A stretch of DNA of 34,812 bases from Planctomycetota bacterium (GTDB lineage Bacteria; Planctomycetota; Planctomycetia; Pirellulales; Pirellulaceae): positions 1 through 34,812 of the forward strand of contig JAGWWZ010000036.1 in NCBI GenBank assembly GCA_018970165.1, written 5' to 3'. Position numbers and translations under genes: made by a program. Every line of letters starts with the position of its first letter. Within the stretch, counting starts at the first letter, position 1. Shown one piece after another: positions 1 through 34,812 of this stretch. A model generated the notes under the pieces. It worked only from the letters and a program-made list of their open reading frames with translations, made no database searches and was not told the origin of the DNA.

Positions 1-66
1 GGGCGATGATCGGATCGGATGCGCCGTTATCGGACATCCACCGTCTGGCGAGCGGTAGATAAAGAG

Positions 67-148
67 CGGAGGGCACGGGACTCGAACCCGCAACCCCTTA
101 CGGGGCACATCATTTCCAATGATGCCGCTAGCCATTCGCTTACCCTCC
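67..148 (-). tRNA. tRNA-Ser (anticodon GGA)
   Basis: On the minus strand this folds as a class II tRNA. It has a 7-bp acceptor stem (one T-G wobble at 7-66), a short D arm, a 5-bp anticodon stem (CATCA/TGATG) around loop TTGGAAA, a CCCC/GGGG variable arm, and a T arm with loop TTCGAGT. The anticodon GGA lies at 115-117 and reads UCC/UCU serine codons. The discriminator base is G and CCA is not encoded. Position 8 reads as A where U is nearly universal. The open frame across this region (19-219) is an artefact of the tRNA. Confidence 0.93.
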
Positions 149-271
149 AAAATCCAGTCCCTCCACCTGCGTTGAGCGGGCATGGCCCATGGATTTCATA
201 TCCCCAAAGTCTATCCTAGGTGTCTCGATTCACAAGCCAACCTCAACCTCGATTCCCAAGGTTTTCGACCC

Positions 272-1303
272 ATGCAGACTTCACGTGCTTGGTTCTACCG
301 CAAAAACCAAGCAGCTTACGACCTGGAACTCGGCCATCAATCGATGCCGAGGCCAGACGAACTTGGAGAACGAGACATTCTGGTCGCAATCGAGGGAGTT
401 TCTCTCAATTATCGGGATTTGGTGGCCTGGAAAAACATGGCAGGCAGGGGGGTGGACGGTCGCGTGCCAGCCTCCGACGGCGCCGGGACCGTGGTCGCGG
501 TCGGTCCCTCGGTAACGCAGTGGCGAGTTGGGGATCGGGTGGCCGGTTGCTTTTTCCCGCGTTGGCAATCGGGTCGGTTCGATCTTTCCCATCATCGATT
601 CGACCTCGGTGGCAACTTAGATGGAATGCTGCGCGAGCAAGTTGTAATGCATGAGGACGCATGGGTTCGTGTTCCGGCGCATCTCGATACTCTGGCCGCC
701 TCGACTCTTCCGTGCGCAGCACTCACGGCCTGGTACTCCTTGATCGCGCGCGGCGGTTTGACCAAAGATCAAATGGTTTTAGTGCTCGGTACGGGAGGAG
801 TGTCTGTCTTCGCTCTCCAGATCGCCAAGCATGTAGGCGCGAGGGTCGTCGTTACCTCGAGCAGCGACGACAAGCTGATGCGAGCCAGATCGCTCGGGGC
901 CGATGAAGGAGTCAACTACAAAGCGCACCCGCAATGGTCCGAACAAGTTTGGAGTTGGACGGGCGGTCGCGGTGTGGATCACGTGGTTGAAGTCGGTGGC
1001 CCAGGCACACTCGAACAATCGATGAAGAGTGTCGCGGGGGGCGGACATATCGCCTTGATCGGCGTCTTGACCGGATTCGGTGCACCGACGACCAGCCTCT
1101 TTCCGCTGCTGGCTCGCAATGTAACCCTCAACGGAATTTACGTGGGCCCGCGCGACGAATTTGTTCGCATGAACGCATTTCTCGAAGAGCATCGGATCGA
1201 ACCGGTCATCGATCGCGTGTTTCCACTTGAAGCGGCTCCCAATGCCTTCGCCTATCTGGCCAGCGGCCAACACTTTGGCAAGGTGGTTATTCGGATTGCT
1301 TAG
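272..1303 (+). CDS. NAD(P)-dependent alcohol dehydrogenase, zinc-type MDR superfamily
   Basis: A 343-residue medium-chain dehydrogenase/reductase. The N-terminal GroES-like half contains SLNYRDL and the GAGTVVAVG/GDRVAG segments. A Rossmann half follows, with the nucleotide-binding motif GTGGVSVFALQIAK near residues 175-188 and a later GGHIALIGVL strand. The four-cysteine structural zinc lobe of classical alcohol dehydrogenases is not visible, so it resembles the YogA/quinone-oxidoreductase side of the family. The open frame reaches back to an ATG at 182, but those extra 30 residues match no domain. The ATG at 272 puts the usual short N-terminus before the catalytic fold. Substrate and cofactor preference cannot be read. 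Its last 17 bp overlap the end of the convergent TPR-like gene. Confidence 0.85.
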   Translation: MQTSRAWFYRKNQAAYDLELGHQSMPRPDELGERDILVAIEGVSLNYRDLVAWKNMAGRGVDGRVPASDGAGTVVAVGPSVTQWRVGDRVAGCFFPRWQSGRFDLSHHRFDLGGNLDGMLREQVVMHEDAWVRVPAHLDTLAASTLPCAALTAWYSLIARGGLTKDQMVLVLGTGGVSVFALQIAKHVGARVVVTSSSDDKLMRARSLGADEGVNYKAHPQWSEQVWSWTGGRGVDHVVEVGGPGTLEQSMKSVAGGGHIALIGVLTGFGAPTTSLFPLLARNVTLNGIYVGPRDEFVRMNAFLEEHRIEPVIDRVFPLEAAPNAFAYLASGQHFGKVVIRIA

Positions 1304-4064
1304 CCGATGGACTTTCCGGCTTACGGAACCGCCCCAACTGACGAATATGGTGCTGTTCGCGAGGCTTCATTGCGTGGCATTTCTCAGAGATCTCGATTGC
1401 CTTATCGATATTGCCGCGAATGAATTCGACTTCTGCGAGGGTGTCGAGATACGTATCGGTCGGCCGTTGCTGAACAACTTGTTGTGCCAACTGGTGCGCT
1501 CGTTCGAGCTCTACCCCGCACTTGGCAGCCAGCCACGCTGCGTTGTTCGCGACCAGGGTATCGTTCGGAAATCGCTCCAGATGGGATCGCATCGGACCCG
1601 CATATAGTTCGTACCATTTCTTGAGTGTCTCGTCACCGAACTGCGAACGAATCAATGGGACAACATCGATCAAGGTGTTGATCTGCTCGGGATAGACTTG
1701 GTGTGCTGTTCGAATCAATCGATCCGCCAACTCGAGCTTGCCCTCTTGAACAGCGTGCCAGAAACATGAGGCGAAGATCCGTTCGTATCGAAAGCTCCAC
1801 TGAGTCCAATCGATATCCTTCATTCCGGTCGCCCCCCCCTGTCCTTGGTCGGGAAACTGAGCTTTCGCCCGTTCCTGAATATCATCCATTGCTTTTTCGA
1901 TCGCCAACTGACGCAGCTCGGATATCCGATCGGGATGTTCAGCGACGGAACGGTGATACCAATCTGCCTGTTTCCAGGCTCCGAATTCCGTGTACGCATT
2001 TCCGTACCAAAGCTCATGCCAGGTGGAGGGTGCATGCCTCCGCAGCAGTTCCAGCATGAGCAAAACATCGGGCTGCGGTTCCATCTTTTGCGTAACGCGC
2101 TCGCTCATGAGATAACGCTCGAGCCATTCCCAGGAGTCCATTCGGGACAGGTTGCGCTTTTGCAAATTCATCCAATCGTCGAACCGACGGGCATCGGCCA
2201 GGCACTGGCTGGCCAGTAGATGCGCGTGGACATCTTCACGGTATTGATCTGCAATTTCCAGGCTGAGATTCGCGGCGGTATCAACTTGTCCAAGCTCCGA
2301 AAAGTATTTGGCAATCGCCATCCTAGCTGCGAGGGAATCGGAATGATCCTGCAAGAGATCGATCGCTTCCTCGGTCATGCCAAGTGTATCGAGAGTATCT
2401 GCGATATCGACCAGCATCGGTTCCAGTACGCTGGGCTCATGGAGCGAAGCGCGGATCATATCACGGATCACGGAAAGCAATTCCTTCTCGGACCAACCTG
2501 CCGGCATGCGCCCCTGGTTGAGATCTTCGACGATTTCGATACGGGCCTTAGGGTCCAGTTCCGGGTTGCGTTTGCGAAGCGCATCATAGAGGATCATCGC
2601 AGCGAACCGAATATTGGGGAAATTTTTGAAGAAGAGGGTTTCGAGAGTAACGCCTCGGGTCTCATCCTGAATTTGCTGGAGGCCGCGCTGAGATAATATC
2701 CATTCATTCGTCGGGCGGTCCTTCTCTCTTCTCGCACATAAATCGGCGATCACTTCCAGCCTGCGATGGTCGAGACCGTAGATTCTCCATTCGTTCAGGA
2801 GAGCGTCCCACTCGGTGAGAGATTGTTCGTCCCTATCGGTCTTGATATGACTGCGAATGCGGCGAAACAGGTGAGATTCCAACTCATCGAGTCCTAAACG
2901 ATGAAAGAGGGATTGAAAGCGAATCGGCTTATTCGCCAGAGGGACCAAATTTACCCACTTGTCAAACCATTTGTCGAGCGACTCGGTCTTGAGATCCGAT
3001 AGCCCTTCGATCTCCAGCAATCTCTCCAAGTCATTGCGGAGAAAAAGAATATCGACCAAGCCTTGGGGCGAATCGGATTTCAGGAGTTGTTCAAACGCAT
3101 CCTTGTCTCCAACGAATAACGCCATAGTGGCCTTTTGTTGGTTGTAATAGGACTTGGTCTTGCCTTTGTCCGTCTTTCGAAGGTCGTAATAAACCATGGC
3201 TTCGTCGTGTCGGCCGAGGCATTCGAGCAACATGATTCGTTGCACATCCCCCCAACCGGTCGTGGAGGTTGCTTTTTTGAGGGGATCCAGTTTGAGCCAT
3301 GCATCCCATCGTTGATGCCGGATGAGCAGCGCTTCGTATCGCTCAGACAATCCGTTCCGCTTCGCGACCGCCAAGGCTTCATCCACCCTTCCGTCCCGTT
3401 CGTGGGTAGCGATTTGGGAATCGGGAACATCCAAAGGTTCGTCGACTCGCCACTCAGGTGGCATGCCGAGTTCTTTCCAGCGAGCGTTCAATCCAACCCG
3501 TATCGCGTGTCTCGGAAGGACTACGTTGAGCAATCGCGGAATCAGGTTTTCTTTCCCATCGCGCCATGCCGCGGAGATGGCTTGATCGATCACCGTCGGA
3601 TGGTATGCCGATCGATAGCGAAACATCTCCTCGCGCGAGGCCTGCGGCACGATTTCGAGGATCTCGACCAACGCATCGATTTTCCGATCGTTGATGAATT
3701 TGTTTACGACCGATAGATCGCCATCGGCGAGCGATTGATAATCTCCCATCATCTCGAGCCGTTCCTGCATCGATCCCTGGATGCTTCGAACTCGGCGGAT
3801 CCACTGGAGCAAAGATGCGCGATTGGGATCGGATACACGGGATTGCTCTTCGAGCCACCGGTCGATATCCCATCGTGGGTCGCACAGTTTCAGGAACGCT
3901 GCGTTCCGCTCCGAGAATCGGCGATCGTCGAGTTGATCCAAGAGGGAGCGTGCGACCTCGCGTTCGTCCGCATCGCCTCGGACCGCAAGAACTGCGAACA
4001 GAATAGCGACCACACCTACCCAACGAAGGGACTTGCAGTTCGAAGTCTTCCGAAAAAATTCCAT
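1287..4064 (-). CDS. large exported TPR-like repeat protein, function unknown
   Basis: About 925 residues. An N-terminal hydrophobic segment (WVGVVAILFAVLAVRG) looks like a signal peptide or anchor, so the bulk is probably periplasmic or membrane-attached. The body is almost wholly helical, with degenerate TPR-like pairs. The clearest is near the C-terminus: NDTLVANNAAWLAAKCG, then DTYLDTLAEVEFIRGN and a third helix. No enzyme motif was recognised; scaffold or interaction roles are typical of such repeats. The open frame starts at a TTG at 4076, but the ATG at 4064 directly precedes the signal-like segment and is preferred. The 3' end overlaps the dehydrogenase tail to tail. The gene is 118 bp downstream of the double sulfatase on the same strand and could share its transcript. 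Confidence 0.75.
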   Translation of the reverse strand: MEFFRKTSNCKSLRWVGVVAILFAVLAVRGDADEREVARSLLDQLDDRRFSERNAAFLKLCDPRWDIDRWLEEQSRVSDPNRASLLQWIRRVRSIQGSMQERLEMMGDYQSLADGDLSVVNKFINDRKIDALVEILEIVPQASREEMFRYRSAYHPTVIDQAISAAWRDGKENLIPRLLNVVLPRHAIRVGLNARWKELGMPPEWRVDEPLDVPDSQIATHERDGRVDEALAVAKRNGLSERYEALLIRHQRWDAWLKLDPLKKATSTTGWGDVQRIMLLECLGRHDEAMVYYDLRKTDKGKTKSYYNQQKATMALFVGDKDAFEQLLKSDSPQGLVDILFLRNDLERLLEIEGLSDLKTESLDKWFDKWVNLVPLANKPIRFQSLFHRLGLDELESHLFRRIRSHIKTDRDEQSLTEWDALLNEWRIYGLDHRRLEVIADLCARREKDRPTNEWILSQRGLQQIQDETRGVTLETLFFKNFPNIRFAAMILYDALRKRNPELDPKARIEIVEDLNQGRMPAGWSEKELLSVIRDMIRASLHEPSVLEPMLVDIADTLDTLGMTEEAIDLLQDHSDSLAARMAIAKYFSELGQVDTAANLSLEIADQYREDVHAHLLASQCLADARRFDDWMNLQKRNLSRMDSWEWLERYLMSERVTQKMEPQPDVLLMLELLRRHAPSTWHELWYGNAYTEFGAWKQADWYHRSVAEHPDRISELRQLAIEKAMDDIQERAKAQFPDQGQGGATGMKDIDWTQWSFRYERIFASCFWHAVQEGKLELADRLIRTAHQVYPEQINTLIDVVPLIRSQFGDETLKKWYELYAGPMRSHLERFPNDTLVANNAAWLAAKCGVELERAHQLAQQVVQQRPTDTYLDTLAEVEFIRGNIDKAIEISEKCHAMKPREQHHIRQLGRFRKPESPSAKQSE

Positions 4065-4182
4065 TCCGCAATCCAAACAGATGACTTGGAAAATGAATGT
4101 TACCCATGGAGTCGAGAGGATCCTTGGAGTCTATCAATGACCCGAGGATAACTCAACCAAAAGAGGACAACTCGGAGACGAA

Positions 4183-6963
4183 TCAGCGACGTGCCTTGGC
4201 TTTTGATTCCGATTGGATCGGTTTTGGCTGTGGCAATTTGGCTCCAACCTCGGATCGCCAACGGGCTAATCGCTCTCTCATGGCGAACGCGAGTTTCTGG
4301 TGCTCGGCTTGGAGATTTCGAGTCTCGCCAAGATCCTCGTCGAGGTTATAGAGTTCGAGTCGGCCGTCTTCGAAGTACTCGATGAGTTTCCACGGGCCCT
4401 CGTGGATGACTCCACCGGGAGTGGTGCGAAATGCATCGGGCCCCGCTCCCAGATAGCCGGGAAAGTGCTGATAGATAGCCGTGCGTTGAAGACTCCCTCC
4501 GCGGAGGACAGGCAACAAGCTTTCTCCATCGAGGGCTTGGGCTGGTTTTGGTCCACCTGCAATCTCCAGCAACGTCGGGAACATGTCGACATGGATGGTT
4601 GGCACGTTGGATGACGAACCTGCCTTCACGATTCCCGGCCATCGCACGATGAGCGGAACCCGGGTACCCCCTTCATACAAACTTCCTTTGCCGCTTCGAA
4701 GGGGTGAATTGTCAGTGATGTCCCCATCCTTTTTGATCCCTTCCCGGACATAGCCACCGACCCCTCCGTTGTCGCTGGCAAAGACCACGATGGTGTTCTC
4801 CGTCAGTGCGAGTTCATCGAGCGTCTGCATGATTCGACCGACACTCTCGTCCAAGGAAGCGATCATAGCGGCATAGGTCGGGTTCTTGTGGCCACCGACT
4901 CCTTGTTTATTCACGAAGTGTTGTTTCCATTCTGGCTTTGCATCGTGGGGTGAGTGCACGCTGAAATGAGGCAAGTAAAGAAAGAAGGGTCGACCCTGGT
5001 TGCGACGCATAAAATCGACCGCGCGATCGGTGAGGAAATCGGCCAGATATTCTCCCTTGGGATAGGGAGTTTCCGGATTGGTCTCAAAGTCGAAGTGGGC
5101 ACCCATGCTGACGATGGCTTCGTCGAAACCTCGTTGGCTCGGATGATAGGCGCCTTTGTTACCGATGTGCCATTTGCCGAACATTCCCGTGGCATAGCCA
5201 GCTAGACGGAGTTGATCGGCGATCGTATCTCGATCGAGTGGGAGTTGTTCCACGTTATCGACGGGTCTCAATGGACGCTTGCTCCAATCAAAGCGATCGA
5301 TCGAACCGACTGTGTAGACGCCCGTCCGGGCGCCGTACTGACCGGAAAGAAGAGCCGCACGTGTAGGAGTGCAATTGGGGCAATGATGGTGATTGAGCAA
5401 TCGCATACCTTGCGAAGCGAGCCGATCGATGTGGGGTGTTTCGTAATACTTCGTGCCATAACAACCCAAGTCGGTGTAGCCGAGATCGTCAGCGAGGATA
5501 AATACTATGTTCGCCTTGCGATCCTGGGCATCGGCAACGGGCGGTTTCCATTGTGCAGGTTGCGGAGCCTTCGCCTTCAGGGTTGCGGAATCGCCACTCT
5601 CACGCATTTCGGATTCCATCGCGATCATCATCTCGGTGACGCGAACTGCGTGTTCTGGTTTCTCCGAGAGATCGTTGGTCTCGTGCGGATCGACATCCAA
5701 ATCGAACAACTGATTGCGATCGATGCGAGGATACCGAATGAGTTTCCATCGGCCGATGGTGATGGCTCGCTGCACATCGCGGTATGCGAACAGCAACCGA
5801 TCGCGTGCAGTCCGGTCCGGATCCGAGAGCGTGCCGTTCAGATCGACATACTCGCCAGGCACGTTGCTATGGATTCCACATTTTCTTGCCAGCGTCGGAA
5901 GGATGTCTAACGCATAGCAGAGCGCGTTGGTGCGACGATTCTTGGGGATCCCGGGACCGGAGAAGATGAGTGGTACGCGAATCGAATGCTCGTAGAGATT
6001 CTGCTTGCCGATCAGCCCATGGCTGCCGCGAGCCACCCCGCTGTCAGATGTAAAAACAACGATGGTGTTGTCCCCCATCGGCGAATTGCGAAGGGCTTCG
6101 AGTACGCGCCCGATTTGATGATCGACATACGAGATATAGCGATAGTAATCGGCCAGCATTTGGCGGACTCCTTGTTCGGAGCGAGGCCAGGGAAGGAGCT
6201 TTTCATCGCGAACCGTCATCTCGCCGTTATCTAAAGCGTGGAACGCTTGAAAATTCGGGGGTAATGGAATCTCGCTCGGATCGTAGCGAACTGGGAAATC
6301 ATCGGGGACGATGTGCGGATCGTGGGGACCAATCATCGGCAGATAGTAAAGGAAAGGTTTTCTGTCGTCTGATTGGCGTCCCAGTGTCTCGAGGGTGCGA
6401 ATGCATTCGTCGGCGAACTGCTCGCACGCGTGATTGGGTTCACGTCTGGGCGAAGCCAGTTTGCCATCGACCAAATCCTGCACCGGTGTTCGCATGGGGT
6501 TGTTCATGCCTCCCAGGAAGATCGAGTTGGCGTGCTGAAACGACTTGGCAATAGAAGGAGGGCCGTTGTGCCATTTGCCACTCATCCAAGTCGAGTATCC
6601 GTTGTCGGCGAAGACTTCGGGCCAAGAGGTATCGCGCATCAACTTCTCATCGACCCGGAATAGATTGCGACCTGACAGCAACATCGCCCGGGCAGGAACG
6701 CAGACCGCTCCCTGCATGCTTCCTTGGACATACGCGCGGTCGAAGGACAAACCCTCGTGCACCAAACGATCCACATGCGGTGTCTTGATGACCGGGTTCC
6801 CTAACGCACCGATGGTATCTGCCCGCTGGTCGTCGGTCAGAATGAACAAGATGTTCGGTTTGCTCGCGATCGCCGGCTCATATGCAGAAACCTTCGGCAG
6901 ACAATATCCAAGAAGGATGACAAGACCAAGGATCGCATGTGCAGGGAATCTACAGCGCAACAT
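4183..6963 (-). CDS. tandem two-domain formylglycine-type sulfatase, exported
   Basis: A 926-residue protein with a signal peptide (about 1-27) and two complete sulfatase domains in one reading frame. Domain 1 (about 36-455) has the metal-binding start NILFILTDDQ (D44, D45), the maturation motif CVPAR (C88) and FTSDSG near 305-309. Domain 2 (about 483-905) restarts with NIVFILADDLGYTDLG (D492, D493), then CTPTR (C531), GKWHIGN and FASDNGG. Both CxPxR motifs should have cysteine converted to formylglycine, which would need a maturase not present in this window. Single sulfatases are about 450-550 residues, so the length fits a fusion. The linker (about 456-482) is short and Ala/Pro/Lys-rich. 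Likely role: desulfating algal or host glycans in the periplasm. Specificity of either domain cannot be told. Confidence 0.92.
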   Translation of the reverse strand: MLRCRFPAHAILGLVILLGYCLPKVSAYEPAIASKPNILFILTDDQRADTIGALGNPVIKTPHVDRLVHEGLSFDRAYVQGSMQGAVCVPARAMLLSGRNLFRVDEKLMRDTSWPEVFADNGYSTWMSGKWHNGPPSIAKSFQHANSIFLGGMNNPMRTPVQDLVDGKLASPRREPNHACEQFADECIRTLETLGRQSDDRKPFLYYLPMIGPHDPHIVPDDFPVRYDPSEIPLPPNFQAFHALDNGEMTVRDEKLLPWPRSEQGVRQMLADYYRYISYVDHQIGRVLEALRNSPMGDNTIVVFTSDSGVARGSHGLIGKQNLYEHSIRVPLIFSGPGIPKNRRTNALCYALDILPTLARKCGIHSNVPGEYVDLNGTLSDPDRTARDRLLFAYRDVQRAITIGRWKLIRYPRIDRNQLFDLDVDPHETNDLSEKPEHAVRVTEMMIAMESEMRESGDSATLKAKAPQPAQWKPPVADAQDRKANIVFILADDLGYTDLGCYGTKYYETPHIDRLASQGMRLLNHHHCPNCTPTRAALLSGQYGARTGVYTVGSIDRFDWSKRPLRPVDNVEQLPLDRDTIADQLRLAGYATGMFGKWHIGNKGAYHPSQRGFDEAIVSMGAHFDFETNPETPYPKGEYLADFLTDRAVDFMRRNQGRPFFLYLPHFSVHSPHDAKPEWKQHFVNKQGVGGHKNPTYAAMIASLDESVGRIMQTLDELALTENTIVVFASDNGGVGGYVREGIKKDGDITDNSPLRSGKGSLYEGGTRVPLIVRWPGIVKAGSSSNVPTIHVDMFPTLLEIAGGPKPAQALDGESLLPVLRGGSLQRTAIYQHFPGYLGAGPDAFRTTPGGVIHEGPWKLIEYFEDGRLELYNLDEDLGETRNLQAEHQKLAFAMRERLARWRSEVGAKLPQPKPIQSESKAKARR

Positions 6964-7101
6964 GAAGCTGCTCCTGAAGGGAAATGCTCGAGAGATCGCC
7001 CTTCATGGTAGCATAATTATCAGCATGATCGAAAACGCGAGAAACCGCGGCTAACGCCAAGGCGGATCATGGAAAGGCGATTTCGTCGTTCGATTGGCAG
7101 A

Positions 7102-10100
7102 TCATTTTTCGCGAGACTGTACCGAGAGTGCAATCGAGACAGGGACATCTGCCAGTTCGATCGATTCGGAGTCGCTGAGAGGGCCGCCCGATTCGCGGAT
7201 CGTGACAGAGACCGCGAGAGTTTCCTGAGAGATAAAGTCGCGATGCGAATCGATGGCTTCGCGTACGGCGGCATCCGCCGTGATGATCTCGATAGCGATA
7301 CGATCGGTGAAATCGCATTGCCGTTTCTTGCGTAGATCCTGGATGATTCGAATTGCGTCCTTGGCGATCCCCTCGCGAATCAGTTCGGGAGTCAATTCCG
7401 TGTGGAGGGCGACAACGCCGTTCTTGCCTTGAGCGGCAGCCCAACCCGATTTGGCAGTGAATCGGACTTGGATATCTTCGCCATCGAGTTCGATGGTTTG
7501 TCCATCGATCGATAGAGAGATCTTTCCATCGCGGCTCATTTCGTCCATGAGTTGGGCCCCGGACGCGGAGGCTAAAGCTTGCTTGAGTTTGGGGAGCAAG
7601 GGACCGACACGAGGTCCTAGGCGACGGAAGTTGGGTTGCACGGAGTAGGAGACGTAGGGGCTCGAACCGCTGGCGTAATGGATCTCCTTGACGTTGAGTT
7701 CTTCGCGGATGATGTCATCGTGTTCGGTGAGCCAGGGGATGTGAGAACCATCGGCCAGGGTCACTTCGACTCGGCCGAGAGGTTGTCGCACTTTCAGCTT
7801 GGCATCCATACGGGCCGATCGACCGAGGGACGCGATCTCGCGGAGCAGATCCATGCGCGTGTTGAGCAGTGTGTCGGCCTGTGCAAAGCTTCCATCCGGG
7901 TAATCGCAAAGGTGAACACTCTCGCGAACCCCTTTTAAGCCCGCGGTCAGATGCCGCCACAGGTTTTCTGCCATGAACGGAGTGAAGGGAGCGATCAGTT
8001 TGGCCAGAACAACGAGGGACTCGTAGAGAGTCCAATACGCATCGAGTTTATCGGGCGATGATTTCTCGGCTGCCCAATATCGGGAGCGACTGCGGCGCAC
8101 GTACCAATTGCTCAGCGCATCGACGACATGATGCAAGGCTTGGCAGGCACCGTAGCTGTCGTAGCGATCCATCCGTTCGATCACGGTGCGGCATGTTGCG
8201 GCCAAGTCGCTGAGCATCCATCGATCCAGTTCGCTTCGCTCAGGGACAGGTCGATAGGAAGGGGCCTTTGCCAATTCATCGCCGGTCAATTGATCTAGCG
8301 GGGATGTTATCTCGGCCGGGCCTTGGAAGCCGTCGATTTCGGCATAGATCGTGAAGAAGCTGAACACATTCCACAATCGGAGCAGAAACTCAGGGATGGA
8401 ATCCCGAATGGCTCGCTCGGAATAGAGGATGGAGTTCCAGGGTGCTTGATTGGCGAACAGATACCATCGCAAGGCATCGGCACCATAGCGATCGAAGATC
8501 TCCTGCGGGCTGCGATAATTGCGCAGTTGCTTGCTCATCTTCCCAGTTTTATGAACGAAGTCGTTGCCCAAGGCTTCGCGAGCTTCCTCTTCGGTCAGAA
8601 ATCGCTGTTTACCGTCCTTGCTCTCGTACCATTCGGCGAGCATCAATCCGAGAACGATGCAATTTTTGAATGGATGCGGATACGGGATATTTCCTTTGGG
8701 AGCTATTTGACCAGGCTTGTTGCCGAAGAGCATCGTACTGATCGCCAATTGGCTGTAGAACCAACCGCGTGTTTGATCGATCGCTTCGCTGATGAAGTCC
8801 GCTGGGAACTGGGATTCGAACAAGTCGGTGCCCCGAAGTGGATATCCCCATTGGGCGAAGGGCATGGCTCCGCTGTCATACCAGCAGTCGATGACCTCGC
8901 TGACCCGTTGCATGCGCGAGCCGGCTCGGTAGGGTGAATCGTACGTCACCGCATCGATGTAGGGCTTGTGGACCTTCAAATCATCGGCCAGATCGGGTTG
9001 GTTCTTCTTGGCCTGTTCCCAAACTTCCAGCCCGCGGATTCCGGGCTTGGAGCAGAGTTCATCGTAGCTAGCGATCGCTTCCATCTTGCCTGTCGATTCG
9101 CAGACCCAGATCGGGAGGGGTGTGCCCCAATAGCGTTCGCGAGATAGGGCCCAATCGACGTTGGACTCGAGGAAATTACCGAAGCGTCCGGGTCCGATGT
9201 GTTCGGGGTGCCATCCGATGGCGCGATTATTCTCGAGCATCGCATCGCGAAACGAGGTGGTGCGAATGAACCAACTCTCGCGAGGATATTGAATGAGTGG
9301 GTCTTCGCTGGCTCGCCAGCAGAAAGGGTAGTCGTGGACGTACTGTTCTTGGTGCCACAACAGTCCTCGATCGCGCAGAGCGCGGGTGATGGGGCGATCG
9401 GCATCTTTGACCCACACGCCGCGATACTCAGGGGCATCATCGGTAAATTTTCCATCGGGACCAACGGCACAAAGTAGGTCTGGTCCGTTGCCGTCATGGA
9501 ACAGTTCGCGTTGGGCAACCAGGACGTCGTAGTCGACTTCGCCGAACGCCGGGGCCAAGTGGACGATGCCGGTTCCTGAATCGAGCGTCACGAAGTCCGC
9601 GTGCACGACTCGCCATTGTCGAACTGTTTGTCCCCCTTCGCGTAGGTTTCCGGTTTGTTCTCCGATCTTCGACTCATAGAAATCGAAGGGTGGGCGATAG
9701 CGTTTTCCGACGAGGTCGCGTCCGGGTACGGTCTTATCGACCGTCAGCGGTCGTTTGATTTTCTCCGAGAGCATCTCCACCAGTTGGGCGGCGACGATCG
9801 CGGTGTCACCCGTTTCGACATCTCGGCAGTAGGCGTAATCGATTCCTTCGTGGACAGCGGCGAACTGGTTCGATGGAAGGGTCCAGGGAGTCGTGGTCCA
9901 GACGACGAGGCTGGTATGCGGTTCGTCGATGAGAGGGAAGCGAACGTAGACGCTGGGGTCGGCGACTTCGCGATAGCCCTGGCCTACTTCGCCGCTGCTG
10001 AGGGCTGTTCCACCCTGGGCCCACCACCAGACGATCTTGTGTCCGCGGTAGAGGAGTCCACGGTCGAAGAAGTTTTTGAGGGACCACCAAACGCTTTCGA

Positions 10101-10566
10101 CGAAGCTTTGGTGGTAGGTGACATAGGCTTGCGAGAGATCGATCCAAAAGCCGAGTCGCTCGGTGACCCGTTCCCACTCTTGCATATAGCGCCAGACGCT
10201 GTGTTGGCACTTGGCGATGAATTTCTCAACGCCATAGGCTTCGATCTCTTCTTTGCTGTGGATACCGAGTTCTTTGCAGACTTCGACTTCAACGGGTAGT
10301 CCGTGGGTATCCCAACCGGCTTTGCGTTGGCACCAATAACCGCGCATGGTGCGGTATCGAGGAAACAGATCCTTGATTGCGCGGGTCAGGCAGTGACCGG
10401 GATGGGGCAGGCCATTTGCGGTTGGTGGTCCTTCGAAGAATACAAAGGGTTCGCCGCCGGCGCGCTGTTCGAGCGATCGTTGGTAGATCCCTTGTTCTTT
10501 CCAGAACTGAAGGATCGATTCCTCTTGATCCGGGAATCGGACATCGGTCTTTACAGCGCGAAACAT
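7102..10566 (-). CDS. ileS: isoleucyl-tRNA synthetase, long eukaryote-like type
   Basis: Cytosolic class I aminoacyl-tRNA synthetase charging tRNA-Ile. The 1154 residues include the HIGH-type motif HPGH (55-58, in [11 protein letters not shown]), [10 protein letters not shown] (84-93), the CP1 editing motif [10 protein letters not shown] (about 224-233), HDYPFCWR, and a KMSKS-type loop KMSKQ (676-680). A tRNA-binding anticodon domain follows. Length and motif style match the IleRS2 group rather than the shorter zinc-tailed bacterial IleRS1; IleRS2 enzymes are generally less sensitive to mupirocin. The HIGH motif keeps the usual HxGH order. The fifth KMSKS residue is Gln rather than Ser or the Arg common in this group. 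The gene lies 23 bp downstream of a small acidic protein gene, probably in one transcript. Confidence 0.97.
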
Positions 10567-10589
10567 CGATCCGGACCTATCCTAGGAAG

Positions 10590-11045
10590 CTATTCTTCGT
10601 CCGTGAATTCGATGGGAGGATCTTCTCCGTCGATTTCGTCGTCGTCGATATCCTCTGCATCTGGATGCCCTTCGAGCATTCCATCGTCGGCGGGTTCGAT
10701 TTCGTATTCGTCCTCCAACTCCTCTTCGAAGTCATCGTCGAAGTCGTCATCGAAGTCCTCCTCGTCGAAATCTTCAAACGGATCGGGCTCGTCTTCTTCA
10801 GCGTCCTCATCTTCCTCGGGCACTTCCTCTTCGGCATCGTCGTCGTCGCCCCAAGAGCTTCGAATAGGGCTCGGTATAGGGCTCAGCGAGGCAAGTCCGG
10901 TAGCCAAGGCAGCCTCGTACCAATCCTCGTTGCAGGATGAAAGGTCGGGGGATGCGACCAGCATTGGCACACCGCTCGGCGAAGCGACGAGAGAATCATT
11001 CGATTCGGTTTGGGATTCCAGTTCCATCATCGGTGGCAATGACAT
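10590..11045 (-). CDS. highly acidic low-complexity protein upstream of ileS, unknown function
   Basis: About 151 residues from the ATG at 11045; the open frame extends four codons further to a TTG at 11057. A short Ser/Pro-rich N-terminal part contains NEDWYEAALATGLASL, which may form a helix. After residue ~65 the protein is almost entirely Asp/Glu with scattered Phe and Pro, for example EDFDDDFDDDFEEELEDE. It has no signal peptide or membrane segment, so it is probably cytosolic and disordered. It ends 23 bp before ileS on the same strand. The opposite strand carries a long Ser-rich open frame that simply mirrors the Asp/Glu codons. No function is assigned. No strong ribosome binding site is visible before either start. 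Confidence 0.6.
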   Translation of the reverse strand: MSLPPMMELESQTESNDSLVASPSGVPMLVASPDLSSCNEDWYEAALATGLASLSPIPSPIRSSWGDDDDAEEEVPEEDEDAEEDEPDPFEDFDEEDFDDDFDDDFEEELEDEYEIEPADDGMLEGHPDAEDIDDDEIDGEDPPIEFTDEE

Positions 11046-11296
11046 GGGTGGCAACAACCCGATCCTAGGGAGGAGAAAAACAGGAAAACATCAGCTACTA
11101 GAGTCGTCTAACCCTGGAAAACTGTCAACCACGGATCCTCGTTGGCGGAGTCCCCAATGGAGCGAGTGTCAATGTTTTTGAAGGGGTGTTTTGCACACTC
11201 TTAGAAATCGCTGTTTTTTTTCAAGATCCCCGAACCCGCCTCGAATGCATCCTTGTGGGTTGTTTGTCCATGTCAAAATTTTTGGGGGTTGAACCA

Positions 11297-12106
11297 ATGA
11301 TTAAGAAAGTTTTGTTGGGGTCAGCATTGGCTGTCGGGTGCGGTGGACTGTTGTTGGGCACCTCCTCGTTCAGCTACATCAAGACCGGGTATTGCAGTTT
11401 ACGCGACTCGATCAAGGATCAGATTCCTATCGAAGTTGAAATCAAGCGGGCTCGCGACTTGATCGCGGACCTCAAGCCAGAGATCGCGGACAATCTGAAA
11501 TTGATTGCACGCGAAGAAGTCGAAGTTGCCAAACTGCAGCGCGAAGTCAACAGCAAGCAGGCATCGCTTGCGAAGTCCAAGGATGCGATTTTGAAGCTCA
11601 AGGAAGATGTCCAAAGCGGCGTGAAGTATGTCGTCTATCGGGGCAAGAAGTTTGATATCGATCAGGTTCGCCAGGATCTCGGCGACCGCTTCAAGCATCA
11701 TCAAACACTCGAGGCAACTTCGGAGAAACTCGCCAAGATCCTCGAAGCACGCGAAAAGAACCTTATGGGTGCTCGTCGCAAGCTCGATGAGATGTTGGCT
11801 GCCAAGCGCGAGTTGGAAGTCCAAGTCGAGAATCTGCAGGCTCGGTTAACGATGGTCGAAGTCGCCCAGGCGGGTAGCCGGTTTGCGGTTGATGACAGTG
11901 CTCTGGGAAGTGTCCGAAAGGTCTTGGACGAAATCTCCACTCGCATTGAAGTCGCCGAAAAGCTAGTTGACTGCGTCGATCATTGCGGATCGGTTCCGGT
12001 CGGCGAAGAGATCACCAGCGAAGACCTCGTCGATCAGATTAGCGAGTATTTCTCCCGCGGCAATGCTGAGACTTCCGTTGACCAACTCGCGGGTGGCTCC
12101 CTCTAA
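11297..12106 (+). CDS. membrane-anchored coiled-coil protein, unknown function (planctomycete-type)
   Basis: 269 residues. An N-terminal hydrophobic segment (about 4-28, KVLLGSALAVGCGGLLLGTS) anchors a long, highly charged helical region (about 35-215) with heptad-like spacing typical of coiled coil. Around residue 115 a short non-helical insert contains YVVYRGKKFD. The overall form recalls PspA/IM30-like coiled coils, but it has a membrane anchor and I do not identify it as PspA. The open frame reaches to 11186, but the ATG at 11297 directly precedes the anchor and follows a G-rich stretch (GGGGGTT). It is the first gene of a same-strand cluster with FHA-like, kinase, membrane and ECF sigma genes, and 185 bp separate it from the next. 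An envelope-stress role is inference only. Confidence 0.72.
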   Translation: MIKKVLLGSALAVGCGGLLLGTSSFSYIKTGYCSLRDSIKDQIPIEVEIKRARDLIADLKPEIADNLKLIAREEVEVAKLQREVNSKQASLAKSKDAILKLKEDVQSGVKYVVYRGKKFDIDQVRQDLGDRFKHHQTLEATSEKLAKILEAREKNLMGARRKLDEMLAAKRELEVQVENLQARLTMVEVAQAGSRFAVDDSALGSVRKVLDEISTRIEVAEKLVDCVDHCGSVPVGEEITSEDLVDQISEYFSRGNAETSVDQLAGGSL

Positions 12107-12207
12107 CAAGAGGATGTTGGGCGCGGCGTCGATCGCCAAAGCCAACGGAACGATGGATGACGATGAAGCGGAGCGGTAGCTGGTCCATGCGACTGCTGCC
12201 GCTCTCG

Positions 12208-12229
12208 TCGCTTCGAAGTCGCTTCGAAG
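12208..12229 (+). repeat. tandem 11-bp repeat with two TTCGAA palindromes, candidate operator
   Basis: The 11-mer TCGCTTCGAAG occurs twice in direct succession (12208-12218 and 12219-12229). Each copy contains the palindrome TTCGAA (12212-12217 and 12223-12228), so the two palindromes sit 11 bp apart, about one helical turn. The repeat lies in the 185-bp gap between the coiled-coil gene and the FHA-like gene, about 63 bp before the latter's start. That place would suit a regulator site, but no regulator is known and chance is possible. Confidence 0.35.
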
Positions 12230-12291
12230 TAGATCGAGTGCAGGCCAGGGCAATCGAGCAATTATTCTCCCCGAGGAGTGGGAGGACCGGT

Positions 12292-12927
12292 ATGATTAGG
12301 CGACTTGCAGCATCTGGTTTCGCGAATCGCGATGAGAAGACTATGCCTAAACCTAGGATCTTGTGGATTGATGGCATAGGAAGTTTCGCTATGTGCGATA
12401 GCGATGAGGTATCCCTTGGGCAAGCATTCCCCGGCAATGATGTGGATTTGGCCATTCGAGGAGACCTGAGCAGGAAGGCTTTGTTCTTTCGACGCCATGG
12501 CGAGGATCACTTGGTCCAGCCCCTGCAATTGGTGAAAGTAGATGGTCAGGTTTTGGACCGAGCGACGATTTTGTCCGATGGAAACACGTTGACTTTGGGG
12601 GATCGAGTCGAGATCCGGTATGTTCGTCCGACGAAGCTGAGCGGAACGGCTCGTTTGGAATTGCTGGGCTCTCAGCGTTGGCAGCCCTTTTTGACCGCTC
12701 CCTTGCTGATGGGTGAATCTTGCGTTTTGGGCCCTGAATCGAATGCTCACATTCCCTGCCCGTATTGGAGTCATCGGTTGGTATTGTTCCGCCATCAGGG
12801 GGCCTGGATGTGTCGCTTCACTGGCAATGAGCCTTTGAATGTCGGGGGAAGAGAGGTTTGCGCCCCGTTTCCTTTGGTTCCCGGCCAAAGAATCCGCCAC
12901 GATGAATTCTCAATGACGCTCGAATGA
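12292..12927 (+). CDS. double FHA-like domain protein
   Basis: 211 residues from an ATG at 12292, which has a good ribosome binding site (GGGAGG, 6 bases upstream). The first FHA-like unit (about residues 21-112) has the pattern DLAIRGDLSRKALFFRR, then VKVDGQVL and DGNTLTLGDRVEIRYVRP. A second, more divergent unit (about 117-211) has LLMGESCVLGPES and PLNVGGREV. FHA domains bind phosphothreonine. Here the conserved His of the SRRH motif is replaced (SRKA), so binding may be altered or lost. It has no membrane segment. It lies 190 bp upstream of the Ser/Thr kinase on the same strand, and a phospho-dependent partnership with that kinase is a reasonable inference. Confidence 0.7.
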   Translation: MIRRLAASGFANRDEKTMPKPRILWIDGIGSFAMCDSDEVSLGQAFPGNDVDLAIRGDLSRKALFFRRHGEDHLVQPLQLVKVDGQVLDRATILSDGNTLTLGDRVEIRYVRPTKLSGTARLELLGSQRWQPFLTAPLLMGESCVLGPESNAHIPCPYWSHRLVLFRHQGAWMCRFTGNEPLNVGGREVCAPFPLVPGQRIRHDEFSMTLE

Positions 12928-12934
12928 TGGCTCG

Positions 12935-12955
12935 GCTTGGATTTTTCATCCAAGC
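12935..12955 (+). other. intercistronic hairpin after the FHA-like gene
   Basis: An 8-bp perfect inverted repeat (GCTTGGAT / ATCCAAGC) closes a 5-base TTTTC loop, starting 8 bases after the FHA-like stop codon. No T-run follows, so it is not a standard intrinsic terminator. It could stabilise the upstream message or be a weak attenuator in front of the kinase gene. Confidence 0.4.
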
Positions 12956-13117
12956 AAAGCCCTTGCCGATCGAAAAAAGAGAGAGACAGCCAGAGCGGTA
13001 GAACTCGACAATGTAGTCTGATCTACCACAATGAAAGAGAATGGGAGTGGAAATTGGGTCATGTTCGCGATGCTCCAACGCCAAACCAAGAAACCTTCGA
13101 ACCCTTCGGGTGACTCC

Positions 13118-15325
13118 ATGAAATTCCAGTATGGCAACGGTGATCAGCCGCTCGACGGCTACACCATCAAGCGGGGAATTGGGGTTGGGGGCTTCGGCGA
13201 GGTTTATTTCGCCGAGAGCGATTCCGGGAAAGAAGTCGCCCTGAAACGGATCCAAAAGAATTTGGATGTGGAGATGAGGGGGGTTCGGCACTGCCTGAAC
13301 TTGAGGCACCCAAATTTGGTCGGAATCTACGACATCCGCTTTGATAAGAACGAGCAAGGTTGGATCGTCATGGAGTTTATCGAGGGAGAATCCCTGCGAG
13401 AAACTTTGGACCGTGCTCCCCAGGGGATGTCTCCCGAGCAGGCGATCCCTTTGTTCGCGCAGATTGTCGCGGGATGCACCTATCTGCATGATTCCGGCAT
13501 TGTTCACCGTGATCTGAAACCGGCCAACATCTTCATCGAGAATTCGATGGCCAAGATCGGAGACTATGGACTCTCCAAATACATCAGCGCCTCGCGCCGC
13601 GCTGGCCAAACGGAAAGCGTTGGTACCTTCCACTACATGGCTCCGGAGATCGGCAAAGGAGAGTATGGCAAAGAGATCGATATCTATTCTCTCGGGATCA
13701 TTCTCTACGAGATGTTGACCGGTACCGTTCCTTTCGACGGCGAGAGTACTCCTGAAATCATTCTCAAGCATCTGACAGCGGACCCCGATTTATCGATGTT
13801 GCCCACGTCGTTCGCACATGTGGTCGAGAAGGCGCTTGCCAAGAATCCGGCAAGCCGCTACCGCGATGGACGGGACATGCTTGCGGACCTCGGATACAGC
13901 ATTGACCCAAGTGGAATGGCGATCCGAACGAGTGAGCCGCTGCGAAATATCGAAAAAACATCCGGTCCGATTCCAGAGCGTCATTCACCCGCAACAGTTC
14001 CTTCGACTCCTCAGCCGAGAATGGTCTATACCAAAGGTGGCCAGGCTGTCGCGGTGAATAAAGGGTCCGAGCCATCGCTCGTTGACCGAATCCAAATGTT
14101 CTTCAGCGTTGGACTGCAAGGTCATGCGGAAGCATTGAAACATGAACCGATTGCAAGGTGGTATTTGCAGGTTCTTCATGATTTGGGGATACGTTCCCGA
14201 GAGTCGCAAGATGGAGCGCCGAATCAGAAGAGTGGGTGGTTCAAGTTGGTTGCGGTGATCGCGTTTGTTTTCATCCTTATCAACAGCGGATGGATTGCAC
14301 CGTCGTTAGCCATGCTCGGCTGGGCGTACATCATTTACTATGTGGTTTGGTTCTTGAACGTCGGCTACAGCAAATGCGGCGAGTCTGCAATTCCTTCCAA
14401 TTCGCCTTTACCGCGGGTTGTACGGGCCGTTGGTACTCAGGCCGCAGTACCGTCGGGTCCTGCGTTGCAAGAGACCGTGCATTTCAACCATGCAGATCAT
14501 GCTCCTCGACCGCGAGCCAATGTACCGCCCCGACCACCCGCGAGGCCGATTTCTAGCAAGCAAGCGCTTCGCATGTGGCAGCAGGAACAGCGTCACATGA
14601 TGAGCCATCAAGGATTGTGGACTCGGGTTTACTCCGCGACTCGTTCGATGACTTTCGCTGGCTTCATCGTTGGCATCCTCACCTACGGTGGTGGATTCCT
14701 GATGATGTCCAACGGACAGTTTTCCAACAATCATTGGCTCGGTGGCATCGCTTGGCTCGGAGTGATGACGACTCTGATGAGTTGGGTCATCCTGGTTTTG
14801 AGTCGGCGTTGGGAGTCGAGAACCGAAGACTCGGTTGTATTCCGATTCGTTCTGATGGCTACCGGCTTGGCTCTGGGCGCGGTCAGTTTCCAGGTCAGCG
14901 AGTTTCTGATGATTCCTTGGGACAAGATCTCTCGGACAGAGACAACGTCCATTGAGTTGTTCGACGAAGCGATCAATCGCAGTTGGACGGGGTTCTATAA
15001 CGCACAAGGGGTACCTGTACTGGCGGGCCACATGGCGTATTTCGCATGCTTGATGGGGATTATCCGTTGGTGGCGTCAATCCGATATCCTTCGCAAGAAG
15101 CGGTTTTCCATATGGCCGATCGTCTGGAGCGTCATCCTGGCAGCGTTGGTGCAGTTATTCTTTTACTTCCCAGAGCACTGGGACGTATTGTTGGCCGGGG
15201 CGGTATCGTTCGTGGTCCAGATGGCATCGCCATGGCAGGAACCGATGATCGCTGCAGTTCAGCCTGTACGTCCGCAGGAAACCTATCCAAAGAATGTCAC
15301 CGGTGTGGAGAGTCGTGCGTCATGA
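13118..15325 (+). CDS. Ser/Thr protein kinase with multi-spanning C-terminal region
   Basis: 735 residues from the ATG at 13118; in-frame ATGs at 13031, 13061 and 13070 would add up to 29 residues. A GGGTGA lies 4 bases upstream of the chosen start, and family-like sequence (PLDGYTIKRG) begins soon after it. Hanks-type kinase domain, about residues 14-265: glycine loop GIGVGGFGEVY, Lys43 in ALKRI, catalytic loop HRDLKPAN (130-137), DYG (149-151) in place of DFG, and MAPE. A Pro-rich stretch follows, then several hydrophobic segments (about 370-415, 515-600 and 630-700) that would fix the protein in the membrane with the kinase in the cytosol. Its stop overlaps the next start as ATGA, so translation is probably coupled. 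Confidence 0.9.
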   Translation: MKFQYGNGDQPLDGYTIKRGIGVGGFGEVYFAESDSGKEVALKRIQKNLDVEMRGVRHCLNLRHPNLVGIYDIRFDKNEQGWIVMEFIEGESLRETLDRAPQGMSPEQAIPLFAQIVAGCTYLHDSGIVHRDLKPANIFIENSMAKIGDYGLSKYISASRRAGQTESVGTFHYMAPEIGKGEYGKEIDIYSLGIILYEMLTGTVPFDGESTPEIILKHLTADPDLSMLPTSFAHVVEKALAKNPASRYRDGRDMLADLGYSIDPSGMAIRTSEPLRNIEKTSGPIPERHSPATVPSTPQPRMVYTKGGQAVAVNKGSEPSLVDRIQMFFSVGLQGHAEALKHEPIARWYLQVLHDLGIRSRESQDGAPNQKSGWFKLVAVIAFVFILINSGWIAPSLAMLGWAYIIYYVVWFLNVGYSKCGESAIPSNSPLPRVVRAVGTQAAVPSGPALQETVHFNHADHAPRPRANVPPRPPARPISSKQALRMWQQEQRHMMSHQGLWTRVYSATRSMTFAGFIVGILTYGGGFLMMSNGQFSNNHWLGGIAWLGVMTTLMSWVILVLSRRWESRTEDSVVFRFVLMATGLALGAVSFQVSEFLMIPWDKISRTETTSIELFDEAINRSWTGFYNAQGVPVLAGHMAYFACLMGIIRWWRQSDILRKKRFSIWPIVWSVILAALVQLFFYFPEHWDVLLAGAVSFVVQMASPWQEPMIAAVQPVRPQETYPKNVTGVESRAS

Positions 15326-16341
15326 GCAGGAACACAACAGGTTTCTCATTTTCGCTGGTTGCTACGTTTGCCTTGCTCGCCGTGATGATCTTTCTGTCCT
15401 ACGGAATGATTCTGCGCAGAGTTGAGACCCTTCCACCGGATCATATAGGTTCCTCGGAGTTTGCATTTGAGGAGAAATTCCGTTTCGAATCCGAAGTGAA
15501 GCGATTCGATGACCAGATGGACCAGATGGGGAAATTGACAACGACGTCGGAACCCTCGAACGATACGATCGACGAAGACGCCGAGTCATCGAAGCGTGCT
15601 GATACTTTAAAGGTTGCCGATACGGAGAAAACCAAGAAACAACCGTTATCCGATTCGATGCGATGGCTCAATCAATCGATCGATTCGCTCAGCGAAAAGT
15701 TGAATCAGATCTCAAAGAAGCTCGAGAACACCCAAGATCAAGCTCTCGTGGAAGCAGAGATCAAGAGGGCCTTCCGGGAGGCGTTCGTCGGCGAATTAAG
15801 TTCAGGTGATGTCGCAGAAGTGAGTGAGGATTCGAAATCTTTCGATCTCCCTGTGCTAGGCGAGGGGATTCCAGAGTGGATTCGTCAACGGGTGGTGGAA
15901 CCTGACCGTCTGTTGATCCCAATCGAGAGTTCGCTTCATGGAACATTGGAAGAATGCCGAGCGGAACTCGATTCAAAGCTGCCGCAGGAAGTCAAAAAAC
16001 TGATCGACGAGCACGTGTTGCGGACGGTTTCTGCGGATGACATTCCTGGCCTGACACCCGAGTATATCGCTGAAACCCTGATCGATCCGGCTGCCAGGTA
16101 CGACAACTATCAAGAGCGCCCCAGCGGCAATTTCCACCAGATGTGGGTAAGATTGTCGATCGACAAGCCGAAGCTCGAACAGATTCGTGAATGGGAACGG
16201 GAGATCATCACCTCCGTGCGAGTGTGGCTCTTGGGTGGTTTGTCGCTGGCGTTCTTGGGGACCTTTGCAGGATGCTCCAAGGTGATTCAGTTCCTGTCCA
16301 CCAGAGAACATGCACGCAGACAATTGCGACAGAACGTATGA
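15322..16341 (+). CDS. bitopic membrane protein between kinase and ECF sigma, candidate sensor/transducer
   Basis: 339 residues. Two hydrophobic segments frame the protein, near the N-terminus (about 9-30, SFSLVATFALLAVMIFLSYG) and near the C-terminus (about 296-318). Between them lie about 260 charged residues, including a coiled-coil-like stretch (SIDSLSEKLNQISKKLENTQ), and the short C-terminal tail is basic. This places a large domain on the outside of the cytoplasmic membrane. It overlaps the kinase (ATGA at 15322) and the sigma gene (ATGA at 16338), so the three products are likely made together. No anti-sigma zinc motif (HxxxCxxC) is seen. A sensing or sigma-restraining role is inferred from position only. 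Confidence 0.7.
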   Translation: MSRNTTGFSFSLVATFALLAVMIFLSYGMILRRVETLPPDHIGSSEFAFEEKFRFESEVKRFDDQMDQMGKLTTTSEPSNDTIDEDAESSKRADTLKVADTEKTKKQPLSDSMRWLNQSIDSLSEKLNQISKKLENTQDQALVEAEIKRAFREAFVGELSSGDVAEVSEDSKSFDLPVLGEGIPEWIRQRVVEPDRLLIPIESSLHGTLEECRAELDSKLPQEVKKLIDEHVLRTVSADDIPGLTPEYIAETLIDPAARYDNYQERPSGNFHQMWVRLSIDKPKLEQIREWEREIITSVRVWLLGGLSLAFLGTFAGCSKVIQFLSTREHARRQLRQNV

Positions 16342-16973
16342 ATGATGTGAACTCGGAACGAATTCTGGTGGATAGCATCCGCGAGGGAAACGCCGCTGCA
16401 TGGCAACAGTTCATCGATCGGTTCGAGGGGAGATTGCTCGCTTATGTCGGCGCTCGTTTAGCAGATCGGTCCCATGCTGAAGATATTGTGCAAGAGACTC
16501 TGATCGGCTTTGTCAACAGTTTGCCCAACTACGATTGTTCGCGACCGCTCGAAAGTTATCTATTTTCGATTGCAGCCTACAAGCTAACCGATCACCTGAG
16601 GCGCGAGGGCCGAAGACCGGTCACTCAGTTCCCATCCCATGGCGATACCAGCGATGGAGCCCGGCATGTTGCGGCCGCCGGTCGTGCAGTCAGCAGCGTT
16701 GCCCGCTCGATCGAGCAGCGTGCGAGCGAGGAGAAGTCCCTGTCCACGGCATTGCAAGATCAAGTCGCCAAATGGAAATCCCGAGGCGATTATCAGAAAC
16801 TCAAGTGCATTGAGTTGCTGTTCGTCGCGGGAGTCAACAACAAGGACGCAGCAAAGGAACTGGGGATCACCGAACAGCAAGTCGCGAATTACAAGTCGGA
16901 CTTTATCAATCGCACTCGCTCACTGATCGGACGTCAAGCGAGCCGCGACCAGTTCCCCGAACTCGAGAATTGA
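16338..16973 (+). CDS. ECF-family RNA polymerase sigma factor
   Basis: 211 residues from the ATG at 16338, which overlaps the stop of the upstream membrane protein gene. Sigma region 2 lies at about 10-85: DSIREGNAAAWQQFIDRFE, then ADRSHAEDIVQETLIGFVN and YLFSIAAYKLTDHLRR. Region 4 near 165-198 contains a helix-turn-helix (NKDAAKELGITEQQVANYKS). The linker between the two is longer than usual (about 80 residues). Planctomycete ECF groups encoded next to Ser/Thr kinases have been described (the ECF-STK groups), and this locus fits that general pattern. Phosphorylation by the adjacent kinase is possible but is not shown by sequence. The gene ends 30 bp before the convergent GlnE-like gene. Confidence 0.88.
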   Translation: MNDVNSERILVDSIREGNAAAWQQFIDRFEGRLLAYVGARLADRSHAEDIVQETLIGFVNSLPNYDCSRPLESYLFSIAAYKLTDHLRREGRRPVTQFPSHGDTSDGARHVAAAGRAVSSVARSIEQRASEEKSLSTALQDQVAKWKSRGDYQKLKCIELLFVAGVNNKDAAKELGITEQQVANYKSDFINRTRSLIGRQASRDQFPELEN

Positions 16974-17003
16974 TCATTCGATCGCGAGGAAACGGATGGA
17001 TGA

Positions 17004-19964
17004 TCAAGCGTTCGGATCGCCAACATAGCGAACGAGCAGTTCACGTGCCTCATTGCGATAGTGCTCGCACGCTTCCATCAACTGCTCTGCGTCTGGGACA
17101 TGGAGACCAAAGGCCAATCGAGCCAAATCGATCGGATCCTCCGGAAGATCGTGTCGAGCCTTGGTATTCATCAAGCGCAATCCCGATTCAACACTGCGAA
17201 GATAATTGTAGGCATCCTTGAGTCGCAGCGCATGCTGATATGAAATCGCATCGATCCGACGCAGTCGCTCGATAGAATCGATCGTACCCGGTGCGATGAG
17301 GTCGGCATGCTGATTCGCGAACTGAAGCGATAGGACTTTGGCAACCATTTCTATATCCATTGTGCCGCCTCGCCCTCGTTTGAGATTCCGCGCCGATGCG
17401 CTGGATTCCAAGTCGCGTCGATGAGCAAGAGCGGCGAGAGAGTCCTCCTTTGCCCAAGGCCTGGTCGTTAGGATGCGCTGCACTGCCTGCTGAGTGCTGG
17501 CCTGAAAGGAAGGATCACCCGCGATGGGGCGAGCCGAAAGCAGTTCCATCCTCGCAAGTGCATCCCCTTGGCCATTGAGAAATGCAGACTCGAATTGATC
17601 GATTGTCCAAGCCAAATTGGCGGTGGGTTCTTGGGCGAAATTCCAATTCCTCAACTCGAAGAGTCGACCGTGTCTGGTCAGTCGATTTACACCTTGAGAA
17701 ATTCGCTGAGCTAATTGCTGGAAAAAGAGATCGTTGCGAATGGTTTGAGGATGCCGCACGGGACCGATCGGCCGGGTGGTGCCTGAACCAAGGTAGAGAA
17801 GGAGGATCGTGACATCGCTATGATAATTCGGTTCCCGATTTCCGAGCTTTCCTAGAGCGAGAACGGAAAACGGGCAGGTTGGTTCCCCGTAACGCTGGAC
17901 CAGCGCGTTGTAATGGAATTCGATCCATTGCTGCAGGCACACATCTGCGACGCTTGCAAGAGTCCGATGCGTTTCCGAGATACTCTCTTTGCCGAGGATA
18001 TCTCGAACACCGATCGAGAGATGCATGGCGTTCTTGAACGAGCGGACGATCACGTCGATCTCTTGGGCACCGCGGCAGAGTTCATCGAGCAACCGGCTCA
18101 AATGATCTTCCGATGGCAAACGGTCGAGCATTAAGGAATCGACCAGTTCATCGACCATGCCGGGGTTGCTGGTCAGGATGCCAATCAGATAGGGGCTGGT
18201 TCCGCATAACCGGATATACAGATCCATCGAGGGTTGATGAAGGCTGAACAGTTCCCACAGAACACCCTTGGCTCCAATGGAGCGGCAGGTGTCCGCCAAA
18301 TTTTCAAGGGTGCGGTCGGGGGTGGGGGTTTGCCCGATGCGTTCAAGGAGTTTCGGAGCGATCACCGATAGAAAGTACCGACATCGGCGCGTCGATAGAA
18401 CGCGAAAGTCTTCTTGGCCCAGGTCTCGTAACAGGGCAGTAGCCCTGACCGGATCGTGAAAACCATAGCGATCTAGAACCTCCGCAGCCCAAATCGGATC
18501 GGGAAGCGGATCGAACACCAGATCGGCTTCCTCGCTGCCGGTCCCTTCGTCTGAAAGACCGGTTGCCCGGAGTTGATCCGACATCGTATGCAGCTTTTTG
18601 TTTTCATCGCGAAGCGTGTTGAGGATCCGCGCCTCGGTGGCGAGTCCTGAATCATCGAGCATCGCGGTTGTCTTATCAAAAGAGAACGACTTATCGCAAC
18701 CCGCTTGGATTTGTAGTTTTAATTTGTAGTCTCTCGCTAAATCATTAGCATGGGCCAATAGGCCGTATTCCGCATCCGACAAGCATCCGTTTCTCGCTAG
18801 CGCTTCGATCCGCGAAGTTGTGTTGCCGGATCGTACTTCAGGGAGATGGGCTCCGTGGAACCATTGCAGGTGAGACAAGATGGTTTGTGTGCAATGCTGG
18901 ACGACTGCGATTTGGGTCATCGCGCGATACCAGGAATTTTCGTTCCGATCGAAAGATTTTTCTTCCCTATCCCGTTTGCGAAGAAAGCTCGCGAGCGATG
19001 CCTGCTCGGATCGAGAGCGATATCGATCGAGAAAAAGGGATCCGATCTGTTGAAGAAACGCATTTGCGACGGATGGGTTTCCAGCTACCGAACGCATTTG
19101 CATAAGTGCGGTCCCGAGTTCCGCGTCTCCCTGAACTTGAGCCCACTCGATCCATCGCTGCATGTCTAAGGGACGTCGATCCTGGTCGCCGATAAAACGT
19201 CTATGGAGTGGGAACTCAACACGGAAGCTCTCTGGGTCGAAGGATTCGAGGATATCCCGGAAGCGTTCCATCCGCGAATCGCTATCCACAGTTCCTCCCG
19301 AGGAAATGCAAATCAATTGGCAATCGCTTAGGAAATCCGTATCGCAGGATCCGTGGGGACCATGAGCAAGTACAGCGACCGGGACCGATGGACTGGCTTG
19401 GTAGCGATGTTGTTCTTGGGGGTTGAGCAAATGGAATGAGAAATCGAAGGCGGCCACAAGGATCGCATCGTTGATCCAGGTCAGTTGTTGCTGGGCCCAG
19501 ACGCCGCTCATACCCTGCAACTCGATACCGAAGACGATTCGCAACCACTCTCTTCTTCGGAATCGCTTGAGCGAAGAGCGAACTTGGGCGATGTCATCCA
19601 GGCATTGAACTTCGGCCAGTAGCCTATCCTGGATTTCCAATGCCGATGGCGCTCTGCCTGCAGAGAGTTGAATCGAATCGAAGCTGTCGGGGTCGTCGAT
19701 CAACCAATCCACAGCAGGGCTGTCGACATCGAGTGCCTGAAGGAGCGTGCCGAGCAGTCCCGGGGAACGGTCCCATTGGCTCAGGAGTGTGTTGGGGGCT
19801 CGAGAACGTTCAACGAAGCGGACCAAGCGTTCGATCGATCTGGCGGGTTGCCGCAAGCGATGCAACTCTAGGATGATCCTGCGCTGGATCTGTTCGCGCA
19901 ATTGCAGATCCGGTGTGACAGCGACGACTCGCTGAATATTCCCCGTTTCGATTTCGCTAAACAT
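17004..19964 (-). CDS. glnE: GlnE-like glutamine synthetase adenylyltransferase homologue, catalytic motifs degenerate
   Basis: 986 residues, close to GlnE length, and it keeps the two-domain GlnE plan. Recognisable parts are a helical N-terminus with RRFKRRE-like SLKRFRRREWLRI, NPGMVDELVDSLM (600-612), LGKLGNREPNY (704-714) and RGRGGTMDIEMV (863-874). GlnE normally adds and removes AMP on glutamine synthetase using a GS-x9-DxD site and a DxRLRP motif in each domain. Here the C-terminal site reads SDVT (716-719) and the N-terminal one SDCQ (213-216), so the second Asp is missing in both. The DxRLRP motifs are also eroded (LRNWNFA, VEFPLHR). It may be a binding or regulatory pseudoenzyme, or a decaying gene with no frame damage. 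It lies 66 bp after scpA. Confidence 0.78.
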   Translation of the reverse strand: MFSEIETGNIQRVVAVTPDLQLREQIQRRIILELHRLRQPARSIERLVRFVERSRAPNTLLSQWDRSPGLLGTLLQALDVDSPAVDWLIDDPDSFDSIQLSAGRAPSALEIQDRLLAEVQCLDDIAQVRSSLKRFRRREWLRIVFGIELQGMSGVWAQQQLTWINDAILVAAFDFSFHLLNPQEQHRYQASPSVPVAVLAHGPHGSCDTDFLSDCQLICISSGGTVDSDSRMERFRDILESFDPESFRVEFPLHRRFIGDQDRRPLDMQRWIEWAQVQGDAELGTALMQMRSVAGNPSVANAFLQQIGSLFLDRYRSRSEQASLASFLRKRDREEKSFDRNENSWYRAMTQIAVVQHCTQTILSHLQWFHGAHLPEVRSGNTTSRIEALARNGCLSDAEYGLLAHANDLARDYKLKLQIQAGCDKSFSFDKTTAMLDDSGLATEARILNTLRDENKKLHTMSDQLRATGLSDEGTGSEEADLVFDPLPDPIWAAEVLDRYGFHDPVRATALLRDLGQEDFRVLSTRRCRYFLSVIAPKLLERIGQTPTPDRTLENLADTCRSIGAKGVLWELFSLHQPSMDLYIRLCGTSPYLIGILTSNPGMVDELVDSLMLDRLPSEDHLSRLLDELCRGAQEIDVIVRSFKNAMHLSIGVRDILGKESISETHRTLASVADVCLQQWIEFHYNALVQRYGEPTCPFSVLALGKLGNREPNYHSDVTILLLYLGSGTTRPIGPVRHPQTIRNDLFFQQLAQRISQGVNRLTRHGRLFELRNWNFAQEPTANLAWTIDQFESAFLNGQGDALARMELLSARPIAGDPSFQASTQQAVQRILTTRPWAKEDSLAALAHRRDLESSASARNLKRGRGGTMDIEMVAKVLSLQFANQHADLIAPGTIDSIERLRRIDAISYQHALRLKDAYNYLRSVESGLRLMNTKARHDLPEDPIDLARLAFGLHVPDAEQLMEACEHYRNEARELLVRYVGDPNA

Positions 19965-20030
19965 GGACTTTCGTCGAGGGGAGGTCGGAGGGTAGCAAGC
20001 GCCGGTTCGATCGAGATCCTTATTCTACCC

Positions 20031-20834
20031 TCAAAGGAACGAAACGGGCAGTTCGTCGCCCTCTATTCGGACATCGAGTCTCTCTGGGAAACGGGTTCCT
20101 TTTCGTAACCAAAGCGCCCCCTCGGAAGCTTCTTGTTCGGCGACCAGTCCGTGGTAGCGAATCATCTCCAGGGTCGCCAGAAATAGGCCCACCAGTGCAC
20201 TTTTGTGCAAGCCCGGTTCGAAGAGTTCGTGCAGTTCGATTCGATCTTCGACTGCGACTCGCTCATGGATAGTTTGCATGTAGACTTGGATCGGAGTTTC
20301 GTCGTAACGGATCGCTTCGGCAGGCGATGCTTGGCGAGCCTTTAAGATACGTCCGAACGCGCTGACCAAGTCCCAAACCTCGATGCGCGCTATGGGAGCT
20401 TCCTCGGAGTCGCTTCGGCGACGCGCTGCTACAGGAGCCAAACGCCTCAGATGCAATTGCCACAATCGACTCTGTTCGTCCAGTACGCACGCGATATCTC
20501 GGAACCGCTTGTACTGCATCAAGCGTTCGATCAGATGCGGAGACTGTATTTCGAGAGATTCGTTATTGTCCAAGGAATCATCTCGCGTACGGGGAAGGAT
20601 CCTGTCGGCCTTCATCTCGATCAGCAGGCTCACGATCTCAATGAACTCGCTGATATTGTCTAGGTCGAGTTCCGTGAGAACGTCCAGAAACTCGACATAC
20701 TGCTTTGTGATGCGAGCCAGAGCGATTCCCTCAATGCTGAGTTCCTCGCGCCGAATCAAATACAACAGCAGATCGAGCGGGCCGTGATAGCTCGGCAAAT
20801 CCACATCGAATTCTACTGTTGCAGCATCCGACAT
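20031..20834 (-). CDS. scpA: segregation and condensation protein A (kleisin)
   Basis: 267 residues. It has the ScpA N-terminal signature YHGPLDLLLYLIRREELSI (about 15-33), then ITKQYVEFL, and a C-terminal winged-helix region (ALVGLFLATLEMIRYHGL). ScpA is the kleisin that bridges SMC heads and works with ScpB in chromosome condensation and segregation. Neither smc nor scpB is in this window. The ATG at 20834 overlaps the stop of the upstream barrel gene in TGATG; a GTG one codon earlier is possible. Co-expression with outer-membrane assembly genes is likely from this coupling. The middle of the protein (about 130-165) is Arg/Ala-rich and poorly conserved in the family. Confidence 0.92.
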   Translation of the reverse strand: MSDAATVEFDVDLPSYHGPLDLLLYLIRREELSIEGIALARITKQYVEFLDVLTELDLDNISEFIEIVSLLIEMKADRILPRTRDDSLDNNESLEIQSPHLIERLMQYKRFRDIACVLDEQSRLWQLHLRRLAPVAARRRSDSEEAPIARIEVWDLVSAFGRILKARQASPAEAIRYDETPIQVYMQTIHERVAVEDRIELHELFEPGLHKSALVGLFLATLEMIRYHGLVAEQEASEGALWLRKGTRFPERLDVRIEGDELPVSFL

Positions 20835-22255
20835 CACCGAGTCAAGCCTGCGGAAAATGAGAAGACTTGTCGGTCGTCGTTATCCGAATAAGCGATCGGA
20901 ACGGCAAAATCGAACGCCAGTGGAGCGGGTCCCATAGCCGGAATCGCGATTCGAAATCCGAGACCGGGAGCCACACGGAAATTATCCCAGTTGACCTCGA
21001 TGTCCTTCTCCACGGTTCCGTAATCCACGAAGGCAACCATGCGAAGCATATCGTCTGCTGTGATTGGAAACATGTATTCTAAGGTTCCCAGGAATTGGAA
21101 GCGACCACCGACTTGGATCCCCGATTCGACAGGACTGGCTCCGCGGAACTGGAAACCTCGGATCGTCGAGAAACCCCCCGCGTAGAAGTTTTCAAAAATC
21201 GGTTGATCGGCCCCAGCGAACCCTGTTCGGAATGCGGTTGTGAAGGTGTGGCGTCCCGAACCATCGGCCCGTTCGCGAACAAGGAAGTAACGGCTGTAGT
21301 TGATCTGGCCGCGCGGGAAATCATATTCGCCGAAGACCTGATCGTAGATCAATTCCAGCAAGTGACCTTCGGTGGGAAGAAATGGGCTGTCGCGCGTGTT
21401 GTGGGCTAGGCGAACCCTTCCCGTATAGACGTCGTTGCTCCCCAACGCATCGTTGAGCGACTGGACCAGATCATTGCGAGGATTGAAAATCTTTACATCT
21501 TCGCCCCGGATCTCCGTGGTGAGCGATAGGTCGGGGGTAATGTCGTAACCGAGAGCCGCACGACCTCCAAGCCTCTGCTCGGACCAGTCCCGATAGAACC
21601 GCGTGAAGAAAAAACCACCTACCGAAAAACTGAAAGGTGAGTATCCGAACAGGCTCGGCTCGGTCCAGTTGACTGTGTAGCGTTGCACCAAGTTACCTGG
21701 GACGAGTTCCAAACGGAAGTTTTGGCCAGCCCCGCGAAACGCCCCATTGAACATATCGCTCGGGCGACTTGGCAACCGAAACAAATCGAAGTTTCGTTCC
21801 TCGAGAATGATATTCCCAGCAACCCCCAAATCGCTATTGACCGATCCGCCCACCGAGAATCGTCCGGTCTGACCTTCGGATACCGTGACATCGATCGGCA
21901 CATCTCGATAGTTGGGCATGTATCCAAAGGGTGGCGAGCCCATGAATCCAGGATTCGGGTCAATCTGCCATGGTTGATTCAAGGGTGGCAATGGCTGATT
22001 CATTGCGCCCGGGGGAGTTGCCGGAGGATAAAACGGGGCACCGACCACCGGGGGTTGTGTACCGGGCAAATAGTAGGGGGCGGCTGGATTGTTGACGGGA
22101 GGCAACGGAGGGCCGCCGAATTGAGCTTGCGCTACTGTCGCCCCGGTGAGAGAGCAAACCCAAAGGCCGATTATCAAAACCGAAACGGTCCTCATCGAAC
22201 TGGCATGACCAGAAGATGCAATCGACTTGAGGAAGATTCGCCACAAATGGTGCAT
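20834..22255 (-). CDS. BamA/Omp85-type outer-membrane barrel lacking POTRA domains
   Basis: About 473 residues from the ATG at 22255; a TTG at 22282 and an ATG at 22195 are alternatives. A signal peptide (VSVLIIGLWVCSLTGATVAQA) is followed by a Pro-rich linker of some 80 residues. Then comes the last strand before the barrel (DVTVSEGQTGRFSVGGSV) and a complete Omp85-like barrel. The barrel has the loop-6 type motif STIRGFQFRG and the C-terminal FSFSAGLTR. A planctomycete BamA barrel normally follows five POTRA domains in one chain; here those are encoded by the gene just upstream. The barrel start is only 13 bases past the stop of that gene. Likely role: insertion of outer-membrane proteins together with the separate POTRA protein. 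Confidence 0.85.
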   Translation of the reverse strand: MHHLWRIFLKSIASSGHASSMRTVSVLIIGLWVCSLTGATVAQAQFGGPPLPPVNNPAAPYYLPGTQPPVVGAPFYPPATPPGAMNQPLPPLNQPWQIDPNPGFMGSPPFGYMPNYRDVPIDVTVSEGQTGRFSVGGSVNSDLGVAGNIILEERNFDLFRLPSRPSDMFNGAFRGAGQNFRLELVPGNLVQRYTVNWTEPSLFGYSPFSFSVGGFFFTRFYRDWSEQRLGGRAALGYDITPDLSLTTEIRGEDVKIFNPRNDLVQSLNDALGSNDVYTGRVRLAHNTRDSPFLPTEGHLLELIYDQVFGEYDFPRGQINYSRYFLVRERADGSGRHTFTTAFRTGFAGADQPIFENFYAGGFSTIRGFQFRGASPVESGIQVGGRFQFLGTLEYMFPITADDMLRMVAFVDYGTVEKDIEVNWDNFRVAPGLGFRIAIPAMGPAPLAFDFAVPIAYSDNDDRQVFSFSAGLTR

Positions 22256-22268
22256 GGATACAGACTCG

Positions 22269-23678
22269 CTACTTGCGAACAAATTCCTGATCTTCCTGTT
22301 GGCTTACGGTCACACGCGGGAGTTCGCCGCGGGTCGGGTCGGTGTTGAAAATCGTCGAAAACTTGAGCCGCCGTTCGCCGTTCTCAAGCTCTCTCTTATC
22401 GATGATCTCACCCGGCCGTAAATTGCGCAAAGGTTGCAGCACCACGTGCCGCTTCGTGAAATCGCCATCGATATGAACGCGGATATCGCTCGCTCGATAC
22501 ACATCACCCTCTTGGACGTGATAGACAATGTCCACGCGATGATCTGGTTGGTAGATGACTTCACCCTCGACATCGCAAAAGATGTGCCCCTGAGCCCCGA
22601 ACACATCGGTCAGCAATCGCTCATCCTTCAACTTGTTCGTCTGCAAAAACGGTTCATCCGCCTTGGCGAGCAAGTAGGGCTTGAGGTCGCTCGGTTGATA
22701 GCGTTGCATGCCTGCGATCGAAACGGAATTGATCTTGTACCGATTGCCTTCGTACACCACGAAGGTCACATCGATAAACTGTCCTCCCCGATTGTAGGCC
22801 TTGTGATAATCGACCCTTGCATCGAAATATCCCAGCGAACGATAGTACCCCATCAACTGCTCTCGATCCTGCTCGAGCTTCAAGTCAGAGGCTTTGTTTC
22901 CGAAGTATGGCGTAACTCCCCAGCGAGAGTCTCGCGACGAAATACGAGCTTTGAGCAGATCCTCGCTGAAAGACTCATTGCCGATGATTCGGATGGAATG
23001 GATTCGCTCGACGGGACCCTCGTTGATGAGGAACTCCACATCGCGCTCGTAAGGCTTGAGACCTTTTCGGATCTGGATGTCGATCTGATTCATCCCTTTG
23101 TCTTGATACAATTCGATCAACCGGGACTTGGCGGAATTCAAGGCAATCGGATCGAGAGGATCACCTTTGGCCAACCCCGCATGCTTCTTGAGAGCCCCCT
23201 CCTCCAACGCTTCATTGCCGAGAAACTCCACCGACCGAATGATCGGTTTTTCGCTGATGATCAGCCGGATGTGTACCCCTTCGGCAGTCGAAACGAAGTA
23301 GGGGTCCACCTTGCGAAACAAATTGGTGCGATACAGGGCGCTGATGTCGCGATTGAACGTTTCCTTGTCAAAAGCGCGATCCTCGCGAGACTGCATTTGA
23401 GACAAGATAAAATTCTCCGAGACGGATTGGTTTCCCTCGATCGTCACCGACAGGATCACCGCTCCCTGACGACCCTCGCGCTCCGCGAATCCACCTGCTT
23501 CATACAGTTTTTCTCGAAAGGAAGGGTCTTCAAACGCCGGAGCCGCCGCACCGTCCGACCCACCCATCTGGGCAAAGATATGTTGGTCGTTCCAGCCGCT
23601 GGTCACCCATCCAGAAATAGCGAGACTCAAGATCCATAGGAAGCTTCGAGATAGCCGGCAGCAACAGGAAACCATCAT
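22269..23678 (-). CDS. five-POTRA periplasmic protein, BamA N-terminal part as a separate gene
   Basis: About 469 residues from the ATG at 23678, which has GAGG six bases upstream; the frame extends to a TTG at 23702. A signal peptide (about 8-26, RSFLWILSLAISGWVTSGW) is followed by five consecutive POTRA-like units starting near VILSVTIEGN, IIRSVEFLGN, RIHSIRIIGN, YKINSVSIAG and SDIRVHIDGD. Each has the beta-alpha-alpha-beta-beta pattern and ends in short EKP, EGP or EGN-type turns. This is the complete periplasmic half of a BamA, but the chain stops (EFVRK) before any barrel. The barrel follows at once in another frame. Role inferred: chaperone-like docking of nascent outer-membrane proteins, paired with the downstream barrel. 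Confidence 0.87.
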   Translation of the reverse strand: MMVSCCCRLSRSFLWILSLAISGWVTSGWNDQHIFAQMGGSDGAAAPAFEDPSFREKLYEAGGFAEREGRQGAVILSVTIEGNQSVSENFILSQMQSREDRAFDKETFNRDISALYRTNLFRKVDPYFVSTAEGVHIRLIISEKPIIRSVEFLGNEALEEGALKKHAGLAKGDPLDPIALNSAKSRLIELYQDKGMNQIDIQIRKGLKPYERDVEFLINEGPVERIHSIRIIGNESFSEDLLKARISSRDSRWGVTPYFGNKASDLKLEQDREQLMGYYRSLGYFDARVDYHKAYNRGGQFIDVTFVVYEGNRYKINSVSIAGMQRYQPSDLKPYLLAKADEPFLQTNKLKDERLLTDVFGAQGHIFCDVEGEVIYQPDHRVDIVYHVQEGDVYRASDIRVHIDGDFTKRHVVLQPLRNLRPGEIIDKRELENGERRLKFSTIFNTDPTRGELPRVTVSQQEDQEFVRK

Positions 23679-23787
23679 TCCAAGCCTCAGAAACGATAGC
23701 AATCAAAGTCCACAGCGCTCCCATCGATGGCAGCACGGAGATTGCGGTTCGATGAATACAAGATGAACCGACCTGTGGCAATGTCAG

Positions 23788-24318
23788 TCAGACACGATCT
23801 TGGCGGCGACCGAGAGAACGCTTCTTTGCGCAGTCATCGCAGATTCCGTGGATGATGAAGCGGTGGTCGCGAACGCGAAACCGGTGGTCCCGGGCAACCT
23901 GGTCCCGGATCTGAATCAGCTCGTCGCTGGTGAACTCGATCAATCGTCGGCAGGTCGAACAGTACATGTGGTCATGTTCGGGGTAGCCGTAATTGAGCTC
24001 GTACATGCTGCGTCCGTCGAGCTCGAAGCGATGGAGCAATCCCGCGTCGACGAATTCCTTGAGCGTACGATAAACGGTCGGACGGGACACGTAATTCCGG
24101 TCCCCTCGCGATGGAAGCTGATCGATTAGCTGGTCGGCGTCGAAGTGAGCGTGCCGGTTGAAGACTTGCTCGAGAAGGAAACGTTTCTGTTGTGTGTTCC
24201 TCAGACCTCGCGATTGCAGAAACTCTTCGTATCTTGCCAAGGGCGTCATCGATACCGAAACGGAGGCTAAGGGTTCAGCCTCCGAAGAATCGGTGTTCGG
24301 TGAAGATGAGTTTGGCAT
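23788..24318 (-). CDS. Fur-family metal-responsive transcriptional regulator
   Basis: 176 residues from the ATG at 24318 (AGGA 8 bases upstream); the frame runs on to 24504 without recognisable protein. A winged-helix DNA-binding domain covers about 27-110 (RNTQQKRFLLEQVF, VSRPTVYRTLKEFVDAGLL). The dimerisation domain has the metal ligands EHDH (114-117) and two CxxC pairs (C120/C123 and C160/C163) that bind structural zinc. Fur, Zur and PerR cannot be separated from sequence alone. It lies 109 bp upstream of the POTRA gene on the same strand and divergent from a membrane protein gene. Control of either neighbour is possible; no clear Fur box was seen in the 234-bp gap at 24319-24552. Confidence 0.9.
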   Translation of the reverse strand: MPNSSSPNTDSSEAEPLASVSVSMTPLARYEEFLQSRGLRNTQQKRFLLEQVFNRHAHFDADQLIDQLPSRGDRNYVSRPTVYRTLKEFVDAGLLHRFELDGRSMYELNYGYPEHDHMYCSTCRRLIEFTSDELIQIRDQVARDHRFRVRDHRFIIHGICDDCAKKRSLGRRQDRV

Positions 24319-24552
24319 GAAGAAAGTCCTAGGAAATCGAAGCTGCCGGGTGGCTGATCTCTTTACTATACCCGCGAGCCCACCAGTCGGATCGCAAAAT
24401 CTAGGGAATGTATTTTTCGCAACCAGCGGTTTGAAAAATCGCCGCAAGCTGGACGAAACGGATCGATTTGGCCAGTGAAGCTCTCGAGTGAGGCCAAAGT
24501 GCATTCTATACCTGAGGTGATCCTGGGGTTAAGCTTGACGGAGAGGGTTATC

Positions 24553-25491
24553 ATGATGCAGGTAAGTTTTGAAGTTCAGGTACTATTGCAGCGGATTGTC
24601 TTGCCCAGCCTACTTGGTTTTGCCGGGGGCTTGTTGCTGTCCCGCTGCGAGCGTCGATCTTTGGAATCGGGTGCGTCGGGTTCTTCGGAGAGTCCTTTGC
24701 GCGGCGTGATGACCGCATCTGTCTTGGGTTCGCTCATCGTAGGGGCGGGATTGATCGCGTCAGACCTATGGCAGCGGGAATTGATCACCAATCCTGCCAT
24801 ATGGCGGCGTTGGAGCGCGCGCGAACCATGGATGTGGATGGTTTGGATGATACCTGGTTTGATTTTGTTTTTGGGGTTGGCGAAGGGATTGGTCGCTACT
24901 CCCAGTCGTTTTGCTACGTGGTGCCTACCTGGAGTTGTCGCATGGGGAGCGGGGATTTTTTACGTTTGCCTTCCCCAGGGACCGGGATACGAGAACGATC
25001 TTCCTCGAGCGGTTCGTTGGATCGCTCTTGGGATTGCGGCGGTTGCAATGAACTGCGCGTCGCTGAATGCGATCGCGCGTGGGCCAGGGGGGCGTTGGGC
25101 ACCGCTGGTACTGTTGGTTCAATTGGTTTGCGTGGCTGGGCTGGCACTGCAGTCGTATGCATCGCTTGGCGAATTCATTTTGGCTGCTACCGGAGCAACC
25201 CTCGGACTTAGTATCGTCTCGCTGTTTCTACCCTCGACAAGAACTTTCGATTACGGATGGCCGCTTGCGCCAGCCATCTTGGGGTTGACGGTGCTTGCTT
25301 GCGCGAGCCTTGCTACTTCGACGTTCTACATATCGGAACCGCCGGCAACTTGGATATTGATGAGCGTCCTTTTCTTACCGACGGTTGCAGGAGCAATCGA
25401 TCTTTGTTTGGGAGGAAAGCATTGGGGCTGGAGAGTCGCCGCAGCATTCTTTCTTTGGGCTTTGGCACTGTCGGCAGTGGTTGCGACTTGA
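24553..25491 (+). CDS. polytopic membrane protein, unknown function
   Basis: 312 residues from the ATG at 24553, chosen for its ribosome binding site (GGAGAGGG, 5 bases upstream). About ten hydrophobic segments run through the whole chain, separated by short loops, so it is an integral cytoplasmic-membrane protein. The only sizeable polar part is near residues 28-50 (CERRSLESGASGSSESPL). No transporter or enzyme motif was recognised. It starts divergently from the Fur-family gene and ends 5 bp before ogt, so it probably opens a four-gene transcript (ogt, small membrane protein, NagX-like protein). Confidence 0.72.
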   Translation: MMQVSFEVQVLLQRIVLPSLLGFAGGLLLSRCERRSLESGASGSSESPLRGVMTASVLGSLIVGAGLIASDLWQRELITNPAIWRRWSAREPWMWMVWMIPGLILFLGLAKGLVATPSRFATWCLPGVVAWGAGIFYVCLPQGPGYENDLPRAVRWIALGIAAVAMNCASLNAIARGPGGRWAPLVLLVQLVCVAGLALQSYASLGEFILAATGATLGLSIVSLFLPSTRTFDYGWPLAPAILGLTVLACASLATSTFYISEPPATWILMSVLFLPTVAGAIDLCLGGKHWGWRVAAAFFLWALALSAVVAT

Positions 25492-25496
25492 TCATC

Positions 25497-26006
25497 ATGA
25501 GGGATCTGAATCGGATGCAGCGGCTAGGGAACCGACAATTCTTGAACATCGAGTCACCTATCGGTCCGCTGGGTTTGGTGGCAGACGGGGACCGGATTCT
25601 CGAGGTGCGATTCGATCCGTCTCCGGAAGGGGATTGCTTGCCAAGAACAAGAGCTGGTCTTTGCCAGGTGCTTCGACAAGCGGAACGAGAACTCGATGAA
25701 TTTTTCGAGGGAAGACGGCGGCAATTTGAACTTTCCTTGACAATCGGTGGAACCGCATTCCAAAATCGTGTTTGGACGGCGCTATGTGATGTACCCTTTG
25801 GTGCTACCTGTTCCTATTCCGATCTTGCTCGAAAAATTGATTCGCCGAACAGTCCCCGAGCCGTCGGCACGGCTTTGGGTCGCAACCCATTAGCGATCGT
25901 CGTACCCTGTCATCGTGTGATCGGTGCCGATGGATCCTTGGTCGGATTCGGAGGTGGTCTAGAGATCAAGCGCAAATTGCTCGAACACGAAGCCCGATTC
26001 GCATGA
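25497..26006 (+). CDS. ogt: methylated-DNA--protein-cysteine S-methyltransferase
   Basis: 169 residues. Suicide repair protein that takes the methyl group from O6-methylguanine onto its own cysteine. The active-site motif PCHRVIG is present (acceptor Cys138), followed by GSLVGFGGGLEIKRKLLEHE. The DNA-binding helix-turn-helix lies at about 105-130 (YSDLARKIDSPNSPRAVG), with the Arg finger in SPRAVG. The length and lack of an Ada regulatory domain fit Ogt. The start at 25497 is 5 bp after the previous stop, without a strong ribosome binding site; an ATG at 25515 is an alternative. The end overlaps the next gene in ATGA. Confidence 0.95.
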   Translation: MRDLNRMQRLGNRQFLNIESPIGPLGLVADGDRILEVRFDPSPEGDCLPRTRAGLCQVLRQAERELDEFFEGRRRQFELSLTIGGTAFQNRVWTALCDVPFGATCSYSDLARKIDSPNSPRAVGTALGRNPLAIVVPCHRVIGADGSLVGFGGGLEIKRKLLEHEARFA

Positions 26007-26383
26007 ATAACTCGTCTGGCAAAGTCGAACTCCCGCGACCGAGGCGCAAGACTTGGTTCAACTCGTTGCGGTTGCAGGATTGGCTCTCTTTCCGAATCAG
26101 CTACTACTACTTGGTCCATTTGATGCTTTTGATTGGATTCGGATGGATGGCTATGGGAGTGGTCGGTTTGACCATCGCGTTTTGGGTGGTACTGCTTTGG
26201 TATTCGGCCTGGCAGCGACCGTTCCGTCCCGAGTTCTTTTTTATTGCGGGTTTGGGTTTGCTCGCAGCCACGGGAATGTTGCCCGAGAATGCATGGGACA
26301 ACGTTTGGTGGTTTCTTGCGTTCTTGGTCGTAGCGGCCAGTCCTTTGATCGATTTCATCATTCCGATCTTCCGGATCAAGTAG
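26003..26383 (+). CDS. small membrane protein, unknown function
   Basis: 126 residues. After a basic N-terminus (PRPRRKTWFNSLRLQDW) come about four hydrophobic segments: YYYLVHLMLLIGFGWMAMGV, VGLTIAFWVVLLWYSAW, FFFIAGLGLLAATGML and VWWFLAFLVVAASPLIDFII. The high Trp/Phe content is notable. No family was recognised. The ATG overlaps the ogt stop (ATGA at 26003), and the next gene starts 7 bp after its stop, so it is tightly placed inside the operon. Confidence 0.7.
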   Translation: MNNSSGKVELPRPRRKTWFNSLRLQDWLSFRISYYYLVHLMLLIGFGWMAMGVVGLTIAFWVVLLWYSAWQRPFRPEFFFIAGLGLLAATGMLPENAWDNVWWFLAFLVVAASPLIDFIIPIFRIK

Positions 26384-26390
26384 CCTAACG

Positions 26391-27629
26391 ATGCAGAACG
26401 AAACATCTACGACCATGGCAACCTCCGCATCGTTACCTCCGGCAGCACCCCAACGCATGGAGAGTATCGACATCTATCGCGGAATGGTGATGTTCTTGAT
26501 GCTCGCCGAGGTGCTGCATCTGAATCAATTGAGTTCGCACAAGGAAGGACTTCCGAGTTGGGTGCAACGGTTATTCGACTGGATCACATTTCACACATCC
26601 CATGTGGAGTGGGCTGGTTGCTCGCTGCACGACATGATCCAACCCAGTTTTTCGTTCTTGGTTGGAACCTCTCTAGCCTTTTCCTATTTGAAGCGAAGTT
26701 CGTCCGGTCAATCTTGGCGTCGCATGTTGTTGCATGCGGTATGGCGAAGCTTTGTCCTGATCTCTCTCGGGATTTTTTTGCGCAGTCTCGGCCGCTCGCA
26801 AACGAACTTTACGTTCGACGATACGCTGACCCAGATCGGACTAGGCTATCTATTTCTTTTTCTGTGCGCGCCGCTATCGCCGCAATGGTTGTTTGTGGTT
26901 TGCAGTGCGATTCTGATCGGTTATTGGGGGGCATTCGTCGCTTACCCTTTGCCGGGTGAAGATTTTCCCTACGAACAGGTAGGCGTTCCGATGGCATGGC
27001 CGGAGCATTACACCGGTTTCGCTTCGCATTGGAATAAGAACAGCAACCTCGCATGGCAGTTCGATACCTGGTGGATGAACGTGTTTCCTCGCGAGAAGCC
27101 CTTTCTTTACTCTGCAGGTGGATACTGCACCTTGAGTTTCATTCCGACCCTGGGAACGATGCTTTTGGGATTGATCGCTGGCAAGTGGTTGCAATCCCCT
27201 GTTCGATCCTCAGTCAAGCTTGTATGCATGTTCGTTCTCGGAGCGATCCTGATGCTTGTGGCTTGGATTTTGGATCGTCAGGGACTCTGTCCGATCGTCA
27301 AAAGGATTTGGACCCCGAGTTGGACGCTGTGGAGTGGAGGTCTCTGTTTCTTTTGGCTTGGGGCCCTTCATGCGATTTGCGATGTGGGGCAGTGGTATCG
27401 ATGGGGCACCTTTTGGAAGGTAATCGGTGCCAACTCGATCGTTGCTTATGTGATGAGTTGGACGCTCGAGGAGCCTATCAAGATGGCGTTAGAGCGTCAC
27501 TTCGGTTGGTTGCTGGACATTGCCGCAAGCGATACCGCGCAGCCCCTTCTGCTCGGTACAGTCGTTCTCGTGATCTTTTGGATCATTCTCAAGTGGCTGG
27601 ACCGGCAGAAGATCTACGTGCGCATCTAG
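26391..27629 (+). CDS. NagX/HGSNAT-like membrane acyltransferase (DUF5009 type)
   Basis: 412 residues with about ten hydrophobic segments. The N-terminal RMESIDIYRGMVMFLMLAEV (about 22-41) matches the opening of the heparan-alpha-glucosaminide N-acetyltransferase/NagX family (R-x-x-S-x-D-x-x-R-G). It is followed by HDMIQPSFSFLVGTSLAFS, typical of the same family. HGSNAT enzymes move acetyl from acetyl-CoA across a membrane onto glucosamine; whether this protein does so is unproven. A large loop (about 190-235) between membrane segments is rich in aromatic residues and lies outside the core. It is the last gene of the run starting at 24553 and converges on the exported protein gene 64 bp away. 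ATG at 26415 is an alternative start. Confidence 0.8.
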   Translation: MQNETSTTMATSASLPPAAPQRMESIDIYRGMVMFLMLAEVLHLNQLSSHKEGLPSWVQRLFDWITFHTSHVEWAGCSLHDMIQPSFSFLVGTSLAFSYLKRSSSGQSWRRMLLHAVWRSFVLISLGIFLRSLGRSQTNFTFDDTLTQIGLGYLFLFLCAPLSPQWLFVVCSAILIGYWGAFVAYPLPGEDFPYEQVGVPMAWPEHYTGFASHWNKNSNLAWQFDTWWMNVFPREKPFLYSAGGYCTLSFIPTLGTMLLGLIAGKWLQSPVRSSVKLVCMFVLGAILMLVAWILDRQGLCPIVKRIWTPSWTLWSGGLCFFWLGALHAICDVGQWYRWGTFWKVIGANSIVAYVMSWTLEEPIKMALERHFGWLLDIAASDTAQPLLLGTVVLVIFWIILKWLDRQKIYVRI

Positions 27630-27693
27630 AGAACGTACGAAAGCGAGTGGAATTGCTGCCTAAGTCGTTCCGCCATTGACTCAAGTCGTCAAA

Positions 27694-28281
27694 TTACTGG
27701 GATGGTCCCGATCCCTGGGATTCTTGAACCCCTGATTCTTGAACTGCTGCGGGTTGGTTGCTCCCTGTAAAGGCTGGCAACCTAGGTTTCGGGGTCGACT
27801 GCTGAATCGCTCGATGCACGAGAGTTTGGTAAGCTCCGGGTGACGTCGTGGGAGCGATGTGCGTGATCTGAATCGGAGGCTTTTCCCCCTCAGGAATCAA
27901 GTCGGCCAAGACGGTTTGAACGCTCTTGACTCGCGTTGCTGTCTCGGCCTGAGTCATTCCGATTTGAACGTAGATCGTTCGCTGACTGGTTGGGGACGAT
28001 GCTACGAGGGTCGTCACTTTCAGCCGACCTGCCTCCGTCAACTCGTTGTTGACGAACAGGATGGAACCGACGGTATTATTGTCGCGCCATCCGTTTCGCT
28101 TCATGACTTCAAAGGGTGCCACGACCGAGTACGCGTCCTGGCCTCGAAACGGCTGCGGCCACGAGTTGTTTCTGGCTATTTCTACATGCGTCTTATGGAA
28201 CATAGGGCCATCGGCCTGGACAGAGCCCAGATTGCCCACGAGAAACATCGCAAACGCAACTAGCTGGATCGAACGACGCAT
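27694..28281 (-). CDS. exported protein, unknown function
   Basis: 195 residues from the ATG at 28281 (AAGGGA 8 bases upstream); the frame runs on to 28317. A clear signal peptide (RRSIQLVAFAMFLVGNLGSVQA) leads to a mature start DGPMFHKTHVEIARNN. The middle is mixed alpha/beta, with FVNNELTEAGRLKVTTLVAS and TIYVQIGMTQAETATRVKSV, recalling a small sensor or OmpA-like fold, though I do not identify a domain. The C-terminal ~45 residues are Pro/Gln/Ser-rich and include the short repeat VQESGVQES. Similar exported proteins of this style are known to me from planctomycetes, without function. It is divergent from the barrel gene at 28567. Confidence 0.7.
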   Translation of the reverse strand: MRRSIQLVAFAMFLVGNLGSVQADGPMFHKTHVEIARNNSWPQPFRGQDAYSVVAPFEVMKRNGWRDNNTVGSILFVNNELTEAGRLKVTTLVASSPTSQRTIYVQIGMTQAETATRVKSVQTVLADLIPEGEKPPIQITHIAPTTSPGAYQTLVHRAIQQSTPKPRLPAFTGSNQPAAVQESGVQESQGSGPSQ

Positions 28282-28421
28282 CGTGACATTCCCTTGTTTA
28301 AACGGTTTCGATCCCACCCTGGACCGACGTTCGTTTACTGTTTATCGTCCCCAGACGGGCAAGCGTGTGACTCCGCGTTATCTAGGCCTTAAACTCCGCT
28401 GACCTCGGATATCTTCCCCAT

Positions 28422-28437
28422 CGATTGCCTGCAATCG
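28422..28437 (+). repeat. short inverted repeat in divergent intergenic region
   Basis: CGATTGC and GCAATCG form a 7-bp perfect dyad around two bases, in the 285-bp gap between the exported protein gene (minus) and the BBP7-like gene (plus). It could be a regulator site or a small hairpin. The rest of the gap shows no convincing promoter pair. Confidence 0.25.
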
Positions 28438-28566
28438 GCGAGATAGCCGTTAAATTCCCCCGGGTTTGCTTAATCTCCGTACGCGGATTACCCGATTTAA
28501 AAGGAAGACTTTGTCGCGAGCTCCGGACATTATTTCAGCGCTCGTGCTTTTTTGGGGGGAGCACTC

Positions 28567-30024
28567 ATGAATCAAATGCAAGTTCTTTTTCTCAGACGTC
28601 GCGGTTGGTGTGTGGCGGCTTGCGCCGCACTCGCATGGGGAGGGGCCTTGGGAAGCGATGCCGCTTTCGGCCAACTCCGAACGGGCCGCAACGGTTCGCG
28701 GGAATTCTATAACGATCCACGATCCAACTCACCCGCTCGCCGAATTGGAACCGGTATTCAAGATGATGAAGGGGTCGTCCAAGCGGGTTGCCGATCCTGC
28801 GTTCAGGGTCATGAACGCGAGGTTGTTGCGGATCATGTAGGACACTCGGACGAGTCTGCAATAGTAGTCGACGGCGATATCGACAGCGATATCGATGGCA
28901 CGACGGGATCCTGTGGTGCATGCGGCAGCGCCGACGGTGCCTGTGGTTGCGATGGGATTCCTCACATCAACATTCGGTTGGCACTCCCGTTTATCAACGC
29001 GTTTGACAATCTATCGGTTCGGATGGAAGCGGCCACGTTCTGGCGAGATGATGCTGCGATTCCAGCCCTTGTTCGGACAGGTACTACCGCTACTGCAAGG
29101 GACCTATTCGGTGGCACGACAGGTTTGGATGATACCACCCAAGGGTATCGCGGTGAGGTCGCTTGGCGTTTTGGAAAAGACGTTTGTACCAGCTTGCAAG
29201 TGCGTTTCTTCGATGCGGGTGCACAGTCCCTGACGTTCGACAGTGTCGGTACGAACGCTACCATCCCCGCGATCGTTCGACCGTATCTCAATATTCCAGG
29301 TTCAACGCAACAGTCGATTTCCGTTCGCGAACCGGGAGTATCCAGCGGCGATGTTTTGGGGCATGCAACCAGCGACTTGTTCGGCGGTGATATCCTACTA
29401 AGACAGATCGCCTATCGCACTCGGCATAGCAAACTCGATCTGCTCCTGGGTTACCAAACCGCCTCGTTGTCGGACAGCATCTCGGTCAATTCAATCACCA
29501 ACACGCCCCCGTCTCCCAATCAAACCCAAATCTTAGAACTTCGAGATCGCTTCGACACCAACAGTCGATTTCATGGTGGGGTCATCGGTTTCTCGGGTAT
29601 CGCTTACGCACCTCGATGGAGCGTCTCGAGCATGGTCAAATTGGGAATGGGTAACATGGAACGCTACGTCGGAATCGAAGGTTTTCAACGTATCACTGCC
29701 GGAGTTCCCGCCGTGTCAACGTCCACGGCACAAGGGCTTCATGCTCGTGCAACCAACATGGGAACCTACCATTTCGACACGTTCGTGGTTTCCCCCGAAG
29801 TCAACCTGACTCTGGGATATCGATTGACCCGCCGCCTCGAAGCAACCTTTGGATACGACTATCTTCTCCTACCCAAGGTCGCTCGAGCCGCAGAACAATT
29901 CGATCCCGAATTGGGAGCGAATCTGAGCAATCCGCTGACAGGCGACCCTCGTCCACGGTTCACCTTTCGCGAGAGCGACTTGGGGATTCACAGTCTCAAT
30001 TATGGTCTGCAGTATCGATACTAA
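28567..30024 (+). CDS. BBP7-like outer-membrane beta-barrel protein
   Basis: 485 residues from the ATG at 28567, with a strong ribosome binding site (GGGGGGAG, 5 bases upstream). The signal peptide (WCVAACAALAWGGALGSDAAFG) is followed by an acidic, Cys-containing region (CGACGS and CGCDG near residues 118-133). From about residue 140 alternating strands form a barrel, ending with RLEATFGYDYLLLPKVARA, HSLNYGLQYRY and a terminal aromatic. This layout matches the planctomycete BBP7 family of outer-membrane proteins. Function is unknown; porin-like roles are usually assumed. It probably depends on the BamA-type machinery encoded elsewhere in this window. Confidence 0.82.
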   Translation: MNQMQVLFLRRRGWCVAACAALAWGGALGSDAAFGQLRTGRNGSREFYNDPRSNSPARRIGTGIQDDEGVVQAGCRSCVQGHEREVVADHVGHSDESAIVVDGDIDSDIDGTTGSCGACGSADGACGCDGIPHINIRLALPFINAFDNLSVRMEAATFWRDDAAIPALVRTGTTATARDLFGGTTGLDDTTQGYRGEVAWRFGKDVCTSLQVRFFDAGAQSLTFDSVGTNATIPAIVRPYLNIPGSTQQSISVREPGVSSGDVLGHATSDLFGGDILLRQIAYRTRHSKLDLLLGYQTASLSDSISVNSITNTPPSPNQTQILELRDRFDTNSRFHGGVIGFSGIAYAPRWSVSSMVKLGMGNMERYVGIEGFQRITAGVPAVSTSTAQGLHARATNMGTYHFDTFVVSPEVNLTLGYRLTRRLEATFGYDYLLLPKVARAAEQFDPELGANLSNPLTGDPRPRFTFRESDLGIHSLNYGLQYRY

Positions 30025-30163
30025 CCCATAGGAATCGGGGTTTTGCACCGCGAGTCCCCCATTTCAGGACGGAGCAGCGAGGGTTGGCTAGCTTTCGCAG
30101 CCTGCAGAAAAGTAATTTCCTACCACCTTGGGAAAGATGGGTGTGGTTCGGGTTGGATTCGCT

Positions 30164-30169
30164 TATAAT
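30164..30169 (+). promoter_or_regulatory. candidate -10 element upstream of small basic protein gene
   Basis: A perfect TATAAT lies about 130 bases upstream of the small basic protein start. At a 17-base spacing the -35 position (30141-30146) reads GTGTGG, a poor match, so this is only a possible promoter. The leader that follows is pyrimidine-rich just before the gene and ends with GGAG 8 bases before the ATG. Confidence 0.3.
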
Positions 30170-30301
30170 TAAGGTTCTGTGAAACGGACTGTTGCGAATC
30201 GTAGTAAACGGCTTTCGGGCCCTTTGGCTCATTCCCTCGGTGGTTTCTCAGATACTTTTTCATTTTTGCTTTCTTCTTTTCCCTTAGTTGGAGCCTAAAC
30301 A

Positions 30302-30574
30302 ATGGCAGGCGTCGCGAAAGCATCTCGTACGAAGAAGGCCGCCAAGGAAGTCGACCCAGCAGCCCCTCCCGCAACCGAAGCGAAACCAAAGCGGACCCGC
30401 AAAGCAGCGGCCGAGCCCCGAATCAAGCTGTATTGGGGCGTCTTCAACCAACACCTCAAGCGGGTAGCGGTCTTTGAATATCAGGACGTTAAAAAAGCTG
30501 AAAAGCACGCGAAAGAGCTCAGCAAGGACGGCAACGACCACTTCCTACAAAAGATCAAGGAAGTCGTCGGTTAA
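30302..30574 (+). CDS. small basic protein, conserved-looking, unknown function
   Basis: 90 residues. The first ~38 are Lys/Ala/Pro-rich (SRTKKAAKEVDPAA, KPKRTRKAAAEP), resembling histone-H1-like or disordered nucleic-acid-binding tails. The remainder (RIKLYWGVFNQHLKRVAVFE and AEKHAKELSKDGNDHFLQKI) looks like a small folded alpha/beta unit of two strands and a helix. I recall similar short proteins in planctomycetes without an assigned role. The gene stands alone, with its own leader (GGAG 8 bases before the ATG) and an intrinsic terminator about 40 bases after the stop. RNA or DNA binding is a guess based on charge. Confidence 0.75.
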   Translation: MAGVAKASRTKKAAKEVDPAAPPATEAKPKRTRKAAAEPRIKLYWGVFNQHLKRVAVFEYQDVKKAEKHAKELSKDGNDHFLQKIKEVVG

Positions 30575-30614
30575 ATCCTCCGACGTTCGATTCGTCACGA
30601 GCAGGAAACATTCG

Positions 30615-30646
30615 AGCCGCAGGATCCTACCCTGCGGCTTTTTCTT
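30615..30646 (+). terminator. intrinsic terminator of the small basic protein gene
   Basis: A 9-bp perfect stem (AGCCGCAGG / CCTGCGGCT) with a 7-base loop is followed by TTTTTCTTT. It is 40 bases after the stop at 30574. The stop codon of the convergent methyltransferase lies in the loop, so one arm of the stem also codes for the end of that protein (KAAG). On the minus strand no T-run follows, so it acts mainly for the plus strand. Confidence 0.9.
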
Positions 30647-31739
30647 TGACTCCCGACGCGATGTGGTACCTCTTCGAAGGAAAGACTTCGCACTCGGAAA
30701 ACCATCGGGGCAAGTTTTCTTCGTACCAAGCAGGCTGCTTGGTAACCAAAACCAACCTTCCTCCCGCCCTCAGGGATCGATGTGCAGCTTGCAAGAACTT
30801 CTCAGCGATGAGGAAATTTGCGAAGTAGGGCGGGTTGGCAAGAGCCATATCAAAGCCGCCGGGATCCCGATAATCCCCTTGAGTATTGAGCTCCCAGGTC
30901 ACATTCTCCAAGTTGTTGAGAGCTACCCCTTTTTGAAGACACCATAACGCACGGGCGTTGGAATCTACTGCATGTATACGAGCGGAGGGGTCCCTTTTTG
31001 CCAGTCCCAGGCTCACCGAACCACTTCCACAACCGATATCGATCAATCTGGCCTCAGGATAAACATCGACCGCATCGAGCAGTTGCCGGGCTCCGTTGTC
31101 GAGTTCCCGGTGGGAGAAAACGCCTGGACGCGTGACGAGTTGGATCAGTTCATCGCAATCGCGAAACGCGAGCTGACATGAAAAATCCTTGAGCTTCTTG
31201 AGTGGATGGGTCTTGTCCACGATGTACACCACGGCATCATCGAACGGCCGAACCCGGATCTTCTTTTCATAGGTTTTGAGGAGCTCATGTACCCAGCGAT
31301 CCTTGGGGTTGTCGACCGAGACCAGCATGCTTCCGTGGACGGCAAGGCCATGGTAGTGCTGTTGAACAAGATCCCGGGCCAATTCCTGTTCTCCACTGGC
31401 AGACAAGGGAACCATCGTGCAGTCCAACTCGTCGCGATCGAGATCGGCTGCGCATCGAATGCTCAGATTCCCAGGCACCTTCCCAGATTCATCGCGGGAG
31501 TGTTCGATCGCCAGGCCACAAGGGTGCAGATCGAGATACCACAGGTCGACGGACGCGTCAGGAAAGTGGCTTGCGATCGAAGCGGCGGCCTGTCCGCGGC
31601 CGGTTGAAACGCCAGCCACTTGGATAGAGCCAGCACCCTTGGTCGAAGCTATCAAATCCAGGGCGACTTCGAGCAGTCGCGACTCCTCCACCCTGGGAGG
31701 CAAGCTATGCGTCCCTGCTGCAGGAACGGGCTCGGTCAT
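30627..31739 (-). CDS. class I SAM methyltransferase, RsmC/RlmG-like
   Basis: 370 residues with two tandem Rossmann-like halves. The C-terminal half is the active one: SAM-binding RLIDIGCGSGSVSLGLA (231-247), acidic IHAVDSN and the N6/N2-amino methylation motif ANPPYF (301-306). The N-terminal half (about 20-200) keeps the shape (IQVAGVSTGRGQAAASIA) but has no NPPY. This is the plan of RsmC and RlmG, which methylate the N2 of a guanine in 16S or 23S rRNA. Which base is modified here cannot be told, and a tRNA or other target is possible. The start overlaps the S9 peptidase stop in ATGA, and the end lies in the loop of an opposing terminator. Confidence 0.83.
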   Translation of the reverse strand: MTEPVPAAGTHSLPPRVEESRLLEVALDLIASTKGAGSIQVAGVSTGRGQAAASIASHFPDASVDLWYLDLHPCGLAIEHSRDESGKVPGNLSIRCAADLDRDELDCTMVPLSASGEQELARDLVQQHYHGLAVHGSMLVSVDNPKDRWVHELLKTYEKKIRVRPFDDAVVYIVDKTHPLKKLKDFSCQLAFRDCDELIQLVTRPGVFSHRELDNGARQLLDAVDVYPEARLIDIGCGSGSVSLGLAKRDPSARIHAVDSNARALWCLQKGVALNNLENVTWELNTQGDYRDPGGFDMALANPPYFANFLIAEKFLQAAHRSLRAGGRLVLVTKQPAWYEENLPRWFSECEVFPSKRYHIASGVKEKAAG

Positions 31740-33712
31740 GGAGTCCCCAACAGGTATTTTTTCACGAACAGTGTGGTGGCGTAGAACTGGAAGTCGGCGT
31801 TATTCTTCTTTCGGAAGCCATGTCCTTCGTCGCTGGCCATCAAATACCAAACCCCGCCTCCATTGCTTTTAACTCGCTCGACGATTTGGTCGGCTTCGCT
31901 GAGCGGAACACGGGGATCGTTTCCTCCTTGGACGACAAACAGGGGTTTGGTGATTCGCTTGGCATTGTTCAGTGGAGCGATTCGCTCGAAGAACTCGGCA
32001 ACCTCGGCAACTCGTTCGTCTCCGTATTCGACACGTCGAAGATCGCGGCGATAGGACTCGGTGTTCTTAAGAAAGGTGCCGAAATGCGAGATACCGACGA
32101 TGTCGAGTGCACAGGCGATGCGATCGTTGTATTCGACAGCACAAGCCAGAGTCATGTAGCCACCGTAGCTGCCGCCGGTCACCATGATGCGTTTGGGATC
32201 GAAACGCTTGTCTTCTCCGATCCAATCGAGCAAGGCACCGATGTCTCGTACCGAATCGAGTCGTTGCAAACCGTTATCCAGTTTCGTGAACGACTTGCCG
32301 TAGCCCGTGCTGCCGCGAACATTCGGGAAGATGATCGCGCAACCGAGTTCATTGATGAAGTAGTTGTTTCGGGCGAGGAAATTGGGGCGCGATTGTCCTT
32401 CGGGGCCGCCGTGGATGTTGATGATGACCGGCCGCGGACCTGCAAACTTTGACGAAGGTTGATATAAAAACCCGCTGATGACTCGGCCATCGAACGATTT
32501 CCATTCAATCAACTGTGGCAACGACAAGGAGTCAGGCGAAATGCCTCCCAACTCGCTTTCGGTCCACCGTTCGACGGAGAGAGTTTTGGCATCGACACTG
32601 TAGACATCCGACGCGCTGCGTGCCGAAGCAACCGTAACAGCAAACTCATCGCGAGCGGGATGCCACGGACCGATCGAAGCGATACCGATTGGGAGCCCTT
32701 CGACCTTGCGTTTGCTCTTGCTCTCAACATCGTAGATGTAGACCTCCGAAATACCGTTGCGATTGATCGAAAAAGCGATCCTGGATCGATCTTCGGAGAG
32801 TTGGCTGGCTTCGACATCCCAATCGAATTCCTTGGTGATCGATTCGGTGGCTCGGGTATCCAAATCGATGCGAACCAGTTGGCTAAACTCCCCTTCTCGG
32901 TCGGATCCCACCCAGATCCCCTTGCCATCGCGAGTGAAGCGCGGGGCATCGTAGGAGACTTGTTCCTTGGGATCGGTGATCGGACGAAGCTTGCCGGTAG
33001 CGACGTCGCCGATGTAGATATTGGATTGATTCACGGACAAGGTTTCCTGAATCAGCACCTGCTGATTGTCCGGCGACCAATCGGTCACGGACCATCCGCC
33101 CCCGGTCAATTCAAACACCAAGCGATTGGAAGCGGGATCTTTTGGATCCATCAACCACAAGTCGCGATCGGCCCCGTTCCGACGTGTCGACGTGTAGATG
33201 ATTTTGGTCTTGGTGCGATCCCAAACCCATCCTCCATTTTGCGAACGTCCGCCATCGGTAAGAAGCGTGGCAGTACCGCTGGGCAGGTCGAATCGAAAGA
33301 GTTGCGCGAATTCGTTGCCACCGGAATCGCGAGTGAACAAGAAAGAGCTTGGGTCGTTTGGCAGATACTCCGCGGAGCCCACCGGTTCTTGATAGAACGT
33401 CACCTGATATCTCGCCCCGCCGGGCATGGCAACGCGATGTATCTGATTGGAGTTCCCGAATCGGGTCGATACCAGCATGCTGCGATCGGTGGGATGCCAA
33501 TCGAGTGCGCTGGCACCGCGTGCTTCGGTATACAGGCGAACACTATCGACGAGATCGAGAGAGATATCTGGGATCCCTTCGACTTTGAGATTCTCGGTAG
33601 GTCGAAGGGCCCCACGCTTACTCGCACCGGAGTCTTGCCCGAGGCTGGTACTGCAAAACGCCAGGGTCCCGATGCAAGACAACAGGAATCCAACAGGAAG
33701 CAGGCAGCGCAT
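31736..33712 (-). CDS. S9 family peptidase (prolyl oligopeptidase/DPP type), exported
   Basis: 658 residues from the ATG at 33712; the frame reaches a TTG at 33736. A signal peptide (CLLPVGFLLSCIGTLAFC) precedes a seven-bladed beta-propeller-like region (about 40-380, with repeats such as GGWSVTDWSPDNQQVLI and APRFTRDGKGIWVGSD). The C-terminal alpha/beta hydrolase domain carries the triad: Ser about 515 in GGSYGGYM, Asp about 599 in GGNDPRV and His about 631 in DEGHGF. The family cleaves short peptides, often after Pro or small residues. It is probably periplasmic. The ribosome binding site is weak (GGAG 11 bases upstream). Translation of the rRNA-type methyltransferase downstream is coupled to it. 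Confidence 0.92.
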   Translation of the reverse strand: MRCLLPVGFLLSCIGTLAFCSTSLGQDSGASKRGALRPTENLKVEGIPDISLDLVDSVRLYTEARGASALDWHPTDRSMLVSTRFGNSNQIHRVAMPGGARYQVTFYQEPVGSAEYLPNDPSSFLFTRDSGGNEFAQLFRFDLPSGTATLLTDGGRSQNGGWVWDRTKTKIIYTSTRRNGADRDLWLMDPKDPASNRLVFELTGGGWSVTDWSPDNQQVLIQETLSVNQSNIYIGDVATGKLRPITDPKEQVSYDAPRFTRDGKGIWVGSDREGEFSQLVRIDLDTRATESITKEFDWDVEASQLSEDRSRIAFSINRNGISEVYIYDVESKSKRKVEGLPIGIASIGPWHPARDEFAVTVASARSASDVYSVDAKTLSVERWTESELGGISPDSLSLPQLIEWKSFDGRVISGFLYQPSSKFAGPRPVIINIHGGPEGQSRPNFLARNNYFINELGCAIIFPNVRGSTGYGKSFTKLDNGLQRLDSVRDIGALLDWIGEDKRFDPKRIMVTGGSYGGYMTLACAVEYNDRIACALDIVGISHFGTFLKNTESYRRDLRRVEYGDERVAEVAEFFERIAPLNNAKRITKPLFVVQGGNDPRVPLSEADQIVERVKSNGGGVWYLMASDEGHGFRKKNNADFQFYATTLFVKKYLLGTP

Positions 33713-33751
33713 GATGGCTACAACTCCATAGTGCAAAGACTTTTCTGAGGT

Positions 33752-33771
33752 GTGTAAACAGGTTGTTACAC
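33752..33771 (-). promoter_or_regulatory. candidate operator dyad upstream of the S9 peptidase gene
   Basis: GTGTAA-N8-TTACAC is a perfect 6+6 dyad in the 86-bp gap between the 3' end of pnp and the S9 peptidase start, about 40 bases before the latter. On the minus strand one arm supplies TTTACA, a fair -35 match, but the -10 at normal spacing is poor. Its size and symmetry resemble a dimeric repressor site. No binding protein is proposed. Confidence 0.35.
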
Positions 33772-33798
33772 TGTGCGTTTGATTAGCGGCGTGTTCGA

Positions 33799-34812
33799 TT
33801 AGCGGCGATCGCCACCTCGGCTTCGGGGACGTCCACCGCCGCCACCGCCGCCACCGCCACCGCCGCCACCGCCACCCCCTCGGCCGCCGCGACGTCGGAA
33901 GCCATCTCGTCCGCCGCCACCCCCTCGGTCGTCGCCGCCGCGTGGACGTCGATCGCCGCGATCTCCTCGGTCGCCTCGTTCGGGCCGATCGCCTGCTGGT
34001 CGCTCGGCATCATCGTCCAAACCGAAGTCATCATCGCCGGGAGCTTCTTCGGTGGCGACATCGTCTTCGATACCGAGTTCCTCGAGAGCGCGGCGACGAG
34101 AGAGTTTCACGCGGTCATGGTCATCGATGTCGATGACTAAGACTTTCATCGGGTCGCCGACTCGGCAAACGGTGTCGACGCTGGCAACGTAACCATTGGA
34201 CAGTTCGCTGATGTGGCACAGTCCATCTTTGCCAGGAAGGATTTCTACAAAGGCGCCGAAGTCGCGGATGCTGGTGACGACACCATCATAGATCTTGCCG
34301 ATCTGGACGGTGGCGGTGCATGCCTCAACGCGGGATAGAGCGGCGCGGGCGGAGTCCGCATCGTTGCTGGCTACCGTTACGTTGCCTTCGTCGTCCACAT
34401 CGATGGTGGCTCCGGTGTCTTCTTGGATCGAACGGATGTTCTTTCCGCCGGGACCGATCAGCAAGCCGATCTTATCCGGATCGATCTTGGTGCGGAGCAG
34501 ACGCGGTGCGTAGCGGCTGATTTCGCTACGAGGCCGGGGGATGCATGTCAGCATCTTGCGGAGGATTTCCATCCGAGCTTCCTTGGCTTGCTTCAGCGTG
34601 GAGCGAATGATTTCTTCGCTGATGCCGTCGATCTTTAGGTCGAGCTGAATGCCTGTGATGCCGTTCTGGGTTCCCGCGATCTTGAAGTCCATATCGCCGT
34701 GATGATCTTCATCGCCGAGGATGTCAGTCAGCAGAACGAATCGATCATCTTTCTCGCGGACCAGACCGATACTGATGCCAGCCACCGGGTTGGTGATCGG
34801 TACGCCAGCGGC
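33799..34812 (-). CDS. pnp: polyribonucleotide nucleotidyltransferase (PNPase), 3' part
   Basis: The gene runs off the window at 34812; 337 C-terminal residues are seen. They hold the end of the second RNase PH core (AGVPITNPVAGISIGL, DILGDEDHHGDMDFKIAGT), with the catalytic-site acidic residues of DHHGDMD. A KH domain (KIGLLIGPGGKNIRSIQEDTG) and an S1 domain (GKIYDGVVTSIRDFGAFVEI, GLCHISELS) follow. PNPase is the phosphorolytic 3'-5' exoribonuclease of RNA turnover. After S1 comes an unusual tail of about 90 residues: an acidic part, Arg/Gly/Asp repeats (RGDRGDRGDRRPRGG) and a run of 16 glycines. Such RGG-like tails bind RNA in other proteins. Confidence 0.96.
   Translation of the reverse strand, partial: AAGVPITNPVAGISIGLVREKDDRFVLLTDILGDEDHHGDMDFKIAGTQNGITGIQLDLKIDGISEEIIRSTLKQAKEARMEILRKMLTCIPRPRSEISRYAPRLLRTKIDPDKIGLLIGPGGKNIRSIQEDTGATIDVDDEGNVTVASNDADSARAALSRVEACTATVQIGKIYDGVVTSIRDFGAFVEILPGKDGLCHISELSNGYVASVDTVCRVGDPMKVLVIDIDDHDRVKLSRRRALEELGIEDDVATEEAPGDDDFGLDDDAERPAGDRPERGDRGDRGDRRPRGGDDRGGGGGRDGFRRRGGRGGGGGGGGGGGGGGGGRPRSRGGDRR
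33816..33936 (-). repeat. glycine-codon microsatellite-like repeat in the pnp tail
   Basis: A dense run of GGC/GGT codons (seen on the plus strand as CCGCCACCGCCG-type repeats) encodes 16 consecutive glycines between RGGRG and RPRSRGG. Trinucleotide runs of this kind can change length by slippage, in steps that keep the frame. Confidence 0.75.

Follow-up and report, generated by a model that had tools for sequence, protein, structure and literature searches.

A BamA encoded in two pieces across the Pirellulaceae, with the break inside its fifth POTRA domain

The window, a 34,812-nucleotide stretch (contig JAGWWZ010000036.1) from a Planctomycetota bacterium of the family Pirellulaceae, codes for the parts of BamA in two adjacent reverse-strand genes, with the following features (coordinates are those of the window).

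22269..23678 (-), POTRA half of BamA, 469 aa from MMVSCC; the ORF opens at 23702 and its stop codon is TAG at 22271-22269
23250..23465 (-), approximate, POTRA1 (Pfam match 23250-23456 and model strands)
23019..23249 (-), approximate, POTRA2 (Pfam match 23016-23246 and model strands)
22749..23018 (-), approximate, POTRA3 (Pfam match 22746-23006 and model strands)
22509..22748 (-), approximate, POTRA4 (Pfam match 22506-22739 and model strands)
22296..22508 (-), POTRA5, beta1-alpha1-alpha2-beta2 only, the chain lacking beta3 (structure model and alignment with E. coli BamA)
22256..22268 (-), 13-base intergenic gap (sequence); L049, a near relative, has an identical TAG-13 bases-ATG junction
20834..22255 (-), barrel half of BamA, 473 aa from the ATG at 22255, in a different frame from the POTRA gene
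22124..22255 (-), predicted SPI-type signal peptide region on the barrel half, its last residues being ATVAQA (heuristic)
21911..22123 (-), proline-rich linker, 71 residues with 23 prolines (sequence)
21869..21901 (-), VPIDVTVSEGQ, homologous to POTRA5 beta3 and located on the barrel chain (alternating hydrophobics, conservation, and the start of the TIGR03303 match)
20837..21868 (-), Omp85 barrel (PF01103, 1.4e-44)

In BamA, five POTRA domains precede an Omp85 barrel of 16 strands, and the protein is generally described as a single chain. Summed over its two chains, the window has four POTRA domains recognized by Pfam, a beta-alpha-alpha-beta POTRA5, a beta3-like strand, and an Omp85 barrel, in the order usual for BamA. 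PF07244 (POTRA) matches four stretches of the window and PF01103 (Omp85) matches once, both far above cut-off. The POTRA half opens with a hydrophobic N-terminal region ahead of POTRA1-4 and the incomplete POTRA5, and the barrel half opens with the predicted signal peptide, ATVAQA being followed by QFGGPP; translation of the barrel gene may instead begin further in, from an ATG at 22195. An earlier note on this DNA had described a barrel gene 13 bases downstream, in another frame and with its own signal peptide and proline-rich linker, all of which the sequence bears out. It had also described five complete POTRA units ahead of a stop at 22269; the stop is correct, but the fifth unit is not complete, as Pfam finds only four and POTRA5 lacks beta3.

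The halves divide the BamA equivalog model TIGR03303 cleanly, with the POTRA chain covering model positions 2-367 and the barrel chain 386-738, the latter match opening at residue 119 of the barrel protein (P0001). Scored separately and not joined, the halves reach 209.5 and 142.9 bits, each under the 297-bit equivalog cut-off, and the sum of the two exceeds it. Annotation is therefore affected, because either half of the pair alone falls short of the BamA equivalog.

The same arrangement is found throughout the family. Among the 113 genomes read of the family's 241, 110 are split, none is fused, and 3 are unclear, with the locus at contig ends. POTRA domains and barrel thus lie in two ORFs in the window and in all 110 assessable genomes, which puts the two-gene arrangement beyond chance, and the POTRA ORF is directly upstream of the barrel ORF in the 110 split loci, with ORF-to-ORF gaps of -370 to 372 bases. 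In one genome, L046, a single POTRA gene has two barrel genes after it. Elsewhere in the same order 11 genomes from four other families are split and 59 are fused. Several candidate splits outside the family were rejected: G284, G275, and G393 have genes cut by contig ends, and G429 has a fused frame that is truncated where its contig stops. In G525, which belongs to a different family of the class, the frame seems simply to be broken: the pieces overlap by 415 nt, and no signal peptide is visible by eye at the junction. A quickly built gene tree, weakly supported among families, calls for four changes between fused and split, and placing all splits in one clade is not rejected by the AU test (p 0.086, 57 rows). 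The split is old and not local.

A second, fused BamA was also sought, and no full-length one is present in the window's genome, which has one full-length Omp85 match, or in the 24 single-contig Pirellulaceae genomes, in all of which the only full-length Omp85 barrel is that of the pair; two of these (G032 and G178) have an additional partial and weak Omp85 match. The barrel match is absent from 14 of the 241 family genomes, all 14 of them multi-contig assemblies and 4 of them at least 90% complete.

Signal peptides were called with our own heuristic, not SignalP; the controls given here come from its final, slightly widened form, applied to 110 split loci and 77 fused ones. A separate export signal is predicted on the barrel half in 106 of the 110 split family loci, and the signal is of the lipoprotein type in 85/110, at least 3 of these being wrongly called. 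By comparison, signals were called in 238/2200 codon shuffles (10.8%; lipoprotein type in 16/2200), in 0/110 POTRA gene ends, and in 2/77 fused relatives. The first form of the heuristic gave 67/70 for the barrel half, 11.4% for shuffles, 0/70 for POTRA ends, and 0/37 for fused relatives. Five corrections made by eye were used in tree labels only, with the signal counts left uncorrected: L057, L072, and L098 are called lipoprotein and are SPI by eye, and L088 and L132, missed by the earlier form, are lipoprotein-like by eye. Lipoprotein-type barrel signals occur in most family genomes read, with the window's own genus mostly without them. The POTRA half has a heuristic signal in 83 of 106 family genes; in the window's POTRA half the heuristic calls no signal peptide, the N-terminus being signal-like by eye only.

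Purifying selection acts on both halves, with dN/dS of 0-0.04 for the barrel half (7 close pairs) and 0.03-0.06 for the POTRA half (8 pairs); wider comparisons within the genus are mostly saturated, with 4 and 6 of 28 pairs usable and medians of 0.05 and 0.11. The proposal in the earlier note that this is a true gene fission is thus backed by the family survey, the signal peptide controls, selection, and the lack of a second full-length Omp85.

The fission site needs amendment. It had been placed in the linker between POTRA5 and the barrel, and it does fall in a proline-rich insert, but the insert lies inside POTRA5, in its beta2-beta3 hairpin, and is also present in fused relatives of the order. 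In the structure model of the POTRA chain (me6e82a017635), POTRA1-4 are beta-alpha-alpha-beta-beta, whereas POTRA5 is beta-alpha-alpha-beta with no beta3 and is the weakest folded part of the model (pLDDT about 50-72); in most rows that include the full-length E. coli BamA, the end of the POTRA chain model falls at residue 407-408 of that protein. POTRA5 is as conserved as POTRA1-4 (identity 0.45 versus 0.38-0.44). The beta3 strand has a mean pairwise identity of 0.37 in split and 0.38 in fused relatives, compared with 0.21 for the adjoining linker, although it is far less conserved than the barrel (0.60). The barrel structure model was poor (mean pLDDT 37.6) and was not used, so that its modelled beta3 strand (78-84) is untrustworthy.

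Coevolution was computed on columns limited to POTRA3, POTRA5, and the barrel. With 190 paired sequences, the block of POTRA5 x beta3 pairs ranks 12/344 by mean and 4/344 by the top five and contributes 7 of the top 100 pairs versus 1.3 expected, with the POTRA3 control ranking 170 and 138. In the split sequences only, it ranks 5/344 by mean and 65 by the top five, supplying none of the top 20 pairs and 2 of the top 100, where 1.3 are expected. In the fused sequences only, in which this contact should surely be present, its ranks are 115 and 12, poorer than those of the POTRA3 control (40 and 10). A smaller set (108 rows) gives a stronger signal, its two highest pairs being POTRA5 x beta3. Conservation agrees with donation of beta3 in trans, for which the coevolution support is weak and mixed.

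We think it likely that the pair is a two-chain BamA that arose by fission in the POTRA5 hairpin insert, with the barrel chain giving beta3 in trans and the pair working as an ordinary BamA. A fused ancestral BamA would have had a long proline-rich insert in the POTRA5 beta2-beta3 hairpin, the gene would have broken within that insert, and the downstream piece would have acquired its own export signal. The POTRA chain would then dock on the barrel chain because the N-terminal strand of the latter enters POTRA5 as beta3, completing the fold in trans like a donor strand; the halves would bind non-covalently, and the joined pair would act as an ordinary BamA. Where the barrel chain has a lipid anchor at its N-terminus, as predicted for most genomes, this anchor, leashed by the proline-rich linker, may keep the strand against the outer membrane's inner face, where it would be ready for docking. 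The broader reading, of an obligate two-chain BamA throughout the Pirellulaceae, with POTRA5 permanently completed by the barrel strand and the barrel lipid-anchored in most genera, seems to us somewhat probable.

Another possibility, though an unlikely one, is a two-chain BamA held together otherwise, by proline-rich tails or an RGQSP motif, by a BamD-like lipoprotein, or by barrel turns on POTRA5, with beta3 serving as the lead-in to the barrel. RGQSP-like motifs are present in the fused linker, and in split genomes one is on the POTRA tail (33/65) and one on the barrel linker (50/76), but the motif is missing from both halves in all 8 of the counted loci of the window's own genus and so cannot be a general glue. 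BamD-type TPR matches are present in the window's genome (5 matches, two long frames), and the weak coevolution between beta3 and POTRA5 also favors other glue over strand donation; against this, the beta3 strand is kept as in fused BamA, and the POTRA5 sheet would otherwise be one strand short.

It is distinctly improbable that the halves have parted functionally, the barrel acting by itself as an Omp85 with no POTRA, in the manner of noNterm proteins or of Sam50 stripped of its POTRA, and the POTRA protein as an independent periplasmic chaperone. POTRA-less Omp85 proteins are known, as passages of PMC4104836 describe, and the two barrel genes of L046 would fit such a separation, but the POTRA ORF is directly upstream at every split family locus and both POTRA5 and beta3 are still constrained.

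Recoding, assembly error, and decay are all very unlikely. Translational joining of the frames into one BamA, by frameshift or stop readthrough, could draw on the negative gaps of some genomes, where the barrel frame is already open ahead of the POTRA stop, but the relative frame varies (19/27/24 over 70 loci), so that there is no conserved recoding event, and the product would be left with a signal peptide or lipobox inside it. An assembly or sequencing frameshift, for which G525 seems to be a precedent, is not credible because the split is repeated in 110 genomes, and decay of this copy next to an intact fused BamA in another place is at odds with that uniformity, with purifying selection on both halves, and with the single full-length Omp85 of the window's genome and the single-contig genomes.

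If the pair is indeed a two-chain BamA, the covalent link between POTRA domains and barrel would be dispensable, and loading or exchange of the POTRA arm would be possible. BAM models often have the POTRA5-barrel link pass POTRA motion on to the barrel gate, and a natural two-chain BamA allows tests of whether POTRA5 needs covalent joining, of exchange among POTRA arms, and of how insertion proceeds for a barrel whose N-terminus is lipid-anchored. We found no description of a split BamA in the openly licensed PMC literature searched, and we know of no other two-chain BamA. The two-piece BamA of the Pirellulaceae is a new variant of BamA.

The closest likeness is to BamA itself, since the halves in the window match complementary stretches of the same equivalog model with the same order of parts. 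However, BamA is one chain, whereas the Pirellulaceae pair has two chains, two predicted export signals, and a break inside POTRA5, and in most family genomes read the heuristic makes the barrel half a lipoprotein, that of the window being SPI-type. In chaperone-usher pili, donor-strand complementation completes a fold that lacks one strand with a strand from another chain; the Pirellulaceae case, if correctly inferred, differs in that gene fission gave rise to it and that the machine is a permanent one of the envelope. The Omp85 lipoproteins of Bacteroidetes (TamL, a name taken from NCBIfam) share a lipid anchor on an Omp85 protein, but passages of PMC4104836 place their lipid N-terminal to the first of three POTRAs, whereas the predicted Pirellulaceae lipid is on a barrel chain without a whole POTRA. 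The TamL model gives 10.9 bits for the barrel protein (P0001) and 38.3 bits for the POTRA protein (P0002) against a cut-off of 400, and neither the window nor the lipobox-called family genomes have a lipobox followed by POTRAs and barrel in one chain. The noNterm Omp85 proteins, as described in the same passages, are barrel chains without POTRA domains, as is the Pirellulaceae barrel half, but they have no N-terminal extension; here, the 71-residue exported linker and the beta3 strand precede the barrel, and the adjacent gene supplies the POTRAs.

BamA in the window is divided between two minus-strand genes whose products are both constrained, the barrel product carrying its own predicted export signal, with the features as follows.

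22269-23678, minus strand (frame opening at 23702): POTRA protein, from the open reading frame and Pfam POTRA
22255 (ATG) to 20834 (end), minus strand: barrel protein, from the open reading frame and Pfam Omp85
21901-21869, minus strand: VPIDVTVSEGQ, the strand absent from the POTRA chain, on the barrel chain immediately ahead of the barrel

The junction is as the earlier note described it, the TAG stop of the POTRA gene being followed by 13 bases and the barrel ATG at 22255; the barrel stop and the scpA start share 4 bases. On the same strand, a Fur-type regulator gene lies upstream of the pair, and scpA and glnE follow it. By Pfam, the first protein contains four POTRA stretches and the second a single Omp85 barrel. 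The BamA equivalog model TIGR03303 is covered from position 2 to 367 by the POTRA protein (209.5 bits) and from 386 to 738 by the barrel protein (142.9 bits; cut-off, 297). The suggested search for a second BamA returned none: the window's own genome (95.9% complete) has no Omp85 or POTRA match besides this pair, and all 24 single-contig Pirellulaceae genomes have one full-length Omp85 each, with an additional partial weak Omp85 match in G032 and G178 and an additional weak POTRA match in G241. The window also contains a BBP7 β-barrel porin gene (28552-30024, plus strand) and, at 13031-16973 (plus strand), a 764-aa protein kinase frame overlapping by 280 bases a 431-aa frame without a Pfam match, followed by a sigma-70 region 2/ECF-type sigma factor.

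The reading as a real gene pair is borne out by low dN/dS in close pairs for both barrel (0 to 0.04) and POTRA (0.03 to 0.06), by retention of the junction in near relative L049, and by export-signal calls (our own heuristic) on the barrel half at 106 of 110 Pirellulaceae loci (85 lipoprotein-type, 21 SPI-type, and 4 none) versus 238 of 2,200 codon shuffles of the same stretches (16 lipoprotein-type). Signals are called at 0/110 POTRA gene ends and, within the 300 codons ahead of the barrel, in 2/77 fused (one-chain) relatives. The barrel linker is under looser constraint (dN/dS about 0.1 to 0.5, except for one pair at 0). The relative frame of the two genes is evenly spread (19/27/24 over 70 loci), which excludes a frameshift or readthrough common to the loci. 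Locus L046 (1840-6864) has one POTRA gene followed by two tandem barrel genes, the second of which (5311-6864) shares 50% identity with the barrel half in the window and has a signal-like N terminus by eye; in this arrangement the split lets the barrel duplicate with one POTRA arm in common.

Barrel-half signal type switches six times on the tree (58 labeled rows, a few hand-corrected), and the window's genus is chiefly SPI-type (5/8 loci, with two lacking a call and one doubtful lipoprotein call). Across all split families, none of the 95 lipoprotein calls carries Asp at +2, the residue that keeps lipoproteins in the inner membrane in Escherichia coli. The same heuristic scores 106 Pirellulaceae POTRA halves as SPI (58), lipoprotein (25), or none (23), the POTRA half also being called lipoprotein in some genera (L076, L082, L083, L099, and L105).

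Searches with the barrel half matched 59 of 60 relatives and, among the matches listed, 227/241 genomes of the family, 236/246 of the order, and 157/158 of the class, as well as 118/118 of the phylum, 80 of them outside the class. Four of the 14 Pirellulaceae genomes without a barrel match among those listed are at least 90% complete; G202 and G206 have a POTRA frame of the usual split size, and G084 and G210 have neither barrel match nor POTRA frame. Loci read base by base and tallied by genome answer the proposed survey of relatives: Pirellulaceae genomes are split in 110 cases, fused in 0, and unclear in 3. Other families of the order have 59 fused and 11 split (f3, 7; f4, 1; f5, 1; f9, 2), with G393, G284, G275, and G277 unclear, and other families of the class have 18 fused and one broken (G525; at its locus, L181, an apparent plain frameshift whose junction shows no signal). 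Outside the class, the best match falls within a frame of at least 773 aa, enough for a fused BamA, in 79 of 80 phylum genomes, and the other (G597) has a 696-aa frame apparently running off the contig start.

When the AlphaFold prediction for the POTRA chain is aligned to solved structures, most rows with full-length E. coli BamA place its end at residue 407-408, just before POTRA5 β3, which we take to span about residues 412 to 420. The POTRA motif is described as β1-α1-α2-β2-β3 (PMC4811774); POTRA1 to POTRA4 are modeled as β-α-α-β-β and POTRA5 as β-α-α-β only (mean pLDDT 75 from 12 sequences; POTRA5, about 50 to 72). The cut sits in the β2-β3 hairpin of POTRA5, and since the POTRA chain lacks β3 and the strand VPIDVTVSEGQ is on the barrel chain, the earlier description of all five POTRA units as complete has to be corrected.

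The POTRA chain would dock on the barrel chain by accepting its N-terminal strand as POTRA5 β3. A two-chain BamA with β3 given in trans is, we think, the probable explanation taken as a whole; we incline, less firmly, to a family-wide obligate two-chain BamA with POTRA5 permanently completed by the donated strand and the barrel chain lipid-anchored in most genera. The barrel-chain strand retains its alternating hydrophobic pattern and is conserved at 0.37 in split versus 0.38 in fused BamA, compared with 0.21 for the adjoining linker and 0.60 for the barrel; POTRA5 without β3 (0.45) is on par with POTRA1 to POTRA4 (0.38 to 0.44). Coupling across 190 paired sequences (114 split and 76 fused; 344 windows) lends weak and mixed support to a putative POTRA5-β3 pairing. 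With all sequences, POTRA5 × β3 ranks 12 when windows are scored by mean and 4 when scored by top five, and it contributes 7 of the top 100 pairs versus 1.3 expected; the POTRA3 control ranks 170 and 138. Split sequences alone give ranks 5 and 65 and 2 of the top 100 pairs. In fused sequences alone the ranks are 115 and 12, below those of the POTRA3 control (40 and 10). Because one-chain BamA necessarily has this contact, the method is underpowered here, and this control slightly weakens both readings.

Fused relatives in the order have a Pro-rich insert in the same POTRA5 hairpin (149 to 438 residues; 18/19 loci handled by the parser), whereas the hairpin of L182, a fused relative from another family of the class, is continuous without it. 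A short RGQSP(D)-like motif, often present twice, lies in this insert (linkers of fused loci L126 to L152) and, in split loci, on the POTRA tail as well as the barrel linker. RGQSP-like motifs occur in 20/37 fused rows (at least two copies in 18); for most rows from outside the order, the parser failed or put the insert in the wrong place. At 76 split loci they are on 33 of the 65 POTRA tails found and on 50 barrel linkers; with one motif on each side, the cut therefore fell between two motifs. None was found in the eight loci of the window's genus that were counted. In the tree of both halves, Pirellulaceae are a single clade (SH-aLRT 100) and four fused/split changes are needed; testing does not reject one common origin for every split (P = 0.086).

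Tuwongella lies outside Pirellulaceae. A planctomycete proteome paper places its BamA in membrane fractions (PMC8567305). Speth et al. 2012 (PMC3422733), whose text does not contain the term "split," used BamA to mark the outer membrane in planctomycetes, Pirellula staleyi among them. The text of a 2026 BAM review (PMC13067283) contains neither "planctomycet" nor "fission" and uses "split" once, of a tree. Heinz and Lithgow 2014 (PMC4104836), in whose main text "planctomycet" is absent, describe noNterm Omp85 proteins and Omp85 lipoproteins, and Browning et al. 2015 (PMC4950039) report that fine matching of POTRA and barrel is required.
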